NCBI GenBank assembly: GCA_944325895.1
Contig: CALVCA010000004.1
Location: 1 to 64,000, forward strand
From: Candidatus Gastranaerophilales bacterium
GTDB taxonomy: Bacteria; Cyanobacteriota; Vampirovibrionia; Gastranaerophilales; Gastranaerophilaceae
Reading direction: 5' to 3'
DNA: 64,000 nucleotides
Of the stretch, positions 1-64,000 are shown piece after piece. The notes under the pieces were generated by a model, which ran no database searches, was not told the origin of the DNA, and saw only the letters and a program-made list of their open reading frames with translations. The translations under genes were made by a program, and so were the position numbers. Every line of letters starts with the position of its first letter. Positions within the stretch are counted from its first letter, which is position 1.

Positions 1-140
1 AGAATTTCATACGATTTCCCGCCTCTTACTTCAACTTCTCTTGCAATATACTTACCTTGGTTAATTGCAAGTCTTATTGAACGTGTACTTTTTAATCCTT
101 TTAATTCTGCGATTTTATTAATACTTATATATTCGTCCAT
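1..140 (-). CDS. Transposase, Mu/Tn552 type, N-terminal fragment (cut by window edge)
   Basis: Only the first 46 codons are visible, starting ATG at 140 and running off the window. They read MDEYISINKIAELKGLKSTR and continue through AINQGKYIAREVEVRGGKSYEI. This is the winged-helix/HTH N-terminus seen in Mu-type DDE transposases, which typically have '..IS..EIAELKG.S.R.VR.AI..GKY..R.V..RGGKSYEI' ahead of the DDE core. The family's role is strand transfer during transposition. The catalytic core is not in the window, so activity cannot be judged. No strong Shine-Dalgarno is seen. The neighbouring terminal repeats at 474-545 support the assignment. Confidence 0.6.
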   Translation of the reverse strand, partial: MDEYISINKIAELKGLKSTRSIRLAINQGKYIAREVEVRGGKSYEI

Positions 141-473
141 ACTCACAGATTAACTCTGAAGCAGGAAAAGTGTTCCTGTTTTCCTACTTTTGTAACATAC
201 CAACACAAATTACTCTTATTAAAACCAAATCGGACATTATCTACTTCAAAAGTCCAATAATCGTTTTATCCGTGCAAGTTAGTGGAATTAGGACAAACAG
301 CGATGACGATTCGTTTTTTAGCTAAAATTTTTGGAATTTTGAGGACATTTGTGATACCCAAAAGAGACTTTTCGTCCGGTTTCAGAACGCATAAAACGAT
401 TACTTCCGACCTCTATAATTCAAACACAAAGCCAACCTTGCCGAATAATCCTTTTATTCGTTCAGGCAAAATG

Positions 474-545
474 TCCCGTTAAAATACAGTCTCTAATACA
501 TTACACTGGACATTAAAATACAATAAAATATCCCGTTAAAATACA
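474..545. repeat. Three terminal repeats of the transposon end
   Basis: Copies lie at 531-545, 508-522 and 474-488. Read on the minus strand (inward), the outer and inner copies are identical: TGTATTTTAACGGGA. The middle one is TGTATTTTAATGTCC, matching in the first ten bases. Such spaced repeats usually serve as transposase-binding sites at transposon ends. Confidence 0.55.
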
Positions 546-577
546 AAAAAAAGAGGATAAGTTTTATCCTCTTTTTA
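545..577 (-). terminator. Rho-independent terminator of tRNA-Met
   Basis: A hairpin with stem AAAAGAGGATAA / TTATCCTCTTTT follows the tRNA on the minus strand and ends in a T run. The T run coincides with the transposon end at 545. Confidence 0.8.
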
Positions 578-578
578 T

Positions 579-652
579 TAGCAAGGGAGAGATTCGAACT
601 CTCGACCTCACGGGTATGAGCCGTACGCTCTCACCAACTGAGCTACCTTGCC
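579..652 (-). tRNA. tRNA-Met (CAU), elongator type
   Basis: The minus strand folds as a 74-nt cloverleaf. It has a GGCAAGG acceptor 5' strand pairing with CCTTGCT (G1-U72 wobble), a D-loop with AGCTCAGTTGGT, anticodon loop CTCATAC (anticodon CAU), a T-arm with GTTCGAATC, and discriminator A. The CCA end is not encoded. It does not start with the unpaired C typical of initiator tRNA, and the anticodon arm TACGG/CCGTG resembles elongator tRNA-Met rather than tRNA-Ile2(CAU). A terminator follows directly. Confidence 0.9.
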
Positions 653-695
653 ATAATTAATAATCACTGACAATCTTTATTTTTGCACAAAGGAT

Positions 696-724
696 TTGAA
701 TTTTCAAGTATTTAATTATATAAT
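696..724 (+). promoter_or_regulatory. Sigma70 promoter of the MATE gene, leaderless geometry
   Basis: TTGAAT (696-701), a 17-nt spacer and TATAAT (719-724). The ATG at 733 is 8 nt downstream, so transcription should start at or within 2 nt of the start codon. No Shine-Dalgarno is present. Confidence 0.6.
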
Positions 725-732
725 TTTTACGA

Positions 733-2109
733 ATGATTAAAGATTTAACACATGGTTCACCATTAAAGCTCATTATGCTTTTCTCCGTCCCGCTTTTAAT
801 CGGGAATATATTTCAACAGTTATACAATTTAGCAGATATTGTAATTGTAGGAAGGACTTTAGGTGTAAATGCACTGGCATCTGTTGGAGCCGTTGCACCG
901 TTATTTTTTCTTATAATGTTTGCCGTATCAGGCATGACAAACGGTTTTGCCGTAATAACCGGACAAAAATTCGGAGCCGATGATAAAAATGGCGTAAGAC
1001 GTTCCGTTGCTATATCAACAATTTTAAGTTCTATATTTACAATATTTTTTACGATTATCTTTATGCTGGCAATGAAACCTATCCTTTTTATGATGAATGT
1101 ACCGAAAGAAATTTTTAATGACTCATACTGGTATATTCAAATATGTGTTTTAGGGCTTATCGTTGCAAATTTTTATAATCTTCTTGCTAGTATAGTAAGG
1201 GCTTTAGGGGATAGCAAAACTCCTTTATATTTTTTAATTTTAGCTTCAGTTTTAAATGTATTTTTAGCTCTTTTATTTATTCTAAAATTTAATATGGGAG
1301 TTCCCGGCTCTGCCGTTGCAGTAGTTCTTTCACAAGCGTTTTCTGTAATTCTATGTTTAATCTTTGTAAAAAAACATTTTCCTATTTTACATTTACGAAA
1401 ATCAGACTGGTTATTTAAGAAAGAAAATCGTACCAAAGATTTTAAATTCATAATGGAACACATAAACGTAGGATTTCCTATGGCAGTACAATTTTCAGTA
1501 CTGGGATTAGGAATTTTAATAATCCAAAGTGTTTGCAATACATTTGGCTCAAACGTAATTGCGGCAATGACAGCAGCATTAAGAATAGAACAAATTGCCA
1601 CCATGCCGATGGTTTCTTTCGGAGTTGCAGTATCAGTTTTTGTTGCACAAAACTTTGGTGCAAAAAATTTGCAACGCATCCGTTACGGAGTTTTAAGAAC
1701 ATCATTAATAAATTTAATTTTAAGTATTGCGATGGCTTTTATAATGCGGCAATGGGGCACTGATATCGTCGGAATATTCATCGGCGAAGAAAAAACAGCC
1801 GTTATTAATATTGCTCATGAATATCTTTGGATTAGTACTCTTTTCTACTTTTTCTTAGGACAAATATTCATTTTCAGAAATGCACTCCAAGGCATGGGAA
1901 GAACTCTGATACCTCTTACATCATCGTTTGGAGAACTTATGATAAGGTCTTTTGCTGCTGTATATTTAGCTGTAAAATTCGGGTATTACGGCATATTCTA
2001 TGCAGGTCCCATAGCCTGGATTACGGCATCTGCCATAGTATCTTTTGGATACTTTATTAATATTAAAAAACTTAAATTAAAGTTAATAAAGGAACGCATT
2101 TTAGAATAA
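733..2109 (+). CDS. MATE family multidrug/cation antiporter
   Basis: This 458-residue, very hydrophobic protein matches the MATE family in length and pattern, with about twelve predicted membrane helices arranged as two six-helix halves. The N-terminal signature is visible: 'GSPLKLIMLFSVPLLIGNIFQQLYNLADIVIVGR' (residues ~8-41), followed by the G-A-ASVGA stretch typical of helix 2. The second half begins near residue 238 with the matching 'VGFPMAVQFSVLGLGI'. Family members export cationic compounds in exchange for Na+ or H+ at the inner membrane; the substrate cannot be told here. It is a single gene, divergent from tRNA-Met and converging on the DJ-1/PfpI gene one base later. The start is fixed by the promoter 8 nt upstream. 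Confidence 0.9.
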   Translation: MIKDLTHGSPLKLIMLFSVPLLIGNIFQQLYNLADIVIVGRTLGVNALASVGAVAPLFFLIMFAVSGMTNGFAVITGQKFGADDKNGVRRSVAISTILSSIFTIFFTIIFMLAMKPILFMMNVPKEIFNDSYWYIQICVLGLIVANFYNLLASIVRALGDSKTPLYFLILASVLNVFLALLFILKFNMGVPGSAVAVVLSQAFSVILCLIFVKKHFPILHLRKSDWLFKKENRTKDFKFIMEHINVGFPMAVQFSVLGLGILIIQSVCNTFGSNVIAAMTAALRIEQIATMPMVSFGVAVSVFVAQNFGAKNLQRIRYGVLRTSLINLILSIAMAFIMRQWGTDIVGIFIGEEKTAVINIAHEYLWISTLFYFFLGQIFIFRNALQGMGRTLIPLTSSFGELMIRSFAAVYLAVKFGYYGIFYAGPIAWITASAIVSFGYFINIKKLKLKLIKERILE

Positions 2110-2110
2110 A

Positions 2111-2773
2111 CTATTTTTCAAAATATTTAATAATAGTTTCTGCAAAAGCTTTAGAAGATTGATAGTTTTGTGCAGTTATCAAATTCCCGTCAACAACAAC
2201 ATTTATTTCACCGACAGGTTGTTTGACAAAGACGGCATTACGTTCTATCAAAGCATCCTCAAGGCTAAAAGGAGTTGCTTCGTCCTTTTTATAAAACTTT
2301 TCTTCTTCATTTGTAAAACAGGTAACACGTTTTTGAGCAATAATATAAGCTCCATCAGCTTTAGCCGTAAGTAAACCTGCGGGACCATGACAAATTGCTG
2401 CAACTAATTTGCCGGTTTGATAGAAATAAGCAACCATATTACCGACAAGTTCACTTTTTGCAATATCAAACATAGGTCCATGACCTCCGGGGAAAACTAT
2501 TGCATCATATGAATCATAATTAACTTCTTCTAATTTAACCGTATTATCAAGCATTTTTTTGGCATTATGCCATTTAATATCATTAATCAAATTTTCACTT
2601 TCAGGATCTAAAGGCACATGTCCGCCTAAAATACTTGCTACATTTATATGGTAACCTTCATCCTCAAATATTACATACGGAACAGCAAATTCTTCGAACC
2701 ATAAGCCCGTTTTATGCATATTATCCGCAAAATATTCAGTATTAGTAACAACCATTAAAATATTTTTAGACAT
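2111..2773 (-). CDS. DJ-1/PfpI superfamily protein (Hsp31/ThiJ-like)
   Basis: A 220-residue class I glutamine amidotransferase-like fold. The nucleophile elbow is AAICHGPAG with Cys128, preceded by the FPGGHGPM loop (~94-101), and the acidic partner is likely in 'FEDEGY' near residue 36-40. This arrangement is that of the Hsp31/YajL/PfpI group, whose members act as holdases, glyoxalases or deglycases. The sequence does not decide which. Length fits a single-domain cytoplasmic enzyme. The start has a strong Shine-Dalgarno (AGGAGGTG). It converges on the MATE gene with one base between the stop codons. Confidence 0.85.
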   Translation of the reverse strand: MSKNILMVVTNTEYFADNMHKTGLWFEEFAVPYVIFEDEGYHINVASILGGHVPLDPESENLINDIKWHNAKKMLDNTVKLEEVNYDSYDAIVFPGGHGPMFDIAKSELVGNMVAYFYQTGKLVAAICHGPAGLLTAKADGAYIIAQKRVTCFTNEEEKFYKKDEATPFSLEDALIERNAVFVKQPVGEINVVVDGNLITAQNYQSSKAFAETIIKYFEK

Positions 2774-2860
2774 AATCCACCTCCTAAAATTAATAGTATA
2801 CGAAACAATCTTTTTATATATTGGAATATAAGACAGTTTTAAAATTATCCATTGGTTGAA

Positions 2861-4163
<1,303 letters not shown>

Positions 4164-4191
4164 AAATATGTAACAAAATAACCGAAAACCT

Positions 4192-4219
4192 TAAAGAAAA
4201 ATCAAACAATAGTCGATAG
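4192..4219 (+). promoter_or_regulatory. Sigma28/SigF-like promoter candidate for the small-protein pair
   Basis: TAAA (4192-4195), 16 nt, then GTCGATAG (4212-4219). The spacing and core match the other candidate at 15357-15384 exactly. The classical FliA/SigF form is TAAA-N15-GCCGATAA, so this is one base longer. Confidence 0.35.
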
Positions 4220-4252
4220 ATAATTTGTAAGAGCTTTAAGGAGAAGTGTATT

Positions 4253-4465
4253 ATGAACGAGAAAAGAATCATGAATGAAGAAGATTTAATGGTTGATTTT
4301 GCGGAAATGACAAGTTTTGATTTTAATTCACTGGATTACGAACAAATGCAGGAACTGCATAGAATTACCGACAGTGAATATGCAAAAAAACCGTATGCGT
4401 TCAAATTCGGTAAATTTGATTTAACAGATATGTTTAAATCATTAATTGCACAAAAAGAAATTTAA
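4253..4465 (+). CDS. Small acidic protein, unknown
   Basis: A 70-residue acidic protein with no family I recognise. It starts MNEKRIMNEEDLMVDFAEMT and ends with a KFGKFDLTDMFKSL segment; no signal peptide or membrane segment is visible. The ribosome binding site AAGGAGAAG is well placed before the ATG. It is followed after 9 nt by another small protein gene with its own Shine-Dalgarno, and the pair ends at a terminator, so they form a two-gene unit downstream of eno. The preceding sigma28-like promoter suggests co-regulation with surface or structural genes, but that is inference. Confidence 0.6.
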   Translation: MNEKRIMNEEDLMVDFAEMTSFDFNSLDYEQMQELHRITDSEYAKKPYAFKFGKFDLTDMFKSLIAQKEI

Positions 4466-4474
4466 GGAGTTTAT

Positions 4475-4690
4475 ATGGATAATTTTGACGAATTATTCCC
4501 TGAGAACTGTTTTCTGCCTTGTATAGGAGAAACAGAGCCCAAACAGCAGTTTGTCAGGCAGCATAAAGACTTAGAAACATTGCTTGCCGAACTGGAAGTA
4601 ATAAAAAATAACATAGAGGAGATAAAAGCCCGAGAATGGCATTTAGCGGAACTGATAAAGTTTCATAATGCCGCAAGGCTACCGGACTAA
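4475..4690 (+). CDS. Small coiled-coil protein, unknown
   Basis: A 71-residue protein. The central part (~30-60) has heptad-like spacing (LETLLAELEVIKNNIEEIKA), predicting a short coiled coil that could mediate dimerisation. Two cysteines (CFLPC) sit near residue 12-16. The Shine-Dalgarno AAGGAG precedes the ATG. It is the second gene of the unit with 4253-4465 and is followed at once by a hairpin terminator. I do not recognise a family and assign no function. Confidence 0.6.
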   Translation: MDNFDELFPENCFLPCIGETEPKQQFVRQHKDLETLLAELEVIKNNIEEIKAREWHLAELIKFHNAARLPD

Positions 4691-4712
4691 GCACCTCACG
4701 GTGCTTTTTTTA
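4691..4712 (+). terminator. Rho-independent terminator
   Basis: GCACC-tcac-GGTGC followed by seven T, directly after the stop codon of the small-protein pair. Confidence 0.85.
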
Positions 4713-4730
4713 AATATTTTTAGAAGTTTT

Positions 4731-5414
4731 TCAGTAATTATAAACCTTAGTAACCTGACCGTCAGCATTACAATCTTCCGTTCTTATCAGTTTGCCTGAA
4801 TCATTATATTCATGATTTCTGTACCAATCAAGGTCACCATTAGGTTTTCTGAATATATCTCTTGATTTATTACCCTTGTCATCATATTCAAATTCATAAT
4901 ATTCTCTAATAGAGCCGTCAGGGTTTCTGATAATACTTGCGACTTCACGTCCGTTATCATCATATTGAACGTCTTTAGGGCATTTTATAATTTCACCGCT
5001 TTCAAGCTGGTATTGGACATAAGATCTGGTAATTTGTTCGTCAGTAATAGAACTGACAAATGCCGGAGCCGGTTTTGTTTGAGTCGGGATATTTTCATCT
5101 TTTTGCACTGCAGCAGAAAGGTTTAACCCCATCGCTCCATAGATTTTATTCATTTGTTCATCAGATAACGAAATCTTTTGTCCGGCTCTTATTTGATAAC
5201 TTGTACCGTAGCCTTTTTCGGTTTTATCTGTGCCGCCGAAAAATAATCTGTCACCGTTTGAAACTTTTTCTTTTTGAATTTCATCAAAAACCGTACAAAC
5301 CTTATTCCAATCAATATTTTTAGAACCGTCAAAACCTGCTTGTTTTTTTGCCTGTTCTAAAAAAATATAACTTAAACCTCTGTCATTATCTTTTACTGTG
5401 TATTCAAAACTCAT
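4731..5414 (-). CDS. Unknown protein with C-terminal YD-type repeats
   Basis: A 227-residue protein without signal peptide. The N-terminal ~100 residues are not recognised. The C-terminal third carries at least three tandem ~24-residue units of the form 'YDDNGREV..IIRNPDGS', 'YDDKGNKSRDIFRKPNGD' and 'YNDSGKLIRTEDCNADGQ', which resemble YD/RHS-type or YwqK-like beta-repeats. The reading frame is open six bases further, to a TTG, but the Shine-Dalgarno AAGGAG lies 7 nt before the ATG at 5414, so that start is chosen. Similar repeat units occur in the EF-hand protein at 31.4-33.1 kb. The function is unknown; repeats of this kind often lie in cell-surface or secreted proteins. Confidence 0.7.
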   Translation of the reverse strand: MSFEYTVKDNDRGLSYIFLEQAKKQAGFDGSKNIDWNKVCTVFDEIQKEKVSNGDRLFFGGTDKTEKGYGTSYQIRAGQKISLSDEQMNKIYGAMGLNLSAAVQKDENIPTQTKPAPAFVSSITDEQITRSYVQYQLESGEIIKCPKDVQYDDNGREVASIIRNPDGSIREYYEFEYDDKGNKSRDIFRKPNGDLDWYRNHEYNDSGKLIRTEDCNADGQVTKVYNY

Positions 5415-5436
5415 AACCAAACTCCTTTTTTAAAAT

Positions 5437-5465
5437 ATTATAGCTTATTTTTAAGATTAAAACAA
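5437..5465 (-). promoter_or_regulatory. Sigma70 promoter of the YD-repeat gene
   Basis: On the minus strand TTGTTT (5465-5460), 17-nt spacer, TATAAT (5442-5437). It is followed by a 5' leader of about 15-20 nt carrying the Shine-Dalgarno. Confidence 0.55.
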
Positions 5466-5489
5466 GTACAAAAAAAAGTAATTTACAAA

Positions 5490-5553
5490 GTCATTCTGAG
5501 CGAAACGAAGAATCTTTTTTTGAGATCCTTCGGGCTAAAGCCCTCAGGATGAC
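5490..5553. repeat. REP-like palindromic repeat, copy 1
   Basis: A 64-bp element. Its ends read GTCATTCTGAG and CTCAGGATGAC, with an inner CTTCGGGCTAAAGCCCTC hairpin. Related copies are at 5600-5667, 15072-15130, 24520-24547 and 57088-57118. The core GTCATTCTGAGCGAAGCGAAGAATCT is a very common intergenic repeat in many bacteria. Confidence 0.7.
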
Positions 5554-5599
5554 ATGTTGACGGCTATGCAATACCAGTATGGCTACGTGCGTAGCACCC

Positions 5600-5667
5600 G
5601 TCATTCTGAGCAAAGCGAAGAATCTCATGAAATCTTTGAGATCCTTCGGCTGAAGCCTCAGGATGAC
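5600..5667. repeat. REP-like palindromic repeat, copy 2
   Basis: A second copy of the same element (GTCATTCTGAG ... CTCAGGATGAC), preceded by the small palindrome GCTACGTGCGTAGC. A half copy (CTCAGGATGACGG) follows near 5680. The whole 5430-5730 stretch holds only these repeats. Confidence 0.7.
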
Positions 5668-5730
5668 GTGCCACTGAAAATACTCAGGATGACGGTCTTT
5701 TAATAATGTCTGAGGGATTTGGCTATATCA

Positions 5731-5760
5731 AAAAAAGGCAGCTTTCGCTGCCTTTTTTTA
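5731..5760. terminator. Bidirectional terminator after prepilin A
   Basis: AAAAAAGGCAGC-tttc-GCTGCCTTTTTT: a strong stem with an A tract on one side and a T tract on the other. It sits just beyond the prepilin A stop codon (minus strand). Confidence 0.85.
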
Positions 5761-5775
5761 AGCAAAATTATTCAA

Positions 5776-6567
5776 TTATTTTCCGAATAATACAGTTCTT
5801 GCTGCATCATTTGCAGGTTCAACTGTTTGACCATGGAAGATAACCGGATAGATATCTTTTACGTTTGCATTATCTACTTCACAAGCATCATCAACTTCTT
5901 CACCGCTATCGCATTTTATTGTTGTATTTGGAGCTGTATCACCATTTACGTCAATAAATCCAATGCATTTTTCATTCGGAGCAGAACAATTAGCAGCTCC
6001 ATTAGTACCCTTTAAATAACCAAATACTGTTCCATCAGCAAGAGCATACACTCTCCAAGCCGATGCCGTAGGGGCTGCAACTGTTTTATCTATTTCAACA
6101 GGCTTTCCTACCTCTATACCATCACATAAAGAGTCACCATCTTCATCTTGAGGATCACTCGCAGTTCCCGTACAAACGTGTTCAACATGATAAGTCATAG
6201 CATCTTCCAAAGCCTCTGTACCAGCAGCTGCATCTTCTGCTTTTTTTCCGGCATTGGCAAAATAAGTATCTGTAATATCAGTAGCTGATTGCAAACGGTC
6301 TTTCAACATTGCTCCTAAAGAACCATCCGTTGCTTCCGCCGTTCCTGTAGCTTCGTCTTTTTTCAATGTAGAAAAATCTGTGTCTTCCATTGCAACGTTC
6401 ATTAACACTGCCTGATTTAATGATGACAATGCTTTTTTGTACGCTGATTTAAATTGTGCTCCGTTTGTGTTTGAAATCAATGTCGGGATTGTCATAGCTG
6501 CTACTACACCTATGATACCAAGTGTGATTAACACTTCCGCTAACGTAAAACCGAATCTTTTTGTCAT
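5776..6567 (-). CDS. Type IV prepilin-like protein A (variable-middle pilin)
   Basis: A 263-residue precursor beginning MTKRFG then FTLAEVLITLGIIGVVAA. Prepilin peptidase should cut after Gly6, giving N-terminal Phe and Glu at +5, followed by the hydrophobic assembly helix. The body is rich in Asp, Ala and Thr with four or more Cys, as in class-specific pseudopilins. Residues 1-68 and the last ~30 (DIYPV.FHGQTVEPANDAARTVLFGK) match protein B almost exactly, while the middle diverges in sequence and length. An upstream in-frame ATG at 6630 is rejected because it lies inside the leader hairpin; the chosen ATG has AGGAAG 7 nt upstream. No pilus assembly genes are nearby. It is likely secreted or surface exposed. 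Confidence 0.85.
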   Translation of the reverse strand: MTKRFGFTLAEVLITLGIIGVVAAMTIPTLISNTNGAQFKSAYKKALSSLNQAVLMNVAMEDTDFSTLKKDEATGTAEATDGSLGAMLKDRLQSATDITDTYFANAGKKAEDAAAGTEALEDAMTYHVEHVCTGTASDPQDEDGDSLCDGIEVGKPVEIDKTVAAPTASAWRVYALADGTVFGYLKGTNGAANCSAPNEKCIGFIDVNGDTAPNTTIKCDSGEEVDDACEVDNANVKDIYPVIFHGQTVEPANDAARTVLFGK

Positions 6568-6612
6568 AATTTTTCTTCCTCTCTTTTTTTTGTACAACTG
6601 AGCTTCGCTCTT

Positions 6613-6742
6613 CAATTTACAAAACCCCATTGCAGCCGTCGATTATTGAAAGGTGATGTCAATAATCTCTTTTGACATAATAAATCCGTCATATATTGTT
6701 TGTTCATAGCAATATACGACTGCAATAGGGTTTTGTAAATTG
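6613..6742 (-). ncRNA. Structured 5' leader RNA of prepilin A
   Basis: Two 26-nt arms (6717-6742 and 6613-6638) pair along their whole length, with only two G-U wobbles. The ~78-nt interior holds further hairpins, TATATTG/CAATATA and GATTATTGA/TCAATAATC. It lies between the leader ORF and the prepilin start, so it should be part of the mRNA. It could be a regulatory leader or, less likely, a MITE-like insertion. An almost identical copy lies at 19514-19643. Confidence 0.55.
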
Positions 6743-6759
6743 ATTGCGGAAAACCTAGC

Positions 6760-6849
6760 TTAGAGGAAGTATACCCCCCCCCTACATGTGCTCGCTGTAA
6801 GGGTTTTGGTCACTTCTGCTAAAAATTTTTCCGCTCTGTTTTTCTTCAT
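6760..6849 (-). CDS. Leader small ORF with internal G9 tract (copy A)
   Basis: A 29-codon ORF starting MKKNRAEKFLAEVTKTLTAS and ending TCRGGVYFL. The G9 run (6774-6782) encodes part of Arg-Gly-Gly-Val. The ATG lies exactly 6 nt after a TAAAAT -10 box, so it would be translated from a leaderless mRNA. Loss of one G would extend the frame to 77 codons, through the structured leader; gain of one G would stop it within a few codons. The identical ORF precedes prepilin B. It is not a known family; the role as a leader peptide is inferred from position. GCGGAAAA near its start and TTTTCCGC after its stop could pair. Confidence 0.5.
   Translation of the reverse strand: MKKNRAEKFLAEVTKTLTASTCRGGVYFL
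6774..6782 (-). repeat. Homopolymeric G9 tract (C9 on + strand)
   Basis: Nine consecutive G on the coding strand in a strongly AT-rich genome, flanked TGTA-G9-TATAC. The same tract is in module B, and a G10 run preceded by the same TGTA is in locus C. Such runs are classic sites of slipped-strand length change. Confidence 0.9.
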
Positions 6850-6855
6850 GCCCTT

Positions 6856-6884
6856 ATTTTATTAATTTTTCTCCTGTTTGTCAA
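6856..6884 (-). promoter_or_regulatory. Strong sigma70 promoter of prepilin module A
   Basis: TTGACA (6884-6879), exactly 17 nt, TAAAAT (6861-6856), then 6 nt to the leader ORF ATG. It implies a ~280-nt leader before the prepilin. Confidence 0.75.
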
Positions 6885-6921
6885 GAGGGGTTACCTCTAT
6901 TTTTTTACATCAAATAGAGGA

Positions 6922-8163
6922 TTATAAATCTTTATGATGGAAATTTTTTACTCCGTCAACGTAATCCTTAACGATGTGACCTGCTCCGATAAGCTTATAT
7001 TTATAAATAGTTAAACCTTCAAGTCCTACAGGTCCTCTTGCATGAGTTTTATTGGTTGAAATTCCGACTTCTGCACCAAAACCGTATCTGAAACCGTCGG
7101 CAAATCTCGTTGAAACATTCCAATAAACACCTGCCGAATCAACTTTGTTCATAAATTTTTCAGCATTTTCACGATTTTGAGTAATAATACAATCAGTATG
7201 CCCTGAACCGTAAGTATTTATATGCTCTATTGCTTCATCTAAATTCTTAACTGTTTTGTATGCAAGTGTTGTATCACCATGTTCAAAAGCCCAGGTTTCG
7301 GGATTATTTACAAGAGTTATACCGGCCGATAAAAGTACTTGCGGCAAATCAGCTTTAAACTTTTCATGAATAAGTAATGTTTCAACTGCATTGCAGGCAC
7401 TTGGATACTGAGTTTTTGCATCAATGATAACTTTTTTTGCCGTTTCAAAATCAGCTGTTTCATCGACAAAAATATGACAAATTCCATCGGCATGACCCAA
7501 TACCGGAATTTTCGTATTTTCTTTTATAAATTTTACCAGTTTATTTCCGCCCCGGGGAATTACAAGATTTATATACTTATCACATTTAAGCATTTGTGCA
7601 ACATCATCACGGGAAAATACCTGCTGTAAAACATTTTTTGGAAAACCGGCAACTTTATCAAGTGTTTTATTTATGATATCTAAAATCGTTTTATTTGTAT
7701 TGATTGATTCTTTACCGCCTTTTAAAATCACTGCATTAGAGGATTTTATTGCAAGAGATGAAATTTGTGCTATAACATCGGGACGAGCCTCAAAAATAAT
7801 CCCCAAAACACCTATCGGACAGCTTACTTTATACAAAGTTAATCCCTCATCCAACTGCCTTACAAGTAATTTTTTATTTACGGGATCTTCAAGCTTCACT
7901 ATATCCCGTATTCCTTGCAGCATATCACGCATTTTGTTATTATCTAATTTTAATCTGTTAAATACGGATTTGGAAATTTCACCTGTTTCTACAAGCTTTT
8001 CGGCTTCTTTTAAATCTTTTTTATTCGCTTCAAAAATTTGCTCTTTTTCTTTTTCCAACGCATCAGCAATGTCTGATAATGCTCTGTTTTTTAAATCACT
8101 ATTAATATCAGCAATTTCAAGTGAAGCAGCTTTTGCAGCTTTTGCTATATTTTCAAAATCCAT
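6922..8163 (-). CDS. proA: Gamma-glutamyl phosphate reductase
   Basis: NADPH-dependent reduction of gamma-glutamyl phosphate to glutamate semialdehyde, the second step of proline synthesis. The 413 residues match the family throughout: the N-terminal helix region, 'RPDVIAQISSLAIKSSNAVILKGGKE' (~125-150), the catalytic cysteine in 'YPSACNAVETLL' (~255), and the C-terminal 'EVGISTNKTHARGPVGLEGLT' signature. AGGAGAGG precedes the ATG. It starts 8 bases after the proB stop in the same direction, forming a proBA operon. The prepilin A module lies immediately downstream, with no clear T-tailed terminator between them. Confidence 0.97.
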   Translation of the reverse strand: MDFENIAKAAKAASLEIADINSDLKNRALSDIADALEKEKEQIFEANKKDLKEAEKLVETGEISKSVFNRLKLDNNKMRDMLQGIRDIVKLEDPVNKKLLVRQLDEGLTLYKVSCPIGVLGIIFEARPDVIAQISSLAIKSSNAVILKGGKESINTNKTILDIINKTLDKVAGFPKNVLQQVFSRDDVAQMLKCDKYINLVIPRGGNKLVKFIKENTKIPVLGHADGICHIFVDETADFETAKKVIIDAKTQYPSACNAVETLLIHEKFKADLPQVLLSAGITLVNNPETWAFEHGDTTLAYKTVKNLDEAIEHINTYGSGHTDCIITQNRENAEKFMNKVDSAGVYWNVSTRFADGFRYGFGAEVGISTNKTHARGPVGLEGLTIYKYKLIGAGHIVKDYVDGVKNFHHKDL

Positions 8164-8171
8164 AACCTCTC

Positions 8172-9314
8172 CTATAATAAAGTTATATTATCCCGTGTGA
8201 TAATGGCATCATAATTCTTAAACCCTAAAATTTCCAAAATATTATCAGAATGACACCCTAAAACCTTACGGCATGAATCAGAACTATAATTTACAATCCC
8301 ACGGGCAAATTCCTTCTTATTTTCATCTAAAATTGATACAACATCACCTTTATTAAATTCATTAATAATATCAAGCATACCGATAGGTAAAAGACTTTTT
8401 CTCTTTTCAATTAATGCCTTTTTAGCCCCGCTGTTAACGACAATTTGCCCGATAATATTTGTTGCATAACCTATCCAGCGTTTTTTATCAGGTAAATTTT
8501 CTTTTTGAGGTAAAAACATTGTACCGTAATCTTCACCGGCAAATATTTTTCTTATAATATAAGGCACAGTACCGTTTGCAATAAGCATTTTACCGCCAAA
8601 TCTTGTAACCATGCGTGCAGCTTTTAATTTTGTTTCCATTCCTCCTCTGCCGCCGTCAGATACCCCTGATGCCAGTGCTAAAATCTCATCAGTAACTTCA
8701 TCAACTTCACGAATTATATGTGCATTAGGATTAATCTTAGGATTTGCGTCAAACAAACCGTCTATATCGGATAAAATTATTAACAAATCAGCGTCTAATT
8801 CACTTGCAACAAGTGCCGAAAGCTTATCGTTATCAGCAAAGCAAACCTGCATATTTTCATATCTCGGAGCCATTTCTATTGTAGACACAGTGTCATTTTG
8901 ATTAATTACCGGAATAACACCTAATTCCAAAAGCTTATTCAAAGTTGTTCTAAGGCTTAAATATCTTGTTCTTATTGAAAAATCATCTTCTGTTAATAAT
9001 ATTTGTGCCGCAACAAGTCCGTAAGTATCAAATCCCGTTTCGTAAATAGACATCAATTTGCCTTGTCCTATAGCAGCACATGCCTGTTTTAAAGCAGTAC
9101 CCTCGGTACTTTCCAACCCCAAACGTTTTTTCCCTAAACCTACAGCCCCTGAGGTTATTACTATCACTTCTTTACCCGATTTTACAAGAGCTGCAATGTC
9201 TTCAATAAATGAAAATACCCTCGGCAACGATACATTACCGTCTGTATTTCTTAATATATTAGTCCCAAGCTTAATAACAATTCTTTTTGCTTCTATAAAT
9301 TTATTTCTTTCCAT
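8172..9314 (-). CDS. proB: Glutamate 5-kinase
   Basis: ATP-dependent phosphorylation of glutamate, the first step of proline synthesis. The chosen start gives 380 residues beginning MERNKFIEAKRIVIKLGTN. The longer open frame upstream (to 9452) crosses the promoter and the divergent alr start, and has no family match. The amino-acid kinase domain shows IKLGTNIL, 'VIVITSGAVGLGKKRLG', 'INQNDTV' and 'GGRGGMETKL'. Residues ~285-380 form the PUA domain typical of long ProB proteins. The ATG is 6 nt after TATAAT with no Shine-Dalgarno. It is the first gene of proBA. Confidence 0.95.
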   Translation of the reverse strand: MERNKFIEAKRIVIKLGTNILRNTDGNVSLPRVFSFIEDIAALVKSGKEVIVITSGAVGLGKKRLGLESTEGTALKQACAAIGQGKLMSIYETGFDTYGLVAAQILLTEDDFSIRTRYLSLRTTLNKLLELGVIPVINQNDTVSTIEMAPRYENMQVCFADNDKLSALVASELDADLLIILSDIDGLFDANPKINPNAHIIREVDEVTDEILALASGVSDGGRGGMETKLKAARMVTRFGGKMLIANGTVPYIIRKIFAGEDYGTMFLPQKENLPDKKRWIGYATNIIGQIVVNSGAKKALIEKRKSLLPIGMLDIINEFNKGDVVSILDENKKEFARGIVNYSSDSCRKVLGCHSDNILEILGFKNYDAIITRDNITLL

Positions 9315-9320
9315 ACAACG

Positions 9321-9348
9321 ATTATAACAAAAATAAATATACATACAA
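9321..9348 (-). promoter_or_regulatory. proBA promoter (leaderless)
   Basis: Minus strand TTGTAT (9348-9343), 16 nt, TATAAT (9326-9321), then 6 nt to the proB ATG. It is back to back with the alr promoter; the -35 boxes touch. Confidence 0.6.
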
Positions 9349-9366
9349 GAATTTTTGTCATATAAT
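9338..9366 (+). promoter_or_regulatory. alr-lpdA-lipA promoter (leaderless)
   Basis: TATACA (9338-9343), 17 nt, TATAAT (9361-9366), then 6 nt to the alr ATG at 9373. Confidence 0.55.
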
Positions 9367-9372
9367 TTTATT

Positions 9373-10494
9373 ATGAAATATGCACGACAAGCAAACACAA
9401 ACACCCATCGTGATGCATGGGTCGAAATAAATATTGCAAACTTAGAACACAATATAAAAGAAATTAAAAAACAAATTCCAAATAATAAAAAAATTTTAGG
9501 AGTTGTAAAAGCGGATGCATACGGTCATGGTGCCGTAATGCTTGCACCCGCAATACTTGCAAACGGAATTGATATGCTGGGTGTAGCATCAATTGATGAA
9601 GGTGTTGATTTAAGAAATGCCAATATTAACTGTGACGTTCTTGTTTTAGGAGCAGTTCCCGTATGGGCTGTTGAAAGTGCTGTCAAGAATAATTTAGCTA
9701 TCTCTATTTTTTCCGATGATCACATAAAAGCATGTATCAGTGCATTTGAAAGAACAGGTATTAAGCCTAAAGTTCATATAAAAATAGACACCGGAATGAA
9801 CAGAATAGGTGTTTCCGTTGATAAAGCCGTTGATTTTATAAAAAAAGTGCAAAGTTGTAATTCAATAGATTTAAAAGGTATATTTACACACCTTGCAATG
9901 GCTGAAAATATTGAAGAAACACAAAAACAAACGGATAAATGGAACAAAATAATATCACAAATAAATACTGATAACCTTTTGTTACACGTTCAAAATACAG
10001 CCGGAACTTTAAGCTATGATATTTTAAACACTAATATGTGCCGTGTTGGTATTGCATTATACGGTTTAGCCCCTGATTTTCCGCCATGCGTAAAACATAT
10101 CCCTAATTTAAAGCCTTTAATATCATTAAAAGGCAGAATTGTTAACATACATGAAGCAAAAGACGGAGAAGGAATAAGTTACTCATACACATACCGTGCT
10201 GAAGGTTCAAGGAAAATAGCGACAATACCAATAGGATATGCAGATGGTGTTCCAAGAGCCCTTTCTAACAAAATTTCTGCTGAATTAAACGGACAAAAAA
10301 TCAAACAAGCCGGTAATATTACAATGGATCAAATGATGTTTGACATAACAGGAGTTGAAGCTGAAATAGGCGATATTATAACTCTTTTAGACGATAAAAA
10401 TTCAATAGATGAATGGGCAAAACTTCTAAATACAATTAATTATGAATTAACATGCCGGTTAAAAGTACGATTACCGAGAATTTATACGAGGTAG
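9373..10494 (+). CDS. alr: Alanine racemase
   Basis: PLP enzyme making D-alanine for peptidoglycan. The 373 residues show the family's order: N-terminal 'DAWVEINIANLEHNIKEI', the PLP-lysine motif 'GVVKADAYGHGA' (~47-57), 'HIKIDTGMNRIG', 'VGIALYGLAP', and the catalytic tyrosine segment 'EGISYSYTYRA', then 'IPIGYADGVPR' and 'DQMMFDIT' in the C-terminal beta domain. A TTG six codons upstream would begin inside the -10 box, so ATG 9373 is preferred. It is first of a tight operon; lpdA starts two bases after its stop. Confidence 0.96.
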   Translation: MKYARQANTNTHRDAWVEINIANLEHNIKEIKKQIPNNKKILGVVKADAYGHGAVMLAPAILANGIDMLGVASIDEGVDLRNANINCDVLVLGAVPVWAVESAVKNNLAISIFSDDHIKACISAFERTGIKPKVHIKIDTGMNRIGVSVDKAVDFIKKVQSCNSIDLKGIFTHLAMAENIEETQKQTDKWNKIISQINTDNLLLHVQNTAGTLSYDILNTNMCRVGIALYGLAPDFPPCVKHIPNLKPLISLKGRIVNIHEAKDGEGISYSYTYRAEGSRKIATIPIGYADGVPRALSNKISAELNGQKIKQAGNITMDQMMFDITGVEAEIGDIITLLDDKNSIDEWAKLLNTINYELTCRLKVRLPRIYTR

Positions 10495-10496
10495 AA

Positions 10497-11729
10497 ATGG
10501 AAAAATTCGATTTTGGAATTATAGGTTCAGGTCCGGGAGGATACACAGCAGCATTAAACGCAGCGTCTTTAGGCAAAAAAATTATCCTGTTTGAAAAAGA
10601 TTTGATAGGAGGAGTCTGCTTACATAAAGGTTGTATCCCGACCAAAACTCTGCTGCATTCAGCTGAAATTTATCAAACCGCCAAAAATTCGTCAAGTTTA
10701 GGCATTGATATAAATGTTTGCCGCCTTAACATAGATAAAATAATCGAAAGAAAAACAGCCGTTATTGAAAAATTACGCAACGGACTGGAAAGAGCTTTTA
10801 AAAATGCAGGCATTGTCAACGTTAATGCTAAAGCAGAAATTATTGACAAAAACACGATTAAGGCTGACGGGAAAACATACTTTTGCGACAAAATTATTGC
10901 AGCTGTCGGCTCAAGTCCTAAAGAATTACCTGATTTAAAATTTGACCATAAATTAATATTATCATCTGACGATGTATTAAACTTTAAAAATTTTCCTAAA
11001 AGTATTATTATTGTAGGTTCAGGTGCAATAGGAATTGAATTTTCAAGAATTTTATCTGCTTTTGATACAAATGTTACCGTCATAGAAATTGCTGATAATC
11101 TTTTACCTAATGCGGATATAGATGTATCAAAACGTATTGAAAGGATATTCAAAACAAAAGGCATTAAATTTTACACAAAAACATCTGTCGAAAAAGTAGA
11201 AAAACTTGATGACGGAATAAAAGTTTTTCTTTCTAATAATGAAATTTTAGAATCTGATTGTCTGCTTTTAGCAATCGGAAGAGAGCCGAATAAAATTGAA
11301 AAAATTGAAGGAGTTACGTACATAGGAGATGTATTGAATTCTATACAGCTTGCACATTTTGCAATTAAACAGGCTCTTAATAAAATTATGCAAATTCCGT
11401 TTGATGAAAACTTAGTGCCGTCAGTTGTATATGGCATGCCTGAAATTGCGTGGGTCGGCAAACGAGAGCAGGACTTAAAAAATTATAAAAAAACAATGAT
11501 ACCAATTTCCGCACTTGCAAAATCTCATTGCGACAACTCTCTTGACGGTATGATTAAAATTTTGACACAGGATAACAAAATTGTAGGAGCTCATATTATT
11601 TCCAATGAAGCTTCCTCCCTTATTCAGCAGCTTGTTATAGCCATGCAATTTAACATTACTGCTGAACAACTGAAATCTGTATGTTTTCCGCATCCGACAT
11701 ACTCTGAAGGAATTTTCGAATGTCTATGA
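10497..11729 (+). CDS. lpdA: Dihydrolipoamide dehydrogenase-like flavoprotein, compact
   Basis: FAD-dependent pyridine nucleotide-disulfide oxidoreductase, likely the E3 that reoxidises lipoyl domains. Seen: FAD fold 'IIGSGPGGYTAALNA' (~6-20), redox disulfide 'GGVCLHKGCIPTKT', NAD fold 'IIVGSGAIGIEFSRIL' (~177-192), and C-terminal dimer-partner His-Glu in 'CFPHPTYSEGIFE'. At 410 residues it is ~50 shorter than usual. The missing part is around the second FAD motif, reduced to 'EGVTYIGDV' with no preceding ~30-residue loop. GAGG precedes the ATG at 10497. Followed by lipA, so a link to lipoylated complexes is likely, though no E1/E2 or gcv genes are nearby. Confidence 0.85.
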   Translation: MEKFDFGIIGSGPGGYTAALNAASLGKKIILFEKDLIGGVCLHKGCIPTKTLLHSAEIYQTAKNSSSLGIDINVCRLNIDKIIERKTAVIEKLRNGLERAFKNAGIVNVNAKAEIIDKNTIKADGKTYFCDKIIAAVGSSPKELPDLKFDHKLILSSDDVLNFKNFPKSIIIVGSGAIGIEFSRILSAFDTNVTVIEIADNLLPNADIDVSKRIERIFKTKGIKFYTKTSVEKVEKLDDGIKVFLSNNEILESDCLLLAIGREPNKIEKIEGVTYIGDVLNSIQLAHFAIKQALNKIMQIPFDENLVPSVVYGMPEIAWVGKREQDLKNYKKTMIPISALAKSHCDNSLDGMIKILTQDNKIVGAHIISNEASSLIQQLVIAMQFNITAEQLKSVCFPHPTYSEGIFECL

Positions 11730-12562
11730 GATTACCAAAATATCTTAAACGTCCTATTATAGATACCGACAAAACAAAAAAAGTACGGTCAATTCTTAAA
11801 ACAAAGTGTCTTAATACTGTTTGCGATAATGCAAGATGTCCCAATAAAAATGAATGTTACACAAAAAATACCGCAACATTTCTTATCATGGGAAATAACT
11901 GTACAAGAAACTGTAAATATTGCAATATTACATGCCAAAAACCCGAACCTTTAGATTTGAATGAACCTAAACATATTGCCGAAGCAGTAAAAGCATTAGG
12001 TTTAAAATATACTGTAATTACCTCCGTTACTAGAGATGACCTTGATGACGGCGGTGCCCGCCATTTTGCAAATTGCATAAAAGAAATAAGAAAAATTTGT
12101 CCTGATACCAAAATAGAAATTTTGACCCCTGATTTTAAAGGTGATAAAAAAGCTCTAAATACCATAATTGAAGCAAAACCCGATGTTTTTAACCATAATA
12201 TAGAAGCCGTAAAAGAAATATTTAATATTGTCAGACCTCAAGGCAACTATGAACTATCGCTAAATGTATTAAAGTACATAAAAGAAATCGGTAATATAAC
12301 AACTAAATCAGGATTTATGGTAGGGTTAGGCGAAACGAACGAACAAATTAAAAATACTCTCAAAGATTTGCATGACAATCTTTGCGATATTGTTACAATC
12401 GGTCAATATATCCAACCGTCAAAAAAACATTTTCCTGTATCAAAATATTATACACCTGAAGAATTTAAGGCACTCGAAGTGTTTGCCGATGATGCCAAAA
12501 TCAAACATTATCAGATAGGTCCTTTGGTAAGAAGTTCATACAGAGCAGCAGAATTATTTTGA
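11726..12562 (+). CDS. lipA: Lipoyl synthase
   Basis: Radical-SAM enzyme inserting two sulfurs into octanoyl groups on lipoyl carrier proteins. Both iron-sulfur motifs are present: the auxiliary cluster pattern C-x4-C-x5-C in 'CLNTVCDNARCPNKNEC' and the radical-SAM CTRNCKYC (~54-61). Also seen are 'ITSVTRDDLDDGGA', 'NHNIEAV' and the C-terminal 'GPLVRSSYRA', whose Ser-Ser matches the Arg-Ser-Ser-Tyr family ending. The ATGA overlap with the lpdA stop favours the ATG at 11726 over one at 11720. 278 residues is typical. Its coupling to lpdA is functionally coherent. It converges on, and overlaps by 9 bp, the next minus-strand gene. Confidence 0.96.
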   Translation: MRLPKYLKRPIIDTDKTKKVRSILKTKCLNTVCDNARCPNKNECYTKNTATFLIMGNNCTRNCKYCNITCQKPEPLDLNEPKHIAEAVKALGLKYTVITSVTRDDLDDGGARHFANCIKEIRKICPDTKIEILTPDFKGDKKALNTIIEAKPDVFNHNIEAVKEIFNIVRPQGNYELSLNVLKYIKEIGNITTKSGFMVGLGETNEQIKNTLKDLHDNLCDIVTIGQYIQPSKKHFPVSKYYTPEEFKALEVFADDAKIKHYQIGPLVRSSYRAAELF

Positions 12563-12769
12563 TTTCTTCTCTACGATTTTAAATTCATAGCCCAAATAAT
12601 CTAATAATTCTTGGACTAATTTAAACCGTATGCTGCCTGATAAAAACATCTTGGAAAGATTACTCGGGAAAGGCACATTGTGTCCTTCCTCTTTCATTTT
12701 CTTGAGGACTTTGCTCATTGACTTCCCGTTTCTTACGAGGATAACTTTTATCTCTTTGTAAATATCCAT
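12554..12769 (-). CDS. Small HTH-like regulator of the 'NLSxKLxRGTIR' type
   Basis: A 71-residue protein starting MDIYKEIKVILVRNGKSMSK. Its later 'FPSNLSKMFLSGSIRFKLVQELLDYLGYEFKIV' follows a pattern of small XRE/Cro-like proteins in which an asymmetric HTH is followed by an 'A..I..LGYEI' helix. The frame is open upstream to 12868, but that part is low in complexity and covers the promoter. The second of two adjacent ATGs, lying 4-7 nt after a TATAAC/TAATAT, is preferred, which gives a leaderless-type start. It probably binds DNA; the target is unknown. An 11-bp palindrome lies 62 nt upstream. Confidence 0.6.
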   Translation of the reverse strand: MDIYKEIKVILVRNGKSMSKVLKKMKEEGHNVPFPSNLSKMFLSGSIRFKLVQELLDYLGYEFKIVEKKSK

Positions 12770-12830
12770 CATAATAGTTATATTATCATTTATATTCCCA
12801 AATTTTGCAAAAATAACAAACATGTTATCT

Positions 12831-12855
12831 AAATAAATATTAACAATATTTATTT
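12831..12855. promoter_or_regulatory. Perfect 11-bp palindrome, possible operator
   Basis: AAATAAATATT-aac-AATATTTATTT between the HTH gene (minus) and nusB (plus). Its position fits an operator for autoregulation, but AT-only palindromes occur by chance in such DNA. Confidence 0.3.
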
Positions 12856-12954
12856 GAATATCAAACATTAAGAAATGCTTTACAAAATGATACCTTGTAG
12901 TAAAAATTTTTTCATGCTAGCATTAAGTTTGTAAAATTTAAATGAGGACAAATC

Positions 12955-13614
12955 ATGCAAGCAAGACGTGCCGCAAGAGAATTAGCATTTATATTATTTT
13001 CACAATTTGATAAAAAAATAACAAATTATACAAAAGACGATTTAGAAAACATAATATTAAAATCCGTAAGAATTTTGACAAGCAATGCCAGTGATGAACT
13101 AAAAACAGCCGTAGGGGCATTAATTGACATGAAAAATCGTATTGACGATTATGAAGCGGAACACGAAGTCAATTTAAAAAGACCGCTCGGAGCAGCAAAC
13201 CTTCCGGTGCCGCTGCCCATGACATCGGATATGTCAGGTCGTATCAATGAAATGATTGATATAGCAGAAAAAGCCTTATTGGCTTTAGAAATAGCTGAAT
13301 TCACCACACTGGAATCCCAAAATGAAGTCAAAAATTATGCAATAAAAATAGCTGAATTATTTCAAAAAAATCATGCCGAAATAGATAAGATGATACAGAA
13401 ATATTCAAAAGGCTGGGATATTGAAAGACTTGTTAAAATGGATCGGGATATTTTGCGTATAGCAATTGTGGAACTTTTATATATAAAAGACGCACCTATG
13501 AAAGTTGTTGTTGATGAAGCTTTAGAGCTAGCTAAAAAATATTCAACAGACGACAGCTCAGCGTTTATAAACGGAATTTTAGCAAAAGTTATAGTTGATA
13601 ACGGGCTAAGCTAA
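12955..13614 (+). CDS. nusB: Transcription antitermination factor NusB, long form
   Basis: RNA-binding all-helical protein of rRNA antitermination. The start 'MQARRAARELAFILFSQFD' and C-terminal 'WDIERLVKMDRDILRIAIVELLYI', '..VVVDEALELAKKYSTDDSSAFINGILAKV' are family hallmarks. At 219 residues it carries an insertion of ~60-70 residues after the first helix (residues ~55-120) relative to E. coli NusB. Long NusB proteins are usual in cyanobacteria, which agrees with the proposed lineage. AGGA precedes the ATG. Its TAA overlaps the ftsY ATG by one base (TAATG), so the two are translationally coupled. Confidence 0.92.
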   Translation: MQARRAARELAFILFSQFDKKITNYTKDDLENIILKSVRILTSNASDELKTAVGALIDMKNRIDDYEAEHEVNLKRPLGAANLPVPLPMTSDMSGRINEMIDIAEKALLALEIAEFTTLESQNEVKNYAIKIAELFQKNHAEIDKMIQKYSKGWDIERLVKMDRDILRIAIVELLYIKDAPMKVVVDEALELAKKYSTDDSSAFINGILAKVIVDNGLS

Positions 13615-14522
13615 TGTTCAAATTTTTTTCAAATAGTTTTGACAACTTTAAGAAAAAAATAGCCAACACCGCAACGGCTTTAGTAAATAATGTTGTTGAC
13701 AACATATCAGAAGAAGAAAATTTTTCCGAATTTGTACTTGATGATATGGAAGATTTACTGATTAGTGCAGATTTAGGTGTAAATTACTCATCTGAACTTG
13801 TTGATAAATTAAGAAATCAAGACAAAATAAAACCAAAGGATGTTAAAAATTACCTTAAATCGGAATTTAAAAATGTTTTAAATGCCGATACTGACTTAAA
13901 ATATACAGATAACGAATTAAATATTTATTTTATCGCCGGAGTCAACGGTGCAGGAAAAACAACTTTAATCGGTAAATTAGCTTACAGATTCAAACAAGAA
14001 GGTAAAAAAGTTTTAATCGCAGCAGGCGACACATTCAGAGCAGCAGCGGAAGAACAACTTGATATATGGTCAAAAAGAGCCGGAGCCGATATTGTAAGAC
14101 GAGATAAAGCAGACCCTGCATCTGTTGTTTATGAATCAATACAAAAAGCTAAATCCGAAAATTATGATGTAATTTTAGTTGATACGGCAGGAAGATTACA
14201 AAATAAATTCAATCTAATGGAAGAGTTATCAAAAATAAAAAATGTAATAGATAAAAATGCACCTGAAAATTTAAGAGAATGTATACTGGTATTAGATGCA
14301 AACACAGGTCAAAACGGATTACAGCAGGCAAAAGTTTTCACAAAAGCCATAAATATAACTTCTGTTGCACTTACAAAACTTGACGGTTCAGCCAAAGGCG
14401 GAATTATCCTTGCAATTGCAAAAGAAATGAATTTACCGGTAAAACTTGTCGGCATTGGAGAAAGAATGGAAGATTTAAAAAATTTTGACAATGAAGAATT
14501 TATAAACGCACTATTTGATTAG
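13614..14522 (+). CDS. ftsY: Signal recognition particle receptor FtsY
   Basis: SRP GTPase that docks ribosome-nascent chains at the membrane. The N domain (1-~95) is followed by the G domain with 'GVNGAGKTTLIGKLA' (P-loop, ~105-119), 'DTFRAAAEEQL', 'DTAGR' and 'TKLDGSAKGG', ending 'GIGERMEDLKNF'. The 302 residues lack the long acidic A domain of E. coli, as in most short FtsY proteins. It forms an operon with nusB upstream and a receiver-domain gene 11 bp downstream. Confidence 0.96.
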   Translation: MFKFFSNSFDNFKKKIANTATALVNNVVDNISEEENFSEFVLDDMEDLLISADLGVNYSSELVDKLRNQDKIKPKDVKNYLKSEFKNVLNADTDLKYTDNELNIYFIAGVNGAGKTTLIGKLAYRFKQEGKKVLIAAGDTFRAAAEEQLDIWSKRAGADIVRRDKADPASVVYESIQKAKSENYDVILVDTAGRLQNKFNLMEELSKIKNVIDKNAPENLRECILVLDANTGQNGLQQAKVFTKAINITSVALTKLDGSAKGGIILAIAKEMNLPVKLVGIGERMEDLKNFDNEEFINALFD

Positions 14523-14533
14523 AGGTAAAATTT

Positions 14534-14920
14534 ATGAAAAGAATTATGGTAGTCGATGATTCACCAAGCTGGGTAAAGCATCACACTTTTAATATAAAAT
14601 TCATTCTTGGAGAAGATAATTTAACGATATTACCGGCATATTCAGCCAAAGAAGCTGACAGGCTGCTGGCTTTAAAAGAACCGTTTGATATAATTTTTAC
14701 AGATATGCAGATGGAACCTGATTTTTTGCCGTTGAACGCAGGAGAATGGCTTATTAAACAAATTCAATTTTACCCTGAATATAAAAATACAAAAATCGTA
14801 ATAATTTCCGCATCACCAAGAATTGAACAAATTGCCGAAAAATACGGAGTTGACTACATTCCGAAAAGACAATGTCAAACAACCGTTCCTTATGAAAAAA
14901 TTTTAAAAAATAGCGGATAA
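14534..14920 (+). CDS. Stand-alone response-regulator receiver domain
   Basis: A 128-residue CheY-like protein. The acidic pair is in 'IMVVDDSP' (D8, D9), the phospho-acceptor Asp in 'IIFTDMQM' (~57), the conserved Ser in 'IVIISASP', and the conserved Lys in 'YIPKRQC' (~112). All residues needed for phosphorylation are present. There is no output domain, so it probably acts by protein contact. An insertion 'EPDFLPLNAGEW' after the phosphorylation loop is a little longer than in CheY. AGAGG precedes the ATG. No histidine kinase lies in the window. Confidence 0.85.
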   Translation: MKRIMVVDDSPSWVKHHTFNIKFILGEDNLTILPAYSAKEADRLLALKEPFDIIFTDMQMEPDFLPLNAGEWLIKQIQFYPEYKNTKIVIISASPRIEQIAEKYGVDYIPKRQCQTTVPYEKILKNSG

Positions 14921-15071
14921 GATAGTACCCCGTAATTGACTAGTGCCTTTCAGGATGTTTTTGGAAGTTTATTCCACGCTGCTCATCATTTTGGGCGGAA
15001 AAATTATTTTTATAAAGTTACCAGGGCATTATGCCAAAATAACTTATTAAAGAACTTATTCCACACAACAC

Positions 15072-15130
15072 GTCATTCTGAGCAAAGCAAAGAATCTCTT
15101 AATGAGATCCTTCGGCTAAAGCCTCAGGGT
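15072..15130. repeat. REP-like repeat inside the truncated-prepilin leader
   Basis: CGTCATTCTGAGCAAAGC ... GGCTAAAGCCTCAGGGTG, a degenerate copy of the 5490 element. It lies between a conserved upstream segment and the prepilin ATG. At 24520-24547 the corresponding position is occupied by an inverted half copy. Confidence 0.6.
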
Positions 15131-15145
15131 GCTACGTACGTAGGT

Positions 15146-15328
15146 ATGTTTGATAAAAATCGTCGTGCCGCCTTCACGCTAGCTGAGGTTCTTATCACCC
15201 TCGGGATTATCGGGGTCGTTGCCGCTTTGACTATCCCCACACTTATTGCGAATTACAAGAAAAAACAGGCTATCTCCAAATTACAAAAAAACAATTTTAC
15301 GGTTATTCAAAAATGTAAAGATTTGTAA
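15146..15328 (+). pseudogene. Truncated prepilin (N-terminal cassette only)
   Basis: Sixty codons: MFDKNRRAA, then FTLAEVLITLGIIGVVAALT and IPTLIANYKKK, with a stop soon after the assembly helix. A normal prepilin has 150-300 residues, so the soluble domain is missing. Prepilin peptidase would cut before Phe10. The ~100 bp before the ATG match the leader of prepilin C at 24 kb. The frame is open 70 codons upstream without a stop, as at locus C. It may be a relic, a silent donor cassette or a minimal pilin; I cannot tell which. Its end overlaps the upstream elements of the 15408 promoter. Confidence 0.6.
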
Positions 15329-15356
15329 AAATATTTTGAATGAATTTTTAATTTCT

Positions 15357-15384
15357 TAAAGCAAAACTTGCCCAAAACCGATAA
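15357..15384 (+). promoter_or_regulatory. Sigma28/SigF-like promoter candidate
   Basis: TAAA (15357-15360), 16 nt, ACCGATAA (15377-15384), about 24 nt before the ATG at 15408. CCGATAA is the diagnostic -10 core of FliA/SigF promoters. Upstream (15311-15332) lies AAATGTAAAGATTTGTAAAA, related to the motif before the paralogous gene at 52.56 kb. Confidence 0.45.
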
Positions 15385-15407
15385 CTAAATAGGAAAGGGA
15401 AGACAAC

Positions 15408-16895
15408 ATGGGCATGGCGGCATCTCAGGCAAGATTTTTAGGCCTGACGGCAAGAAAAACAAATGTCGAATATGAAGGTCAGCAGATTAACCAACAGAGA
15501 ACCACTTTGGCTAATCAATCCGCCAATTACTACAGTCAGCTTCTAGGTATGACCGTACCGGTACCGCCATCTGTTGATGAATACACAAAAACTGTTTATA
15601 CATTTAATGACGGGGCATTAACAAACTCCATAACCTCTTTGATTGCACAAAATGACGGCAAATATTTAGTGAGCTACAATACAAGCTGGACTGATGACTT
15701 TACACCTGTTTACAAGGTATCACATATTGTAACGACCAAAGGCGACGACCTTGAAGGTGAACAACTGTACCAAGATTTTATTAACAGCAATTTAAGCGGG
15801 TGTTACGCATATTTAAACAACCCTGCAAATGCTAACCAGTCTAACAATTATATGGCATCACACATTATTCACGTAATAAACCATATGCTGGGACCCGGCA
15901 CATATACAACAACTGACGGGAATACATTAACCGTCGGTGAAAAAGGCGGGAGTCAAATAGACAGTATATACTGGACTAAGCCATCAGGTTCTTTCGGCGG
16001 CGATGGGGAAGGCATGGCAAAAATTGCAGAAAAACTTAAAGGTAAACCCATTGTCCAAAAATTAACTGATTTATTGTATCAAACAAAACAAGCTTATAAA
16101 TCAAATCGTGTTACTGATGATCTTTTGAACAGTTTTAGAGATCAATTAAATAATATTGTAGAAAATGATTTGGAAAGAGCATTACAGGCGACCTATATGG
16201 TAGGTGCAGACACATTAAGGGAAATGGGTTACATAATGGATGTTACTTATAACCCTGACGGCAGTATAAATGAATACATCGGTAATGACGAATATTTAAA
16301 AACCCTGTCAAGTCAACAACTTGAAGAAACAATTGCTCAAGAAAACAGATATATAGAATTACTTGAAGAAAAATACGGTGATGACATTTGGTTTGTAAGA
16401 TATATTAAAAACACTACAACAGGTGAATACGAACCTACATTTTACAGAAAATCCGATTTAAAAAATGCAGTATACGGCGATACGGGAGCAAGTTTATCAA
16501 CAATCCCCTGCTATAAAATGGGTTCATCACAAAAAACAGAGGAGGTAAAATGTGTTCCGGCAGTAATAGAAAAAGACTCTACAGGACGATACATAAATAT
16601 CACTCTAAACCCTGAAAGCGATAAAGCAACAACATATGCACTAACCGTAAATACTCTGACCGATCAAGACGCATACGACGATGCAATGAACCAGTATGAA
16701 TACGATAAATACAGATACGAACAAACCATACAAGAAATTAATGCCAAAATAGAAATTATTCAAACACAGGATAAAAATTTAGAATTAAGATTAAAACAAC
16801 TTGATACGGAACAAAATGCCATTTCAACCGAAATGGATGCAGTTGAAAAAATCATTCAAAACAATACCGAATCGACATTCAAAACTTTCGGTTAA
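15408..16895 (+). CDS. ASQAR-family structural protein, copy 1 (unknown function)
   Basis: A 495-residue protein starting MGMAASQARFLGLTARKTNV. Predicted coiled-coil stretches sit at both ends (~15-50 and ~425-490: 'IQEINAKIEIIQTQDKNLELRLKQLDTEQNAIS..'), around a variable globular middle. The same N-terminal motif and C-terminal coiled coil occur in the protein at 50844-52562. Helical ends around a variable core recall axial filament proteins (flagellin, hook-associated), but no recognised flagellar domain is visible. No signal peptide. AGGGAAG precedes the ATG. A sigma28-like promoter supports a motility or surface role. I give no function. Confidence 0.7.
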   Translation: MGMAASQARFLGLTARKTNVEYEGQQINQQRTTLANQSANYYSQLLGMTVPVPPSVDEYTKTVYTFNDGALTNSITSLIAQNDGKYLVSYNTSWTDDFTPVYKVSHIVTTKGDDLEGEQLYQDFINSNLSGCYAYLNNPANANQSNNYMASHIIHVINHMLGPGTYTTTDGNTLTVGEKGGSQIDSIYWTKPSGSFGGDGEGMAKIAEKLKGKPIVQKLTDLLYQTKQAYKSNRVTDDLLNSFRDQLNNIVENDLERALQATYMVGADTLREMGYIMDVTYNPDGSINEYIGNDEYLKTLSSQQLEETIAQENRYIELLEEKYGDDIWFVRYIKNTTTGEYEPTFYRKSDLKNAVYGDTGASLSTIPCYKMGSSQKTEEVKCVPAVIEKDSTGRYINITLNPESDKATTYALTVNTLTDQDAYDDAMNQYEYDKYRYEQTIQEINAKIEIIQTQDKNLELRLKQLDTEQNAISTEMDAVEKIIQNNTESTFKTFG

Positions 16896-16904
16896 TTCCT
16901 TTAC

Positions 16905-16934
16905 ATTCCCTATGTTTGTATTATCATAGGGAAT
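16905..16934. other. Perfect 10-bp inverted repeat before fabD
   Basis: ATTCCCTATG, 10-nt loop TTTGTATTAT, CATAGGGAAT. It lies between the ASQAR gene and fabD and lacks a T tail, so it may be a weak terminator or an operator. TATTAT in the loop could be a -10 box for fabDG. Confidence 0.4.
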
Positions 16935-16949
16935 ATGAGGGAGAATTTT

Positions 16950-17900
16950 ATGAGTAAAAAGATAGCGTTTTTATTTCCCGGACAAGGTTCTCAAAGTGTC
17001 GGAATGGGAAAAGATTTGTATGAAAATTACGAAAGTTCAAAACATGTTTTTGAAACAGCAGACAAAACCTTAAACAAAAGTATTTCAACTATTTGTTTTG
17101 AAGGACCTGAAGAAGATTTGAAACAAACAATCAATACTCAGCCGTGCATTGTAACAATGTCCATTGCTGCATTAGAGGCACTAAAATCCGAACTGAATAT
17201 AAAACCTGATTATACTGCAGGTCACAGTTTGGGTGAATATTGTGCAATGTATACAGCAGGGGTTATGTCTTTGGAAAACACTTTAAAAGCCATACAAAAA
17301 AGAGCTGATTTAATGGGATCAACAAAAGGCGGAGCCATGGCGGCTGTTTTAAACGCAACCGAAGAACAATTAAAAGCCGGCTTAGCTGAAGGGTCAAAAG
17401 TGGGCTATGTTGATGTAGCAAATTATAACTCACCCGCACAGGTTGTTATTACAGGCGATGAAACTGCCGTAAAGACTGCAGGCGACTATATGCTTGCAAA
17501 CGGAGTAAGAAGAGTTGTTCCTTTGGCTGTTTCGGGTGCTTTTCATTCAAAATTTATGCAAAACGCAGGCAATGAATTTGCATCATTTATCGCTGATTTT
17601 GAATTAAGTAATGCTGATATTCCTGTAATCACAAACGTTGATGCTCAAGTAACAACAAGCAGCGAAGATTTCAGAGCAAAAATGCCGAAACAAATTTATT
17701 CATCTGTTCACTGGACTCAAACAATCGAAAAAATGGTATCAGAAGGTGTAGAAATCTTTATAGAAATAGGTCCGGGCAAAGTTCTTGCAGGATTAAATAA
17801 AAAAATAGCACCTGACGCAAAAGTATACAATATATTTGATAAAGCATCACTTGATGCAACGGTAAATGAATTAAAGGAGATGTTATGTCTGAAAAATTAG
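16950..17900 (+). CDS. fabD: Malonyl-CoA:ACP transacylase
   Basis: Loads malonyl groups on acyl carrier protein for fatty-acid synthesis. The 316 residues begin MSKKIAFLFPGQGSQSVGMG. The nucleophile is in 'AGHSLGEY' (Ser ~91), the Arg in 'IQKRADLM', the His in 'SGAFHSKFM' (~200), and the C-terminal 'FIEIGPGKVLAGL' is typical. The upstream ATG at 16935 sits in a hairpin arm; the inner ATG has GGGAG at proper spacing and is chosen. The end overlaps fabG by 16 bp in another frame, indicating translational coupling. Confidence 0.95.
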   Translation: MSKKIAFLFPGQGSQSVGMGKDLYENYESSKHVFETADKTLNKSISTICFEGPEEDLKQTINTQPCIVTMSIAALEALKSELNIKPDYTAGHSLGEYCAMYTAGVMSLENTLKAIQKRADLMGSTKGGAMAAVLNATEEQLKAGLAEGSKVGYVDVANYNSPAQVVITGDETAVKTAGDYMLANGVRRVVPLAVSGAFHSKFMQNAGNEFASFIADFELSNADIPVITNVDAQVTTSSEDFRAKMPKQIYSSVHWTQTIEKMVSEGVEIFIEIGPGKVLAGLNKKIAPDAKVYNIFDKASLDATVNELKEMLCLKN

Positions 17901-18610
17901 CTATAGTAACTGGCGGTTCACGCGGTATTGGTAAAGCTTGTGCATTAGAACTTGCACGTGCAGGGTATGATGTAGTTATAAATTATGCCGGAAACTCAGA
18001 AGCTGCCGAAAAAACAGTCGAAGAAATCAAAGCCCTTGGTGTAGATTCTGCCGCATACAAATTTGACGTTTCTAACAAAGAAGAAGTCGAAAAAAATATG
18101 TCTGAAATTATCTCAAAATACGGAAGGGTCGATGTTCTTGTTAACAATGCAGGCATTACACGTGATGATTTGTTTATAAGAATGAATGATGAAAAATGGG
18201 AAGCTGTTATTAATACAAACTTAAACAGTGCATTTTATGTTTCTCATCCGGTAATTAAGGTTATGATGAAACAGCGTTCGGGTGCTATTGTAAACATGTC
18301 AAGCGTTGTGGGATTATACGGGAATATGGGACAGGCAAACTATTCTGCGGCAAAAGCAGGTCTTGTCGGATTTACAAAATCACTTGCAAAAGAATTAGGC
18401 TCACGTAATATTCGTGTTAATGCCATTGCTCCGGGATTTATTCAAACAGATATGACAAAAGATTTGGATACATCCAAATTTACTGATTTTATCCCGCTGA
18501 AACGACTCGGTGTTGCGGAAGATATCGCAAAAGCCGTTAAGTTTTTGGCAGTTGATTCGGATTATATTACAGGTCAAGTTTTGCAGGTTGACGGCGGATT
18601 GATAATATAA
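17885..18610 (+). CDS. fabG: 3-oxoacyl-ACP reductase
   Basis: NADPH-dependent short-chain dehydrogenase of fatty-acid elongation. The 241 residues show 'VTGGSRGIGKA' (cofactor, ~8-18), 'VLVNNAGITRDDL', the catalytic Ser-Tyr-Lys in 'NMSSVVGLYGNMGQANYSAAK', 'GSRNIRVNAIAPGFIQTDMT' and C-terminal 'ITGQVLQVDGG'. GGAGATG precedes the ATG within the fabD end. It is followed by a bidirectional terminator shared with the convergent prepilin B gene. The acyl-carrier and ketosynthase genes are not in this window. Confidence 0.96.
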   Translation: MSEKLAIVTGGSRGIGKACALELARAGYDVVINYAGNSEAAEKTVEEIKALGVDSAAYKFDVSNKEEVEKNMSEIISKYGRVDVLVNNAGITRDDLFIRMNDEKWEAVINTNLNSAFYVSHPVIKVMMKQRSGAIVNMSSVVGLYGNMGQANYSAAKAGLVGFTKSLAKELGSRNIRVNAIAPGFIQTDMTKDLDTSKFTDFIPLKRLGVAEDIAKAVKFLAVDSDYITGQVLQVDGGLII

Positions 18611-18630
18611 ATTCTTTAAATTTTTTGCAA

Positions 18631-18661
18631 TAAAAAAAGACAGCGAAAGCTGTCTTTTTTT
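18631..18661. terminator. Bidirectional terminator between fabG and prepilin B
   Basis: AAAAAAAGACAGC-gaaa-GCTGTCTTTTTTT. It serves fabG on + and prepilin B on -. It is analogous to, but not the same sequence as, the terminator after prepilin A. Confidence 0.85.
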
Positions 18662-18673
18662 CAAATTATTCGA

Positions 18674-19468
18674 TTATTTTCCGAATAATACAGTTCTTGC
18701 TGCATCATTTGCAGGTTCAACTGTTTGACCATGGAAGAATACCGGATAGATATCTTTTACGTTTGCATTTGATACTTTACAAGGAGCAGTATCTGTTCCA
18801 GATACAACAGGAGTAGCACTTGTACTATCACAAGCTATGGCAGTATTAGGAGCTGTATCACTATTTACATCAATAAACCCAATACAATCTTCATTTAATG
18901 TTGCACAATTGGCTGCATCTTTTATATAACCAAACACTGTACCATCAGCAAGAGCATACACCCTCCATGTCTCAGCAGATGCGTCAGTTACATCTCTATT
19001 TATAGTAACCTCCTCACCAGCTTGTTTTCCAAAACACTGATTTGTATCAGCAGTACCTGTAGCAAGTTCATCCGCACGACATTCACGTGTTACAACATAT
19101 TTTAATACAGGAGAACCAGTTATGGTATTACTATCTTCATCTTCTGCGACACCCAATGCGTCAAAATAAGTATCTGTAATATCAGTAGCTGATTGTAAAC
19201 GTTGTTCTAACATTGCACCTAATGAACCTTTCGTATCTGTAGCTTTATCCTCTCCGTCAGCTACCAATGTGGAAAAATCTGTGTCTTCCATTGCAACGTT
19301 CATCAACACTGCCTGGTTTAATGATGACAATGCTTTTTTGTACGCTGATTTAAATTGTGCTCCGTTTGTGTTTGAAATCAATGTCGGGATTGTCATAGCT
19401 GCTACTACACCTATGATACCAAGTGTGATTAACACTTCCGCTAACGTAAAACCGAATCTTTTTGTCAT
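18674..19468 (-). CDS. Type IV prepilin-like protein B (variable-middle pilin)
   Basis: 264 residues. Positions 1-68 are the same as prepilin A (MTKRFG then FTLAEVLITLGIIG...) and the C-terminal ~30 are nearly the same. Islands inside the middle are also shared: SLGAML..RLQSATDITDTYF, WRVYALADGTVFGY, CIGFIDVN.DTAPNT. The rest differs, with changed cysteine spacing. Prepilin peptidase should cut after Gly6. The ATG at 19468 has AGGAAG upstream; the in-frame ATG at 19531 is inside the leader hairpin. A mosaic of constant and variable blocks with synonymous differences confined to few sites suggests gene conversion between A and B. Confidence 0.85.
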   Translation of the reverse strand: MTKRFGFTLAEVLITLGIIGVVAAMTIPTLISNTNGAQFKSAYKKALSSLNQAVLMNVAMEDTDFSTLVADGEDKATDTKGSLGAMLEQRLQSATDITDTYFDALGVAEDEDSNTITGSPVLKYVVTRECRADELATGTADTNQCFGKQAGEEVTINRDVTDASAETWRVYALADGTVFGYIKDAANCATLNEDCIGFIDVNSDTAPNTAIACDSTSATPVVSGTDTAPCKVSNANVKDIYPVFFHGQTVEPANDAARTVLFGK

Positions 19469-19513
19469 AATTTTTCTTCCTCTCTTTTTTTTGTACAACT
19501 GAGCTTCGCTCTT

Positions 19514-19643
19514 CAATTTACAAAACCCCATTGCAGCCGTCGATTATTGAAAGGTGATGTCAATAATCTCTTTTGACATAATAAATCCGTCATATATTGT
19601 TTGTTCATAGCAATATACGACTGCAATAGGGTTTTGTAAATTG
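19514..19643 (-). ncRNA. Structured 5' leader RNA of prepilin B
   Basis: Same 26-bp stem with internal hairpins as at 6613-6742, essentially identical in sequence, and again between the leader ORF and the prepilin start. Confidence 0.55.
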
Positions 19644-19660
19644 ATTGCGGAAAACCTAGC

Positions 19661-19750
19661 TTAGAGGAAGTATACCCCCCCCCTACATGTGCTCGCTGTA
19701 AGGGTTTTGGTCACTTCTGCTAAAAATTTTTCCGCTCTGTTTTTCTTCAT
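19661..19750 (-). CDS. Leader small ORF with internal G9 tract (copy B)
   Basis: The same 29-codon ORF as at 6760-6849, with G9 at 19675-19683 and ATG 6 nt after the -10 box. Tract length is equal in both copies in this assembly. Conservation of the frame between copies is expected from recent duplication, so it is not independent proof of coding. Confidence 0.5.
   Translation of the reverse strand: MKKNRAEKFLAEVTKTLTASTCRGGVYFL
19675..19683 (-). repeat. Homopolymeric G9 tract, module B
   Basis: C9 on the + strand, within the leader ORF of prepilin B; same flanks as in module A. Confidence 0.9.
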
Positions 19751-19756
19751 GCCCTT

Positions 19757-19785
19757 ATTTTATTAATTTTTCTCCTGTTTGTCAA
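19757..19785 (-). promoter_or_regulatory. Strong sigma70 promoter of prepilin module B
   Basis: TTGACA, 17 nt, TAAAAT, 6 nt, ATG: identical to module A. Confidence 0.75.
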
Positions 19786-19869
19786 GAGGGGTTACCTCTA
19801 TTTTTTTACATCAATCAGAGGATTATTTTTAAGTATTTATACGTTAAAATAACATTGGAAGGGGGTTGT

Positions 19870-20064
19870 ATGAAAAATTTTTCGGGTGAAGAAATTTCTG
19901 ATTCTATAACACAAAATTGGACAGAACAAGCACTTGAATGTTACAGAATTAAATGTGACTGTAGAAAATGTTCTCTTTCTAAAGGAAATTACTCCTTTAT
20001 TTGTCAAATGCCCAAAGTAATTGATGCTTTGATACATATTATAGGCAAACCTCGAATGGCGTAA
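19870..20064 (+). CDS. Small cysteine-rich protein, unknown
   Basis: A 64-residue protein beginning MKNFSGEEISDSITQNWTEQ. The centre has C-x4-C-x-C-x2-C-x10-C (CYRIKCDCRKCSLSKGNYSFIC), a spacing that could bind zinc or an iron-sulfur cluster. It ends QMPKVIDALIHIIGKPRMA. No signal peptide. An upstream in-frame ATG at 19855 is possible, but GGAAGGGGG lies properly before 19870. It stands alone between module B and a terminator. I do not recognise the family. Confidence 0.65.
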   Translation: MKNFSGEEISDSITQNWTEQALECYRIKCDCRKCSLSKGNYSFICQMPKVIDALIHIIGKPRMA

Positions 20065-20095
20065 AATACTCCTTTTTCTTTCTGACAAGAATGCG

Positions 20096-20119
20096 GCACT
20101 TTCAATGAAAGTGCTTTTT
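20096..20119. terminator. Terminator between the Cys-rich gene and engB
   Basis: GCACTTTC-aat-GAAAGTGC followed by TTTTTA. It sits at the convergent ends and can act for the + gene; its tail overlaps the engB stop codon. Confidence 0.7.
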
Positions 20120-20687
20120 ATTCGGACATTAATCTTGTTAAAATAGCTTCGTTATATCTGTTATCAACGGCACTAAACGGATAAACCTCTCCTTTTAACT
20201 GCTTTTCAATATTTTTTATAACACTCAAAACCTTGGATTTCGGGACATAGTCTATTTTTGTCACAATAGTAAAAATAGGTAAATTATATGCCTCTACCCA
20301 CTCACGCATTTGAAAATCATTTTTTTGAATGTCATGCCTGCCGTCTATAAATTGAATCAATGATTTGATTTGATTTCTTTTGAGTAAATATTCTTCCAAA
20401 TATTTCTGCCAACGGTTTTGAGCCTCTTTTGACACTTTAGCATAACCGTAACCGGGCAAGTCCGCTATTATAAACTTATCAGAAAAATTAAAAAAATTTA
20501 TCAACCTTGTTTTTCCTGGTGTATTTGATGTCTTTGCAAGTTTTTTATTATTTGCAAGTGCGTTTATAAATGATGATTTACCGACATTTGAACGTCCCAG
20601 CAAAGGAAATTCATTCAATTGAAAATCAGGACACTGACTCAATTTTTCTGCACTTACTATAAATTTAGCCTGCAAATACGGATTCAT
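20118..20687 (-). CDS. engB: Ribosome biogenesis GTPase EngB (YsxC/YihA)
   Basis: GTPase needed for large-subunit assembly. The 189 residues contain 'PLLGRSNVGKSSFINAL' (P-loop ~29-45), 'TSNTPGKTRLINFF' (switch I), 'IADLPGYGYAKV' (G3, DLPGYG being diagnostic for EngB), 'TKIDYVPKS' (G4) and 'PFSAVDN' (G5). It overlaps the preceding 83-residue gene by 4 bp (ATGA), so it is coupled to it, and both follow a TPR gene. Confidence 0.96.
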   Translation of the reverse strand: MNPYLQAKFIVSAEKLSQCPDFQLNEFPLLGRSNVGKSSFINALANNKKLAKTSNTPGKTRLINFFNFSDKFIIADLPGYGYAKVSKEAQNRWQKYLEEYLLKRNQIKSLIQFIDGRHDIQKNDFQMREWVEAYNLPIFTIVTKIDYVPKSKVLSVIKNIEKQLKGEVYPFSAVDNRYNEAILTRLMSE

Positions 20688-20935
20688 TTCAAAGCTTTTT
20701 CCTTCTGTTCTTTTAGCCTGCGTTTGTATAACACCGTCTGAAATAAGTTATACATATTATCGCTGTCCACAACCGTTATCTGTGTTTTTTTATTCACAAT
20801 ATCCACATTTACGGACGGCGGATTACTAAATATATTTGTCTTTAAATTCACAATCTGAAAAAGCCCCTCAGTTAACACACTTAGAGGCTCTCTCAAAAAT
20901 ATTTCAAATGTCTTTTTAATATCAAACTTTTTCAT
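20684..20935 (-). CDS. Small protein between TPR gene and engB, unknown
   Basis: An 83-residue protein starting MKKFDIKKTFEIFLREPLSV and ending in a lysine-rich tail. It has no membrane segment and no motif I recognise. The strongest evidence that it is real is the 4-bp ATGA overlap with engB and a short 10-bp gap from the TPR gene. No clear Shine-Dalgarno is visible, so translation may be coupled to the upstream gene. Confidence 0.6.
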   Translation of the reverse strand: MKKFDIKKTFEIFLREPLSVLTEGLFQIVNLKTNIFSNPPSVNVDIVNKKTQITVVDSDNMYNLFQTVLYKRRLKEQKEKALK

Positions 20936-20945
20936 TAAAGTTTTT

Positions 20946-22763
20946 TTATTTTACTTTCTTTTTGTATTTATTAATTTTTCTTGTCACAGCACCTTTGTCT
21001 GATGCGTTCGGATTATATGACAAGTATTGATTATAATATTTTACGGCACCTTGATAGTTCTTTTCAGCTTCATATGCCATTGCTTTTAATTTAGCAATAT
21101 CGCCTGAATTATGATAAAAATCTATTGCACGGTTGCAATACTCAATTGTCGATGCGTAATTCTTTTCTTTATACTGTCTTTTGGCAATATCAAAAAATTC
21201 TTTTGATTTAATTTCACATAAATTAATATAATCTATGCCATTTTTAGCAGCTTCATTGTTAGGTTCCTTTAAAAGAACTTTTTCCAATGCAGTTCTTGCT
21301 GTCTTGAATTGTTTATTGTGTAATAAAATTTCCGATAAGTACAAATAATCATCAACATCTTTTGAATAATTTATCGCATTTTCAAACGCATAAACTGCAT
21401 CTTTTTCTCTGCCCAATGCCAAATACGCTTCGCCTTTTATAATAGTATCCATCAAATTGTTGCTTGCGGACTGAATAATATAATTCAAACTGTCATTAGA
21501 CATTGGAGCCTGATGAGTAATTCTTGCAAGCTTAATTTTAGCAAGATGCAATTTTAAATCATTAGGCGATTTTTCTATCGCTTTATTTACATAATCATAT
21601 GCCAAATACACGTCTTTATTTGTTGTATAAGTTTGGCTGTCTGCAGTGTCTTTTGCCATTTCGTAATAAGTATCCGCAAGCCCGATTATTGCATCATCAT
21701 TATAATTTTTATCGCCCAAAAGTTTTGAATAATATTCTAATGCCTGATCATATTTTTTGGTCGCTAAAGACATATTAGCAACTCTATATATGCCGTCTTT
21801 ATAATTCGGATTGATTACTATTGCGGTCTTTAGCTGTTCCATAGCGAATTCTGAATCCGCTCTGCGTTCATATACACTTGCTAAATTAATATAAGGACGT
21901 GAATTTTCCGGTTTTACGGCAACGGCTTTTTTAAATGAATTAATAGCAGCCGGCTGATTACCTTGTCTTAAATATAATTCACCCTGCAAATTCAATGCCG
22001 GAGATGAATTCGGATTAATATGCAATGAATGATTTATCCATGTTAATGCTGTTGAATAATCCTTTTTCTTTGCTGCAACCTGTGCCATATGATACATTGA
22101 TGTAGGGTTATGAGAATTTAATTTTAACGATTGTTTAAAACATTTCTCAGCTTCTTCAAGCTTATTGTCCATCATAGCAAGATTACCCAAGTTATCATAA
22201 GCAGGAGCAAAATTCGGATTTATTTGCAAAGCTACCTGAAATAACTCTTTTGCGTCTTTTGTATTGCCTAATTTTAACGTAGCAACACCCATTGCGTTAT
22301 AAGCTTCAAAATGATTGCCGTTTAAATTAACAGCATTTACAAATTCTTTTATTGCATTTGTAACAAGATTTCTTGAATTTTTGATGTATTCAACATCAGA
22401 AGATGTAAGCCTCATCATGTATATAAGACCTTGTGCATAATGTAAATCAGCATTTTTCGGATATTTTTTAAGTAATTTATCCAATTCTGTCTGTGCAGGA
22501 GCAAGCTTGTATTGCTTTGCCAAAGATACAATCTGTAAAGCTTGTGCATCAATATCCTGCGGATTTTGTTTCAAAAGGTTATTAATTGCAGCATCTGCTT
22601 GAGCGTAATTATTGTACTCAATCATTTTACTTATTTCCGGATATTTTTGAGAAATTTTATTTTTTTCAACTTTTGCTTCCAAATTCGCTGCAAACACTGT
22701 AGAACCACAGAATACACCTGTAAGCACCAATGCCGAAACTAACATTTTTTTACAACTCATCAT
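20946..22763 (-). CDS. Exported TPR-repeat protein
   Basis: 605 residues. A signal peptide at the N-terminus (MSCKKMLVSALVLTGVFCGSTVFA, cleavage likely after the AxA-type FAA) is followed by about twelve tetratricopeptide repeats. Clear units include 'NHFEAYNAMGVATLKLGNTKDAKELFQVALQINPN', 'FAPAYDNLGNLAMMDNKLEEAEKCFKQSLKLNSH' and 'SRPYINLASVYERRADSEFAMEQLKTAIVINPN'. TPR superhelices are protein-interaction scaffolds; in the periplasm they often serve envelope or secretion complexes, but no partner is shown here. AGGAG precedes the start. It probably heads the operon with the 83-residue protein and engB. Confidence 0.88.
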   Translation of the reverse strand: MMSCKKMLVSALVLTGVFCGSTVFAANLEAKVEKNKISQKYPEISKMIEYNNYAQADAAINNLLKQNPQDIDAQALQIVSLAKQYKLAPAQTELDKLLKKYPKNADLHYAQGLIYMMRLTSSDVEYIKNSRNLVTNAIKEFVNAVNLNGNHFEAYNAMGVATLKLGNTKDAKELFQVALQINPNFAPAYDNLGNLAMMDNKLEEAEKCFKQSLKLNSHNPTSMYHMAQVAAKKKDYSTALTWINHSLHINPNSSPALNLQGELYLRQGNQPAAINSFKKAVAVKPENSRPYINLASVYERRADSEFAMEQLKTAIVINPNYKDGIYRVANMSLATKKYDQALEYYSKLLGDKNYNDDAIIGLADTYYEMAKDTADSQTYTTNKDVYLAYDYVNKAIEKSPNDLKLHLAKIKLARITHQAPMSNDSLNYIIQSASNNLMDTIIKGEAYLALGREKDAVYAFENAINYSKDVDDYLYLSEILLHNKQFKTARTALEKVLLKEPNNEAAKNGIDYINLCEIKSKEFFDIAKRQYKEKNYASTIEYCNRAIDFYHNSGDIAKLKAMAYEAEKNYQGAVKYYNQYLSYNPNASDKGAVTRKINKYKKKVK

Positions 22764-22837
22764 TATCTCCTGATTTTACTATTCTAAATATTCTAAATAT
22801 ATTGTATAATATATATTATAAAAAAGCAATACGGTGA

Positions 22838-23755
22838 ATGATGGGTTTAAATGTAAATTCAAAGCACGATTTAGAAGATTTTAAAACATATATTCTTGTT
22901 GAAAAAAACTTTTCCAAGCATACTGCAAAAGCATACTGCTCAGATATCTTAAGCTTTTTAATATGGATGGAAGACATGTCATGCGAAGAAGTTAATTTTT
23001 CAAAAATTAGAGATTATCTACATTTTATACAAAAATTCAGCTACAAAAAAACAACTATTGCCCGAAAAATAGCGTCTTTAAGAACATTTTATAAATTTTT
23101 ATACAGAGAAAAAAAAGTCGACTCAAATCCCGCAATGAATTTGACCTTGCCAAAACGTCCGAAATCTTTACCAAAATTTTTAACACCCGAAGAAGTCGAA
23201 AAAATCCTTAATAATGTTAAAATAGATACTCCGGCAGGATTTAGAAACAGAGCAATACTGGAACTTTTATGGGCAACAGGTATGCGGGTATCAGAACTCA
23301 GCGGTCTAAACTTCGGAGATTTAAACCTTGAAAATAACGAAATACGTGTTTTCGGTAAAGGCTCAAAAGAACGAATTATACTTGTAACAGACAGAGCTAA
23401 AACTTTTTTGGAAAGATATATCCAAACTGCACGATCGCTTGTCGCTAAAGATTATAAGTTAAAAGAACCGGACGAAAATTCACCCGTTTTTATCAACAAT
23501 ACAGGCTACAGACTGCAGACAAAAACCATACGCAATGTCATAAACGATATCGTCAAAAAAATTGAGCTGCCTAAAAAAGTTACTCCGCACGTTTTCCGGC
23601 ACAGCTTTGCAACACATTTGATAGAAAAAGGAGCTGATTTACGTGTTGTTCAAGAACTTTTAGGTCATGCAAGCATATCAAATACCCAAATTTATACCCA
23701 TGTTTCTATGCAGCATATGAAAGAAGTTTATAATGAAGCTCACCCGAGAGCTTAA
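22838..23755 (+). CDS. xerD: Tyrosine recombinase XerD/XerC type
   Basis: Site-specific recombinase that resolves chromosome dimers at dif. The 305 residues have an N-terminal SAM-like core-binding domain (~10-95) and a catalytic domain with Arg in 'ATGMRVSELSGL', Lys in 'GKGSKERIIL', His-x-x-Arg in 'TPHVFRHSFATHLIEKGADLRVVQELLGH', and Tyr in 'TQIYTHVS'. The C-terminal 'LGHASISNTQIYTHVS' favours XerD over phage integrases, and no integrase-associated genes surround it. The start may be either of two adjacent ATGs. The 3' end overlaps the convergent prepilin C gene by 4 bp. Confidence 0.9.
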   Translation: MMGLNVNSKHDLEDFKTYILVEKNFSKHTAKAYCSDILSFLIWMEDMSCEEVNFSKIRDYLHFIQKFSYKKTTIARKIASLRTFYKFLYREKKVDSNPAMNLTLPKRPKSLPKFLTPEEVEKILNNVKIDTPAGFRNRAILELLWATGMRVSELSGLNFGDLNLENNEIRVFGKGSKERIILVTDRAKTFLERYIQTARSLVAKDYKLKEPDENSPVFINNTGYRLQTKTIRNVINDIVKKIELPKKVTPHVFRHSFATHLIEKGADLRVVQELLGHASISNTQIYTHVSMQHMKEVYNEAHPRA

Positions 23756-24504
23756 AACCATGGATAATCATTCGCAATCTGCCAACCGTCTAAATATATC
23801 AAATATCCGCATATCTGAGAATTTTCACCGTTTGAACAGCTTCGAAGATAATTTTCACGGCTGCCCCTGCCATAATTATGAAAGCCAAATTGTTTTGTGT
23901 TTAAATCAAAAGTCATATTAAATACATCTTTCCCTAAAGTATTAGGTTTACTAAATCCGTTTACATCAACTTTAAAAATAATATTTCTATATTCAGTAGA
24001 TACACAGCTCCCATCAGGATTTGTTCCGCCAACACAGCCCGAGGAGCCTATCCCCGTCAAAATTAAAACATTATTAGACAGTAAAATATAATGTCCAGTA
24101 GCCCCGCCAGGAAACTTTGTATTAGTTGAAGGATTATAATATCCGTCGTAATTTATTTGTGAAGGCCAGGTATATCCATAATCTTTTGAAACTTTTACAT
24201 AAGGAATTAAATATTTGCTAACAAATTTTTCAGTTGCTTCCCTTGATGAAAAATTCGGATCGTCCGTCGAAGTGCCGTAAATTCCGCCAACATCCCAAGT
24301 TGAGGTATCACCTTCTTTTACCTGAGCCATTGTCAAGGCTTGAGATAAAATAGAATAGGTTTGTTTTAATTTTGTAACAGTTTGTCGTTTATTATAATTA
24401 CTAATCAATGTCGGAATGGTCATAGCAGCCACAATTCCTATAATCCCTAGGGTGATAAGAACCTCGGCGAGGGTGAATGCGGCACGACGATTGTTGTTAG
24501 ACAT
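23752..24504 (-). CDS. Type IV prepilin-like protein C with G-tract leader
   Basis: 250 residues from ATG 24504: MSNNNRRAA, then FTLAEVLITLGIIGIVAAMT and IPTLISNYNKRQT. Cleavage before Phe10, with Ala at -1 rather than Gly. The soluble part has 'GGIYGTS', 'SKDYGYTWPSQIN' and a Cys-rich C-terminus. The chosen ATG has only a close AGG and no good Shine-Dalgarno. The same frame is open without stop back to 24781, across the REP fragment, the shared leader and up to the G10 tract. This gives 92 open codons upstream. Expression may therefore depend on the leader ORF at 24743-24823. Converges on xerD. Confidence 0.8.
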   Translation of the reverse strand: MSNNNRRAAFTLAEVLITLGIIGIVAAMTIPTLISNYNKRQTVTKLKQTYSILSQALTMAQVKEGDTSTWDVGGIYGTSTDDPNFSSREATEKFVSKYLIPYVKVSKDYGYTWPSQINYDGYYNPSTNTKFPGGATGHYILLSNNVLILTGIGSSGCVGGTNPDGSCVSTEYRNIIFKVDVNGFSKPNTLGKDVFNMTFDLNTKQFGFHNYGRGSRENYLRSCSNGENSQICGYLIYLDGWQIANDYPWF

Positions 24505-24519
24505 ACCTACGTGCGTAGC

Positions 24520-24547
24520 ACCTTCGGCTAAAGCCTCAGGATGACGG
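24520..24547. repeat. REP-like half copy in the prepilin C leader
   Basis: ACCTTCGGCTAAAGCCTCAGGATGACG on the + strand: half of the 5490-type element, inverted relative to the copy in the truncated-prepilin leader. It sits immediately before the start codon region, without breaking the open frame. Confidence 0.55.
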
Positions 24548-24742
24548 GTTGTGTGGAATAAGTTCGTTAATAAGTTATTTTGACATAATGCCATAGCAAC
24601 TTTATTAAAAATGCCGCTTTTTATCTTCTTATTACTTAAACTATAGTTCATTATATTAAAATTATAGTTTAATTTTAATACATAGTCAATCGGGGTAAAA
24701 AACAATCTTAAAAACGCTTTTAAACACGTTATTCCTGAAAAA

Positions 24743-24823
24743 TCAATTCCGACTCTGCTTTGAGCAAGTCGCCCCCCCCCCTACAATCAGTTTTTGATAT
24801 ATTTTTGCCCCTTCTTTTAACAT
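24743..24823 (-). CDS. Leader small ORF with G10 tract before prepilin C
   Basis: A 26-codon ORF, MLKEGAKIYQKLIVGGGATC then SKQSRN. The ATG is preceded by GGAGGG at good spacing. The G10 tract (24772-24781) encodes the three glycines plus the first base of the next codon. In the present sequence it stops at 24743. With nine G it would enter the frame of prepilin C, which is open from the tract to its start, yielding a continuous ORF. The ORF resembles the A/B leader ORFs only in the GTA/GGG region and position. Confidence 0.5.
   Translation of the reverse strand: MLKEGAKIYQKLIVGGGATCSKQSRN
24772..24781 (-). repeat. Homopolymeric G10 tract, prepilin C leader
   Basis: C10 on the + strand, flanked (minus strand) by TGTA on the 5' side as in modules A and B. 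Confidence 0.9.
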
Positions 24824-24874
24824 TTTCAACCCTCCATTTGTATCATAACATATTTATTACTTTTAAGCAAGATT

Positions 24875-26431
24875 TTATTTTCGCCTGTCATATAATGATT
24901 TATTGGATTTTATAAATAAAAGCAACGGAATTATTAAGAAACATAATAACCCAAAAATCCTAAATGAATCAATAAATGCCCAAAGCGTTGATTGCTGAAT
25001 TAATTGTTTATATAAAGTAGTCTGAGCCATATAATTTGCTACTGAAAATTCAGTATATTGAGATAATGCACCGGCAGTACTTTGAAGTCTTTCAATATAT
25101 TGAGGGTTTAATTCAGAAAGCTTGCCTACCATCATATATTGATGCATTTGTGCAAATCTTGAAAGCATTGTTGCAACAAGTGAAGTTCCTATTGCTCCGC
25201 CTATCGTTTTTAATAAATTTTGAAGCCCTGACGCATTTGTCATCTGATCATTTCTTAAAGTATCAACTGACAAATTTATAATAGGTATCATTGCAAGCCC
25301 CATACCCATACCCATCAAAAAGTTCGGTATCATAATGTTTATATTTGCAATCTGCAAATTCAAAAAACCTAATGCCAGTCCGCCTGTTCCGATTAACGAC
25401 AAACCAATTACGACAAGAACTCTGTTGCTAATTTTGTTAGATATATTTGCAACTATTATCATTGATAACAAACTTCCTAAACCCCGTGGCATCATTGAAT
25501 ATCCGCTTAAAAATGCGGTATATCCCATCATACTTTGCAAAAATTGAGGCAATATAGCTATTGATGCATATAAAACCGCCTGAATAACAACCTGCATGGC
25601 TGTTCCGGCAAAAAAATTCATATCTTTAAATACGCTCAAATCCACTAAGGTTTCTTTTCGTTTTAGTTGTGAAATAAAAAATAATACCCCAGCAATACAT
25701 GATACAGCAAACATCCAGCATACCCACGGAGCATTAAACCAGTCTGCATTATTACCTTTATCCAAAACTATCTGCAAACATGTTATCCATATAATTAAAA
25801 GAAAAAATCCTAAACCATCGATTTTTACACCTTTTTGGCGTTTTGCATAAGGAGGATCTGTAAGTAATTTTTTACACATAAGAGCAGCAATACAACCAAA
25901 CGGTACATTTATAAAATAAATCCAAGGCCAAGTCCAATTATCCGTAATCCATCCGCCTAAAACCGGTCCCACAATAGGTGCAATAATAATTCCCATCCCA
26001 AAAACCGCCATTGCTTTCGGACGCTCTTTTTTAGGGAAACTTTCAAGCATTATTGCCTGAGATATCGGAACAATGCCGCCGCCGCCAAACCCTTGTAATA
26101 CCCTGGAAAAAACCATCATTAATAATGAATTTGACAAACCGCATAACAAAGATGCAACCGTAAATAATAAAATACTTATAATAAAAAAGTTCTTTCTGCC
26201 AAAAACTTTACTAAACCAATCTACTGCCGGAATTACAATCCCGCTTGCTATCAAATAACTGGTTAAAATCCAAATTGATTCATCCCTTGTTACAGAAAAA
26301 CTTCCGGCCATATGCGGCAGAGCAACGTTTGCTATTGTTCCGTCTAAAACAAATATGAAAACTGCAAGCAATACAGCCGATGTCGACAACCACGGGTTTT
26401 CAGGATAATACTCTACTGTTTTATCTGACAT
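24875..26431 (-). CDS. emrB: EmrB/QacA-type MFS multidrug transporter, copy 2
   Basis: 518 residues with about fourteen membrane helices (DHA2 family). Motifs: 'AVFIFVLDGTIANVALPHMAGS' in helix 1 (D-x-T-I-x-NVALP signature), 'TSYLIASGIVIPAVDWFSKVFGRKNFF' (motif A), 'LQGFGGGGIVP', 'GPVLGGWITDNWTWPWIYFINVPFG' (motif C). It works with a membrane-fusion protein and TolC to expel hydrophobic compounds across both membranes. Its start overlaps the end of the first EmrB by 19 bp. The two are diverged paralogs, with shared stretches such as MTNASGLQNLLKTIGGAIG. Preceded (toward higher coordinates) by emrB copy 1, emrA and marR in one operon. Confidence 0.92.
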   Translation of the reverse strand: MSDKTVEYYPENPWLSTSAVLLAVFIFVLDGTIANVALPHMAGSFSVTRDESIWILTSYLIASGIVIPAVDWFSKVFGRKNFFIISILLFTVASLLCGLSNSLLMMVFSRVLQGFGGGGIVPISQAIMLESFPKKERPKAMAVFGMGIIIAPIVGPVLGGWITDNWTWPWIYFINVPFGCIAALMCKKLLTDPPYAKRQKGVKIDGLGFFLLIIWITCLQIVLDKGNNADWFNAPWVCWMFAVSCIAGVLFFISQLKRKETLVDLSVFKDMNFFAGTAMQVVIQAVLYASIAILPQFLQSMMGYTAFLSGYSMMPRGLGSLLSMIIVANISNKISNRVLVVIGLSLIGTGGLALGFLNLQIANINIMIPNFLMGMGMGLAMIPIINLSVDTLRNDQMTNASGLQNLLKTIGGAIGTSLVATMLSRFAQMHQYMMVGKLSELNPQYIERLQSTAGALSQYTEFSVANYMAQTTLYKQLIQQSTLWAFIDSFRIFGLLCFLIIPLLLFIKSNKSLYDRRK

Positions 26432-27990
26432 TCTTCCTTTTGTAATCTCCGTTCACTCTTTAATATAAACATAAACGGAATTAAAATAAAACAGGCTATT
26501 GCAAAAACTTTAAATGTTGTCATATATGCACATAACGTCGATTGCTGGATAAGCTGATTATAAAGCATTTTCCCTGCCATATATGTTGCATTCATGCTAT
26601 CACCAGCCATATGCATAAAAGATGCAGCATAACTGCTTAACCTTTCTATAAAAACAGGATTGCTGTCAGCCAAAGATTTAACCAAACCGTTATGATGAAC
26701 TTGAGAAAATCTTGAAATCATTGTGGCAACAAGTGATGTTCCTATTGCTCCGCCTATCGTTTTTAATAAATTTTGAAGCCCTGACGCATTTGTCATCTGT
26801 TCGTTTTTCAATGTTATGCAAGACAATGTGGTTATAGGCATCATTGTGAACACCAAACCAAATCCGAAAATTATATTAGGAATTACAATATTCATCATAC
26901 TTATTTCCAAATTCAATTCGCCAAGCATCCAGCCGCCTAATCCTAAACAAAAAAGTCCGACTAAACCGTAAGTCCTATAAGTAAACCTTCCGCCCAGTCC
27001 GCCAAAAATCAAAAGTGCAGTTAACGCTCCGACACCCCTTGGCATAACCGCAACACCACTTGTAAATGCGTCATACCCGAGCATATTTTGAAGCAATTGC
27101 GGCAATATTGCCAAAGATGCCAATAACACCGCATTCAGCAAAATCAGCATTATAGTTCCGCAAAGATAATTACCGTCTTTTAACACATCCAACCTAACCA
27201 TAGGTTTTTTACCTTTTATTTGTGAAATAAAAAATAAAATAGCCCCGATTAATGCCACTGCACTAAACCAGCACACCCAAGGAGCATTAAACCAATCCGC
27301 ATCATTACCTTTATCAAAAACTATCTGCAAAGGAACAAGCCATACGCACAGCCACAAAAATCCGAATTTATCAAGATGAGTATTCTTTTGCCTCCTTGCA
27401 TACGGAGGATCTTCAAGATATTTTTTTGCTAACGCAATACATAAAAACCCGAACGGTACATTTATAAAAAATATGTACGGCCAAGACCAGTTTTCAGTAA
27501 TCCACCCGCCCATTACAGGACCTAAAATAGGTGCAACTACTACTACCAAGCCGAAAACAGACATTGCCTTATTTCTTGCTTCGCCTGTGAAACTTTCCAT
27601 TGTAATCGCCTGAGCCATCGGCATTAAACAGCCGCCTCCAATCCCCTGCAATGCACGGGCTATTACTATCATTCCAATTGAATTTGAAACCCCGCACAAA
27701 AATGACGCAACAGTAAAAATAAAAACTCCTATCATAAAAAAGTTTTTTCTTCCTAAAAATTTACAGAAAAAATCTACCATAGGAATTACAATACTGCTTG
27801 CCATCAAATAACTTGTCAAAACCCATATAGATTCTTGATTACTGACGGAATAACTTCCTGCAATATGCGGCAGGGCAACATTTGCAACTGTTTCGTCCAA
27901 GGCATACATAAACGTTGCAAGTATAACCGGCATAATTATAAACCATGGACTTCTTGATGGCTTCCATTCATTTTCAATTATTTCGGACAT
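26413..27990 (-). CDS. emrB: EmrB/QacA-type MFS multidrug transporter, copy 1
   Basis: 525 residues, fourteen predicted helices, DHA2 family. 'ATFMYALDETVANVALPHIAGS' has Glu where copy 2 has Gly in the helix 1 motif (D-x-T-V/I). Motif C 'GPVMGGWITENWSWPYIFFINVPFG' and 'MTNASGLQNLLKTIGGAIGTS' are intact. The two copies may recognise different drugs or form a heteromer; the sequence does not decide. Start: GAGG two bases before the ATG region, seven bases after the emrA stop. Confidence 0.92.
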   Translation of the reverse strand: MSEIIENEWKPSRSPWFIIMPVILATFMYALDETVANVALPHIAGSYSVSNQESIWVLTSYLMASSIVIPMVDFFCKFLGRKNFFMIGVFIFTVASFLCGVSNSIGMIVIARALQGIGGGCLMPMAQAITMESFTGEARNKAMSVFGLVVVVAPILGPVMGGWITENWSWPYIFFINVPFGFLCIALAKKYLEDPPYARRQKNTHLDKFGFLWLCVWLVPLQIVFDKGNDADWFNAPWVCWFSAVALIGAILFFISQIKGKKPMVRLDVLKDGNYLCGTIMLILLNAVLLASLAILPQLLQNMLGYDAFTSGVAVMPRGVGALTALLIFGGLGGRFTYRTYGLVGLFCLGLGGWMLGELNLEISMMNIVIPNIIFGFGLVFTMMPITTLSCITLKNEQMTNASGLQNLLKTIGGAIGTSLVATMISRFSQVHHNGLVKSLADSNPVFIERLSSYAASFMHMAGDSMNATYMAGKMLYNQLIQQSTLCAYMTTFKVFAIACFILIPFMFILKSERRLQKEECQIKQ

Positions 27991-27996
27991 TTCCTC

Positions 27997-28986
27997 TTAC
28001 CTTATTTTTACTTTAGGAACAACCGACATCCCCGGCACTACGTTGTATTGTTCAGGATCAATTTCTTCAGTAAAAATAATTTTTACAGGAACCCTTTGAA
28101 CAATTTTAACAAATGAACCTACAGCATTTTCAGGCGGAAACAAACTTGCTTTTGCACCTGAACTTCTTTGAATACTGTCGACTTTACCTTTAAATACTTT
28201 ATTAGGATAAGTATCCACCTTAATATCAACAGGCTGACCCGGCTTCATATGACGAAGTTGGTTTTCTTTATAGTTTGCAACAACCCATATATCATCGGGC
28301 ACTATCGTGAATAGAGGTGTTCCGACCTGAACATACATACCTTTCTCCACTCTCCTTGACGCAACTGTTCCTGATTGAGGAGCATAAATATTTGTATAAG
28401 AAAGATTTACTTCAGCCTGATCCTTTTGTGCTTTTAAGACCTTCAAATCAGCATCAGCAACTTTGCTGTCATTATCTGAAAATATTGACTGTTCAGCTGT
28501 TACCTGTTGAGCCTTTGAACTATCATATTTTGCCTGTGCAGCATCCAAAGTTTGCTTTGAAACAGCTCCGACTTCATATAAATTTTTATACCTTTCCAAA
28601 TCTTTTTTAGCAACTTCAATATTTGTGTTTGCGGCATTCAAATTTGCTTTTGCATTTTGTTGATTTAATAAAGCTCTTTCATACTGGGCTGTCATCTGAT
28701 CAACTTTAATTTTATAATCCGTATCATCAATCCTTGCTACCAAATCACCTTCGTTTACTCTTTGGTTATCTTTTATCAAAACTTCAACAATTTGACCGCT
28801 TACTTTCGGAGCAACAGAAACCGTTGTAGTTTCAACATAAGCATCGTCCGTAGATTGATATGTTAATACATCTACTATAAAATATGCTAATAATGCCAAA
28901 CCGACAATTGCAATTGCAATAATTACCGGCTTTTTAAATATTTTATTCCCTTTTTTTTGTTCTTCTGTTTCTTGAATTTCTTCCAT
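27997..28986 (-). CDS. emrA: EmrA/HlyD-type membrane fusion protein
   Basis: Periplasmic adaptor linking the EmrB pumps to TolC. The 329 residues begin with a short cytoplasmic tail, one membrane helix (~20-42, 'PVIIAIAIVGLALLAYFIVDVL'), then the lipoyl/barrel-sandwich half 'YQSTDDAYVETTTVSVAPKVSGQIVEVLIKDNQRV', a long coiled-coil hairpin (~85-195), the second lipoyl half 'YTNIYAPQSGTVASRRVEKGMYVQVGTPLF' and the beta-barrel. The 'TDDAYVE' motif is typical of EmrA. AGAGGT lies before the ATG. Second gene of the marR operon. Confidence 0.94.
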   Translation of the reverse strand: MEEIQETEEQKKGNKIFKKPVIIAIAIVGLALLAYFIVDVLTYQSTDDAYVETTTVSVAPKVSGQIVEVLIKDNQRVNEGDLVARIDDTDYKIKVDQMTAQYERALLNQQNAKANLNAANTNIEVAKKDLERYKNLYEVGAVSKQTLDAAQAKYDSSKAQQVTAEQSIFSDNDSKVADADLKVLKAQKDQAEVNLSYTNIYAPQSGTVASRRVEKGMYVQVGTPLFTIVPDDIWVVANYKENQLRHMKPGQPVDIKVDTYPNKVFKGKVDSIQRSSGAKASLFPPENAVGSFVKIVQRVPVKIIFTEEIDPEQYNVVPGMSVVPKVKIR

Positions 28987-28995
28987 TTTTACCTC

Positions 28996-29460
28996 TTATA
29001 TTTTTAATTCTATCAGTTCTTCAAATCTTTCTCTAACTTTTTTTAACGAATTGTACAATCCGTCAAGTTCTTCTTCCGAAACAACTTTTTTAGTTTCGGC
29101 TATATAACTTTCAATTTTCTTGTTAATATTTATTAACATTTTATAACCATTTTCGGTTATTGCCATTTTCCTTACAAGTCTGTTATTTTTTGTATCTACA
29201 AAACGTGTTATGAAACCTTTTTCTTCCAAAGAATTTAAAATTCTGCCGGTATTTGCCCTGTCTTTTATTATAAGCTTGGCAAGATCTCTTTGGCAAATTC
29301 CCTGATGACATGATATTATATCCAATGCAACATATTCATCCAATAACAACTCTATTTTAAGTTTTTCCATTACCTGCATGCCAAGTATTTTCATGACTTT
29401 CGCTGTTTTTTCAAGCTCATAATTTAATGTATCAGTATAATGTTTAATCTTTTTGTACAT
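28996..29460 (-). CDS. MarR family transcriptional regulator
   Basis: A 154-residue winged-helix protein. The recognition region 'GICQRDLAKLIIKDRANTGRILNSLEEKGFITRFVDTKNNRLVRKMAITENGYKML' (~55-110) is the MarR HTH and wing, flanked by helices for dimerisation. It likely represses the efflux operon it heads and the divergent tolC, and lets go on binding a ligand. An inverted repeat lies between the two start codons. AAGGAAG precedes the ATG. Confidence 0.9.
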   Translation of the reverse strand: MYKKIKHYTDTLNYELEKTAKVMKILGMQVMEKLKIELLLDEYVALDIISCHQGICQRDLAKLIIKDRANTGRILNSLEEKGFITRFVDTKNNRLVRKMAITENGYKMLININKKIESYIAETKKVVSEEELDGLYNSLKKVRERFEELIELKI

Positions 29461-29488
29461 TCAACTTCCTTTTAAAATCTTAACATTA

Positions 29489-29520
29489 TGTTGTAAAAAA
29501 AATATGTTGCATTTACAACA
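29489..29520. promoter_or_regulatory. Candidate MarR operator between efflux operon and tolC
   Basis: TGTTGTAAA, 14-nt spacer, TTTACAACA: a perfect 9-bp inverted repeat. It lies in the 121-bp divergent region and overlaps a possible TTTACA -35 box for the TolC gene. Confidence 0.5.
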
Positions 29521-29581
29521 ATATTATGCTACCATATGAATATAAAAAATGCAAGCAGAAATTTTATAAGAGGAAGAAAAA

Positions 29582-30979
29582 TTGAAAAAGGTATTAACAA
29601 CATTACTTTTAGCTAGTTTTATAACAATGAACGCTGCCCCGGTTTTCGCAATAGAGGAAGTAAAAAAATCCACGGCAACCCCGAAACAATTTAAAAGCAT
29701 GGCTAAAAAAAATAAAAAAGTCAGCAACGATTATAAATATGCATATGTAAATATGAATTGGTGGGGTAATTTTAACGATGAAAATTTAAACAGTTATATA
29801 AGAAGAGCAATAGAAAACAACTATGACTTAAAGATGGCGACATTAGCCGTTGAAGAATATTATCAACAGACAAGAGCACAATTTGCAAATGAGCTGCCGA
29901 CAATCAGTGCCGGATTTTCACCAAACTTATTAAAAATGCCTGGGGCAACAAACACAACCGGAGCATTTGCTGTTCCTGCAATAGCTCAATATGAAATAGA
30001 TTTATTTTTAAAAAACAGAGATAAAACAAAAGCTTCTAAAAAATTGTGGGAAGGTTCACAATTAGATGAACGAAGTGTTTATATTTCGGTTGCATCGGCT
30101 GTCGGCACAACTTATTTAAACATAGTTATGCTTGACAAAATCATTGAATTGCAGGAAGAGATAGTAAAAGACAGAAAAGAAATATATGATTTAATGGTAT
30201 TAAGCCACAGTGAAGGCTTAGTATCAACAGCAGACACCGTAAGAGCAAATAAATCATATATAAGCGGTAATACAGATTTAATTGAATTAAAAAAACAGCG
30301 GGAAAGAATGCTGCATCAAATGTGTGTTTTAATAGGAGAAAGTCCTGAGAATACTGATACAATAAAACGAGCCCATCTTGATGAACTTAATTTTACCGGA
30401 GTTATACCGACAGAGATAGCATCTGAAGTAATAGTACAGCGTCCGGACTATTTAAAAGCCGAAAAAATGGTGGAAAAAGCCGGAATTGATGTAAGAGTAG
30501 CCAAAAAAGAATTTTTACCATCAATAAGTTTAACCGGATTGGCACTGTTTAATGCACATGATTTAGGCAGCATATTTACGACAAGAGGGATGCTTGCAAT
30601 GCTTGGCGGCTCAATTATGTATCCATTTTTCACCGGAGGGTCAAGATTTGCAAATCTCAGAATAAAAAAAGCTGAATATGAAAGAGTTTTGCAAAACTAC
30701 TACAAAACAAACTTAACTGCTATACAAGAAGTCAACGATTCTTTAGTGAGCATAAAAATGGACAGAGAAAAAATGACGGAAACCGAAAAGCAGGCAAAAC
30801 TTGAAAAAGCGGATTTCGGATACAATGAACACAAATACAATGAAGGCACCATTTCAAAACTGGATTTAATACAATTCAAAGAAAACTTATTAACAATAGA
30901 TAAACTTGTTGCCCAAAATAAAATTGATTGTTTTGTCGATTATATAGGGCTGTACAAAGCCGTAGGAAGTAACTTATAA
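29582..30979 (+). CDS. TolC/OprM-type outer membrane efflux protein
   Basis: 465 residues with TTG start (AGAGGAAG upstream) and signal peptide MKKVLTTLLLASFITMNAAP-VFA. Two outer-membrane-efflux repeats follow: 'WWGNFNDENLNSYIRRAIENNYDLKMATLAVEEY' is the NodT/OprM-like start, and the second unit begins near residue 285 ('PDYLKAEKMVEKAGIDVRVAKKEFLPSISLTG'). It forms the outer-membrane exit channel for the divergent EmrAB pump. No lipobox Cys is seen after the signal peptide, unlike many OprM proteins. A hairpin terminator follows. Confidence 0.9.
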   Translation: MKKVLTTLLLASFITMNAAPVFAIEEVKKSTATPKQFKSMAKKNKKVSNDYKYAYVNMNWWGNFNDENLNSYIRRAIENNYDLKMATLAVEEYYQQTRAQFANELPTISAGFSPNLLKMPGATNTTGAFAVPAIAQYEIDLFLKNRDKTKASKKLWEGSQLDERSVYISVASAVGTTYLNIVMLDKIIELQEEIVKDRKEIYDLMVLSHSEGLVSTADTVRANKSYISGNTDLIELKKQRERMLHQMCVLIGESPENTDTIKRAHLDELNFTGVIPTEIASEVIVQRPDYLKAEKMVEKAGIDVRVAKKEFLPSISLTGLALFNAHDLGSIFTTRGMLAMLGGSIMYPFFTGGSRFANLRIKKAEYERVLQNYYKTNLTAIQEVNDSLVSIKMDREKMTETEKQAKLEKADFGYNEHKYNEGTISKLDLIQFKENLLTIDKLVAQNKIDCFVDYIGLYKAVGSNL

Positions 30980-30996
30980 AAATCATCACCTCTATA

Positions 30997-31021
30997 GCCG
31001 GTTTTTACCGGCTTTATTTTT
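30997..31021 (+). terminator. Terminator of the TolC gene
   Basis: GCCGG-ttttta-CCGGC followed by TTTATTTTT. Confidence 0.75.
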
Positions 31022-31319
31022 ATGCGGGAATTCTTTGCAGAACTCTGATTTTTAAAAATTCATCTGAATTTTCAAAACAGATTTTATTAATGCAGCCAAG
31101 TTCAAGTCGTTTTAAGGGTCTGTTGCAAAACAAGACTTTTTTATTTGAAAAAGTATTAAGAATAACATAATTTCTGATAGAAAAATCGTATTGAATGCTC
31201 AACAAGACCTCAAAATCTAAATCAAGTTGGAAATTACATGCCTGGCTTGTGCCTATAGTAACAACATTTTTGTCTGCATAAAACTTTTCATTGTTTTTTG
31301 AAGTAATCATTATATCCAT
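31020..31319 (-). CDS. FHA-like small protein
   Basis: A 99-residue protein. 'NVVTIGTSQACNFQLDLDF' resembles the first strands of an FHA domain (usually I-GR-..-C-I.L), and 'IRNYVILNTFSNKKVLFCNRPLKRLELGCINKICFENSDEFLKI' the later strands with the 'N...G' loop. The conserved GR and S-x-x-H are altered (GT; SIQY), so phosphothreonine binding is doubtful. The ATG lies 7 nt after TATAAT, giving a leaderless-type start. It stands between the TolC gene and the EF-hand gene remnant and has no clear operon partner. Confidence 0.5.
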   Translation of the reverse strand: MDIMITSKNNEKFYADKNVVTIGTSQACNFQLDLDFEVLLSIQYDFSIRNYVILNTFSNKKVLFCNRPLKRLELGCINKICFENSDEFLKIRVLQRIPA

Positions 31320-31439
31320 AATTCAAATTATAAAAACAATAGTAAAATTCAAACATTCACCGGTTGGGGAAAATTATTGTAAAAATCTCGGCTTTATTTG
31401 TTGTATAACTTTGATCAAAGTTTAACCAAAGTTAACTTA

Positions 31440-31817
31440 TCATGCCTCCAAAGTATGTCTTTGAGTTATGGTTCCCATGGGCTCCTTTACACTAGACCAC
31501 AAACATTTTCCTTCGTTGTTAAATTGAAAAGTATAAACATTATTATTTTGAGTAAATTTAATCTGTTTTTTTCCATCCTCTATATCAGTTTCTTCAAATT
31601 CAATGTTTTGTACGTTCAATACGTTTTGTAAAAACGTTAAATTCTCTGCGATAAAATTATCAAGATTTTTGCTATAAACCTCTGAGAATGTTACTCCTTC
31701 TTTGAATGGCGTAGCATCACCATATTTGTATTTTTTATATGTTCCGGAGGCTTCAATTATTGTAAATCCGTCATCGTTTGTTTCTTTTATTGCTATTATT
31801 TCTCCTTTATCATTAAA
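31440..31817 (-). pseudogene. Out-of-frame C-terminal part of the EF-hand/YD protein
   Basis: This frame has no stop for 126 codons. It continues the protein encoded at 31796-33073 after a -1 shift: it reads KFNDKGEIIAIKETNDDG, the same words as an internal repeat of the upstream part (KFNDKGEITAIKETNDDG). Compared with the intact repeat (GTAACAAAATTT), the broken one reads GTAAAAAATTT, one base shorter. The tail ends KEPMGTITQRHTLEA. Either a mutation, an assembly error, or A AAA AAT slippage would join the two. The joined protein would be ~545 residues. Confidence 0.7.
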
Positions 31818-33073
31818 TTTTTTACTGTATTACCCTCGGTTACTTCTTTTGTACCATTAGGAAATGTTGTTGTTTTTGTAGCCGCATCGTCGTTAACAGG
31901 ATTTTTATCGTTCGCCAAATTTGCTTTAAGTTTGTTATTTAATTCCTCTGTTACTACGGCCTTCATTGTTATTTCACCGTTATCAGTAGAGATTTGAAAT
32001 TTTCTATCCCCTCTTGTTGTTTCATATATTCCTTTTTCTGCATCAACAAGTGTCAATTTCATGACCGCATTTTGTCCATAAGAGTCTGGTAATGTCATAT
32101 TTAATGTGTTAGGAAATTTTCCATCTTCCAGCTTTTCGCCTTTTGGAAGTCTTATCTCGCCTTCATATTCTTTTGATGACAAGCCTGATGCGGTTCCATC
32201 TATTGTTACTCTTGCCTTACCGTCTTTAAATGCTTTTTGTAATATATCCTGCGGAGTATCTTTTATCTCTATTCCATCCGCATTATATTTTGTTACTTCT
32301 CCGTTTGAATCGGTTATTGTATATGATCCGTCATCGTTTGTTTCTTTTATTGCTGTTATTTCTCCTTTATCATTAAATTTTGTTACTTTATTACCCTCGG
32401 TTACTTCTTTTGTACCATCAGGAAATGTTTTTGTTGTTTTGGATATATCACCATTTTCATTATATTCATATTCAATTGTTTCTTTTAAACCATTACCCTT
32501 ATCTGTAACTTGCTTCACTGGACCCTGACCCGCACCAAAATATTGAGTAACAGCACCATTTATTTCAATGCGAGTAATTCCATTCTCTTCCTTATCTAGT
32601 ATAATCACTTTACTACCGTCCCTTTTTTGTACTTCTGTTGAATAATCCTCTCCGTTTTTATAGACAAGCGTTACCGTATCATCCTCGCCAGGTAAAAATT
32701 CTACCTTCATAAAATCATCTTCTTCATATGCTTTTGCTATAACATCATTATCAAATTGAACACCAAGCGTCTGCAAAAATTTAAGTAAATCCTTTGATTT
32801 TGCATCTATACCTTGTTCTGTTAAAAATTTTTTTGCTTCTCGTTTTGTTATTTTACCGTCATTTGCGTATCCAGATAATCCTGATAAAAAAGAAGTCATT
32901 TCTTTCTGTGTCAATATTCCATTTTTATCTTTATCTATAGTCCCAAATTTTTCGAATAATTTTATGTCACCTGGTTTTTGTAAATCTTTTTGGTTTATAT
33001 AACCACCTTGTTGTAATTTAGCAATATCTATTTTGCCAAATTTCCCTTTGTTTCCAAAATTTACGTTGTCCAT
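31796..33073 (-). CDS. EF-hand and YD-repeat protein, frameshifted near its end
   Basis: 425 codons in this frame, starting MDNVNFGNKGKFGKIDIAKL. Residues ~45-60 form a canonical EF-hand loop, D-K-D-K-N-G-I-L-T-Q-K-E, followed by a degenerate one (NDGKITKREAKKF), so calcium binding is plausible. From ~150 on there are YD-like units (EYEYNENGDISKTTKTFPDG, 'TKFNDKGEITAIKETNDDGS', 'ITDSNGEVTKYNADG'). No signal peptide. The last residues (VKNLMIKEK) are out of frame relative to the repeat. Its promoter module carries pentamer repeats shared with the 52.56-kb gene. Function unknown; possibly surface or exported by a non-Sec route. Confidence 0.7.
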   Translation of the reverse strand: MDNVNFGNKGKFGKIDIAKLQQGGYINQKDLQKPGDIKLFEKFGTIDKDKNGILTQKEMTSFLSGLSGYANDGKITKREAKKFLTEQGIDAKSKDLLKFLQTLGVQFDNDVIAKAYEEDDFMKVEFLPGEDDTVTLVYKNGEDYSTEVQKRDGSKVIILDKEENGITRIEINGAVTQYFGAGQGPVKQVTDKGNGLKETIEYEYNENGDISKTTKTFPDGTKEVTEGNKVTKFNDKGEITAIKETNDDGSYTITDSNGEVTKYNADGIEIKDTPQDILQKAFKDGKARVTIDGTASGLSSKEYEGEIRLPKGEKLEDGKFPNTLNMTLPDSYGQNAVMKLTLVDAEKGIYETTRGDRKFQISTDNGEITMKAVVTEELNNKLKANLANDKNPVNDDAATKTTTFPNGTKEVTEGNTVKNLMIKEK

Positions 33074-33151
33074 TTAAACCTCCGATATCAACATTAATTA
33101 ATATTGATATCGGTAATATAGATGTTGCTCTTTAATTATGCATAATTCGGC

Positions 33152-33238
33152 TATACCATACCATACTATACCATACAGGCATTATAACTGGGTTTCAGGC
33201 CTTTTTAAATTCATTTTTACATTTCGTTACATTTGATA
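33152..33238 (-). promoter_or_regulatory. Promoter module with pentanucleotide repeats (EF-hand/YD gene)
   Basis: On the minus strand: AAATGTAACGAAATGTAAAA, then TTTAAA, 17 nt, TATAAT (33186-33181), then five units of GTATG/GTATA (33177-33152). It matches 52627-52711 at roughly 85% over the non-repeat part. The repeats fall at or just after the predicted transcription start. Confidence 0.55.
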
Positions 33239-33387
33239 TATAGTATTATTTTTATTAATTATAAATCATATTACTTTTATGAGTTTCCCTTTTTTTAAAG
33301 TTGCTGTAATTTTTCATCTTTTTGAATGGTTGATTTTTACTAAAAAATTATTAATATAATCTTAGGTAAAAATACGAGGGCGAAATT

Positions 33388-33948
33388 ATGTCAAATGGAA
33401 ATTCAATATTAACAGGAATTTATGCAGGACTAACAAATACATATTCTTATCTTGCACAATTAAATCCTGATGGAGTAACACTTGAAAGCATTTCTAATGC
33501 AAGAACAGATTCAAAAAATTATTTAAATCTTAATCAAAGTTTTGCATCATACTTGCAGACAAATTTTAATTCTATAGATAAAGATGGCGATGGTGTAATA
33601 GGCTCTGATGAAATAACCAACTTTACCAATATGCTTTCTTCTAAAGGTATTTCAAAAACAGAATTAACTCAATTAGCTGCAAGCGGTGCAAGCGGACTTT
33701 CTTCCGATACAATAAACAATATTCTTGAACATTTTGATGAAATGGATACCAACCACGACGGCAGAGTAACCAGTGCTGAAATTTCCGCATATAGTTACGG
33801 TGCTTCTAGACAAGAAAAAATGGATGAGTTTAATCATAAAAGAGCAACTGAAATGTCAACCTTCTACGGTGATGACTCTTCTTCATCTGACACCGGCTCA
33901 TATAGCATGTTAAGCTACAAGTATAAAAATTATAACCAATCAAATTAA
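33388..33948 (+). CDS. EF-hand protein with two canonical loops
   Basis: 186 residues with no signal peptide. Two textbook EF-hand loops are visible: D-K-D-G-D-G-V-I-G-S-D-E (~68-79) and D-T-N-H-D-G-R-V-T-S-A-E (~120-131), each followed by a helix, as in calmodulin-like bacterial calcium sensors. The C-terminus is Ser-rich. A TATAAT at 33355-33360 and GAGGGCG before the ATG support expression. It is adjacent to, and divergent from, the other EF-hand gene, so the two may be linked. Calcium signalling or calcium-dependent adhesion are possible; neither is shown. Confidence 0.75.
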   Translation: MSNGNSILTGIYAGLTNTYSYLAQLNPDGVTLESISNARTDSKNYLNLNQSFASYLQTNFNSIDKDGDGVIGSDEITNFTNMLSSKGISKTELTQLAASGASGLSSDTINNILEHFDEMDTNHDGRVTSAEISAYSYGASRQEKMDEFNHKRATEMSTFYGDDSSSSDTGSYSMLSYKYKNYNQSN

Positions 33949-34012
33949 CTTGCTGATTTTTTATTGATTTTATAAATAACTTCTTATATAATCATATAAA
34001 AGGAGTTTTATC

Positions 34013-34624
34013 GTGAAAAAATTAGCATTAATATTGTTATTTCTTGGTCTAGGATTATCGTGTTTGGCATTTGATGGAATAAAAGACGGACAGGATGTAA
34101 TTTACATGCCAGAAACCCAAACCTGGAGTTTAGGAGTATTAGCTGATGAAAGAATCGTTTTAACCAAAAAAATGTCCTCCGGCTCAGGCGGGTTTTCTGA
34201 ATACTATTTTGATGACGGAAATATCGCAATACCTTTAACATCAAATTATGAATTTATTTTTGACGGCAAGTTAATCGCTGTTAACAATGCAGAATTAAAA
34301 TATAACGAAATAATCTATGAAAATGACAAATTTATCGAAAAACCTTTAACCACCGAAGATATACAAAAAATATTTCCGGAAGTTGAAATAATACGAATTT
34401 CTCAATTTAAAAACGGAAAATTAAAAATTAACAAACCATGGTTCAAAAAAAAGACTGTTCTTTTGTTAAATGATACTGAAAATACCTATTACAAGTTTTC
34501 ATATCGTCCTAAAAATATAAAAAATCCTTATATTACAGGTCTGATAACTTTGAAACATCCCGGCATAATAACTTTCTCTCATTACGGAGATAAAGAAGGC
34601 AAGTTAAAAATGTTTGTATATTAA
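34013..34624 (+). CDS. Exported protein of unknown function
   Basis: 203 residues from a GTG start with AAGGAG upstream. A signal peptide (MKKLALILLFLGLGLSCLA, possibly a lipobox LGLSC) leads a beta-rich protein: 'FDGIKDGQDVIYMPETQTWSLG', then 'YEFIFDGKLIAVNNAELKYNEIIYEND'. I recognise no domain. It converges on the Skp-like gene with one base between stops. A TATAAT at about 33990 may be its promoter. Confidence 0.65.
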   Translation: MKKLALILLFLGLGLSCLAFDGIKDGQDVIYMPETQTWSLGVLADERIVLTKKMSSGSGGFSEYYFDDGNIAIPLTSNYEFIFDGKLIAVNNAELKYNEIIYENDKFIEKPLTTEDIQKIFPEVEIIRISQFKNGKLKINKPWFKKKTVLLLNDTENTYYKFSYRPKNIKNPYITGLITLKHPGIITFSHYGDKEGKLKMFVY

Positions 34625-34625
34625 C

Positions 34626-35087
34626 TTATTTAACTGACTTTGATACCTCGGAAGTTATATCATCTCCGCCGTATAGTACTATGTTTTTCGGAAGAACAAG
34701 ATTATATTTCATTTCCTTTGCTTTTTGTACAACTATTGATTTTATATTTGAATCTATTTGCATAAGTTTCGTATTATAATCGTTGTCTAATGCTAATTTT
34801 TGATTATTAATTTCATTCCTGTACTTTTCTTCCAATTGGTTAATTTTTGCCGGATCTGTTTCTTTTGCTATCTCCTGACGTGCTTTATCAACTGTAGCTT
34901 TCATTTCATCAACCTTCTTCTGCTGTTCTGCTTTTAAAGCATTTACCTGAGAAGATTTTGAAATTAACGATTGAATATCTACAACCGCAACTCTATATCC
35001 CGTATCGGATATCGCTTTACTGTTTATTGAATACCCGGCAGCAAAAGCTAACAAACATATTGATACAAATAATAAATGTTTTTTCAT
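34626..35087 (-). CDS. OmpH/Skp-like periplasmic chaperone
   Basis: 153 residues with signal peptide (MKKHLLFVSICLLAFAAGYS). The mature part begins 'YRVAVVDIQSLISKSSQV', the Skp core strand, and continues as a long Lys/Glu-rich coiled coil ('ALKAEQQKKVDEMKATVDKARQEIAKETD...') ending in 'IVVQKAKEMKYNLVLPKNIVLYGGDDITSEV', which closes the body domain. Skp holds unfolded outer-membrane proteins in the periplasm, consistent with a diderm cell. Usually next to bamA/lpxD; here it is alone. Confidence 0.85.
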   Translation of the reverse strand: MKKHLLFVSICLLAFAAGYSINSKAISDTGYRVAVVDIQSLISKSSQVNALKAEQQKKVDEMKATVDKARQEIAKETDPAKINQLEEKYRNEINNQKLALDNDYNTKLMQIDSNIKSIVVQKAKEMKYNLVLPKNIVLYGGDDITSEVSKSVK

Positions 35088-35259
35088 ATATAAATCCTTT
35101 CTAGCTACATGTTATTATTTATTTTAAAAATTTTAGAATTCCTCTGTCGGGTAAATTTTTGATGTAAATATTTGTAAAAAGTTATTTTATTAATTAACAA
35201 GATAATTTATGTTTGTTTTTGTTATAATAACAGAGGTAAAGTATAGGAGAAAATTATTT

Positions 35260-35424
35260 ATGCAGGTTTATTCAATCAATTCGTTCAGAGGTTTGCCGTT
35301 GTATTTTTCAGGCAAACACGAAGCATCCGACAAAGTTTCAAAAAAAGAACAAAAAAATTATGAAATTCCGTTTGTGGATACAAATTCAGTTTTAAAAATG
35401 AGAGAAAAAAAAGGAGAGACCATT
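35260..35424 (+). other. In-frame upstream extension of pgk with its own start
   Basis: From ATG 35260 the frame runs 55 codons straight into pgk without a stop: MQVYSINSFRGLPLYFSGKH and onward. The ATG has TAGGAG about 12 nt upstream, after a TATAAT at 35223-35228. The pgk ATG at 35425 has its own GGAG. Ribosomes could therefore make a long form with a basic, unstructured tail and a normal short form. Confidence 0.5.
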
Positions 35425-36627
35425 ATGAAAAAATCTATTAAAGATTTAGGCAACATTGAAGGTAAAAGAGCTCTTGTAAGAGTTGATATCAATGTTCCGC
35501 TTGATTCAGACAAAAACGTTACAGACGATACAAGAATTCAAGCAATTATGCCGACTGTAAACTACTTAAAAGACAAAGGTGCAAAAGTTATACTTATGGC
35601 ACACTTGGGCAGACCTAAAGGTGAATGGAACACAGAATATTCATTAGAACCTGTTGCAAAATATATGTCTAAAGTTATGGGTGAAGATGTATTATTCGTA
35701 GCAACTCCTGTAGGAAAAGGTGCCGAAAAAGAATTAGAAAACCTTAAAGACGGTCAGGTTGCTTTATTGGAAAACATCCGTTTTTATAAAGCAGAAGAAG
35801 CAAAAGATGACGATATGACTTTTGCAAATGAACTGGCAAAACTCGGAGATTTCTACGTAAATGACGCTTTTGGTGCAGCACACAGAAACCATACCTCAAC
35901 TGCAAAAGTGGCAAGAGTATTAAAACCCGCTGTTTCTGGTCTTTTGATGGAAAAAGAAATCAGATGCTTATCACAAGCACTTGAAAACCCTGTAAGACCT
36001 TTTACTGCTGTTGTCGGCGGTGCTAAAGTGTCTTCAAAAATCGGTGTATTAGAAAACTTAAGCGACAAAGTTGACAACCTTATCATCGGCGGCGGTATGG
36101 CATATACGTTTGTTAAAGCTAACGGCGGCAATATTGGTAAATCTATTTGCGAAAATGACCAGCTTGATGTCGCAAAATCTATTGAACAAAAAGCAAAAGA
36201 AAAAGGTGTTAATTTGGTATTGCCTATCGATGTTTTAGTAACAGACGATTTTTCAGGCAACGGAACAAACAAAGTTGTCGATGTTAACAACATCCCTGAC
36301 GATTTTGAAGGTGTTGATGCAGGACCAAAAACTCAAAAAGCATTTGAAGACGTTATTAAATCTTCAAAAACAATTCTTATGAATGGACCTGTAGGTGCAT
36401 TTGAAACTCCGGCATTTTCTGAAGGTACCAAAGCTGTTTTAGATGCTATAGTAGAAGCTACAGAAAACGGTGCTATATCTGTAATCGGCGGCGGTGATTC
36501 GGTTTCTGCAGCTAAAAAACTTTCAGATGCAGACAAATACACTCACGTTTCAACCGGCGGCGGAGCTTCTTTAGAATTTATTGAAGGAAAAGTGCTCCCT
36601 GGTGTTGCTGCACTTGATGATAAATAA
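35425..36627 (+). CDS. pgk: Phosphoglycerate kinase
   Basis: Transfers phosphate from 1,3-bisphosphoglycerate to ADP in glycolysis. 400 residues from the internal ATG, a standard length. Motifs: 'GKRALVRVDINVPLD' (~12-26), 'MAHLGRPKG', 'NDAFGAAHRNHTST', 'VVGGAKVSSKIGVL', 'GGGMAYTF', 'MNGPVGAFE' and the C-terminal 'GGGDSVSAAKK', 'STGGGASLEFIEG'. The region upstream is open in frame (see 35260-35424), giving a possible 455-residue form. A bidirectional terminator follows. Confidence 0.97.
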   Translation: MKKSIKDLGNIEGKRALVRVDINVPLDSDKNVTDDTRIQAIMPTVNYLKDKGAKVILMAHLGRPKGEWNTEYSLEPVAKYMSKVMGEDVLFVATPVGKGAEKELENLKDGQVALLENIRFYKAEEAKDDDMTFANELAKLGDFYVNDAFGAAHRNHTSTAKVARVLKPAVSGLLMEKEIRCLSQALENPVRPFTAVVGGAKVSSKIGVLENLSDKVDNLIIGGGMAYTFVKANGGNIGKSICENDQLDVAKSIEQKAKEKGVNLVLPIDVLVTDDFSGNGTNKVVDVNNIPDDFEGVDAGPKTQKAFEDVIKSSKTILMNGPVGAFETPAFSEGTKAVLDAIVEATENGAISVIGGGDSVSAAKKLSDADKYTHVSTGGGASLEFIEGKVLPGVAALDDK

Positions 36628-36630
36628 CTA

Positions 36631-36662
36631 AAAAAAGGTTCCTTTTAAAGGAACCTTTTTTA
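36631..36662. terminator. Bidirectional terminator after pgk
   Basis: AAAAAAGGTTCC-ttttaa-GGAACCTTTTTT, between pgk and the convergent minus-strand gene. Confidence 0.85.
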
Positions 36663-37058
36663 TTATGCAATTCCGAAAAATTCATTTAAAATCCGAAATT
36701 CAGGCGATTCATATAAATCTTCAGCATGAGTTGTTGTTTCTAATTCATCAAATTTTAAACTGAAATCATTCATATCACCTGATATCCTTGAATACTGCTC
36801 AAGGGTTGGCATTTTTAGTTCTTTAATACCTCCCATAGCAAACATTTCTTTTAAATCTGCTTCATCAGGCTTAGAAAGTTTTGATGTTTTAACAAAAGTC
36901 GGCTGAACTTGTTCTAATAATTTATCACCAAACTCTCCAACAGGTTTATTAAAACTTACATTATTTTCAGTCGGAACATCTTTTTTAAATTTGATGGTGT
37001 TAACCGTATGGTTGTTTACATTCCCGTTTCCATAATTTCCGTTAATTGAAAATCCCAT
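36663..37058 (-). CDS. Unknown protein, Asn-rich N-terminus
   Basis: 131 residues beginning MGFSINGNYGNGNVNNHTVN. The N-terminus is low in complexity and Asn-rich, followed by 'ENNVSFNKPVGEFGDKLLEQVQPTF' and an acidic C-terminal half. No signal peptide or membrane segment. AAGGAG stands before the ATG. About 85-110 bp further upstream (37151-37170) lies TTACATATCGTAACATTT, related to the element before the genes at 33.1 and 52.6 kb. Not a family I know. Confidence 0.6.
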   Translation of the reverse strand: MGFSINGNYGNGNVNNHTVNTIKFKKDVPTENNVSFNKPVGEFGDKLLEQVQPTFVKTSKLSKPDEADLKEMFAMGGIKELKMPTLEQYSRISGDMNDFSLKFDELETTTHAEDLYESPEFRILNEFFGIA

Positions 37059-37291
37059 AATTCTCCTTTTTTACTCTTTTCTCTTAATCCTATACCTTTA
37101 AAAAGTATTTTTTCATTTAAAAATTGCGTATTTGTTATATATTTTTTACATATCGTAACATTTGTTTACATTTACGAAAAATAAATATCCTTAAAATACG
37201 GTTATTTTCAGGCTGTTAAAAAAATACTAGACATTTGGCTAATAGAACCTTGTCCAATAATTATTTAACATATAAATAAAAGGAGATAAAA

Positions 37292-37519
37292 ATGAATAAT
37301 TACGGATTAACCGCAAGAGAACTGGAAGTACTTTATTTTTTAACATTATGTTACACGAACAAAGAAATCGCCAAAACTTTACATGTTACACATCACACAA
37401 TAAAAGCTCATATAAGTGCAATATTAATTAAACTTGGATGTAAAAATCGTACTAATGCAGCATTATTTGCAAAAGAGCATATTGATTTTAATCTTCCTCC
37501 AAACTCAGAACAGCCATAA
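37292..37519 (+). CDS. LuxR-type HTH protein, DNA-binding domain only
   Basis: 75 residues that are almost entirely a GerE/LuxR helix-turn-helix: '[55 protein letters not shown]'. The usual pattern (LT-RE-EVL..., T-N-EIA..L.....TVK.H...I..KL) is intact. There is no sensor domain, as in small stand-alone regulators such as GerE. AAGGAG lies before the ATG. The 3' end overlaps the convergent lepA end by 32 bp. The target is unknown. Confidence 0.85.
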
Positions 37520-39290
37520 ATGCTTCTTGCGGAACTTCAACTCTGCCGATTGATTTCATACGTTTTTTACCTTTTTTCTGCTTTTCAAGCAATTTACGCT
37601 TACGTGAAATATCACCGCCATAGCATTTATCTAAAACGTTTTTCCGCATAGCTTTAATATTAGTACGAGCAATAACTCTGCCGCCTATTGCCGCTTGAAC
37701 TGGAACTTCAAACAACTGCCTCGGAATAATTTCTTTTAATTTTGCAGTCAGCTTTTGCCCTATATAAAAAGCATTATCTTCATGACAAATAACCGAAAGA
37801 GCATCAACAACCTCTCCTGCAAGCATTATATCAAGCTTGACAAGTTTAGAGCGTTTATAGTCTTTAAATTCATAGTCCATACTGGCATATCCCTTTGAAC
37901 GTGATTTTAATTGATCATAAAAATCGGTGATAACTTCACTCAAAGGAATTTCATATTCTAAACTTGCCCTTATGCTGTCCAAATAAGACATATTAACAAA
38001 GATACCACGTTTTGTTTGTGCCAAATCCATTAAAGTCCCGACATAATCATTGGGTGTAATAATCTGAACTTTAACATAAGGTTCTTCTATATAATCTCTG
38101 TATTGAGGTGCCGGAAGGTTTGCCGGATTATCAATTTCAACCATTTCGCCGTTAGTTTTATATACATGATAAACAACTGACGGAGCTGTTGTAACAAGTG
38201 AAAGATTATATTCTCTTTCCAACCTTTCCTGAGCAATTTCCATATGCAGCATACCCAAAAAGCCGCATCTGAAACCAAATCCTAGAGCACTGGACGTTTC
38301 AGGTTCAAAAGTTATACTACTGTCATTAAGTTTTAATTTTTCTAAAGCTTCTTTTAAATTATGGTAATCATCATTATCAACAGGGTACATGCCGGAAAAA
38401 ACCATCGGTAAAGCTTCTTTATAACCCGCTAAAGGTTCTTTTGCAGGATTTTCCACACTTGTTATTGTATCCCCTACAAACCTCGTCAACTCTTTAATAG
38501 AACCAGCAAAATATCCGACATCACCACATTCAAGTTTTTTAACTTGAACCCTCTGTGGAGTTAAATATCCAAGCTCAACAACTTCATATTCTTTTCCCGA
38601 TGCCATAAATCTGACTTTTTCGTCTAAATTCATACTGCCATCAACAATTTTAAAGAAACACAATGTTCCCAAATATTGGTCATAAGCACTGTCAAAGACC
38701 AATGCCCTCAAAGGTTTTTCCGAAGTATCTTCCGGCGGCGGAACAAAATCAACAACAGCCTCTAAGACATCTTCAATTCCAATACCCGCCTTTGCACTTA
38801 CAGGAATAGCCATTGATGCGTCTATTCCTAAAACATCTTCAATTTCTTTTCTGACCCGTTCAACGTCAGCTGAAGGTAAATCTATTTTATTAATAACCGG
38901 AATTATTTCCAAATTCTGTTCAACTGCCAAATAAACATTTGCCAAAGTCTGTGCTTCAACACCCTGCGTTGCGTCAACTATTAATAATGCCCCTTCACAT
39001 GCGGCTAAAGATCTTGAAACTTCATAGGAAAAATCTACATGCCCCGGAGTATCAATAAGGTTTAAAATATAATCTTTACCGTCTTTTGCATGATAATTCA
39101 TTCTTGCAGCGTTTAATTTTATTGTAATACCTCGTTCCCTCTCAATATCCATAGAATCCAAAAGCTGGTCTTGCATATCACGTTCGGCAACTGTACCTGT
39201 ATATTCCAATAAACGATCTGCTAATGTTGATTTACCATGATCTATATGAGCAATTATACAAAAATTTCTTACTCTTTCTTTATACTTCAT
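37488..39290 (-). CDS. lepA: Elongation factor 4 (LepA)
   Basis: Ribosome-associated translational GTPase. 600 residues, standard length. '[17 protein letters not shown]' (P-loop, ~13-29), '[11 protein letters not shown]' (switch I), '[12 protein letters not shown]', '[13 protein letters not shown]', 'SAKAG', and the LepA-only C-terminal block '[31 protein letters not shown]' near the end. The ATG is 7 nt after TATAAT (39298-39303), with TTGAAG 16 nt further upstream, and there is no Shine-Dalgarno. Single gene. Confidence 0.97.
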
Positions 39291-39297
39291 AATTAAA

Positions 39298-39325
39298 ATT
39301 ATAAAAGAAAAATCTAGAACTTCAA
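39298..39325 (-). promoter_or_regulatory. lepA promoter (leaderless)
   Basis: Minus strand TTGAAG (39325-39320), 16 nt, TATAAT (39303-39298), 7 nt, ATG at 39290. Confidence 0.55.
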
Positions 39326-39328
39326 TAA

Positions 39329-39535
39329 TTAATCATCATATTCTACAGTAATACTAAAATCATCAAGTTCTTCGTATAAAATTGTCGATTTTTCTTTTAT
39401 ATAATTCATTAATGTAAGAACATAAAAAGGTCTTTCATCTGCATACAATGCATTTTCTAAAACATCATATAAACAGTTCTGTAATTCAATAATTTCGCCA
39501 AATTTTAACAGCCATTCTTCAATCTTTTTATTCAT
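39329..39535 (-). CDS. Small acidic protein, unknown
   Basis: 68 residues: [20 protein letters not shown], then '[46 protein letters not shown]'. Predicted helical with an acidic tail; no known domain. AGAGGAA precedes the ATG at a good distance. It is upstream of lepA in the same direction, but lepA has its own promoter in the 38-bp gap. Confidence 0.6.
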
Positions 39536-39629
39536 AATATTTCCTCTTTTTTATAATAACAAATTTTATAATCAAAGTCAAGTGACATTTTTAAATCAGC
39601 CGGTATAATAAAAATAAAAGGAGAATTTT

Positions 39630-40010
39630 ATGAAACTTTTGCATACAATGATTAGAGTACGAAATATAGAAAAAAGTCTAAAATTTTATACAGAACTTTT
39701 GGAAATGAAGCTGAGCAAGAAAAAACGTTTAGATGATTGCGAACTTTATTTTTTAACTGACGGTATGACAGAACTTGAATTAACTTACAACGATGAAACT
39801 CCAAAAGAAGGTTATACCATAGGCAGCGGATTTGGTCATTTAGCATTTGCCGTTGAATCTTTGGATAAATTTAGCGAAAAACTACATAATTTAGGTTACG
39901 AATATCTTTATGAGCCTTTTGATTTAAACGGAAAGGGTTCAAAAATAGCATTTATCAAAGATCCTGACGGATATGAAATAGAACTCATTGAGAAAGTTGT
40001 ATGGCAATAA
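39630..40010 (+). CDS. gloA: Lactoylglutathione lyase / glyoxalase I-like
   Basis: 126-residue VOC-fold protein. Metal-ligand positions fit glyoxalase I: His5 in 'LLHTMIRVRNIEKSLKFYTELLEM', Glu in 'MTELELTYN' (~52-55), His in 'GFGHLAFAVESLDKF' (~70), and Glu in 'DPDGYEIELIE' (~118-120). It removes methylglyoxal when paired with a thiol; whether this organism uses glutathione is unknown. AAGGAG precedes the ATG. A TrmB-type regulator gene starts 35 bp downstream on its own promoter. Confidence 0.88.
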   Translation: MKLLHTMIRVRNIEKSLKFYTELLEMKLSKKKRLDDCELYFLTDGMTELELTYNDETPKEGYTIGSGFGHLAFAVESLDKFSEKLHNLGYEYLYEPFDLNGKGSKIAFIKDPDGYEIELIEKVVWQ

Positions 40011-40039
40011 TTTACAAAGAAGAATAAAAATGATATAAT
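40011..40039 (+). promoter_or_regulatory. Promoter of the TrmB-like gene (leaderless)
   Basis: TTTACA (40011-40016), 17 nt, TATAAT (40034-40039), 6 nt, ATG at 40046. Confidence 0.65.
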
Positions 40040-40045
40040 TGCTCC

Positions 40046-40840
40046 ATGGATGAATTGATTGAAAGCCTAAAACAACTTGGGTTTAATAGTTATGAGGCAA
40101 AAGTATATATAGCTCTTTTAAAAAAATATCCTGCAACAGGGTATGAAGTGGCAAAGCTTGCAGATATACCTCAATCACGGGCTTATGATACTTTAAAATC
40201 TTTAGAAAATGAAAAAATAATAGTAAGTACACAAGAAAAGCCTCAAAAGTATACACCCATAAAACCTAAAGAATTAACAAAACGAGTAAGAAGAAAACTC
40301 CTGTCAAACATTGAATTTTTAGAAAAAAAGCTTCCTGATGTAAAAGCCGGTTATAGCGAACCAATTCATACAATCTCAGGCAGCTTTGAAATCCGAAATA
40401 AACTGATAGAAATAGTAAACTCTGCTAAAAAAAACATTTACATTGAAATTTGGTCGCAGGATTTCAAATTCTTGGAACACAGCTTATTTGAAGCCTATAA
40501 CAGAGGCTTGGATATAAAAATTGTAGGATATGACAATTTTCAATGTCCTTTTGGAACGGTATACAAGCATAGAAACGGCAGAGAAATAGAACTATCTCTT
40601 GACGGACGGTTAATATTTTTAATAACAGATGATACCGAAGGGATTTTTGGCAAGGTAGAAAATAGGGTTGTTTGGACTGAAAATCCCGAAATCATCTTTT
40701 TGTTGAAAGAATTTGTAGTCCATGATATGTATCTTTTAGATATAGAAGAAAATTTCCCTGAACAGCTAAAATATTTTTACGGAGCAGGATTAAAAAAATT
40801 AAAAGACAAAATTACAAATAAAAATTACAGCATGCATTGA
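40046..40840 (+). CDS. TrmB family transcriptional regulator
   Basis: 264 residues. The N-terminal winged helix 'LKQLGFNSYEAKVYIALLKKYPATGYEVAKLADIPQSRAYDTLKSLENEKII' is the TrmB signature. A short coiled coil (~85-105) and a PLD-like effector domain follow ('IRNKLIEIVNSAKKNIYIEIWSQDF'). TrmB proteins sense sugars or other small molecules and are common in Archaea and some bacteria. No sugar operon is adjacent, so the ligand is unknown. The start is fixed by the -10 box 6 nt upstream. Confidence 0.85.
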   Translation: MDELIESLKQLGFNSYEAKVYIALLKKYPATGYEVAKLADIPQSRAYDTLKSLENEKIIVSTQEKPQKYTPIKPKELTKRVRRKLLSNIEFLEKKLPDVKAGYSEPIHTISGSFEIRNKLIEIVNSAKKNIYIEIWSQDFKFLEHSLFEAYNRGLDIKIVGYDNFQCPFGTVYKHRNGREIELSLDGRLIFLITDDTEGIFGKVENRVVWTENPEIIFLLKEFVVHDMYLLDIEENFPEQLKYFYGAGLKKLKDKITNKNYSMH

Positions 40841-40959
40841 AGATTTTGGTTATATTTATTGCAAACATTAATAATTTTAACAAATTTGTAACGTTAACTT
40901 TCAAAAAAATTTTTTCAAGAGTATAATAAATTTGTAGAAATATTTTTGGGGAGAAGAAG

Positions 40960-41574
40960 ATGCAGGGATACAGCTTTGAATTGATTACAGGTCCGATGAG
41001 CTGTGGTAAAACAGAAGAGCTTTTAAGAAGAATTAGAAGATGCATTATTGCTAAGAAAAAAGTTAAAGTAATTTCACCTGAAGTAGACACACGATCTAAC
41101 GGAGATTATATAGAATCAAGAAATGGTCTTTGGCTTGATGCAATAAAAGTCAAACATTCTATACAAATTTTAAGTATAGTAAAACCTGATGATGAAATTG
41201 TTGCAATAGACGAACTGCAATTTTTTGACAGTAATATAGTAAAAGTAATAACAAAACTTATGCAAGAAGGTAAAAGAGTAATCGGAACAGGTTTGGAATT
41301 AGACTTTAAAGCAGAACCGTTTGGATCGATGCCGGAATTAATGTGTATCGCAACATCAGTTGACAAACTTCATGCTGTCTGTATGAAATGCGGTTCGGAT
41401 CATGCAACAAGAACTCAAAGACTTATAGACGGAAAGCCGGCCGATAAAAACTCACCCCTTATCATGATTGGCGGAGATGAAACATACGAAGCAAGATGCA
41501 TAAAATGTTATGAACTGCCGGATGTACAACAAAAACAAAAATTTAAACTTTTGCAGTTTGAACATAGATTGTAA
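40960..41574 (+). CDS. tdk: Thymidine kinase
   Basis: Salvage kinase making dTMP. 204 residues of the type II family: 'LITGPMSCGKTEELLRRIRR' (P-loop ~7-26), 'IVAIDELQFFD' (Walker B), 'GTGLELDFKAEPFGSMPELM' (lasso region), and a structural zinc site with Cys pairs CMKC and CIKC (the first followed by GSDHATRTQR). GGGGAGAAG precedes the ATG. Single gene. Confidence 0.95.
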   Translation: MQGYSFELITGPMSCGKTEELLRRIRRCIIAKKKVKVISPEVDTRSNGDYIESRNGLWLDAIKVKHSIQILSIVKPDDEIVAIDELQFFDSNIVKVITKLMQEGKRVIGTGLELDFKAEPFGSMPELMCIATSVDKLHAVCMKCGSDHATRTQRLIDGKPADKNSPLIMIGGDETYEARCIKCYELPDVQQKQKFKLLQFEHRL

Positions 41575-41697
41575 TAATATTCCACATTTTTTATATATAT
41601 GATATGATATCACTATAAACATTTTTCACATTTGCTGGAACAAAATTAAAAACATAACATCTATACAAATGTGAGAGTTTAGGTGGAGGAAAAGATA

Positions 41698-42918
41698 GTG
41701 AGAAATCTTATGAGAAAAAGCTTTATATTTTTGTGGGCATTCTTAATATTATTCGGATGTGTCGTCAAAAATTACGGTATGGCATACTCGCCGATTGATC
41801 TTTATGACACAGTATGGAAATTGATTGACTCCAAATATGTAGATGAAACAAAAAATAATCAAGACTGGAAAAAATGGCGTCATAAGTATGATAAAGTTAT
41901 CAAAACAAATGAAGATGCTTATGTTGCAATAGAAACAATGGTAGCAAGCCTAAATGACCCGTATACAAAATTTTTGGATCCAAAAGAATACGCTGAAGAA
42001 TCAAGTTCTATAAAAGGATCATTAAAAGGTATAGGTGTTCAAATAGGATTTAAAGACGGCAAACTGACGGTTATTGCACCGATTGAAGACACACCGGCTG
42101 AAAAAGCCGGAATACAGGCAGGCGACGAAATTCTTGAAATTGACGGAAAAAGCACTGAAAATATTTCGCTTGAAAAAGCCTCCGAACAAATTCGGGGAGA
42201 AGAGGGTACTTTTGTAAAATTACTTATAAAACGTAAAAATGTTGCTCCAAAAATATATAACGTACAACGTGCAGAATTCCAAATAAAATCAATATCACAA
42301 AAATTACCTGATGATATTGTAATGCCGCAGGATATAGGGTATATAAGATTAAGCTCTTTTATAAGCCGTACTGCTGCCGTTGAATTTAACAAAATTTTAA
42401 AAGCATCAAAAGATAAAAAAGGGTTCATTATAGATTTACGCTCAAATCCCGGAGGACTTCTTAGAAACGCAATCGAAATTTCAGATATGTTCCTTAATGA
42501 ATGCGTCATTGTAAGTACTGTCGACAGAATAGGATATATTGACAATACTAGGGCTAAAGACGGTGTGGAAACAGACAAACCCATAATTGTTTTGATAAAC
42601 AAAGGTTCAGCTTCTGCAAGTGAAATCTTCTCCGGAGCTATTAAAGATAATCACAGAGGAATTATATTAGGAGAGCAATCATTCGGAAAAGGTTTAGTCC
42701 AAGAAGTAAACTCCCTTCCTGATTCTTCCGGTATAAACATAACAATAGAAAAATACCTGACTCCAAGCGGTACAGATATACACAAAAAAGGTATTACACC
42801 TGATATTGTTGTAGAACTTACAGAAGAAAATATCAAAAATAAAGATGATGTTCAACTAAAAAAAGCTATAGAGGTTTTACAAAACGTGATAAATGGCAAT
42901 GCTGTAGCAAATCAATAA
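41698..42918 (+). CDS. ctp: C-terminal processing peptidase, S41 family
   Basis: Periplasmic serine protease with PDZ domain. Start taken as GTG 41698 because GGAGG lies 8 nt upstream; 406 residues. The N-terminal hydrophobic stretch ends FLILFGCVVK, which could be a lipobox or a plain anchor. PDZ at ~105-185 ('GIGVQIGFKDGKLTVIAPIEDTPAEKAGIQAGDEILEIDGKS'); catalytic Ser in 'NKGSASASEIFSGAIKD' and Lys in 'SFGKGLVQ'; C-terminal 'KYLTPSGTDIHKKGITPDI'. It trims envelope proteins. A terminator follows. Confidence 0.94.
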   Translation: MRNLMRKSFIFLWAFLILFGCVVKNYGMAYSPIDLYDTVWKLIDSKYVDETKNNQDWKKWRHKYDKVIKTNEDAYVAIETMVASLNDPYTKFLDPKEYAEESSSIKGSLKGIGVQIGFKDGKLTVIAPIEDTPAEKAGIQAGDEILEIDGKSTENISLEKASEQIRGEEGTFVKLLIKRKNVAPKIYNVQRAEFQIKSISQKLPDDIVMPQDIGYIRLSSFISRTAAVEFNKILKASKDKKGFIIDLRSNPGGLLRNAIEISDMFLNECVIVSTVDRIGYIDNTRAKDGVETDKPIIVLINKGSASASEIFSGAIKDNHRGIILGEQSFGKGLVQEVNSLPDSSGINITIEKYLTPSGTDIHKKGITPDIVVELTEENIKNKDDVQLKKAIEVLQNVINGNAVANQ

Positions 42919-42920
42919 AT

Positions 42921-42951
42921 AAAAAAGCTCCTTTAAAAGGAGCTTTTTTTA
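42921..42951. terminator. Bidirectional terminator after ctp
   Basis: AAAAAAGCTCC-ttttaaa-GGAGCTTTTTTT, shared with the convergent 42949 gene. Confidence 0.85.
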
Positions 42952-43134
42952 CTTAACATCTTCTTTTATTACAATCAGATTATTCATAATTTTCATAGCA
43001 CATGTCGGCAAAACAACATGATCCAAACCGTCTGCGATACTGATAATTTTACCGGCAGCAAGCACAACATCTTCACCTTTGTACTGGAATTTGTAATCTG
43101 TTTTTCTGTCTGAGCGAATTGTAATTTTGTCCAT
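42949..43134 (-). CDS. Small protein downstream of hisS, unknown
   Basis: 61 residues, beta-rich by pattern: MDKITIRSDRKTDYKFQYKG, then 'EDVVLAAGKIISIADGLDHVVLPTCAMKIMNNLIVIKEDVK'. No known domain. Its ATG directly follows the TAA of the upstream gene (TAAATG), so it is translated by coupling in the hisS operon and ends at a terminator. Confidence 0.65.
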   Translation of the reverse strand: MDKITIRSDRKTDYKFQYKGEDVVLAAGKIISIADGLDHVVLPTCAMKIMNNLIVIKEDVK

Positions 43135-43476
43135 TTAATCTTCCTTATCTTTCATTATACCGAGAGCATCAAAAAATATACCCTCATCCATTACCACATC
43201 ATATAAATCTTCATCCTTTTTAAAGTCTTCCATCGTATAAGGATAAAGATCTATACAAACATTCATTTCCGTTTCTATCTTGCCTATTAAAGGCCAAATT
43301 GCCTCACGTTTTGACTTATCTTCTGTTTCAAAAATAGCAACTAACTCTATATCCTCACCTTCGTGATTTTTTCCGTCCAAAAACTGACCAAAAAGATATA
43401 AACCCTTAAAATCATTAAAATTTTTTCTTAAAACTGATGTCACATTTTTAATAACATCATGTACAGGACTTGTCAT
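43135..43476 (-). CDS. Nucleotidyltransferase-fold protein, probably inactive
   Basis: 113 residues. 'KGLYLFGQFLDGKNHEGEDIELVAIFE' aligns with the MNT/minimal nucleotidyltransferase core (usually LYLFGSxARG...SDIDLLV), but Ser becomes Gln and the D-x-D becomes E-D-I-E. Catalysis is therefore doubtful. MNT proteins often pair with HEPN toxins; no HEPN partner is visible. It overlaps hisS by 4 bp (ATGA) and is followed directly by the 61-residue gene. Confidence 0.55.
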   Translation of the reverse strand: MTSPVHDVIKNVTSVLRKNFNDFKGLYLFGQFLDGKNHEGEDIELVAIFETEDKSKREAIWPLIGKIETEMNVCIDLYPYTMEDFKKDEDLYDVVMDEGIFFDALGIMKDKED

Positions 43477-44708
43477 AGAATACTCCTTAAATCTTTTTTT
43501 GAAACTGTTTTTTGCTCGGAAGTTGCAAGATTTTTAACAGAAACCGTGTTTGATTTAATTTCATCTTCGCCTAAAATCAAAGCATAATTGGCAACTTTTG
43601 AGGCCTTTTCAAGCTGTTTGGTAAATTTTTTGTTTGATAAATCAAATTCAACACTATAACCTTCATGCCTCAATTCTTCCGCCAATTGAAACGCTTCTGC
43701 AGAAAAATTTGAAACAATATAACCGTCAAGTTTTTTAATTTTTCTTTCAGGCAAAAGAGATATTAACCTTTCCATGCCCATTGCCCATCCCACAGCCGGG
43801 GTATCTTCACCGCCGAGATTTTTAACAAGACTGTCATACCGTCCGCCTCCGCAAACAGCATTTTGAGAACCTAAATTATTTGATTTTATTTCAAAAACGG
43901 TTCTGTTATAATAATCCAAACCTCTGACAAGAAGTTTATTTACAGAATATTTTACATTCATTTTATCAAGATATAATTTTAACTCATCAAAATGTGTTTT
44001 GCATTCTTCGCAGACAAAATCCGATTGAATAACTTTTTGAATCTCAGGTTTTTCAAATATAGCTTTACAGCTTTCTACCTTGCAATCCAATAGTCTTAAA
44101 GGATTTTTTTCATAACGATTTTGGCAATCTTCACATAAATTGCTAAATTCCGGTTTTAAAACTTCTTTTAATTTAAGTTTAAATTCATCACGACATTTAG
44201 GACAACCTAAAGAATTAATTTCAACATCCAAATCATTCAAACCTAAAGATTTCAAATAATTTACGGCCATCAAAATAACTTCAGCATCAGCGGCAGGTTC
44301 TTTTACACCGAACATCTCAACACCGACTTGATGAAATTGACGTTGTCTGCCTTTTTGAGGACGTTCATATCTGAACATAGGACCTTTATACCACAATTTA
44401 ACCGGTGCAGATAATCTTGTCATGCCGTTTTCAATAAAAGAACGAACAACTCCGGCAGTATTTTCCGGTCTTAACGTTAACGAACGATCGCCTTTTTCAA
44501 ATGTATACATTTCTTTATTAACAATATCTGTAGTATCGCCGACACCTCTTGCGAACAGTTCTGTTGCTTCCAATACAGGTGTACGAATTTCCTTGTATCC
44601 GTATTTTGAAAATATTTCAATAGCATTTTTTTCTAAAAAATGCCACTGCTCAGCTTCTTGAGGTAAAATGTCATGCGTTCCTTTTATAACTTGAATTATT
44701 TTAGCCAT
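43473..44708 (-). CDS. hisS: Histidyl-tRNA synthetase
   Basis: Class II synthetase, 411 residues from ATG 44708 (MAKIIQVIKGTHDILPQEAE). Motif 1 lies around 'IRTPVLEATELFARGVGDTTD', motif 2 is 'KLWYKGPMFRYERPQKGRQRQFHQ', the HisA motif is 'LLVRGLDYYNRTVFE', and motif 3 is 'AVGWAMGMERL'. The Cys-rich insert (LGCPKCRDEF, CEDCQNRYEKNPLRLLDCK) is normal for bacterial HisRS. The longer frame to 44735 crosses the -10 box and is rejected. It heads an operon with two small genes. Confidence 0.96.
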   Translation of the reverse strand: MAKIIQVIKGTHDILPQEAEQWHFLEKNAIEIFSKYGYKEIRTPVLEATELFARGVGDTTDIVNKEMYTFEKGDRSLTLRPENTAGVVRSFIENGMTRLSAPVKLWYKGPMFRYERPQKGRQRQFHQVGVEMFGVKEPAADAEVILMAVNYLKSLGLNDLDVEINSLGCPKCRDEFKLKLKEVLKPEFSNLCEDCQNRYEKNPLRLLDCKVESCKAIFEKPEIQKVIQSDFVCEECKTHFDELKLYLDKMNVKYSVNKLLVRGLDYYNRTVFEIKSNNLGSQNAVCGGGRYDSLVKNLGGEDTPAVGWAMGMERLISLLPERKIKKLDGYIVSNFSAEAFQLAEELRHEGYSVEFDLSNKKFTKQLEKASKVANYALILGEDEIKSNTVSVKNLATSEQKTVSKKDLRSIL

Positions 44709-44714
44709 AAATAA

Positions 44715-44742
44715 ATTATAGTAACTCAACTGCAATTGTCAA
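44715..44742 (-). promoter_or_regulatory. hisS promoter (leaderless)
   Basis: Minus strand TTGACA (44742-44737), 16 nt, TATAAT (44720-44715), 6 nt, ATG at 44708: consensus boxes. Confidence 0.75.
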
Positions 44743-44826
44743 TCAGATAAAAAGAAAGCCTCGTCAAAAGACAAGACTTATAAATATACATTTACCCCAC
44801 ATCATTTATATCATAAAAAAACATGA

Positions 44827-44855
44827 TTGTCAAGTACTTTGTCTTATAATAAAAT
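44827..44855 (+). promoter_or_regulatory. Promoter of the U32 peptidase gene (leaderless)
   Basis: TTGTCA (44827-44832), 17 nt, TAAAAT (44850-44855), 6 nt, ATG at 44862. A TATAAT five bases upstream could also serve. Confidence 0.6.
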
Positions 44856-44861
44856 TAATTT

Positions 44862-46616
44862 ATGAACAAAGTTGAACTTTTGGCTCCGGCAAAAAACAAA
44901 AAAAACGCAATAGCCGCAATAGAATACGGTTGCGATGCCTTATACATTGCTGCCGAAAATTTTGGGGCAAGACAAAACGCAGGAAATTCTATTGAAGATA
45001 TTAGAGAAATTGTTGAATATGCTCATAAATTTAATGTAAAAGTACATGTCACAATAAATACAATTTTAGACGACAATGAAATTATCAGGGCAAAAAAATT
45101 AATACAAAATTTATATGATACAGGTATTGATGCAATAATTATTCAGGACATGGGAATTTTAAAGGCGGCAATAGAGCATGAAATACCACCAATTCCAATA
45201 CATATAAGCACCCAGTGCGATAACCGATTATTAGAAAAAATCATGTTTTTTGACAATATGGGCGTTTCAAGGATAATTTTGGCAAGGGAACTATCTGTTG
45301 AACAAATAAAAGAAATTTGTAAAAATACAAAAACCGAAATAGAAACTTTTATCCACGGGGCTTTATGTGTATCATACAGCGGGCAATGTTATATGAGCAG
45401 TGCAAACGGCGGCAGATCCGCAAACAGAGGTGAATGTGCTCAAAGCTGCCGCAAAAAATATTCATTACTGGATGAAAATCATAATATAATCGCAAAAGAT
45501 TTATATCTTTTAAGCTTAAAAGACTTTAACGCTTCAAAACATTTACAAAACTTAATAAAAGCAGGTGTAAAATCCTTCAAAATTGAAGGCAGGTTAAAAG
45601 AAGAAAATTACGTAAAAAACACAGTTGCATTTTACAGGCAAGAAATCGATAAATATGCACAAAAAACTTCTTCCGGTAAAATTTTTTATGATTTTATACC
45701 GGATGTAAATAAAAGTTTTAACCGTGGTTTTACGGATTATTTTTTGGAAAAACGGCAAAACTGCTATAACTTTAATTCACCAAAATCCTTAGGAGAAGAA
45801 TTAGGGAAAATAAATAAAATCGGAAAAGATTTCTTTGAAATAAAGGCAAAAATAAACCCTCAAGACGGATTATGCTACTACATAAAAGGAGAGCTTTGCG
45901 GATGTTTGGTTAATAAAGTTGAAGGGGATAAAGTTTTTCCGAATAAAATGGATAAGTTAACCTGCGGAACAGTTATTTACAGAAATTTTGATGCGAAATT
46001 TGAAAAACAACTTTCTCTATCAAAAACAAAAAGAAGGATTGCCGCAAAATTTGTCTATAATGAAAAAGTTCTACATGCAATAGATGAAGATGAAAACGAA
46101 GTTGCGATGGAAGTTTTACAGAATGAAACACCAAAAAATAAACAAAAAATGGAAGAAAATTTTATAAATCAACTTAAAAAAGCCGGTGACAGTGATTTTT
46201 ATATAACAAACGTAGAAATTCTAGACGAAATTCCGTTTTTACCTATTTCGGAAATTAACAATTTAAGACGTGCAATTTTAGACAAATTAATGGAAGAGCG
46301 GCTGAATAATTACGAACATGATATTCAACAGCCAATAAAATATGTCGAATATCCCATAAAAAACCTGAATTACAAAGCAAATATCCATAATCATGAGGCA
46401 AAAAGTTTTTACGAAAACTGCGGCTGCGAAAATATTGAAATGTCATACGAATTAACCAAACCGAGAAATGCAGAATTAATGCGGACAAAACATTGCCTTA
46501 AATATGCTTTTAACATGTGTAAATCCCCTAAAAAACTTTTCTTAAAAGATGAAAAAGGAAAAATATACCCTTTGATTTTTGATTGTAAAAATTGCGAAAT
46601 GATTATAACCGGTTGA
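44862..46616 (+). CDS. U32 family peptidase / tRNA-rRNA hydroxylase-type protein
   Basis: 584 residues. The N-terminal two thirds match the U32 family: 'VELLAPAKNKKNAIAAIEYGCDALYI' (~3-28), 'QDMGILKA', 'HISTQCDNRL', and the cysteine-bearing signature 'ETFIHGALCVSYSGQCYMSSANGGRSANRGECAQSCR' (~165-201), then 'IKAGVKSFKIEGRLKEENYVKNTV'. Long members (TrhP/RlhA type) work in RNA hydroxylation with a Fe-S cluster bound by these cysteines; others are called collagenase-like proteases. The C-terminal part carries more Cys ('CGCENIEM', 'KHCLKYAFNMCK', 'DCKNCEMI'), fitting the RNA-hydroxylation type. Confidence 0.88.
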   Translation: MNKVELLAPAKNKKNAIAAIEYGCDALYIAAENFGARQNAGNSIEDIREIVEYAHKFNVKVHVTINTILDDNEIIRAKKLIQNLYDTGIDAIIIQDMGILKAAIEHEIPPIPIHISTQCDNRLLEKIMFFDNMGVSRIILARELSVEQIKEICKNTKTEIETFIHGALCVSYSGQCYMSSANGGRSANRGECAQSCRKKYSLLDENHNIIAKDLYLLSLKDFNASKHLQNLIKAGVKSFKIEGRLKEENYVKNTVAFYRQEIDKYAQKTSSGKIFYDFIPDVNKSFNRGFTDYFLEKRQNCYNFNSPKSLGEELGKINKIGKDFFEIKAKINPQDGLCYYIKGELCGCLVNKVEGDKVFPNKMDKLTCGTVIYRNFDAKFEKQLSLSKTKRRIAAKFVYNEKVLHAIDEDENEVAMEVLQNETPKNKQKMEENFINQLKKAGDSDFYITNVEILDEIPFLPISEINNLRRAILDKLMEERLNNYEHDIQQPIKYVEYPIKNLNYKANIHNHEAKSFYENCGCENIEMSYELTKPRNAELMRTKHCLKYAFNMCKSPKKLFLKDEKGKIYPLIFDCKNCEMIITG

Positions 46617-46640
46617 CATGCAAATGAAAAACCTTAAATA
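46613..46640 (+). promoter_or_regulatory. Promoter of the TPR gene
   Basis: TTGACA (46613-46618), 16 nt, TAAATA (46635-46640). The start codon at 46706 has AGAGGT upstream, so this gene has a normal leader. Confidence 0.45.
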
Positions 46641-46705
46641 TAAGTCATACAAAAGAATGAGTTAAAAAAAGATTAATTCATGTAAGATAATAAAGAGGTA
46701 TGTAA

Positions 46706-48034
46706 ATGGGGTTGAACTTAAACAGCATATATCAACGTCCTTATATCGCAGACAAGCAGCGTTATCGTGTAAAAAAAGAAGAAGATAACGCTAAAACCCA
46801 TGAGCAAACCAACCAAACCAACGAAAACACAAGAAGCAAAGGTCTTGAATATTTAGATTATAACACCCCTTATCCAAATGAAGTTGCTACCGCACTTGCA
46901 CAACGCAACCCTAATATCAATATAGCTCAAATACTCAAAGACTTTAAAAACACAGCCATTGCAATAGGAACACCTGATGATTTAAAAGAAGAAGTCGGAG
47001 GGTATCTTGCATTAATAGAAAAACAAATTACAAAAGAAACTCCGAACAGCAAACTTATAAAATCCAACCTCAAAAACGCAGCCTCCATTTTAGATAATTA
47101 TATTTCTGCAACACTCAATAAGGATTCAAAAGTTGTAGAAAATTGGGTAGATGCTCTTTTCCTGCAGCAAATAGACTTTAAATACAATGAAAATGATGTA
47201 AACCCGCAATTTTTAGTTAAGTTTCCGGAAGAAACCGTAAAAAAAGAAGAAACTGAACAAAAAAATCCGCTTATACCTCAAGATACAGAGTTAAAAAAAT
47301 TATTCATAAAAGCAAAAAAAATGTCTTATGCGAACAAGCCCAAAGAAGCAATAGAGGCATTTCAAACAGCACTGAACCGTGCAAATGAAATTGAAGATAC
47401 AGAAACTCAATCCAAAATATTTTTAGAGGTCGGAAAAATTTATGACGATTACGACTATTTAGCACATGCACTAAAAAGTTATAATCAATCTGTTCAAAGG
47501 ACAAAAGACTACAACATAAAAACCCGTGCACATTATTCAATGGCTGAAATTTATAACGATGCAAATCAGGTAGAACCGGCAATAGATCATTATTTTAGTA
47601 CGGTTTCATATGCCGGAGAAACAGAAAATCTTACCGTACAATCAAAATCTCTTACAAAAATAGCAAATATTTATTCAGATATGTACGAACAAGAAGCATT
47701 CAACTATTTTGAAACAGCTGATTCAATAGCAGATGAAACTGATAATGCAAAAATTAAAGGTTATGTATCAGCAAGCCTTGGTGATGCATACGACAAGTTC
47801 GGCGACACACAGGAAGCTTTAAAAGCCTACTCCAAAGCCGTAAAAAACTACATTGATGCGGATTCTCCGCAAAAAGCCGCTCAATACTATTTAAACGCTG
47901 CAGAAATTATGCTTGACTATAAAAATGATATTAAAGCAAAAAGTCTGCTTGAAAAAGCTGCAAAATATGCCAAAAAATCAAACAATTCTGCCCTGTTAAC
48001 CGAAATTAACAATTCTTTAATCGGTATATCATAA
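46706..48034 (+). CDS. Cytoplasmic TPR-repeat protein
   Basis: 442 residues, no signal peptide. A polar, Gln/Asn-rich N-terminus (MGLNLNSIYQRPYIADKQRY) precedes about five TPR-like units from ~215 on. Examples are 'PKEAIEAFQTALNRANEIEDTETQSKIFLEVGKIYDDYDYLAHALKSYNQSVQRTKDY' and 'GDAYDKFGDTQEALKAYSKAVKNYIDADSPQKAAQYYLNAAEIM'. These are Rapsyn/NB-ARC-style longer TPRs. Likely a scaffold; no partner can be named. Its end overlaps the porin gene by 6 bp, convergent. Confidence 0.82.
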   Translation: MGLNLNSIYQRPYIADKQRYRVKKEEDNAKTHEQTNQTNENTRSKGLEYLDYNTPYPNEVATALAQRNPNINIAQILKDFKNTAIAIGTPDDLKEEVGGYLALIEKQITKETPNSKLIKSNLKNAASILDNYISATLNKDSKVVENWVDALFLQQIDFKYNENDVNPQFLVKFPEETVKKEETEQKNPLIPQDTELKKLFIKAKKMSYANKPKEAIEAFQTALNRANEIEDTETQSKIFLEVGKIYDDYDYLAHALKSYNQSVQRTKDYNIKTRAHYSMAEIYNDANQVEPAIDHYFSTVSYAGETENLTVQSKSLTKIANIYSDMYEQEAFNYFETADSIADETDNAKIKGYVSASLGDAYDKFGDTQEALKAYSKAVKNYIDADSPQKAAQYYLNAAEIMLDYKNDIKAKSLLEKAAKYAKKSNNSALLTEINNSLIGIS

Positions 48035-49303
48035 TAAGAATTGTGTTCCCAAAATCAACCGATGGCTGTTTTCCATATTTTGATAATCGCAGAACACATA
48101 GTTAAGAAGTATTCTCATCCCCTGCCCTTTAACAAAATAATTTATGCCTGCGGAATATTCTCTGCGTAAATCTCCTGACATATCACGATTAGGATCAAAT
48201 TGATCAAAACGACCGACGATTTGTATTTTTGGAGTTAATTTATAGCCAATAGTTGTATAAAAACCCTCTGCTTTATCTGTACTAAAAAATCTTGCATTAT
48301 AACCATCCGCAATTGAATATTCAGCATTAATCATAAAATTTTTGTAATTATAACCTATATAAGCTCCGCTTACGGTATAATTTTCGTGTCTTTTACCGGC
48401 ATTTAGACCTCCGCCCAATACAAGTTTTCCGTATTTACCATCTGTCTTGCCTAAAGGTTTTAAATTAACCCAGCCCGTAAATTCAGCTCCCGGAAAAAAT
48501 TCTTTAAAAAATCTGTCGGAACTGTTTACGGCAAAACTATAATCCGCAAGAGAATAATTACCTATTACACGAGCACCAAAGGCACGTGTATTTGCAAAAG
48601 TTCTTGCAATTTGAGATCTTAAAACAAACGGAACGTATGTTGTACTCATACCGCCCTCTACACCGACCTGGTTACGGGAATTTCCTATCATAACTTCATG
48701 GTGAGGGATACTTTCATTAACAATATAAGCATCGCTTATCAAGTTTTGAAAAAATGAAACATCTTTGGTTGGTGTAAGCTTAAATTGCAATTTAAATTCT
48801 GTTTTTGACTCGGGAACAAATTTCCCCATCATGCCGAGGTCTATTGACGTAATATCATAATACGTATCATAATCTTCATCTTCTACAAAATTAAAAGACA
48901 TATTGCCTCTGTATTTTCCGTAAAATTGAATTCTGTCAACAGGACCTTTATCCAAATCCCAGGTCAAAACATCTTTTAACAAATAATTACTGTAATCCGT
49001 TCTTGTAACCTCACCCTTCAAAGATGTTTTTATTTTATTAAAAAGAGAACCTTCACTTCTGTAGACCGGATCTCCAAGGATTTTAAACATATAAAAATTT
49101 TCTTCTGATGTATCAATCAAAAGATCTTTATTATCAATAACACCGTCATTGTTTAAATCTCTTTGCGGTAACTCCGTATTTTCCGGAAGTTTAATTTCCT
49201 GCTCAACTACATTTTTTTCAACAGAAATATTTTCCGCTGCAAAAGCATATCCTGAGGCAAAAACAAGGGTTATTACAAAAAAAATTCTAAAAAAACTGTT
49301 CAC
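48029..49303 (-). CDS. OprO/OprP-like porin with a dockerin-like loop
   Basis: 424 residues from a GTG start. Signal peptide 'MNSFFRIFFVITLVFASGYAFA' is cut before AENISVE. Residues ~45-65 carry D-L-N-N-D-G-V-I-D-N-K-D-L, an EF-hand/dockerin-type calcium loop not usual for porins. The rest is amphipathic beta strands ending in aromatic-rich 'GTQFLL', with 'EFTGWVNLKPLGKTDGKYGKLVLGGGLNAG' typical of the phosphate-selective porin O/P family. It forms an outer-membrane channel. GTG is 8 nt after TATAAT. Divergent from the decarboxylase gene. Confidence 0.8.
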   Translation of the reverse strand: MNSFFRIFFVITLVFASGYAFAAENISVEKNVVEQEIKLPENTELPQRDLNNDGVIDNKDLLIDTSEENFYMFKILGDPVYRSEGSLFNKIKTSLKGEVTRTDYSNYLLKDVLTWDLDKGPVDRIQFYGKYRGNMSFNFVEDEDYDTYYDITSIDLGMMGKFVPESKTEFKLQFKLTPTKDVSFFQNLISDAYIVNESIPHHEVMIGNSRNQVGVEGGMSTTYVPFVLRSQIARTFANTRAFGARVIGNYSLADYSFAVNSSDRFFKEFFPGAEFTGWVNLKPLGKTDGKYGKLVLGGGLNAGKRHENYTVSGAYIGYNYKNFMINAEYSIADGYNARFFSTDKAEGFYTTIGYKLTPKIQIVGRFDQFDPNRDMSGDLRREYSAGINYFVKGQGMRILLNYVFCDYQNMENSHRLILGTQFLL

Positions 49304-49364
49304 AAATATTAATTATATCACAAAATTATTGCAAATAAAAATATTTTTATTGTATATTTTTATT

Positions 49365-50789
49365 ATGACAAATGTAACAAAAAATTATAAGTGTACAAAA
49401 ACACACGCCCCTATTGTAGAAGCCCTGAAAAAAGCTTATGAAAATCCAAGCTATCAATTTCATATTCCCGGGCACACAAAAGGCTGCGGAGCACTGCCTG
49501 AATTTAAAAAACTTATAGGCAAAAAAGCTCTAGAAATAGATACAACTGATGAATTTGATAATTTAGGGACATTACACCCTGCAACAGGACCCATAAAAGA
49601 AGCACAAGAACTTGCTGCCAAAGCTTTTGGAGCTAAAAAAACTTTTTTTCTGCTAAACGGGTCAACAGCAGGAAACCTTGCTTTAGCTATGGGGTTGACA
49701 AAAAAAGGTCAAAAAATTATAACAAACAGAAATTGTCATCGTTCTGTTTTAACCGGTATGATAATTTCCGGAGCAGAGCCCTTATGGCTTGTACCTGAAA
49801 TATTTGAAGACTGGGGTATTTGGGGAAATGTTAACCCTAAAAGCGTAGAAGATTTATTAAAAAAACACAAAGACGTTTCCATGGTTTGGATAACAAATCC
49901 TACTTATGAGGGTGTTGTTAGTGATATAAAATCAATTTCTGTTATATGCAAAAAATACAACGTTCCGTTAATAGTTGACGAAGCTCATGCATCTTTATGG
50001 AATTTTAATGAGCACTTACCAACATCAGCATTAAAACTCGGAGCTGATGCGGTTGTACATTCTTTACACAAAACCGGCGGCAGCATGAGTCAAAGCTCTA
50101 TGCTGCATATTAGTGAAAATTCTATCTTAGATGTTGACAGCGTTGAAAAAGCGTTGAAACTTCTACATACAACAAGTCCGTCTTTAATGCTTTTAGCAAG
50201 CCTTGATGCAGCTAGAGCAAATCTTGAAAGCGAAAGAGGACAAAAACTGCTTAAACGAGCCATATCCAACGCAAAATATCTTAGAAGTGAAATTGATAAA
50301 CTTGAACACATACACCAGCTAAAGCCCGATTTTGGATACAAAACAGATGTTACTAAAATATTTATAAAAGCGGACGGTCTTTCAGGAAAAAGACTTGAAT
50401 CCATTTTGGAAATAGATTTTAATATAGAAGTTGAAAGTGCTTCTGATGCAGGGCTTTTACTGTTATCAAATATAGGCAATAAACGTTCTGATATTGAATA
50501 TTTGGTTGAATGCCTGAAAAAGATTGATAAAACAAATTATTCGGACATTTGTTATTTGGAAAACAAAAAACACATGCCAATGCTTACACCAATAATAAAA
50601 ATGAGGTTGAGAGATGCATATTATTCGCCTAAAGAAACCATCCCGAAATCTCAAGCTGTCGGAAGAATTTCTGCAGAAATAATAGCCGAATGTCCTCCTG
50701 GGATTGCGGTTTTACTGCCGGGAGAATTAATAACAGAAAATCACATGCCTTATTTAACTGATTATGATTTTATTGAGGTCATAAAATAA
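49365..50789 (+). CDS. PLP-dependent Orn/Lys/Arg decarboxylase family protein
   Basis: 474 residues from ATG 49365; the longer frame from 49149 runs through the divergent porin gene and is rejected. Fold-type I decarboxylase lacking the N-terminal wing domain: 'YQFHIPGHTKGCG' (~33-45), 'EIDTTDEFDNLGTLHPATGPIKEAQELAAKAFGAKKTFFLLNGSTAGN', 'LIVDEAHASLW', and the PLP-lysine in 'VVHSLHKTGGSMSQSSMLH' (~231). It makes agmatine, cadaverine or putrescine; specificity cannot be read. The C-terminal domain ends 'CPPGIAVLLPGELIT'. TATATT lies 6 nt before the ATG. Confidence 0.9.
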   Translation: MTNVTKNYKCTKTHAPIVEALKKAYENPSYQFHIPGHTKGCGALPEFKKLIGKKALEIDTTDEFDNLGTLHPATGPIKEAQELAAKAFGAKKTFFLLNGSTAGNLALAMGLTKKGQKIITNRNCHRSVLTGMIISGAEPLWLVPEIFEDWGIWGNVNPKSVEDLLKKHKDVSMVWITNPTYEGVVSDIKSISVICKKYNVPLIVDEAHASLWNFNEHLPTSALKLGADAVVHSLHKTGGSMSQSSMLHISENSILDVDSVEKALKLLHTTSPSLMLLASLDAARANLESERGQKLLKRAISNAKYLRSEIDKLEHIHQLKPDFGYKTDVTKIFIKADGLSGKRLESILEIDFNIEVESASDAGLLLLSNIGNKRSDIEYLVECLKKIDKTNYSDICYLENKKHMPMLTPIIKMRLRDAYYSPKETIPKSQAVGRISAEIIAECPPGIAVLLPGELITENHMPYLTDYDFIEVIK

Positions 50790-50804
50790 AATTTTTAAGG
50801 AAAA

Positions 50805-50826
50805 GAGCCCTATATAGGGCTCAGTT
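50805..50826. terminator. Terminator between decarboxylase and ASQAR copy 2
   Basis: GAGCCCTATATAGGGCTC, a 9-bp self-complementary stem; the minus-strand side is followed by TTTTCC, so it better serves the minus-strand gene. Confidence 0.6.
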
Positions 50827-50843
50827 TGTTGCGAAAATGCGTC

Positions 50844-52562
50844 TTACGCATCATATCTTTTAAAACCTTTTTCTATATTCTTGGATATCAGCGATTTTAC
50901 CGTATCGTATTCCGTTGTCAGTGATGATATCTCCGTATCCAAATTCTTCATCTTTAAATCCAGTGTTTGTTCTTTATGCTCTATTTTTTGTTTTTCCGTA
51001 TTGTATTTTGCTTCTGCTTTTGCAACCATATCTTCATCCGATATCTCTCTTATATACGTATTTGTTGCGTAATTGGTTGCATAATAATAGCCGTCATCTG
51101 AACACGTATTCAATAATAATTTGCCTGTTTTTAACATTTCTTGCATATAATCACTGTCATCTATATTTATATTCTCTCTCCAGCCGTTTATACAGATTTG
51201 GTTAAATATTCCGTCATAAAATCCTGAATTCAACGTTTGATCTGTATTTACTCCTTCGTTTACCATGATATCGAACGTGAAGTGTTGGTCATTTATGTCC
51301 ATCAATACACTGTCTTTAACACGACGGTTGCTTGGACTATCATTATTTACATGATATCGACTTTCGCCAATACCTTCAATTGCTTCCGCAAAATAAGTCA
51401 AAAACACTTTTGCTATATTTGTCAGGTTTATTGAAACACCGTCTCGCCTTTTACCTTTACCTACATCTATATGTTTATTACTAAATTCAACAACACCTAT
51501 AAAATCAGCATTATTAGTTCCCCATTCACGACCATCTTGATGAGCTTGACCCAACATACAACCATTAACTCTATGAAAGTGGTCGCCTTCTTCTTTTGTT
51601 CTACCCTCATATTTATAAAAACCATTATTTGGATTTATTAAATTCTGTGTCATAGATGTTGCATAAGCTATAGCACTTTGAACTTTTGAATCTCCTGTTA
51701 CTCCTAACATATTAGCAAGTTCTTCAAACATCCAATCCCATATATCTAAATTTGCCACAGCTCTTACTGCTCCGCCATTATTACGTTCATCTTCCTTTAC
51801 TCCTAGACCTGTTCCAACGCAAATACTATAGTTCCCTTCCAATATATCAGCTATAGATACTGAAGCTTGTGGTTCATTGTCCCTATCTGCTATAGTTTGT
51901 GTGCCGTTCATTAAATCAACATAATCTATATGATTATTTGCATTTGCATTAGCCGGATCTTTTGAAAAAGCGTTTATCATCGTTGTACTGTCCCAGCCAT
52001 ACTCCGTAACATCGCAGAGTTCACCGGATGAATATCTGTCCAGCAATTCTTTTAACGTCATTTTCTCGGTCGTTACCGTCGCTAAGTCCGTTGAACCGTT
52101 TCCGATTGTCTGTGAATACTGTATTCCCGTATATAAGTCTGCTGCATCCTGACTTATCAGTCCGCTCGCTGCCATCCCTTGTATAAACGCATCACGGGTC
52201 CCACTCGACGGCAAGCATCCTAATCCCTCCTGCGGTATCCCGGCTGCCTTCGCTGCTGCTGCATATTTTGCGTTTAATATTATCTTCCCGCTGTTATCTG
52301 ACAACATCAACGGTAAATATCCGTTTAATTCCGATGGCGTCATCATCAAATTATAACTCAACGGGTTTGTCTTATCGCCTGTTCCGTAAAAATCATATAC
52401 TAATTTCGTCGCATCCAATGCGTTTTGATATTCATTTGATATATCTGTCATGTTCCTCGATAACGACAACTTTTGGTGCGAATATCTCATTGATTGATAT
52501 TCACAGTCCGACTTCCTCGCCGTTATTGTTAACAATCTCGCTTGTGATGCCGATAAGCCCAT
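50844..52562 (-). CDS. ASQAR-family structural protein, copy 2 (unknown function)
   Basis: 572 residues from ATG 52562 (MGLSASQARLLTITARKSDC). Like the 15.4-kb protein it has N- and C-terminal coiled-coil stretches (~10-50; ~520-560 'KYNTEKQKIEHKEQTLDLKMKNLDTEISSLTTEYDTVKSLI') and an unrelated central region. That centre is rich in Gly, Asn and Asp and includes 'LNPNNGFYKYEGRTKEEGDHFHRVNG'. The frame extends upstream to 52595, but only the inner start fits the family. The promoter module with ATCCT repeats lies 70-150 bp upstream. Possibly a filament or surface protein; no function is assigned. Confidence 0.7.
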   Translation of the reverse strand: MGLSASQARLLTITARKSDCEYQSMRYSHQKLSLSRNMTDISNEYQNALDATKLVYDFYGTGDKTNPLSYNLMMTPSELNGYLPLMLSDNSGKIILNAKYAAAAKAAGIPQEGLGCLPSSGTRDAFIQGMAASGLISQDAADLYTGIQYSQTIGNGSTDLATVTTEKMTLKELLDRYSSGELCDVTEYGWDSTTMINAFSKDPANANANNHIDYVDLMNGTQTIADRDNEPQASVSIADILEGNYSICVGTGLGVKEDERNNGGAVRAVANLDIWDWMFEELANMLGVTGDSKVQSAIAYATSMTQNLINPNNGFYKYEGRTKEEGDHFHRVNGCMLGQAHQDGREWGTNNADFIGVVEFSNKHIDVGKGKRRDGVSINLTNIAKVFLTYFAEAIEGIGESRYHVNNDSPSNRRVKDSVLMDINDQHFTFDIMVNEGVNTDQTLNSGFYDGIFNQICINGWRENINIDDSDYMQEMLKTGKLLLNTCSDDGYYYATNYATNTYIREISDEDMVAKAEAKYNTEKQKIEHKEQTLDLKMKNLDTEISSLTTEYDTVKSLISKNIEKGFKRYDA

Positions 52563-52626
52563 GTTCCCGTACCTTTCTTTTTTTATGTACGGCAAAACGG
52601 CGTATTCCCTTTATACGCATAGTAAA

Positions 52627-52711
52627 ATCCTATCCTATCCTATCCTATAAGGCATTATAACAGGGTTCCAGCCTTTTTTAAATCATCTTTACAATTCGTT
52701 ACATTTAATAT
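52627..52711 (-). promoter_or_regulatory. Promoter module with pentanucleotide repeats (ASQAR copy 2)
   Basis: Minus strand: AAATGTAACGAATTGTAAA, TTTAAA, 17 nt, TATAAT (52659-52654), then four AGGAT units (52646-52627). Closely similar to 33152-33238. The repeats fall in the ~85-nt 5' leader. Confidence 0.6.
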
Positions 52712-52761
52712 TATATTACAATCTCTTAATATTATTATGACTTATAAGTCATTAATTTAAA

Positions 52762-53025
52762 TTATAGTTTGGGTTTGTTTCTTTTTGCTGTTTTTACCGC
52801 ATCTATTATCCCAAAAACTGCCGCTAACCCTACATTTATTAGTATTGAAGCTTTCTTCTCTGACTTTAATATTTTTGTTGCTTTGTTTGTTATTACCTGA
52901 AAAGCAAATCCAAATCCTGTCCATACCGCTGTTGTCGTCAAACCGACTTTTAACGGCGATTCTACTTTTTTTTGCTTTTTGCCGCAAAAATTCTGCGGGG
53001 TGTATGTAATCTTATTTACTCGCAT
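52762..53025 (-). CDS. Small membrane protein, unknown
   Basis: 87 residues: MRVNKITYTPQNFCGKKQKK, then two hydrophobic segments (~27-47 'VGLTTTAVWTGFGFAFQVITN' and ~60-78 'ASILINVGLAAVFGIIDAV') and a basic tail. Two-helix inner-membrane protein by pattern. AAAGGAA lies just before the ATG. It is upstream of ASQAR copy 2 in the same direction, but that gene has its own promoter. Other frames here are shadows. Family not recognised. Confidence 0.6.
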   Translation of the reverse strand: MRVNKITYTPQNFCGKKQKKVESPLKVGLTTTAVWTGFGFAFQVITNKATKILKSEKKASILINVGLAAVFGIIDAVKTAKRNKPKL

Positions 53026-53103
53026 TTTCCTTTACTATTGAAAATAACACAAAAATTTTTCCTGTTCAAAGTTTTTCATTATTTTTTATGCTAAACTTTT
53101 TTT

Positions 53104-53607
53104 ATGAAAAAACTTATTGTTTTAGTGGGAATGATGGGAAGCGGCAAAACAACCGTTGGAAACTTATTAAGTAAAAAATTAGATTTTAATTTTGTTGATA
53201 TTGATAATGAAATAGAAAAACAGGAAAAAATGTCCGTTTCCGCTATATTTAACGAATATGGAGAACAATATTTCCGTCGGATTGAAAAACTTAAAACACT
53301 GCAATATGCCGGTAATAAAAACCTTGTTCTTTCGCTTGGCGGCGGCGGATTTGAAGATGATGAAATACGAAAAATATTAAATAAAAACGGATGTGTTTTC
53401 TATCTCAAGGCTACTCCTGAATGCCTGTTTGAAAGAATAAAAGAATCTATTCACAGACCTTTGTTACGTAAAAATTTTTCTGTTGATACCATTGCTTTTA
53501 TTCTTAAAAAAAGAGAAAATAATTATAAAAAAGCTAAATTCGTTGTTGAAACTTCTGATAAATCTCCTGAAGACGTTGTTAATAAAATTTTGAGGACTTT
53601 AAGATGA
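53104..53607 (+). CDS. aroK: Shikimate kinase
   Basis: Phosphorylates shikimate in the chorismate pathway. 167 residues: 'VLVGMMGSGKTTVGNLLSKKLDFNFVDIDNEIEK' (P-loop ~5-20, shikimate-binding Asp), 'EYGEQYFRRIE', 'LSLGGGGFED' (GGG binding loop) and 'RPLLRK' lid region. The ATG is 6 nt after an extended -10 (TGcTAAACT), with no Shine-Dalgarno. It overlaps aroB by 4 bp. Codons here end in T more often than in genes further left. Confidence 0.95.
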   Translation: MKKLIVLVGMMGSGKTTVGNLLSKKLDFNFVDIDNEIEKQEKMSVSAIFNEYGEQYFRRIEKLKTLQYAGNKNLVLSLGGGGFEDDEIRKILNKNGCVFYLKATPECLFERIKESIHRPLLRKNFSVDTIAFILKKRENNYKKAKFVVETSDKSPEDVVNKILRTLR

Positions 53608-54653
53608 CAGAATTAACCGTTAATATCAAAGAAAAAAATTTTTCTTATCCTATTTTTATTGAAAAAAAACCTGTTTCTGATTTAAAAGAAGTTGTCTTAA
53701 ATTCTGTCAAAAATTATGTCGTTGTTATGTCAGAAAAAGTTTATAAAATATACGGCAAAATCTTAAACTTTGATAATGTTTTTATACTAAAAGACGGAGA
53801 AAATCAAAAAAATTTCAAAAATTATAACCGTATTTTAGATTTTTGCTTTAAAAACAAACTAAAACGGGAAGATTCTATTATTGCTGTTGGCGGTGGTGTT
53901 GTCGGTGATATTGCCGGTTTTGCTGCTGCTACTTATATGAGAGGAATTAATTATATCCAAATTCCGACAACTTTGTTGGCTTGTGTTGACAGTTCCGTTG
54001 GCGGTAAGGTCGCTGTCAACAATTCTTTTGGCAAAAATTTAATTGGTGCTTTTTATCAGCCAAATGCTGTTTTTATATTTCCTGAATTTTTAAAAACTCT
54101 TTCTTTAAGAGATTTTAAAACCGGTTTGGGAGAAGTGGTAAAATATGCTTTTATTGAAAAAAGTTGCGATGTTGATTTTAATTTGCTTAATTTCTTAAAC
54201 GAACATTATACAAAAATTCTTAATTATGATTCTGCCATCTTGCTGGAATTAATTCGTATCTGTATTTCTTTAAAAATTTCCGTCATTGAGAAAGACGAAA
54301 AAGAAAACGGCTTAAGAAGAATTCTAAATTTTGGTCACACATACGGTCATGCCATTGAAAAATTAACAAACTATAAAAAATATACCCACGGAGAATGTGT
54401 CGTTGCCGGAATTGTTTTTGCTTTTAACCTTGCTTTAAATAATAATTTGATTGACAAAAACTATTTATTTATAATGCAGGATTTGATTAAAAAATTTGAT
54501 TTTAAACAAATTCCGCAGTTCGATTTAAAAAAAGTAATCCCTGTTATGAAAACTGATAAAAAAGCAACATCTGACAAGATAAGATTTATTTTGCCAGTAA
54601 ATTATGCCGCAGTCAATGAATTTTTATTTGACGATCTTCTTACCATTTCTTGA
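53604..54653 (+). CDS. aroB: 3-dehydroquinate synthase
   Basis: Cyclises DAHP to 3-dehydroquinate, using NAD+ and a divalent metal. 349 residues: 'DGENQKNFKNYNRILDF' (~72-88), 'REDSIIAVGGGVVGDIAGFAAATYMRGINYIQIPTTLLACVDSSVGGKVAVN' (~91-142), 'GLGEVVKYAFI', and the metal-binding 'RRILNFGHTYGHAIEK' and 'HGECVVAGIVFA'. ATGA overlap with aroK shows coupling. Third chorismate-pathway gene aroC is 5 kb away. Converges with the DUF486 gene, overlapping 14 bp. Confidence 0.96.
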   Translation: MTELTVNIKEKNFSYPIFIEKKPVSDLKEVVLNSVKNYVVVMSEKVYKIYGKILNFDNVFILKDGENQKNFKNYNRILDFCFKNKLKREDSIIAVGGGVVGDIAGFAAATYMRGINYIQIPTTLLACVDSSVGGKVAVNNSFGKNLIGAFYQPNAVFIFPEFLKTLSLRDFKTGLGEVVKYAFIEKSCDVDFNLLNFLNEHYTKILNYDSAILLELIRICISLKISVIEKDEKENGLRRILNFGHTYGHAIEKLTNYKKYTHGECVVAGIVFAFNLALNNNLIDKNYLFIMQDLIKKFDFKQIPQFDLKKVIPVMKTDKKATSDKIRFILPVNYAAVNEFLFDDLLTIS

Positions 54654-54981
54654 ATATAAAATAAACGGCAACAATTAAAAAAACAAATCCTACCAAATAA
54701 TTCCATTTGAATTGCTCTTTTAAATAAAGAACAGAAAATCCGCTGAAAACTATCAAGGTAATAACTTCCTGTATTACTTTCAACTGTGCTGCATTGTATA
54801 CTTCATAGCCTATTCTGTTTGCCGGCACCTGAAAACAGTATTCAAAAAATGCTATTCCCCAGCTGACAAGTATTACCGTTATTAAAGCTGTATTTCTAAA
54901 CCTTAAGTGCCCGTACCATGCAAATGTCATAAAAATATTTGATATTGTCAGCATTAAAATCGGGGCTATATACTTTATCAT
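54640..54981 (-). CDS. DMT-like small membrane protein (DUF486)
   Basis: 113 residues with four predicted membrane helices. 'MTFAWYGHLRF' (~18-28), 'SWGIAFFEYCFQVPANRIGY' (~40-59) and 'AAQLKVIQEVITLIVFSGFSVLYLKE' (~65-90) are hallmarks of the DUF486 family, a relative of small multidrug-resistance-type transporters whose substrate is unknown. Its ATG overlaps the stop of the upstream 121-residue gene by one base. Confidence 0.88.
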   Translation of the reverse strand: MIKYIAPILMLTISNIFMTFAWYGHLRFRNTALITVILVSWGIAFFEYCFQVPANRIGYEVYNAAQLKVIQEVITLIVFSGFSVLYLKEQFKWNYLVGFVFLIVAVYFIFKKW

Positions 54982-55346
54982 TATTTTACCAAACCTTCTG
55001 TTTCGTTATACATTACCATGTAAAAATCGGGGCTTGTCATATTCGGGTTTTTTTGCATGAATTTTTTAACATCAAATTTTTCCAAATATTTATTTAATTT
55101 ATCTATAACCTTTTTATTACCTTCGTGTTCGTTTTTTAAGTTATTTATATATGAATTTGTCATCATTAAAACTTCTTCTTCCGTTAATAGAGGAAGTCCG
55201 CCTATTTTTACTTCATCTTGTTCTTCTTGTTCCAAATATTTCTTTTCTTCCTGTTTTTGTTCTTTTGGTTGTTGATGTTTGTTGCTATCTGATGAAGTTG
55301 ATGATTCTATTCGTTTATTAAAAGGATTATTTACAGAATTAAACAT
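54981..55346 (-). CDS. Charged coiled-coil protein, unknown
   Basis: 121 residues. The N-terminal half is Ser/Gln/Glu-rich and probably disordered (MFNSVNNPFNKRIESSTSSD, 'KEQKQEEKKYLEQEEQDE'); the C-terminal half is helical ('LTEEEVLMMTNSYINNLKNEHEGNKKVIDKLNKYLEKFD'). AGGAGG lies before the ATG. It is the last gene before the proposed origin, on the strand that a leftward fork would read co-directionally. Confidence 0.6.
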   Translation of the reverse strand: MFNSVNNPFNKRIESSTSSDSNKHQQPKEQKQEEKKYLEQEEQDEVKIGGLPLLTEEEVLMMTNSYINNLKNEHEGNKKVIDKLNKYLEKFDVKKFMQKNPNMTSPDFYMVMYNETEGLVK

Positions 55347-55379
55347 TTATACCTCCTTTTTTTATTACGGATTTTTTGT

Positions 55380-55734
55380 TTTTTGTTTGAAGTTTTAAAA
55401 TAAAAAAATCATCCTATTGGAGTAGTCCTGTAGAAAAACATGTGTTTTTCAGTAGAAAAGTCATGAGTTTTCTACAATTTTGTTTCTTTTCTTTTTTATC
55501 CCTTTTTTTCTACATTTTTTTCTTTTTGTTTTCTACAATTTTTTATACTTTATTTTTGTTGTTTTTACTGCTTAAAATGATGTTTTCTACAAATTTTTCT
55601 GACTTATTATTACTGTTAATTAAATATATTTTATATTTTTATATTTAATATAAAATAAGATTTTATTGTTTCTTTACATATATTTATTTTAAAAAGTTTT
55701 TATTATAAAATTTTACATAAAGGAGTAAGGTGAG
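55380..55734. other. oriC: Probable chromosomal replication origin (oriC)
   Basis: A gene-free 390-bp region before dnaN. TTTTCTACA occurs exactly at 55468-55476, 55506-55514, 55529-55537 and 55583-55591 on +, and at 55429-55437 inverted; an 8/9 match (TTTTCTACT, inverted) is at 55451-55459. That is six boxes in 163 bp, differing from the cyanobacterial DnaA box TTTTCCACA by one base. A ~110-bp tract of almost pure A+T (55603-55720) follows and could be the unwinding element. Origin next to dnaN matches Synechococcus elongatus. dnaA is not in the window. Confidence 0.7.
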
Positions 55735-56856
55735 ATGAAATTCATTGTAAAAAAAGAAGATTTGTTTGACGGGATAAAAATAGTTGAAAGAGCAACAAGT
55801 ATGAAAGCTTTGCAGCCTGTTTTTATGAATATATTAATAGAAACAGTTGATAAAGCGACAGTCAGATTAGTTGCAACCGATTTAGATTTAACGGTTACAG
55901 CACTTGTCAATGCTCAGGTTGAAGAAGAAGGCAGTATAACATTACCTTCTAAAACATTAAACGAAATTGTTTCTAAGCTTGGTAATAAATTGATTACTTT
56001 TGAAATGCCTCAAGGACTTACAACTGTAAATATAACCTGCCAAAATTCAAAATTTGATATAATTGGTATTTCAGCAACAGAATTTCCTCCTGAAGTTTAC
56101 AATGTGGATTTTGATAATGATGAATGTTTTGAAATTGAATTAAAGCCGTTTACAAAAGCCGTAAGACAAGCAGGATTTGCAGCAGCAGGGTATGAAACAA
56201 GCAATCTTTTATCAGGAATTGTTTGCGATATTTCAGATTCTGTTTTGGAAATTGCTTCAACAGACGGAAATAGGCTTGCAAGAGAAAGAGAACAAATTAA
56301 CAACAAAGAAAAAAAATCAACACAGCTTATTATCCCTGCAAAAGCTTTAAATGAATTTATAAAACTAAGTGCATATATTGATGAAGAAAGTGTAAAGATT
56401 TATACTGAAAAATCAAAAATAATAATAAAATCAGAAAGAACAACTACAATTTCAAGATTATTGGAAGGACAATTCCCTAAGTATAATCAATTAATACCTA
56501 CAGAAAGTCCAAAGGAAGCTATTGTAAATGTTTCTCAGTTGATTTCGGCTCTTGAAAGAGTTTCTATTATGGTTAACGAAAAAACCAGTATTGTAAAAAT
56601 GAATTTTGCAGATAATGAATTAACTCTAAATGCAGATACTCCGGATTCAGGTAAATCAGAAGAAAAAATAGATATACAATACACATCAGAACCTTTATTG
56701 ATTGCTTTTAATTATAAATATGTATTGGAAGCATTGAAAAATATATCAAGCGATGAAGTTAAAATAGGATTAAATACGGCATTATCCGCAACTGTTTTGA
56801 AACCGAACAGCGATGAAGATTTTGTATGCTTGATTATGCCTGTTCAGATAAGATAA
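55735..56856 (+). CDS. dnaN: DNA polymerase III beta subunit (sliding clamp)
   Basis: 373 residues, the usual length of three similar domains. N-terminal 'MKFIVKKEDLFDGIKIVERATSMKALQPVFMNILIE' (~1-36), 'TLPSKTLNEIVSKL', 'QAGFAAAGYETSNLLSGIVCDISDSVLEIASTDGNRLARER' in domain 2, and the C-terminal 'VCLIMPVQIR' that forms the end of the protein-binding cleft (M-P-V/M-R-x). The clamp ring tethers the polymerase. AAGGAG lies upstream of the ATG. Gene sits immediately right of the proposed oriC and points away from it. Confidence 0.97.
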   Translation: MKFIVKKEDLFDGIKIVERATSMKALQPVFMNILIETVDKATVRLVATDLDLTVTALVNAQVEEEGSITLPSKTLNEIVSKLGNKLITFEMPQGLTTVNITCQNSKFDIIGISATEFPPEVYNVDFDNDECFEIELKPFTKAVRQAGFAAAGYETSNLLSGIVCDISDSVLEIASTDGNRLAREREQINNKEKKSTQLIIPAKALNEFIKLSAYIDEESVKIYTEKSKIIIKSERTTTISRLLEGQFPKYNQLIPTESPKEAIVNVSQLISALERVSIMVNEKTSIVKMNFADNELTLNADTPDSGKSEEKIDIQYTSEPLLIAFNYKYVLEALKNISSDEVKIGLNTALSATVLKPNSDEDFVCLIMPVQIR

Positions 56857-56897
56857 AGTTAACTTGCACAAAGGTGCATGTTTTTATATCCAATTAT

Positions 56898-56932
56898 TTG
56901 AGCCTTTTGAAAAAAAGGCTCTTTTTTTGTGC
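56898..56932 (+). terminator. Terminator of dnaN
   Basis: GAGCCTTTT-gaa-AAAAAGGCTC then seven T. Confidence 0.85.
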
Positions 56933-57028
56933 TACGCAGCGGATTTGCACAAGAACGGAGCGAAGCGAGTTTGTCCCGGCTCGCAAAACCATGGTTTGCG
57001 AGCCGAGCAAAATCCGAGACACGTAGCC
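56933..57028. repeat. GC-rich nested palindrome
   Basis: A ~95-bp element much richer in G+C than its surroundings. Outer arms GCTACG / CGTAGC and GGATTTGC / GCAAAATCC enclose an inner near-perfect palindrome, GGCTCGCAAAACCA / TGGTTTGCGAGCC. It looks like a REP/MITE-type insertion in the dnaN 3' region. Confidence 0.6.
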
Positions 57029-57087
57029 ATGTTTGACAGCATTCGCATCACTTTATATGTCATTGCGAGGTGCCAAAGGCAGCATGC

Positions 57088-57118
57088 CGTCATTCTGAGC
57101 ACTAGCGAAGAATCTCAT
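57088..57118. repeat. REP-like half copy
   Basis: CGTCATTCTGAGCACTAGCG AAGAATCTC: left half of the 5490-type element, 11 bp before the end of prepilin D. Confidence 0.6.
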
Positions 57119-57128
57119 TGTAAAGATA

Positions 57129-58139
57129 CTAATCCCCAATGCAAAACACCAGATTATTAGCGTAGCGACCTCCTTCGCCCCATTCAGTATTGTTTGGTGC
57201 GAAGATACGATAGAAGGCGTTGTATCTGCTAACCTCCTCTCCTGACCATATAGAGAAAGTGGAGCCTGAACTAGCGGTGAGTCCTAACTCCGCTACTTTG
57301 TCATAATCCAGAGTCAAACCAGATTCGTATCCGCTAATTCCTGATGTATTGTATACATAGTTAGCAATATCATTTAATTGTGCTTGTGTTGGCATCTTAC
57401 TTACTCCGCCACAAGACTTTACAGCTCCGCCCCAGTAATCATCGTCACCGTCTCTACAATTTTTTATTCCTAATTGAGATTGTCTTGCAATACATTCATT
57501 ATGTGTCAATGGAGTTGTAGTAATGGGAGCAGTAAAACATGTTCCATTTATTTCAAAAGCACAGTTGCTTCCGCCAAGAGAGAGAACATTAATACTTCTC
57601 AAATCTTTTTGTTGAGTGTTAGGAGTTTTGAATCCTGTGGTATCATAAAGAATAGCTAAACAGGAAGTGCCGTTGAATTGATTAGTAAAAGGCTGTTCTT
57701 TACACTCAGGGTTATATGCAATAAGTCCTGTAGTACCGTTAGCGAATTGCACACCGATAGTTTCGGTATCCCAATCCTCTTGACCAAAGTTTTTAGCATT
57801 TTTAATTTTAGACATATCGACTTCTTCATTTTCAGCGCCCCAAAAGACTTTATCTTCAAAACAAGATAGTATATCGTCATTAGCACAAACCTTAGTAATC
57901 TTAAAATATTTACCTAAAGCGGAAACGAAATCAGCGGTATTGGAATAGCCTGCTAAAACCTGTTGAGTGTTCATGGTTTTTAAAGCTTCTTCTAACTTTC
58001 TTTCAAAAACAGATGCGGAAGTATTCCAGGCTTTGTTCTGGTAGTTAGCGACAAGAGTAGGGATAGTCAAAGCAGCAACGATGCCGATAATGCCGAGAGT
58101 AATCAAGACCTCAGCTAAGGTAAAACCGAATTTTTTCAT
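57129..58139 (-). CDS. Type IV prepilin-like protein D
   Basis: 336 residues: MKKFG, then FTLAEVLITLGIIGIVAALT and IPTLVANYQNK. Prepilin peptidase should cut after Gly5, leaving Phe1 and Glu5. The long soluble domain has ten or more Cys and a C-terminal 'YRIFAPNNTEWGEGGRYANNLVFCIGD'. GAGGGAAA precedes the ATG. Unlike A, B and C there is no G tract or leader ORF. Single gene on its own strand, divergent from the XRE regulator. No assembly ATPase, PilC or prepilin peptidase lies in the window. Confidence 0.85.
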   Translation of the reverse strand: MKKFGFTLAEVLITLGIIGIVAALTIPTLVANYQNKAWNTSASVFERKLEEALKTMNTQQVLAGYSNTADFVSALGKYFKITKVCANDDILSCFEDKVFWGAENEEVDMSKIKNAKNFGQEDWDTETIGVQFANGTTGLIAYNPECKEQPFTNQFNGTSCLAILYDTTGFKTPNTQQKDLRSINVLSLGGSNCAFEINGTCFTAPITTTPLTHNECIARQSQLGIKNCRDGDDDYWGGAVKSCGGVSKMPTQAQLNDIANYVYNTSGISGYESGLTLDYDKVAELGLTASSGSTFSIWSGEEVSRYNAFYRIFAPNNTEWGEGGRYANNLVFCIGD

Positions 58140-58269
58140 ATTTCCCTCTTTTGATTTATAAATCTTGTATGCTATATTATAATTCTCTTTTTATAAAAAA
58201 TCAATTATAAAAGATAACATGTCAATGTGATTGATTTTATATAATGTCAGTATAGCTGATAATATTGGA

Positions 58270-58485
58270 ATGAACAATGAATATTTACAAAAATTTACAA
58301 AACATCTTAAAGAACTGAGAAGGCAAAAGAATATAAAACAAGATGATTTTCTTGCAGTAGATGGGATTTCCAGATCAACAATTGCAATGGTTGAAACAGC
58401 AAAAACAGATATAACATTATCAAAATTAAAAATCATAGCTGATGTTTTAAAAGTAAAAACAAAAGATTTGTTAGATTTTGAATAG
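58270..58485 (+). CDS. XRE-family transcriptional regulator
   Basis: 71 residues from ATG 58270, beginning MNNEYLQKFTKHLKELRRQK. The Cro/C1-type HTH is 'LRRQKNIKQDDFLAVDGISRSTIAMVETAKTDITLSKLKIIADVLKVKTKDLLDF' (~15-70), complete but single-domain. GATAAT lies 6 nt upstream of the ATG. It is divergent from prepilin D and might control it; that is inference from position only. Confidence 0.82.
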   Translation: MNNEYLQKFTKHLKELRRQKNIKQDDFLAVDGISRSTIAMVETAKTDITLSKLKIIADVLKVKTKDLLDFE

Positions 58486-58490
58486 ATTTA

Positions 58491-58519
58491 TTGAAAAATA
58501 AAAATTTTTAAAATAACAT
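58491..58519 (+). promoter_or_regulatory. Promoter of the C_GCAxxG_C_C gene (leaderless)
   Basis: TTGAAA (58491-58496), 17 nt, TAACAT (58514-58519), 6 nt, ATG at 58526. Confidence 0.5.
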
Positions 58520-58525
58520 GTTTGT

Positions 58526-58924
58526 ATGAAAGAAAAAGCAATAGATTATTACGTAAATAAAGGTTATTCATGTTCTGAGAGCATTGTTCGGGCGGCGATA
58601 GATGAGGGAATGTGTCCAAAAGATTTGTTACCATGTGCGACAACATTTTCAGGCGGTATGTCACAGGGGTGTCTGTGCGGTGTAATTGCAGGGTCTCAGA
58701 TAGTTTTGGGATACAATTTTGGCAGAGAAAACGTTATGGGCAATGAAGTTTTAGCACGACAAAAAGCCGCAGAATTTATTGAAGAATTTAAAAAGCGTAA
58801 TAAATTCACATGCTGCAGAATTTTGTCAAAAGATGTTCCGCCGGAAAATAAAAAAGCTCACTGCTCAAAATTTGTAGGTGACGGTGCTGAATTTCTTGAA
58901 TCTATGATTAAGGTTAAGGTTTAA
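58526..58924 (+). CDS. C_GCAxxG_C_C family protein (probable redox protein)
   Basis: 132 residues with the family's cysteine pattern: 'GYSCSESIV' (~13-21), 'MSQGCLCGVIAGSQIVLG' (the GC-x-G-A-x-x-G core), 'FTCCRIL' and 'KKAHCSKFV'. Members often accompany electron carriers, and their cysteines may bind a metal cluster; the exact role is not established. Its TAA overlaps the next ATG by one base (TAATG), making a two-gene operon with the endonuclease IV-like gene. Confidence 0.85.
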   Translation: MKEKAIDYYVNKGYSCSESIVRAAIDEGMCPKDLLPCATTFSGGMSQGCLCGVIAGSQIVLGYNFGRENVMGNEVLARQKAAEFIEEFKKRNKFTCCRILSKDVPPENKKAHCSKFVGDGAEFLESMIKVKV

Positions 58925-59760
58925 TGAATAAAAAAATGGATAAACTAAATTTTTTGACAGCCGGAATGCCATTGGCAACAGGAAAAGGAAGTTATCCGGA
59001 AGCTTTTTCCATACTTGATGACTTAAATCTTGACGGTATGGAAATGGAATTTGTCCATGGGGTCAGGATTACCGACAAGTCAAAAGATTTTATAAAAAAC
59101 AATTCTGAAAATAAAGTTATAACAGCCCATGGTCCGTTTTATATAAATCTTAATTCAAAAGAAGAAGAAAAAATCGACGCAAGTGTTCAAAGAATTCTTG
59201 ACACAGCACAAGTTGCAAATGATGTCGGGGCATACAGTATAACCTATCATGCAGCATTTTATATGGGAAAAGAAAAGGAAACAGTCTTTGAGCAGGTAAA
59301 AAAACAAACACAAAAAATTGTTGATATTTTAGAAAAAGAAAAAATAAATGTTTGGGTACGTCCGGAAACAACAGGAAAAGCAACGCAGTGGGGAGATTTT
59401 GAAGAAATTATCAGGCTTTCAAAAGAGTTTGAAAAAGTTTTGCCGTGTATTGATTTTTCTCATATCCATGCACGTACAGCAGGTAAATATAACACTTATG
59501 ATGAATTTGCACATATATTGGAAAGAATAGGAAAAGAACTCGGAAATGTTGCTTTGGAAAATTTTCATGCACATATAGCAGGTATTGAATATACATCAAA
59601 AGGCGAAAGACAACACTTAATATTAAAAGATTCAGATATGAATTATAAGGATTTATTAAAAGCATTAAAAGATTTTAATATAAAAGGGGCTGTTGTTTGT
59701 GAAAGTCCTAATATAGAAGAAGATGCACAGCTTTTGAAAGAGTATTATAATTCTTTGTAA
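58924..59760 (+). CDS. Endonuclease IV-like TIM-barrel protein
   Basis: 278 residues of the AP-endonuclease 2 / xylose isomerase-like superfamily. Metal ligands in the expected order: His in 'VITAHGPFYINLNS' (~68), His in 'SITYHAAFY' (~108), Glu in 'VWVRPETTGK' (~144), Asp and His in 'CIDFSHIHARTAG' (~178-183), His in 'NFHAHIAGIEY' and Glu in 'AVVCESPN'. This is closest to archaeal-type endonuclease IV, which cuts at abasic sites, but sugar isomerases share the fold. Its 3' end overlaps aroC by 16 bp, convergent. Confidence 0.8.
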   Translation: MNKKMDKLNFLTAGMPLATGKGSYPEAFSILDDLNLDGMEMEFVHGVRITDKSKDFIKNNSENKVITAHGPFYINLNSKEEEKIDASVQRILDTAQVANDVGAYSITYHAAFYMGKEKETVFEQVKKQTQKIVDILEKEKINVWVRPETTGKATQWGDFEEIIRLSKEFEKVLPCIDFSHIHARTAGKYNTYDEFAHILERIGKELGNVALENFHAHIAGIEYTSKGERQHLILKDSDMNYKDLLKALKDFNIKGAVVCESPNIEEDAQLLKEYYNSL

Positions 59761-60758
59761 TTTCTTTTAATTTCTTCTATTGAGTCACCGCCAAATTTAT
59801 TTAAAAATTCATCAGCTAAAACACATGCAATTCTTGCTTCTGCAATAACACAACAAGCTTCAACCGCACAAGTGTCGGATCTTTCAAAATGAGCTTCACA
59901 TTCTGTCATTGATGATTTATCAACTGTTTTGAGAGGTTTTGCCATTGTCGGAATAGGTTTCATAATAGCTTTTACAATAATATTCTCACCATTAGAAACA
60001 CCTCCTTCTATACCGCCTGCATTATTTGTTTTACGAATTATTTTATTATTTTCTAAAAACATTTCATCATGATAATTTGAGCCGTTTATTCCAAGAGGAT
60101 TATTTCCTATTTCAACAACCTTTATTCCGTTAATGCTCATAACAGCTTGTGCAATTTTTCCGTCAAGCATTTTATCCCACTGGATATAAGAACCTAAGCC
60201 GACAGGAATATTTTTATATATGACTTCAAATTTTCCGCCTAAAGAATCACCGCATTGCTTGGCTTTATCAATTTCTTCGTTGAAATTTTCAAATTCAGCA
60301 CCAATTTGCAAAATATTGGAATAACATGTAATATTAAATTCTTTTAAAAACAGTTTTGCAATCGCCCCTACAGCAACTTCAATCGCTGTTTTGCGTGCAC
60401 TTGCACGCTCTAAAACATCTCTTAAATCATTAAGGTTGTATTTTATACTTCCAGCATAATCTGCATGTCCGGGACGATATTTTGTAAAAGAAGGTTTTTC
60501 ACAAAAATCATTATTTTTTATTGAAATACAAACAGGAGCACCGGTTGTTTTTCCGGCATGTAGACCTGATGTGATTTCTATCAAATCAGATTCCAATTGC
60601 ATTCTTTGGCTTCTGCCATAACCTGTCTGCCGTCTTTTTAATTCATTGTTTATAAAATTTGTATCAATATAAAGGTTGGACGGTATTCCGTCTATTATTG
60701 CTGTTAAGCTTTTACCATGGCTTTCGCCGGATGTTAAAAATCTGAAATTATTTAGCAT
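59745..60758 (-). CDS. aroC: Chorismate synthase
   Basis: FMN-dependent lyase making chorismate from EPSP. 337 residues: 'FRFLTSGESHGKSLTAIIDGIPS' (~5-27), 'RRQTGYGRSQRMQLESD' (~42-58), 'RPGHADYAGSIKYNLNDLRDVLERASARKTAIEVAVGAIAK' (~103-143), 'GGIEGGVSNGENIIVKAIMKPIPT' and 'RSDTCAVEACCVIAEA'. Slightly shorter than the ~360 usual, mostly at the C-terminus. Its start overlaps the upstream NTF2-like gene by 11 bp. Completes the pathway whose other steps include aroKB at 53 kb. Confidence 0.96.
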   Translation of the reverse strand: MLNNFRFLTSGESHGKSLTAIIDGIPSNLYIDTNFINNELKRRQTGYGRSQRMQLESDLIEITSGLHAGKTTGAPVCISIKNNDFCEKPSFTKYRPGHADYAGSIKYNLNDLRDVLERASARKTAIEVAVGAIAKLFLKEFNITCYSNILQIGAEFENFNEEIDKAKQCGDSLGGKFEVIYKNIPVGLGSYIQWDKMLDGKIAQAVMSINGIKVVEIGNNPLGINGSNYHDEMFLENNKIIRKTNNAGGIEGGVSNGENIIVKAIMKPIPTMAKPLKTVDKSSMTECEAHFERSDTCAVEACCVIAEARIACVLADEFLNKFGGDSIEEIKRNYKEL

Positions 60759-61224
60759 ATTTTAAGAAAATTTGTTCCTTTGTCTGCATCATTTCTTCTA
60801 TAATTTTCCATTGACCGTTAGGTTGTTTTTGTACTATTTGATAAGTTTTTAACCAATAGGTTTCACCTTTTGGTTGTCTTTCCGCACGGACAATATAGCC
60901 GTTAGAAACTTTTTCTACAGAAATATTTCTGTATGTGTTTTTATATTTTCGAATTTTTGCAGTTGCTTGACCAAGTTTAAGCTGTTTCATATACGTTGCT
61001 GTGTTTGTATATGCATTAGCTAATGATCCGTCCGGTTTTACAACCTGTCGTATTATTTTTGCGTTGGGCGAATAAAAATCAGGAATAGTCGGACTATATG
61101 TGTTTGCAGCATTTACATATTTGTTAAAAAAAGCTTTTGCCTCTTCTGCATCATTTGCAAAAACATGTAGACCGTTAAATATTACTAAACCAAATATAAT
61201 AAATTTTAATAGTAATTTTTTCAT
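60748..61224 (-). CDS. Exported NTF2-like protein
   Basis: 158 residues from ATG 61224 (AGGAGAAAG upstream); the frame extends to 61269 without a ribosome site. Signal peptide 'MKKLLLKFIIFGLVIFNGLHVFAN'. The mature part, 'AKAFFNKYVNAANTYSPTIPDFYSPNAKIIRQVVKPDGS' and 'YIVRAERQPKGETYWLKTYQIVQKQPNGQWKIIEEM', follows the cone-shaped NTF2/SnoaL-like fold. Such periplasmic domains bind small ligands or act as accessory units. Translationally coupled to aroC by overlap, with no obvious functional link. Confidence 0.7.
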   Translation of the reverse strand: MKKLLLKFIIFGLVIFNGLHVFANDAEEAKAFFNKYVNAANTYSPTIPDFYSPNAKIIRQVVKPDGSLANAYTNTATYMKQLKLGQATAKIRKYKNTYRNISVEKVSNGYIVRAERQPKGETYWLKTYQIVQKQPNGQWKIIEEMMQTKEQIFLKYAK

Positions 61225-61261
61225 CTCTTTCTCCTGCTTTAAGTATATCATACAATTTTTA

Positions 61262-63607
61262 TTAAACAAGGGACAAAGTGCTTAAGTCGCCTTCAAGTAA
61301 GTTTTTTTGGAATTGTTCGCATTCTTCCAAAAGAGTTTTTACATCTATATATTTTTCACTATGAACGATAGGAGATAAATCCTTTATGTCAAAAAGTTCT
61401 ATTTTATAACCTATTTGATTTTTTTCAAGAATTTTGATGAAATTTACGTCTTCAAATAAATCCAATAAACTCAGAACGGTTTCAACAGATTTTCCCAAAG
61501 CACTTGCACATCTTAATATATTTACAACACCGTTATTGTTATTTACGGCAAATCTTAACATTTTAACAAAAGTTAAAATAAATTCTTTTTCATCAAAATA
61601 TTTTATTTTGTAATTCATAAAATGAATAGATGAAGGGGCTGCCTCTTCTATAATCTGCTCAAAAGTTTCTTTATCCGCAGGATAGTCAAAGAACATTAAA
61701 CTGTCACAGGACGGAATGTTTTCTCTGTTGAAAGTTTTTTCTTTAATGTATTGATATGGATCAAGAGAATCTAAAATAGATTTGCTTTCCGCAAAAACTC
61801 TTATATTTTGTTTGGAATTTTTTATGTAATCGTTTACAAGATGAAAAATATTTGTTTTTTTGCGGTGGTCATATATTTTTAAACAGTCATATTCTTCATG
61901 TTTTAAATGTTCTGAATGAATATCATCCATTATGAGCTGAACACTGGTATTTCCGTTATATTCATTAATTTGTGGGTGGAAAGCAATATCAATAACATCA
62001 CCGCTAACTAAAGAAATATCTCCCTGCTGCCATCTGATACAGTTAAACTCATAAGATTCTTTTTGTACTGTTAACCTTAAGTGATCTTTATTTTCACCCA
62101 TAAGTCTTTTTTCTTTAATTTTAAGACCTTTCATTACGAATAAAGGGCATGGATTTTCAGCACCAAAAGGTTCTAGTTGGTTTAGCTCCTCAACATTTTC
62201 TATATTAATATCGTCAGGTGAAATTTCTAAATCAATGTTAAGAAACGGTTTTAATTCTTTTCCGTTTAACATTTCTTTTATAGTTTTGTTTAAAGCAGAT
62301 TTTACGGTATCAAAAGAATTTTTTTCTTCTGAAAAATATAAACCTGCCGCAAGCTTGTGACCCCCAAAACCGTCTAAAAGATCAGCGTTTTCACAGATAA
62401 TATCATATAAAGATAAACCTTCAATGCCTCTTGCAGAGCATCTGAACATTTTAGTTTCAGCTGAATACGTCATTAAAAAGGTTGGTTTGTAATATTTTTC
62501 TACAATTTTAGATGCAACAATTCCTATAATTCCGATATGCCAATCAGGTTTATAAAGAATAATAGCCGGATTTTTGTTCCCTTCTTTTTTAATCATTTCT
62601 TCTGCTTCTAAAAACATGTTTTGACATAAATCCTGACGAATTTTGTTAAATTCATTTAAAGAAATAACAGCCATATCAATTTCCTGTTTATTTTCGGAAA
62701 TTAAAACCTTAATAGCTTCTTCAACGGTATCTAAACGGCCGGAGGCATTGATTCTTGGAGATACACCAAAAGCAATGTTTTCAGCTGTAATGCCTTTTTC
62801 AATTGAATAGCCGGCACTTTCTAAAAGTTTTTTTAAACCGTAATGTTTCCCTTGAGATATTAATTCCAAACCTTTTATGACAAAATGCCTGTTTTCTCCG
62901 ATTAAAGGAACAATATCCGAAATTGTACCAACAGCAACAAATGGCAATATATCATATATAAATTCAGGTTTATTATAATGACTTAATAAACCTTGTGCCA
63001 CTTTAAAAGCAACACCAACCCCCGCAAGAGATGTCAAACTTTCAATTTCTTTTGCCGATAAAGATTCATCCAAAGAGTTTGGTGCTTTCGGGTTAATTAT
63101 CGCAAAAGCTTCCGGTAGTTTTTCAGGAGCTTCATGGTGATCAGTTATTATTACATCTATTTTAAAAGAATTGATAAAACTTACAGCATCGACATCACTA
63201 ATTCCGCAATCAACAGAAATTATAACTTTAGGTTTAACGGTTGTCATTATTTTTACTAAAGATTTTGTGTCAAGTCCGTGCCCCTGTTTATCACGATCAG
63301 GTATAAAGTAATTTACATCTGCTCCTAAGAATTTAAAAGTTTTGTATAAAAGAGATGTTGATGTTACACCGTCTGCGTCAAAGTCACCGTAAATAATTAT
63401 TTTTTCCTTGTTATCAATGGCTTTTGACAATCGTTCAACAGTTTTTGTCATATCACAAAAAACATCCGGTGAAGAAATTTTTATATCCAACGGATGTATA
63501 AATTCATTAATTTCCTTGTCGGTGGTTATTCCACGAGAAATTAAAAGCCTTTTTAACAAGGATTTTTCTTTAATATTGTTTTCTTTTATCCTCCACTCTT
63601 TGAACAT
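61262..63607 (-). CDS. recJ: Single-stranded-DNA exonuclease RecJ
   Basis: 5'-3' ssDNA exonuclease of repair and recombination. 781 residues; the usual core is ~570, so ~200 C-terminal residues form an extra domain, as in some cyanobacteria. DHH motifs: 'IIYGDFDADGVTSTSLLYK' (~74-92), 'VIISVDCGISD', 'VIITDHHEAPEKLP', 'INPKAPNS', 'GVGVAFKVAQGL', 'ISPRINASGR'-like 'GVSPRINASGRL', and the DHHA1 'DGFGGHKLAAGL'. An OB-fold follows. The ATG is 6 nt after an extended -10 (TGCTATAAT). Divergent from der. Confidence 0.95.
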   Translation of the reverse strand: MFKEWRIKENNIKEKSLLKRLLISRGITTDKEINEFIHPLDIKISSPDVFCDMTKTVERLSKAIDNKEKIIIYGDFDADGVTSTSLLYKTFKFLGADVNYFIPDRDKQGHGLDTKSLVKIMTTVKPKVIISVDCGISDVDAVSFINSFKIDVIITDHHEAPEKLPEAFAIINPKAPNSLDESLSAKEIESLTSLAGVGVAFKVAQGLLSHYNKPEFIYDILPFVAVGTISDIVPLIGENRHFVIKGLELISQGKHYGLKKLLESAGYSIEKGITAENIAFGVSPRINASGRLDTVEEAIKVLISENKQEIDMAVISLNEFNKIRQDLCQNMFLEAEEMIKKEGNKNPAIILYKPDWHIGIIGIVASKIVEKYYKPTFLMTYSAETKMFRCSARGIEGLSLYDIICENADLLDGFGGHKLAAGLYFSEEKNSFDTVKSALNKTIKEMLNGKELKPFLNIDLEISPDDINIENVEELNQLEPFGAENPCPLFVMKGLKIKEKRLMGENKDHLRLTVQKESYEFNCIRWQQGDISLVSGDVIDIAFHPQINEYNGNTSVQLIMDDIHSEHLKHEEYDCLKIYDHRKKTNIFHLVNDYIKNSKQNIRVFAESKSILDSLDPYQYIKEKTFNRENIPSCDSLMFFDYPADKETFEQIIEEAAPSSIHFMNYKIKYFDEKEFILTFVKMLRFAVNNNNGVVNILRCASALGKSVETVLSLLDLFEDVNFIKILEKNQIGYKIELFDIKDLSPIVHSEKYIDVKTLLEECEQFQKNLLEGDLSTLSLV

Positions 63608-63613
63608 ACCAAA

Positions 63614-63649
63614 ATTATAGCATAAAAACTTAATTATTTATGTTATAAT
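63614..63649. promoter_or_regulatory. Divergent leaderless promoters of recJ and der
   Basis: recJ (minus): TGC-TATAAT with -10 at 63619-63614, 6 nt to the ATG. der (plus): TGT-TATAAT with -10 at 63644-63649, 7 nt to the ATG. Both are extended -10 promoters lacking good -35 boxes. Confidence 0.6.
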
Positions 63650-63656
63650 TAATAAT

Positions 63657-64000
63657 ATGAAACCAGTAGTTGCGATAGTAGGAAGACCAAATGTAGGAAA
63701 GTCAACATTTGTAAACAGGCTTGTAGGAGCCAGGAATTCAATTGTTGATGATCAACCTGGAGTTACTCGTGACAGAATATATTTTGATGTGGAGTGGCAG
63801 AATAAGGTTTTTACGGTTATTGATACAGGAGGTATAATTCCTGGAGATGAAGATGATATAATGCTTTCTATTTTTGATCAGGCAAAAATGGCTTGTGAAG
63901 AAGCAGATAAAATAATTTTTCTTGTAGACGGCAAAGAAGGTGTAAATCCCGTTGACTACGATATAGCAAATATTTTAAGGCAGTCAAATAAACCGGTTTA
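63657..64000 (+). CDS. der: GTPase Der (EngA), N-terminal part, cut by window edge
   Basis: Double-GTPase of 50S ribosome assembly. Visible: '[46 protein letters not shown]' (P-loop and switch I), '[15 protein letters not shown]' (G3), '[31 protein letters not shown]'. These are the standard first G domain of Der; the second G domain and KH domain lie beyond the window. Starts 7 nt after an extended -10. Confidence 0.95.

Follow-up and report, generated by a model that had tools for sequence, protein, structure and literature searches.

A run of nine guanines lies inside a 29-codon ORF that starts directly at a consensus promoter, and a pilin-like gene follows behind a structured RNA. The question raised by this locus (module A) is whether the length of the G tract decides if ribosomes cross the RNA fold and, if so, which gene would be controlled. 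An earlier note on this DNA had suggested phase-variable attenuation, in which ribosome traffic over the downstream fold depends on tract length. We addressed this question in the window, a stretch of 64,000 nucleotides from a Candidatus Gastranaerophilales genome, and in related genomes.

Promoter, leader ORF and pilin genes

On the minus strand of module A, TTGACA (6884-6879) is followed after 17 nt by TAAAAT (6861-6856) and after another 6 nt by an ATG at 6849. This promoter is the best sigma-70 match of the region, with 11 of 12 consensus positions, and the ORF translates as MKKNRAEKFLAEVTKTLTASTCRGGVYFL*. The features of module A and of the related module B, apart from the RNA domain of module A, are as follows.

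6856..6884, minus strand: module A promoter TTGACA-N17-TAAAAT, 6 nt before the leader ATG, leaderless
6760..6849, minus strand: module A leader ORF in the G9 register, 29 codons plus stop
6774..6782, minus strand: module A G9 tract, within codons 23-26 of the leader ORF
6578..6583, minus strand: Shine-Dalgarno GAGAGG of the module A pilin (sequence)
5776..6567, minus strand: module A pilin, 263 aa, MTKRFGFTLAEVLITLG..., PF07963 and TIGR02532 above cut-off
19757..19785, minus strand: module B promoter (sequence and comparison)
19661..19750, minus strand: module B leader ORF, G9 at 19675-19683 (sequence)
19514..19643, minus strand: module B structured RNA domain (covariance model search)
18674..19468, minus strand: module B pilin, 264 aa, PF07963 and TIGR02532 above cut-off

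The promoter, the leaderless ATG and the 29-codon ORF with its G9 tract are thus present on the minus strand as the earlier note had described them. A tract of 8 G lengthens the ORF, as the note had also said, to 78 codons rather than the 77 it had counted, and a tract of 10 G does stop it early, at 31 codons. Runs of at least 8 G form three tracts in the window (7 overlapping matches), where 0.09 matches are expected by chance. The claim that module B repeats the arrangement holds as well, its leader region being 99 % identical to that of module A over 386 nt. A third copy is located on another contig (G000:C10:27351, 86 % identity).

The products of both modules begin with a prepilin N-terminal cleavage/methylation motif followed by a hydrophobic helix and are therefore type IV pilin-like; the module A pilin also resembles geopilin and MshA chains, though its matches are weak. 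An alignment-free structure prediction of the pilin reached a mean pLDDT of 41, too low to be useful. The first 60 residues of the two pilins are identical, with 67 % identity overall. Shared N-terminal 60 residues and 99 % identical leaders thus accompany diverged C-terminal parts, a pattern that looks as if it came from gene conversion or from selection for surface variation. In the pilins of three homologous loci (L102, L106 and L182), extra residues between MTKR and the cleavage motif, for example MTKRFGVPQARQDRSNALTAFTLAEV, make the prepilin leader longer.

The layout is conserved within one genus

The relatives used for comparison are Candidatus Gastranaerophilales metagenome-assembled genomes, one genome per species. 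With 22 loci as its basis, a covariance model of the RNA domain (R1) detects 27 occurrences, spread over 13 of the 16 genomes of the genus. The search covered 146 genomes of the family in 41 genera, and it found the domain in no genus but this one. The order promoter, ATG, tract, RNA domain and pilin is common to these 27 places. The 6-nt spacing between the -10 box and the ATG is kept in nearly all of 25 homologs and, almost without exception, these have no Shine-Dalgarno before the leader ATG. Since promoter, spacing and lack of a Shine-Dalgarno are all conserved, a leaderless start is well supported, with transcription predicted to begin at or beside the ATG.

A covarying RNA domain with invariant loops

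Between the leader tract and the pilin, the following RNA elements were found in module A.

6613..6742, minus strand: structured RNA domain (model R1), outer stem and inner hairpins, from covariation
6700..6710, minus strand: loop 1, GCUAUGAACAA, invariant, exact complement of UUGUUCAUAGC in the 5'UTR of the pilin gene P0
6648..6657, minus strand: loop 3, AUCACCUUUC, with ACCUUUC invariant, complementary to the P0 Shine-Dalgarno region and more weakly to that of its own pilin

The module A domain scores 136.6 bits with model R1, of which the locus itself is part. The consensus consists of a long outer stem with inner hairpins, and 19 of the 32 pairs are changed on both sides. Stem cells are paired in 97.3 % of cases, compared to 84.5 % in shuffles and 34-51 % in slid controls, and the stem covariation score is 0.485 against 0.238 in shuffles. 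Unlike the stems, GCUAUGAACA and ACCUUUC are the same in every sequence, and both fall in hairpin loops of the consensus.

Three known kinds of element were considered and rejected for this domain. It has no Rfam match at gathering score, which argues against a known Rfam cis-regulatory RNA or riboswitch. An intrinsic terminator is rejected as well: scans of three loci (the window, L092 and L103) showed nothing terminator-like on the way from leader to pilin. The long inverted repeat of the domain had suggested a mobile element, which is rejected because the stems covary around fixed loops and because promoter and pilin are retained along with the layout. A promoter-like site (10/12) is found on the opposite strand inside the domain in the window (6672-6699, plus strand) and in L092 (620-593, minus strand), and is absent from L103.

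Tract length sets the register of the leader ORF

The earlier note had named two tests beforehand, tract variation and conservation of the ORF in relatives. The tract does vary: lengths of 8, 9 and 10 G are found among the homologs and every one of the three registers is represented, the variation being between species and paralogs. Promoter and tract are both intact at 22 loci; 3 of these are already in the long register, 13 would enter it by losing one G and 6 by gaining one. Two near-identical copies in one genome, L106 (G10, long) and L191 (G9, short), are one G apart, and the close orthologs L099, L102 and L103, with 10, 9 and 8 G respectively, differ mainly in the number of G. Two further homologs have a fixed state: L091, which has no tract, is fixed long by a single 73-codon ORF through the domain, and L104, with an interrupted tract and a short ORF, is fixed short. 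We infer that the tracts would slip within populations.

The ORF is conserved as an open frame across the RNA fold in every homolog. At 23 of 23 tract loci, one register takes the leader ORF (65-104 codons) through the 135-nt RNA domain. This long frame has 8 stops in 1375 codons at the 23 loci, all at +159 or beyond, at the 3' end of the domain, compared to 87 and 144 stops in the other two frames. The loci are related, so these counts are not independent, but divergence has brought the mean column identity down to 61 %. In the other two frames the first stop is at most 37 nt from the tract in all but one case, and the positions of the stops turn over among loci. Since tract length varies while the long frame stays open over the fold, tract-dependent ribosome traffic is well supported, and a tract that gates ribosomes over the RNA domain would be the best-supported step of any mechanism at this locus.

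This part of the attenuation proposal stands. Classical attenuation of the downstream gene does not follow from it: the three loci scanned have no terminator-like site, the predicted sequestration of the gene's own ribosome site is inconsistent across loci, and the loops fit the mRNA of another pilin better.

P0 mRNA is a candidate target of the two loops

That other pilin gene, P0, is a stand-alone gene without a tract. In the same genome as the window, UUGUUCAUAGC lies in its 5'UTR (G000:C5:16348-16358). Within the genus, 14 genomes have the motif upstream of P0 (G003 has two copies), and G004 has it at a P0 of which the start of a contig shows only a part. The P0 Shine-Dalgarno region GAAAGGUGAA is complementary to loop 3. 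All 25 leader-P0 pairs retain both pairings at 9-12 bp each, and the predicted energies, which ignore tertiary context, are about -16 and -14 to -18 kcal/mol compared to about -5.5 and -6 for shuffles. The pilin mRNA of the module itself has no loop 1 site, and loop 3 reaches mostly -8 to -10 kcal/mol with the module's own Shine-Dalgarno, which is usually GGUAA rather than GGUGA and so pairs more weakly. The missing loop 1 site together with the weakened GGUAA pairing would resemble avoidance of self-silencing. Other targets of loop 1 are rejected, since 20 further sites of the 11-mer were fetched and all lie outside a P0-type 5'UTR context.

P0 orthologs of five other genera have the Shine-Dalgarno region and lack the 11-mer UUGUUCAUAGC, and in G005, of the same genus, both domain and 11-mer are missing. 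Two genomes, G014 and G004 (89 % and 85 % complete), have the P0 site with no domain detected. Throughout the genus the entire P0 5'UTR is conserved and the loops are invariant too, so that neither partner offers variation by which covariation across the trans pairing could be judged. In the unpaired P0 5'UTR, the site is predicted to be only partly free in G013 and G003. A point against P0 as the target is that loop 3 also fits the general Shine-Dalgarno; it might act in cis, most strongly at L094, L098 and L101.

Tracts and pilin-like genes in the rest of the genome

The 1.69 Mb genome of the window (G000, 47 contigs) contains 37 G/C runs of at least 8 and 67 matches to the prepilin motif PF07963. 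For about 30 of the 37 tracts, the short ORF around the tract directly precedes a pilin-like gene. There are two layouts. In the first, that of class 1 (G) and class 2 (C), the tract ORF is fused to the pilin in one register. The second is that of class A, formed by modules A and B and the copy at G000:C10:27351, with a separate leader ORF, a structured RNA and a pilin with its own start.

The fusion-type loci are in the open register at 3 of about 30 places (G000:C1:11388, C2:73367 and C3:99551), one of which was opened by an insertion outside its tract. The third tract of the window, G10 at 24772-24781, lies in a 26-codon ORF (24743-24823, minus strand) that with 9 G would fuse in frame to a pilin-like gene (24705-23752, 356 aa); about 8 sister loci sharing its downstream motif were found, all in this genome.

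The C-tract pilins (G000:C2:26751, C3:83016, C4:92361 and others; L193-L212) have a leader reading MKTIEKLADKIVAPP.. or ..KAVQIVAPPR. Across 9 genomes of the genus, 41 such sites were found, 38 of them with C9, and nearly every locus examined requires the same one-base shift (C10 or C7) for the pilin frame. This constancy of C9 resembles programmed frameshifting or transcriptional slippage more than phase variation. Class A and class 1 pilin mRNAs contain G9-11 and class 2 mRNAs C9, and the two could in principle pair through 9 G-C pairs. The G is on the minus strand of the contig for 34 of the 37 runs, though class 1 and class 2 genes are oppositely oriented; with contig orientations as assembled, a replication-strand bias is a possible cause.

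What the tract would control

We give a probability of roughly 45 % to the reading that the phase-variable leader ORF controls the folding of an RNA that silences the default pilin P0 in trans. Each module would then consist of an alternative pilin gene whose leader contains a phase-variable riboregulator. Two of the three registers would make the ribosome stop short of the RNA domain, within a few tens of bases after the tract, and the untranslated domain would fold and expose its two loops. Because these are complementary to UUGUUCAUAGC and to the Shine-Dalgarno region in the P0 5'UTR, their pairing would keep P0 from being translated. In the third register, translation through the domain would hold it unfolded, and P0 would be released. 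Pairing with P0 in the cell, the silencing of P0 and the sign of the effect are all predictions from sequence. The long-register ribosomes would finish close to where the module's own pilin starts, and translation of that pilin may change as well. More broadly, an antisense domain in the mRNA of an alternative pilin, set by a homopolymer, would allow heritable pilin switching without a protein regulator, a conclusion that we hold tentatively.

The main rival places the effect in cis: the long register would melt the domain and turn the module's own pilin on, the short registers would keep it off through loop 3 as an anti-Shine-Dalgarno or through Rho acting on untranslated leader RNA, and the complementarity to P0 would be secondary. 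The same logic has been demonstrated for the Pil1 pilus (PMC3894217), the long ORF ends just before the pilin start, and loop 3 pairs with its own Shine-Dalgarno by 6-11 bp at all loci. These pairings show no covariation (permutation p 0.96), the predicted accessibility of the Shine-Dalgarno ranges from 0.1 to 0.9 across loci, the invariant loop 1 has no good partner in cis, and the three loci scanned lack a terminator-like site. In module A the first bases after the tract also pair strongly with the pilin Shine-Dalgarno (-12.9); as a general anti-Shine-Dalgarno right behind the tract this was rejected, the pairing not being general among loci (permutation p 0.05). We regard control in cis alone as a serious but doubtful account, and control in cis and silencing in trans may coexist.

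Recoding is unlikely. Slippage of RNA polymerase or of the ribosome would here mix short and long leader products in each cell, whatever the register of the DNA. The short register at most loci fits this idea, as do the related C9 genes of the genus, fixed at C9 and always in need of the same one-base shift. Class A, on the other hand, demands +1 and -1 shifts at different loci and three loci are already long, so that no single programmed shift fits.

It is also conceivable that the long frame encodes a functional small protein and that the RNA fold is incidental, since a recognisable peptide (IAMNKQYMT..LLISPFNN) recurs in the long frame. The conserved residues fall on invariant RNA loops while the stems covary, and the peptide sequence is not kept, since indels in the module A group have moved its C-terminal part into another frame; we consider this account very improbable. 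That an unimportant G run lies beside an unrelated hairpin by chance is scarcely credible, with tracts far above expectation, the layout present in 13 genomes, an open frame and covarying stems.

Comparison with known systems

A literature search joining leader peptide, slipped-strand mispairing and attenuation returned the Pil1 paper alone, and no paper was found that joins Gastranaerophilales with phase variation. In Streptococcus gallolyticus, the sortase pili Pil1 and Pil3 are under phase-variable leader-peptide attenuation with GCAGA repeats and an intrinsic terminator (Danne et al. 2014, PMC3894217). Out-of-frame changes of the Pil1 repeat lengthen the leader peptide so that ribosomes reach the stem-loop, and the short state is that of the majority (PMC3894217). 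Both systems have a simple repeat within a short leader ORF upstream of a pilus gene, and in both a register change carries the ORF into or through a stem-loop (here at 23 of 23 tract loci); the short state is the commoner one in class A too. Unlike Pil1, class A combines a homopolymeric G tract with a leaderless ORF and precedes type IV pilin-like genes, and its multi-hairpin RNA covaries, lacks a terminator and has loops complementary to the mRNA of another pilin. The lack of an intrinsic terminator and the differences in repeat type, start and likely target set class A apart from the Pil1 type, the nearest system known.

The nearest case of a leader acting in trans is SreA of Listeria, a SAM riboswitch leader that is released by termination and acts on prfA mRNA (PMC8079631). 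Unlike SreA, the class A domain has no known ligand or terminator and is crossed by a tract-dependent ORF. In Helicobacter pylori a variable G-repeat in an mRNA leader is likewise combined with RNA-RNA pairing: RepG binds the G-repeat itself in the tlpB-hp0102 leader, and the repeat is not described as coding (PMC8295292). In class A the repeat sets the reading frame instead, and other loops would pair.

If the reading of silencing in trans is true, phase-variable leader-peptide control, for which the literature search gave only two pilus loci of one Streptococcus, would also operate in an uncultured relative of cyanobacteria from the gut. This kind of control would gain a new layer, with slippage controlling an antisense RNA via ribosome traffic, and would explain how one pilin could replace another. 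With about 67 pilin-like genes, about 30 of them behind G/C tracts, pilin switching may be a main trait of these bacteria. The outcome would work like the flagellin switch of Salmonella, in which DNA inversion at fljBA is combined with the protein repressor FljA (PMC10399903). There too, the locus of the alternative filament subunit also carries the repressor of the default subunit gene; in class A that role would fall to a G tract and an RNA in the leader.

Follow-up and report, generated by a model that had tools for sequence, protein, structure and literature searches.

Helicobacter pylori has outer-membrane proteins that carry CT dinucleotide repeats in their signal sequence. Poly-G/C tracts are well-established drivers of phase variation in Neisseria and Campylobacter, and the pilus protein PilC is one of the proteins affected (PMC5953494, PMC4965091). 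In Neisseria, pilC1/pilC2 and other genes undergo translational phase variation at such tracts, with up to 54 putative loci per genome (PMC5953494). The AT-rich Campylobacter jejuni has approximately 20–30 G runs, most of which consist of 9 or 10 bases (PMC4965091, PMC6321876), and in one data set 52% of the Campylobacter G runs had length 9 and 30% length 10 (PMC6321876). Multi-locus simple-repeat phase variation has been described mostly in pathogens, with a possible database bias (2025 review, PMC11868660).

Here, we analyzed a run of ten G upstream of a type IV prepilin gene in Candidatus Gastranaerophilales. Our analysis suggested that this run is probably a translational phase-variation (contingency) tract inside a cleavable prepilin leader, that the gene is one of approximately 30 of this kind, and that they switch by slippage with most copies silent. 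The locus resembles the H. pylori outer-membrane proteins in that the repeat lies in the removed leader part of a surface protein family; however, H. pylori uses CT repeats, Sec signal peptides and fewer genes, whereas Gastranaerophilales has G runs in prepilin leaders. It resembles pilC1/pilC2 in having a G/C homopolymer in a pilus-related reading frame, with one length in three being ON. In contrast to the Neisseria loci, which have diverse functions and only a few members in any one family, nearly all Gastranaerophilales loci are prepilins, and the run lies in the leader predicted to be cleaved. The C. jejuni runs are found mostly in surface-modifying genes and have an approximately neutral ON share, whereas the Gastranaerophilales runs are predominantly OFF. 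A large pilin repertoire with few expressed copies is also known from Neisseria pilE/pilS, in which gene conversion into one expressed gene is used, whereas in Gastranaerophilales every copy comes with a start, a leader and a run of its own (in part from PMC5953494).

The locus lies on the minus strand of the window, that is, the whole 64-kb stretch of DNA analyzed. A possible −35 element TTGCTT (24,865–24,870) is located 17 nt 5′ of a possible −10 element TATGAT with TG in front (24,842–24,847), both recognized by resemblance to the consensus, and the Shine-Dalgarno sequence GGAGGG (24,830–24,835) is 6 nt upstream of the ATG of a leader ORF (MLKEGAKIYQKLIVGGGATCSKQSRN*; 24,743–24,823). As assembled, with the G10 run at 24,772–24,781, this ORF reads as OFF and stops after 26 codons. 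With 11 G the ORF from the leader ATG has 31 codons and with 9 G it has 356, and the predicted ON length is 9 (or 12). In the prepilin frame, a TAG at 24,783–24,781, which includes the first G of the run, is followed by 92 open codons up to an internal ATG (24,502–24,504; MSNNNRRAAF; MSNNNRRAAFTLAEV...), which has ACGCACGTAGGT in front and no proper Shine-Dalgarno sequence; beyond this ATG the frame runs on into MSNNNRRAAFTLAEVLITLGIIG.... The sequence-only reading had claimed the G10 tract in a 26-codon ORF behind GGAGGG, the early stop, the TAG at the tract with the open codons that follow it, the joining of leader ATG and prepilin by nine G, and the lack of a proper ribosome site at the prepilin's own ATG, and all of these held with their exact numbers when the sequence was read again.

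The extended leader (24,478–24,780) is open in the prepilin frame from the run to the pilin core and has the palindromic-repeat segment HTTRHPEALAEGATHVG inside; it is followed by the mature type IV pilin part (FTLAEVLITLGIIG..., 241 aa; 23,755–24,477) and a stop codon at 23,752–23,754. The window prepilin matched Pfam N_methyl (PF07963) and NCBIfam TIGR02532, both over cut-off, and the prepilin N-terminal motif (FTLAE plus hydrophobic helix) is present. Moreover, its AlphaFold model (pLDDT 86) has a long N-terminal helix as in pilins, followed by a beta-rich domain. A fold search with the mature window pilin against the PDB yielded no meaningful match or clear relative. Prepilins without a run have ordinary leaders in which few residues precede FTLAE, as in the comparison prepilin at 57,132–58,139 on the minus strand of the window, with its short leader (MKKFGFTLAEV). 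In-frame palindromic repeats coding RHSERSEES... or RHPEALAEGATHVG were observed at 24,505–24,560 and in the extended leaders of many family members; the encoded peptide sits where the leader would be cleaved off.

The tract exceeded chance: the window contains 7 overlapping G8 matches (three runs), compared with 0.09 expected from window shuffles, and chance runs were rejected. There is no G run of exactly 7 or 8 in the window. Two other runs, both G9, lie at 6,774–6,782 and 19,675–19,683 in a different leader (MKKNRAEKFLAEVTKTL...), and their flanks are identical to each other. Leaders of this type with G9/G10 runs were also found at G000 C10:27351, L091 and L128; the runs lie upstream of prepilins that have their own Shine-Dalgarno sequence and ATG, and one phase gives an ORF of approximately 70–100 codons that ends short of the prepilin.

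Within the 1.69-Mb source genome, 37 G/C runs of length 8–11 were found. The same architecture was repeated at 30 of them: a Shine-Dalgarno sequence, an ATG, a short leader (4–18 codons), the run, and a frame that, in exactly one of the three phases, continues without a stop into a type IV prepilin; two further runs were cut off by contig ends. At these 30 loci the ON phase has approximately 200–500 codons and the OFF products approximately 8–34 codons. The run is coded as G in class A leaders (...GGG-RLAQS...) and as C in class B leaders (MKTIEKLADKIVAPPP...), and the leader with Shine-Dalgarno sequence and ATG recurs in nearly all family members. The genome has 66 N_methyl matches and one prepilin peptidase match (PF01478), the latter over cut-off. 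Larger pilin-like proteins of at least 500 codons also have a run (L001, G000 C1:11388; L117, G010 C4:112905); their cores are divergent (FTLAEMMVV, FTLGELSIV), and the L001 copy is ON at G10.

Among relatives, 230 distinct runs were classified in nine genomes, and 179 of these were linked to a prepilin core. The genomes checked for linkage to prepilins came from two genera, the window's own and one other; two more genera were scored for run richness only. Tract lengths ranged from 8 to 14, mostly 9–12, and at most of the unlinked loci that have such leaders the contig stops before a pilin could be reached. Enrichment in G9 runs was seen in each of the 18 relatives from the window's family, whereas 11 genomes sampled across six further families of the order had few such runs or lacked them. 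Prepilin counts were high in most of the run-rich genomes, but a genome from another family of the order (G022) has 88 prepilin-motif matches and no G9 run, indicating that prepilin expansion alone does not bring runs. A scan of named genomes with a relative's leader returned 74 loci, in matches titled Candidatus Gastranaerophilales or uncultured bacterium; the same scan with the window's own 92-residue leader gave zero matches, as did viral contigs scanned for the run context.

As assembled, 23 of the 179 linked runs (13%) were ON (p = 3e-10 against one third), and the lengths in the source genome differed between class A (one of 9, six of 10 and two of 11) and class B (one of 8, 18 of 9 and one of 10; Fisher p = 1.8e-5), p-values that overstate the effect because paralogues are not independent. 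The commonest length was OFF in every major leader class, whether the ON length was longer or shorter. Runs were mostly 9 with ON at 10 in class B of the source genome and the main classes of the genus (89 of 107 runs in the main class were G9), mostly 10 with ON at 9 in class A and one class of another genus, mostly 11 with ON at 10 in MxANTH leaders, and mostly 12 with ON at 11 in a different class of the other genus. The ON offsets of classes A and B are opposite. A single length preference cannot account for both, and no single frameshift direction rescues both.

Lengths also differed between orthologous and near-identical loci. At the orthologue of the window site, in the interval between the MFS gene and xerC, two relatives had G10 in the ON phase, one had G10 in the OFF phase and three had G9 in the OFF phase; the run was absent from the stretch read in further relatives. 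An invariant G10, looked for because it would have spoken against the switch, is thus not what the relatives have. The window locus (G10) and its paralogue L054 (G11) have flanks that are 91% identical, and paralogues in genome G016, with flanks 82–89% alike, pair G11 ON with G12 OFF and G9 ON with G10 OFF. Orthologous C9, C8 and C10 runs were seen in L097 (G010), L265 (G008) and L274 (G012), with flanks 93–96% identical; these belong to a short ORF (MSDKPILWKSLL...) without prepilin core linkage. L237 (G008) and L037 (G000 C3:99551) were ON at 9 though the class is normally ON at 10; the leader of L237 carries an extra A, and the frame was moved there and not by the run.

Between the run and the pilin core, the 179 linked loci comprise 15,946 codons with 0 stops in the ON phase, compared with 978 expected from shuffling; the other two frames of the same set have 1,253 and 1,651 stops. 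Stops in the intervening frame of relatives, another sign against the switch named by the sequence-only reading, were looked for and are missing from the ON phase, although their absence is partly by construction, because linked loci were picked by one frame reaching the core. The weight of this evidence is in the small number of failures among loci with sufficient flank. The run-to-core distance over the 179 loci was 7–195 codons. In only 34 of them does this interval offer a further in-frame start accompanied by an SD-like sequence, and in 31 it lacks start codons altogether. Leader indels between relatives were multiples of three in 54% of cases and substitutions were even over the three codon positions, a pattern that fits a leader that is read through, whose sequence is hardly important, and which would then be removed by prepilin peptidase. 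In two copies with an interrupted run (CCCCTCCCC, CCCTCCCCC) the frames are still open. Two copies with an eroded run have decayed; one of them, a class B copy on the plus strand of the window (14,914–15,329, at 14.9–15.3 kb), retains a leader remnant (GCGGATAAGATAGTACCCCG), the eroded run and a truncated pilin.

The orientation of the runs was also compared with replication. The G-run strand was the G-rich (leading) strand, as given by third-position skew, in 17 of 20 run-bearing stretches (L148–L167; G000 and relatives), independent of whether the gene codes the run as G or C, and the runs in the three exceptions belong to another leader type. When neighbouring runs were compared in two relatives, those preceded by C lay on the same strand in 52 of 53 cases. 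Runs preceded by A, which came mostly from MxANTH leaders where read, lay on the other strand from their nearest C-preceded neighbour in 14 of 15 cases. A contig-strand bias as an artefact was rejected, since the bias tracks the replication strand. Orientation with respect to replication seems to be constant for each leader type, with the MxANTH type on the opposite strand. Possible causes are selection against inverted repeats in one replichore and an influence of fork direction on slippage.

The on/off switch geometry that the sequence-only reading had proposed is supported, with both ON and OFF lengths found within leader classes, and the reading of the window locus as a putative switch is likewise supported. 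According to the proposed mechanism, ribosomes would start at the leader ATG. At the ON length (9 at the window locus), translation would traverse the extended leader and enter the prepilin, all residues ahead of FTLAE would be cut off by prepilin peptidase, and the product would be assembled into pili; at other lengths, translation at the window locus would halt at 26–31 codons. Slipped-strand mispairing at replication would add or remove one base of the run within a population, and because each run would slip by one base on its own, the prepilin genes would switch independently. Cells in the population would then differ in which few pilins of a large repertoire they display, with the majority of copies silent at any moment, and the benefit may be diversity of an antigen, phage receptor or adhesin. 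As in known contingency loci, a slip-prone repeat is present in the 5′ coding region, one length class gives the full product and the rest truncated ones, and ON and OFF lengths occur at homologous loci, the comparison here being between species and between paralogues. In addition, Campylobacter runs are also mostly 9 and 10, which suggests that a two-length switch is a natural state. As counterpoints, the run lengths are rather uniform, beyond what free switching suggests, and just 23 of the 179 linked runs are ON.

This uniformity could instead mean that a fixed run acts as a programmed slippery site, at which ribosome frameshifting or RNA polymerase slippage would give a low, set level of prepilin from OFF DNA. 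Lengths that are uniform per class and nearly always exactly one base from the ON phase would agree with such a site, as would the slipperiness of homopolymers and the maintenance of open leader frames. However, class A G10 (ON at 9) and class B C9 (ON at 10) need opposite shifts within one genome, where programmed frameshifting has one constant direction at a fixed site, and true ON lengths occur alongside in the same classes. Moreover, RNA structure z-scores (0.0, −0.3 and +2.0 at three loci, approximately −2.3 at two) lacked consistency, and some of the stretches were not solely downstream. The OFF bias in classes with differing ON length, together with the near-identical loci of unequal length, favours DNA slippage over programmed frameshifting. 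Directional frameshifting as the sole mechanism was rejected because of the opposite shift directions and the coexisting ON lengths, and we consider a slippery site unlikely.

The OFF copies might also, like Neisseria pilS, serve as silent donor cassettes for recombination into a single expressed gene or a few of them, with the run only marking or stimulating recombination. Past recombination is evident in near-identical leaders and downstream segments joined to different pilin bodies, and in leaders that change sharply at the run but share the part beyond it; furthermore, ON loci are few. Cassettes would nevertheless not need the Shine-Dalgarno sequence, ATG and open run-to-pilin frame that nearly all copies have, and silent copies lacking a translation start, as in pilE/pilS, were not what we found; pilS-type cassettes were rejected because nearly every copy has a leader with Shine-Dalgarno sequence and ATG, and this explanation is very improbable. 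It is hardly credible that the pattern arises from miscalled run lengths or from pseudogenes. The contig names of the named relatives, which are metagenome-assembled genomes, suggest short-read assemblers, and homopolymer miscalls are possible, but the same pattern appeared under three different assemblers, as judged by contig names, and a uniform miscall could not lengthen the run in one class and shorten it in another of the same genome; assembly miscall was rejected on these two grounds. Dead genes, for their part, would have acquired stops somewhere in the 15,946 codons.

Slippage at the run thus remains the preferred reading. No paper treating Gastranaerophilales and phase variation together was found among open-access papers, to which the search was confined, and the matches to related searches appeared not to describe such phase variation. 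The distinctive features of this system are that nearly the whole set of tracts falls on one gene family, that the tracts lie in a prepilin leader that is often extended and predicted to be cleaved, that they occur throughout the sampled family, and that they are biased to OFF. The chances seem to us evenly balanced that these runs constitute a family-wide phasome for one gene family, in which at least approximately 30 prepilins per small genome each have their own G/C run in a cleaved leader and are OFF by default, with few pilins made per cell, and in which the orientation fixed for each leader type may set the slippage rate or the preferred length.

A lineage of non-photosynthetic gut Cyanobacteria possesses a tract set of Neisseria-like size devoted to type IV pilins. 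Automatic annotation is expected to call many such genes truncated or to misplace their starts. For the organisms themselves, the reading predicts strong cell-to-cell surface diversity among gut Gastranaerophilales.

Follow-up and report, generated by a model that had tools for sequence, protein, structure and literature searches.

Does the AT-rich intergenic DNA upstream of dnaN in the draft genome of a Candidatus Gastranaerophilales bacterium (1,686,038 bp, 47 contigs) act as the chromosomal replication origin, and, if so, what does it mean that its repeated 9-mer differs by one base from the DnaA box of cyanobacteria? Gastranaerophilales are nonphotosynthetic gut Cyanobacteriota, and DnaA and the DnaA box rank among the most conserved bacterial protein-DNA pairs. 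Our analysis started from a 64-kb stretch of this genome, here called the window, and was extended to the whole draft genome and to related lineages. We consider it highly probable (roughly 0.8) that positions 55347 to 55734 are an oriC in which the initiator-box code has changed, with T in place of C at position 6 of the box and Lys or Arg in place of Asp at position 433 of DnaA.

The candidate oriC fills the intergenic region between a minus-strand open reading frame (54981 to 55346) and dnaN, and six sites adjoining dnaN are packed into 163 bp of it (55429 to 55591). Five are exact copies of TTTTCTACA and are predicted DnaA boxes, one on the minus strand (55429 to 55437) and four on the plus strand (55468 to 55476, 55506 to 55514, 55529 to 55537, and 55583 to 55591); the last of these adjoins the unwinding element, and its distance to the DnaA-trios is constant in relatives. 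The sixth, a near box on the minus strand (55451 to 55459), reads TTTTCTACT, and its T at position 9 is a frequent variant in the lineage. The preliminary description of this locus had reported five exact copies and one near copy of a 9-mer followed by an AT tract and dnaN, all of which we recovered at the same positions. Its claim that composition does not explain the clustering also held up: the G+C content of 55380 to 55734 is 18.6%, versus 33.3% for the window, and 20,000 first-order Markov shuffles of this AT-rich region never produced more than two copies. Among all 9-mers of the window, TTTTCTACA is the sole one to reach five copies per 200 bp. It is not generally frequent in the genome, because the 1.69-Mb draft contains 62 exact copies, compared with 82 of a reversed control pattern. 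No second TTTTCTACA cluster was found elsewhere in the draft genome, nor was any other tandem box cluster of the TTTTCTACA or TTTTCCACA type.

To the right of the last box, a 12-nt spacer (55592 to 55603, plus strand) leads to the DnaA-trios TTA TTA TTA CTG TTA (55604 to 55618, plus strand; 3'-AAT AAT AAT GAC AAT-5' on the other strand), with which a predicted AT-rich DNA unwinding element (55604 to 55720) begins. DnaA-trios have been described as 3'-[A/G]AT-5' repeats with spacer lengths peaking at 10 to 13 nt, and a basal unwinding system comprises a box, a spacer of at most 16 nt, and at least three trios (PMC8287927); the spacer here has 12 nt, and five trios follow it. The spacer is equally long in 36 of 39 origins of relatives, in which at least three trios start exactly 12 nt past the rightmost box (0.94 expected from shuffles), and the triplets of relatives switch between TTA and CTA while their phase is maintained. 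We hypothesize that the C-terminal domain IV of DnaA would contact the TTTTCTACA boxes, that a DnaA oligomer would be guided from the last box across the spacer onto the trios, and that the AT-rich DNA beside dnaN would then be opened, the way the basal unwinding system works in Bacillus and other bacteria; DnaA binding and unwinding at this origin are thus predictions from sequence. One relative locus (L047, positions 1 to 356) carries an unusually dense origin with eight TTTTCTACA boxes of mixed orientation in about 190 bp, and recognizable trios were not seen there after the rightmost plus-strand box.

The dnaN gene itself (55735 to 56856, plus strand) encodes a DNA polymerase III beta clamp of 373 amino acids with 71 to 93% identity to the products of 55 loci, the majority labeled Candidatus Gastranaerophilales. 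Past it lie a short G+C-richer stretch that resembles a degraded repeat (56890 to 57110; gcggatttgcacaagaacggagcgaagcgag) and, directly downstream on the opposite strand, a gene whose type IV pilin-like product has a prepilin N terminus (57129 to 58139, minus strand; FTLAEVLITLGIIGIVAALTIPTL).

Strand composition points to the same place. On contig C4 (130,718 bp), which carries the cluster, the cumulative G-C minimum falls at 53 to 56 kb and the curve rises thereafter to the end, with a skew of −0.067 to the left of the minimum and +0.081 to the right. Skew was computed on this contig and on stretches of two relatives, the genome consisting of 47 unordered contigs; skew to the right of the origin was higher in 20 of 23 named relatives, and in one relative (G053) a second, slightly lower minimum lies 176 kb from its cluster. 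The dnaA gene is located on contig C22, where a ruvA-like gene comes next, and not beside the candidate oriC. An oriC next to dnaN is usual in cyanobacteria, and Synechococcus elongatus has dnaA elsewhere (PMC3480399, PMC4674748), as the preliminary description had noted for the dnaN-side origins of Synechococcus. The box cluster adjoins or is near dnaN in most relatives. Five loci (L018, L023, L026, L030, and L032) had been taken for box-less exceptions, having no box within 500 bp of dnaN, a view that we discarded when TTTTCTACA clusters were found 0.5 to 5.2 kb upstream; the origin-dnaN link has therefore loosened in some genera. Another five (L045, L046, L048, L049, and L050) have no box cluster in the stretch examined around dnaN, and in all five of them the DnaA recognition helix has HPT instead of HTT. 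Three more (L029, L036, and L037) were left unjudged because of short length or truncation. As skew, conserved trios, and dnaN-side location agree, besides the boxes, we conclude that 55347 to 55734 is very probably the chromosomal replication origin of this bacterium, in line with the proposal first made for it; both the skew minimum and the genome-wide box count, which had been suggested as checks, single out this locus. Its architecture is ordinary.

The preliminary description had remarked that a lineage-wide change of the DnaA box would be new, and our survey of 146 Cyanobacteriota genomes, 65 from the Gastranaerophilales family and 78 from outside this family and its sister family, reveals such a change. 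Of the 65 family genomes, 52 contain closely spaced tandem pairs of TTTTCTACA, versus 3 of the 78 others, whereas tandem pairs of TTTTCCACA, the box that photosynthetic cyanobacteria use, occur in 2 of 65 versus 38 of 78; the T6 pair pattern in reversed form, used as a control, was found in 4 family genomes. Four of the 13 remaining family genomes (G050, G068, G157, and G159) have wider-spaced TTTTCTACA clusters at dnaN. Across 39 origin regions we counted 197 exact copies of TTTTCTACA, against 0.49 expected, and zero copies of TTTTCCACA. Among single-base variants of the box in these origins, position 6 is C in none and A in two, only position 9 varies freely (T in 24, C in 19), and position 5 varies a little. 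Where the canonical patterns (TTWTNCACA and TTTTCCACA) have C at position 6, the family thus has T in 197 copies and C in none, and the T6 variant box is lineage-wide in Gastranaerophilales.

A matching change is present in the initiator, as comparison of DnaA domain IV revealed. Asp at the position equivalent to Escherichia coli 433 is nearly universal in DnaA. Domain IV of the source DnaA reads SFESIAEYFNKKHTTMLYSYEKI at the recognition region. The family yielded 49 distinct domain IV sequences, every one of which has Lys or Arg as residue 433; Asp occupies this position in each photosynthetic cyanobacterium and each other outgroup that we read. (We rejected an NSHPV motif that the automatic tally had listed, because it came from an antisense open reading frame of locus L072 and not from DnaA.) The published base-contact positions of DnaA are 399, 423, 432 to 435, and 438 to 439 (PMC5043019), and 433 is the only one among these at which T6 and C6 users consistently differ. 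Family members and TTTTCCACA users have in common R399, a basic residue at 432, H434, and Y439 (nearly all), and position 435 is T in most. An AlphaFold2 model of domain IV (pLDDT 94.8) has the helix-turn-helix DnaA fold and matches structures of DNA-bound DnaA domain IV, namely, PDB 1j1v (Z 18.1, root mean square deviation [rmsd] 1.1, 93 residues aligned) and 3pvp (Z 19.1, rmsd 0.9, 95 residues aligned); its recognition helix starts at the His following K433. With a basic side chain at 433, DnaA could serve as hydrogen-bond donor to O4 of T6 or to N7 of the partner adenine, whereas Asp433 would instead favor an amino group, for example, on cytosine. The contact of D433 has been assigned to base pair 7, which is adjacent to pair 6 (PMC8235120), so that we infer the K433-T6 link from neighborhood and comparison.

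The sister family (f2) offers a second view of the same position. Eleven genomes of this family have NRTHSS or KRTHSS and hence T433, in a DnaA with a normal turn before the recognition helix and with P423 present. An exact-repeat search did not detect a box in this family; it came out by anchoring on trios, since the regions upstream of dnaN terminate in CTA/TTA triplets. At nine loci, the word ahead of the trios is TTACTTACA, TTTCTTACA, TTACTTTCA, TTATTTACA, TTACTGACA, or TTTCTTTCA, so that, as read by eye, position 6 is T at eight of them, and CTTACA occurs 13 times in these regions compared with 2.7 expected. The f2 box therefore appears to be TT[A/T]CTTACA, of the T6 type, a lead whose consensus is still unsettled. 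Alongside the CTTACA boxes and trios, the loci upstream of dnaN in this family (L098, L102, L105, and L204 to L209) contain a conserved AAATACATGTAAG and TGACAG/CTGTCA elements, CTGTCA being found 9 times versus 0.5 expected. We are inclined to believe that the DnaA-box code was rewritten in both Gastranaerophilales and the sister family, with loss of Asp433 (to Lys or Arg in the one and Thr in the other) paired with the change from C6 to T6 (TTTTCTACA and TT[A/T]CTTACA), and that residue 433 may be the determinant of position 6, the residue-box association having only one or two independent evolutionary changes behind it.

The atomic part of this reading, and that part only, has a competitor that we regard as rather unlikely though worth weighing, namely, that other changes in DnaA, not 433, read the changed box. 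The turn before the recognition helix is one residue shorter in all family DnaAs (FNKKH versus FGGKDH), and P423 is replaced in most of them, both changes accompanying the one at residue 433. However, genus g13 retains P423 and still has TTTTCTACA; in family f3, one genome (G041) has D433 together with a short turn, and what few boxes there are nearby have C6, which means that the short turn is not sufficient; and the sister family has T6 boxes despite its normal turn and P423, sharing with Gastranaerophilales the loss of Asp433. A distinctly improbable alternative is that the locus is an oriC whose C-to-T change at position 6 reflects AT-mutational drift, with DnaA specificity unchanged and tolerant there. 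The genome is AT rich (33% G+C), and the cyanobacterial box is one base away, but C5 and C8 of the box are retained, the 197 boxes stand against zero C6 copies, and a recognition-helix residue changed within the same lineage; moreover, the E. coli consensus TTWTNCACA accepts any base at position 5 and not at position 6 (PMC5043019). Least credible of all is the view that the cluster is bound by another protein, such as a regulator of dnaN, with the origin elsewhere: a regulator could well sit upstream of dnaN, but the constant 12-nt distance to the DnaA-trios, the skew minimum at the cluster, the lack in the source genome of further tandem clusters of either box, and the persistence of the cluster 0.5 to 5.2 kb from dnaN in L018, L026, L030, and L032 all speak against it.

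We thus return to an origin with an altered initiator-box code. The boxes listed in the literature consulted depart from TTATCCACA at position 2, 3, or 5, to which the 12-mer of Thermotoga is to be added (PMC4285127, PMC10225481). A full-text literature search for TTTTCTACA together with DnaA, with subscription journals and preprints outside its scope, gave matches that concern other subjects judging by title and abstract, and no literature was found on Gastranaerophilales replication origins or Melainabacteria DnaA boxes. The T6 box with its matching initiator residue is a new version of the DnaA-box code, although an earlier report is possible. With position 6 of the box cleanly switched in nature and a matching switch in the recognition helix, one can test directly which residue is responsible for which base, and the case illustrates the way in which an essential initiator can coevolve with its full set of boxes. 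In practical terms, TTTTCTACA is the box needed for locating origins in this large uncultured gut group, origins that default searches with TTATCCACA or TTTTCCACA would miss.

Compared with known systems, the locus resembles the cyanobacterial origins with TTTTCCACA boxes (S. elongatus, Cyanothece 51142, and Anabaena 7120) in its dnaN-side site, box cluster, and AT stretch, and resembles that of S. elongatus also in that dnaA is not adjacent (PMC3480399, PMC4674748). It differs in the box, TTTTCTACA and TTTTCCACA being identical at 8 of 9 positions with T throughout at position 6 here, and in DnaA, in which residue 433 is Lys or Arg rather than Asp and the turn is one residue shorter. With the basal unwinding system it shares the box, 12-nt spacer, and phased trios, whereas the box here is TTTTCTACA and the trios are mostly 3'-AAT-5', with some 3'-GAT-5' (PMC8287927). 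In the DnaA of Thermotoga maritima (PDB 2z4r), D433 is likewise absent (FNRSHPVV), and its box, AAACCTACCACC, is divergent too (PMC10225481), but this is a 12-mer whose alignment to a 9-mer is ambiguous, and its position 6 is not equated with certainty; equating the CTAC of Thermotoga with the CTAC here, which we considered, is unsafe, since Thermotoga CCAC can align to the canonical core. A further parallel is the Epsilonproteobacteria, an entire class with shifted boxes (TTCAC core) and recognition-helix changes; there, however, position 5 changed and the D433-H434 dyad was kept, while here position 6 changed and D433 was lost (PMC5043019).
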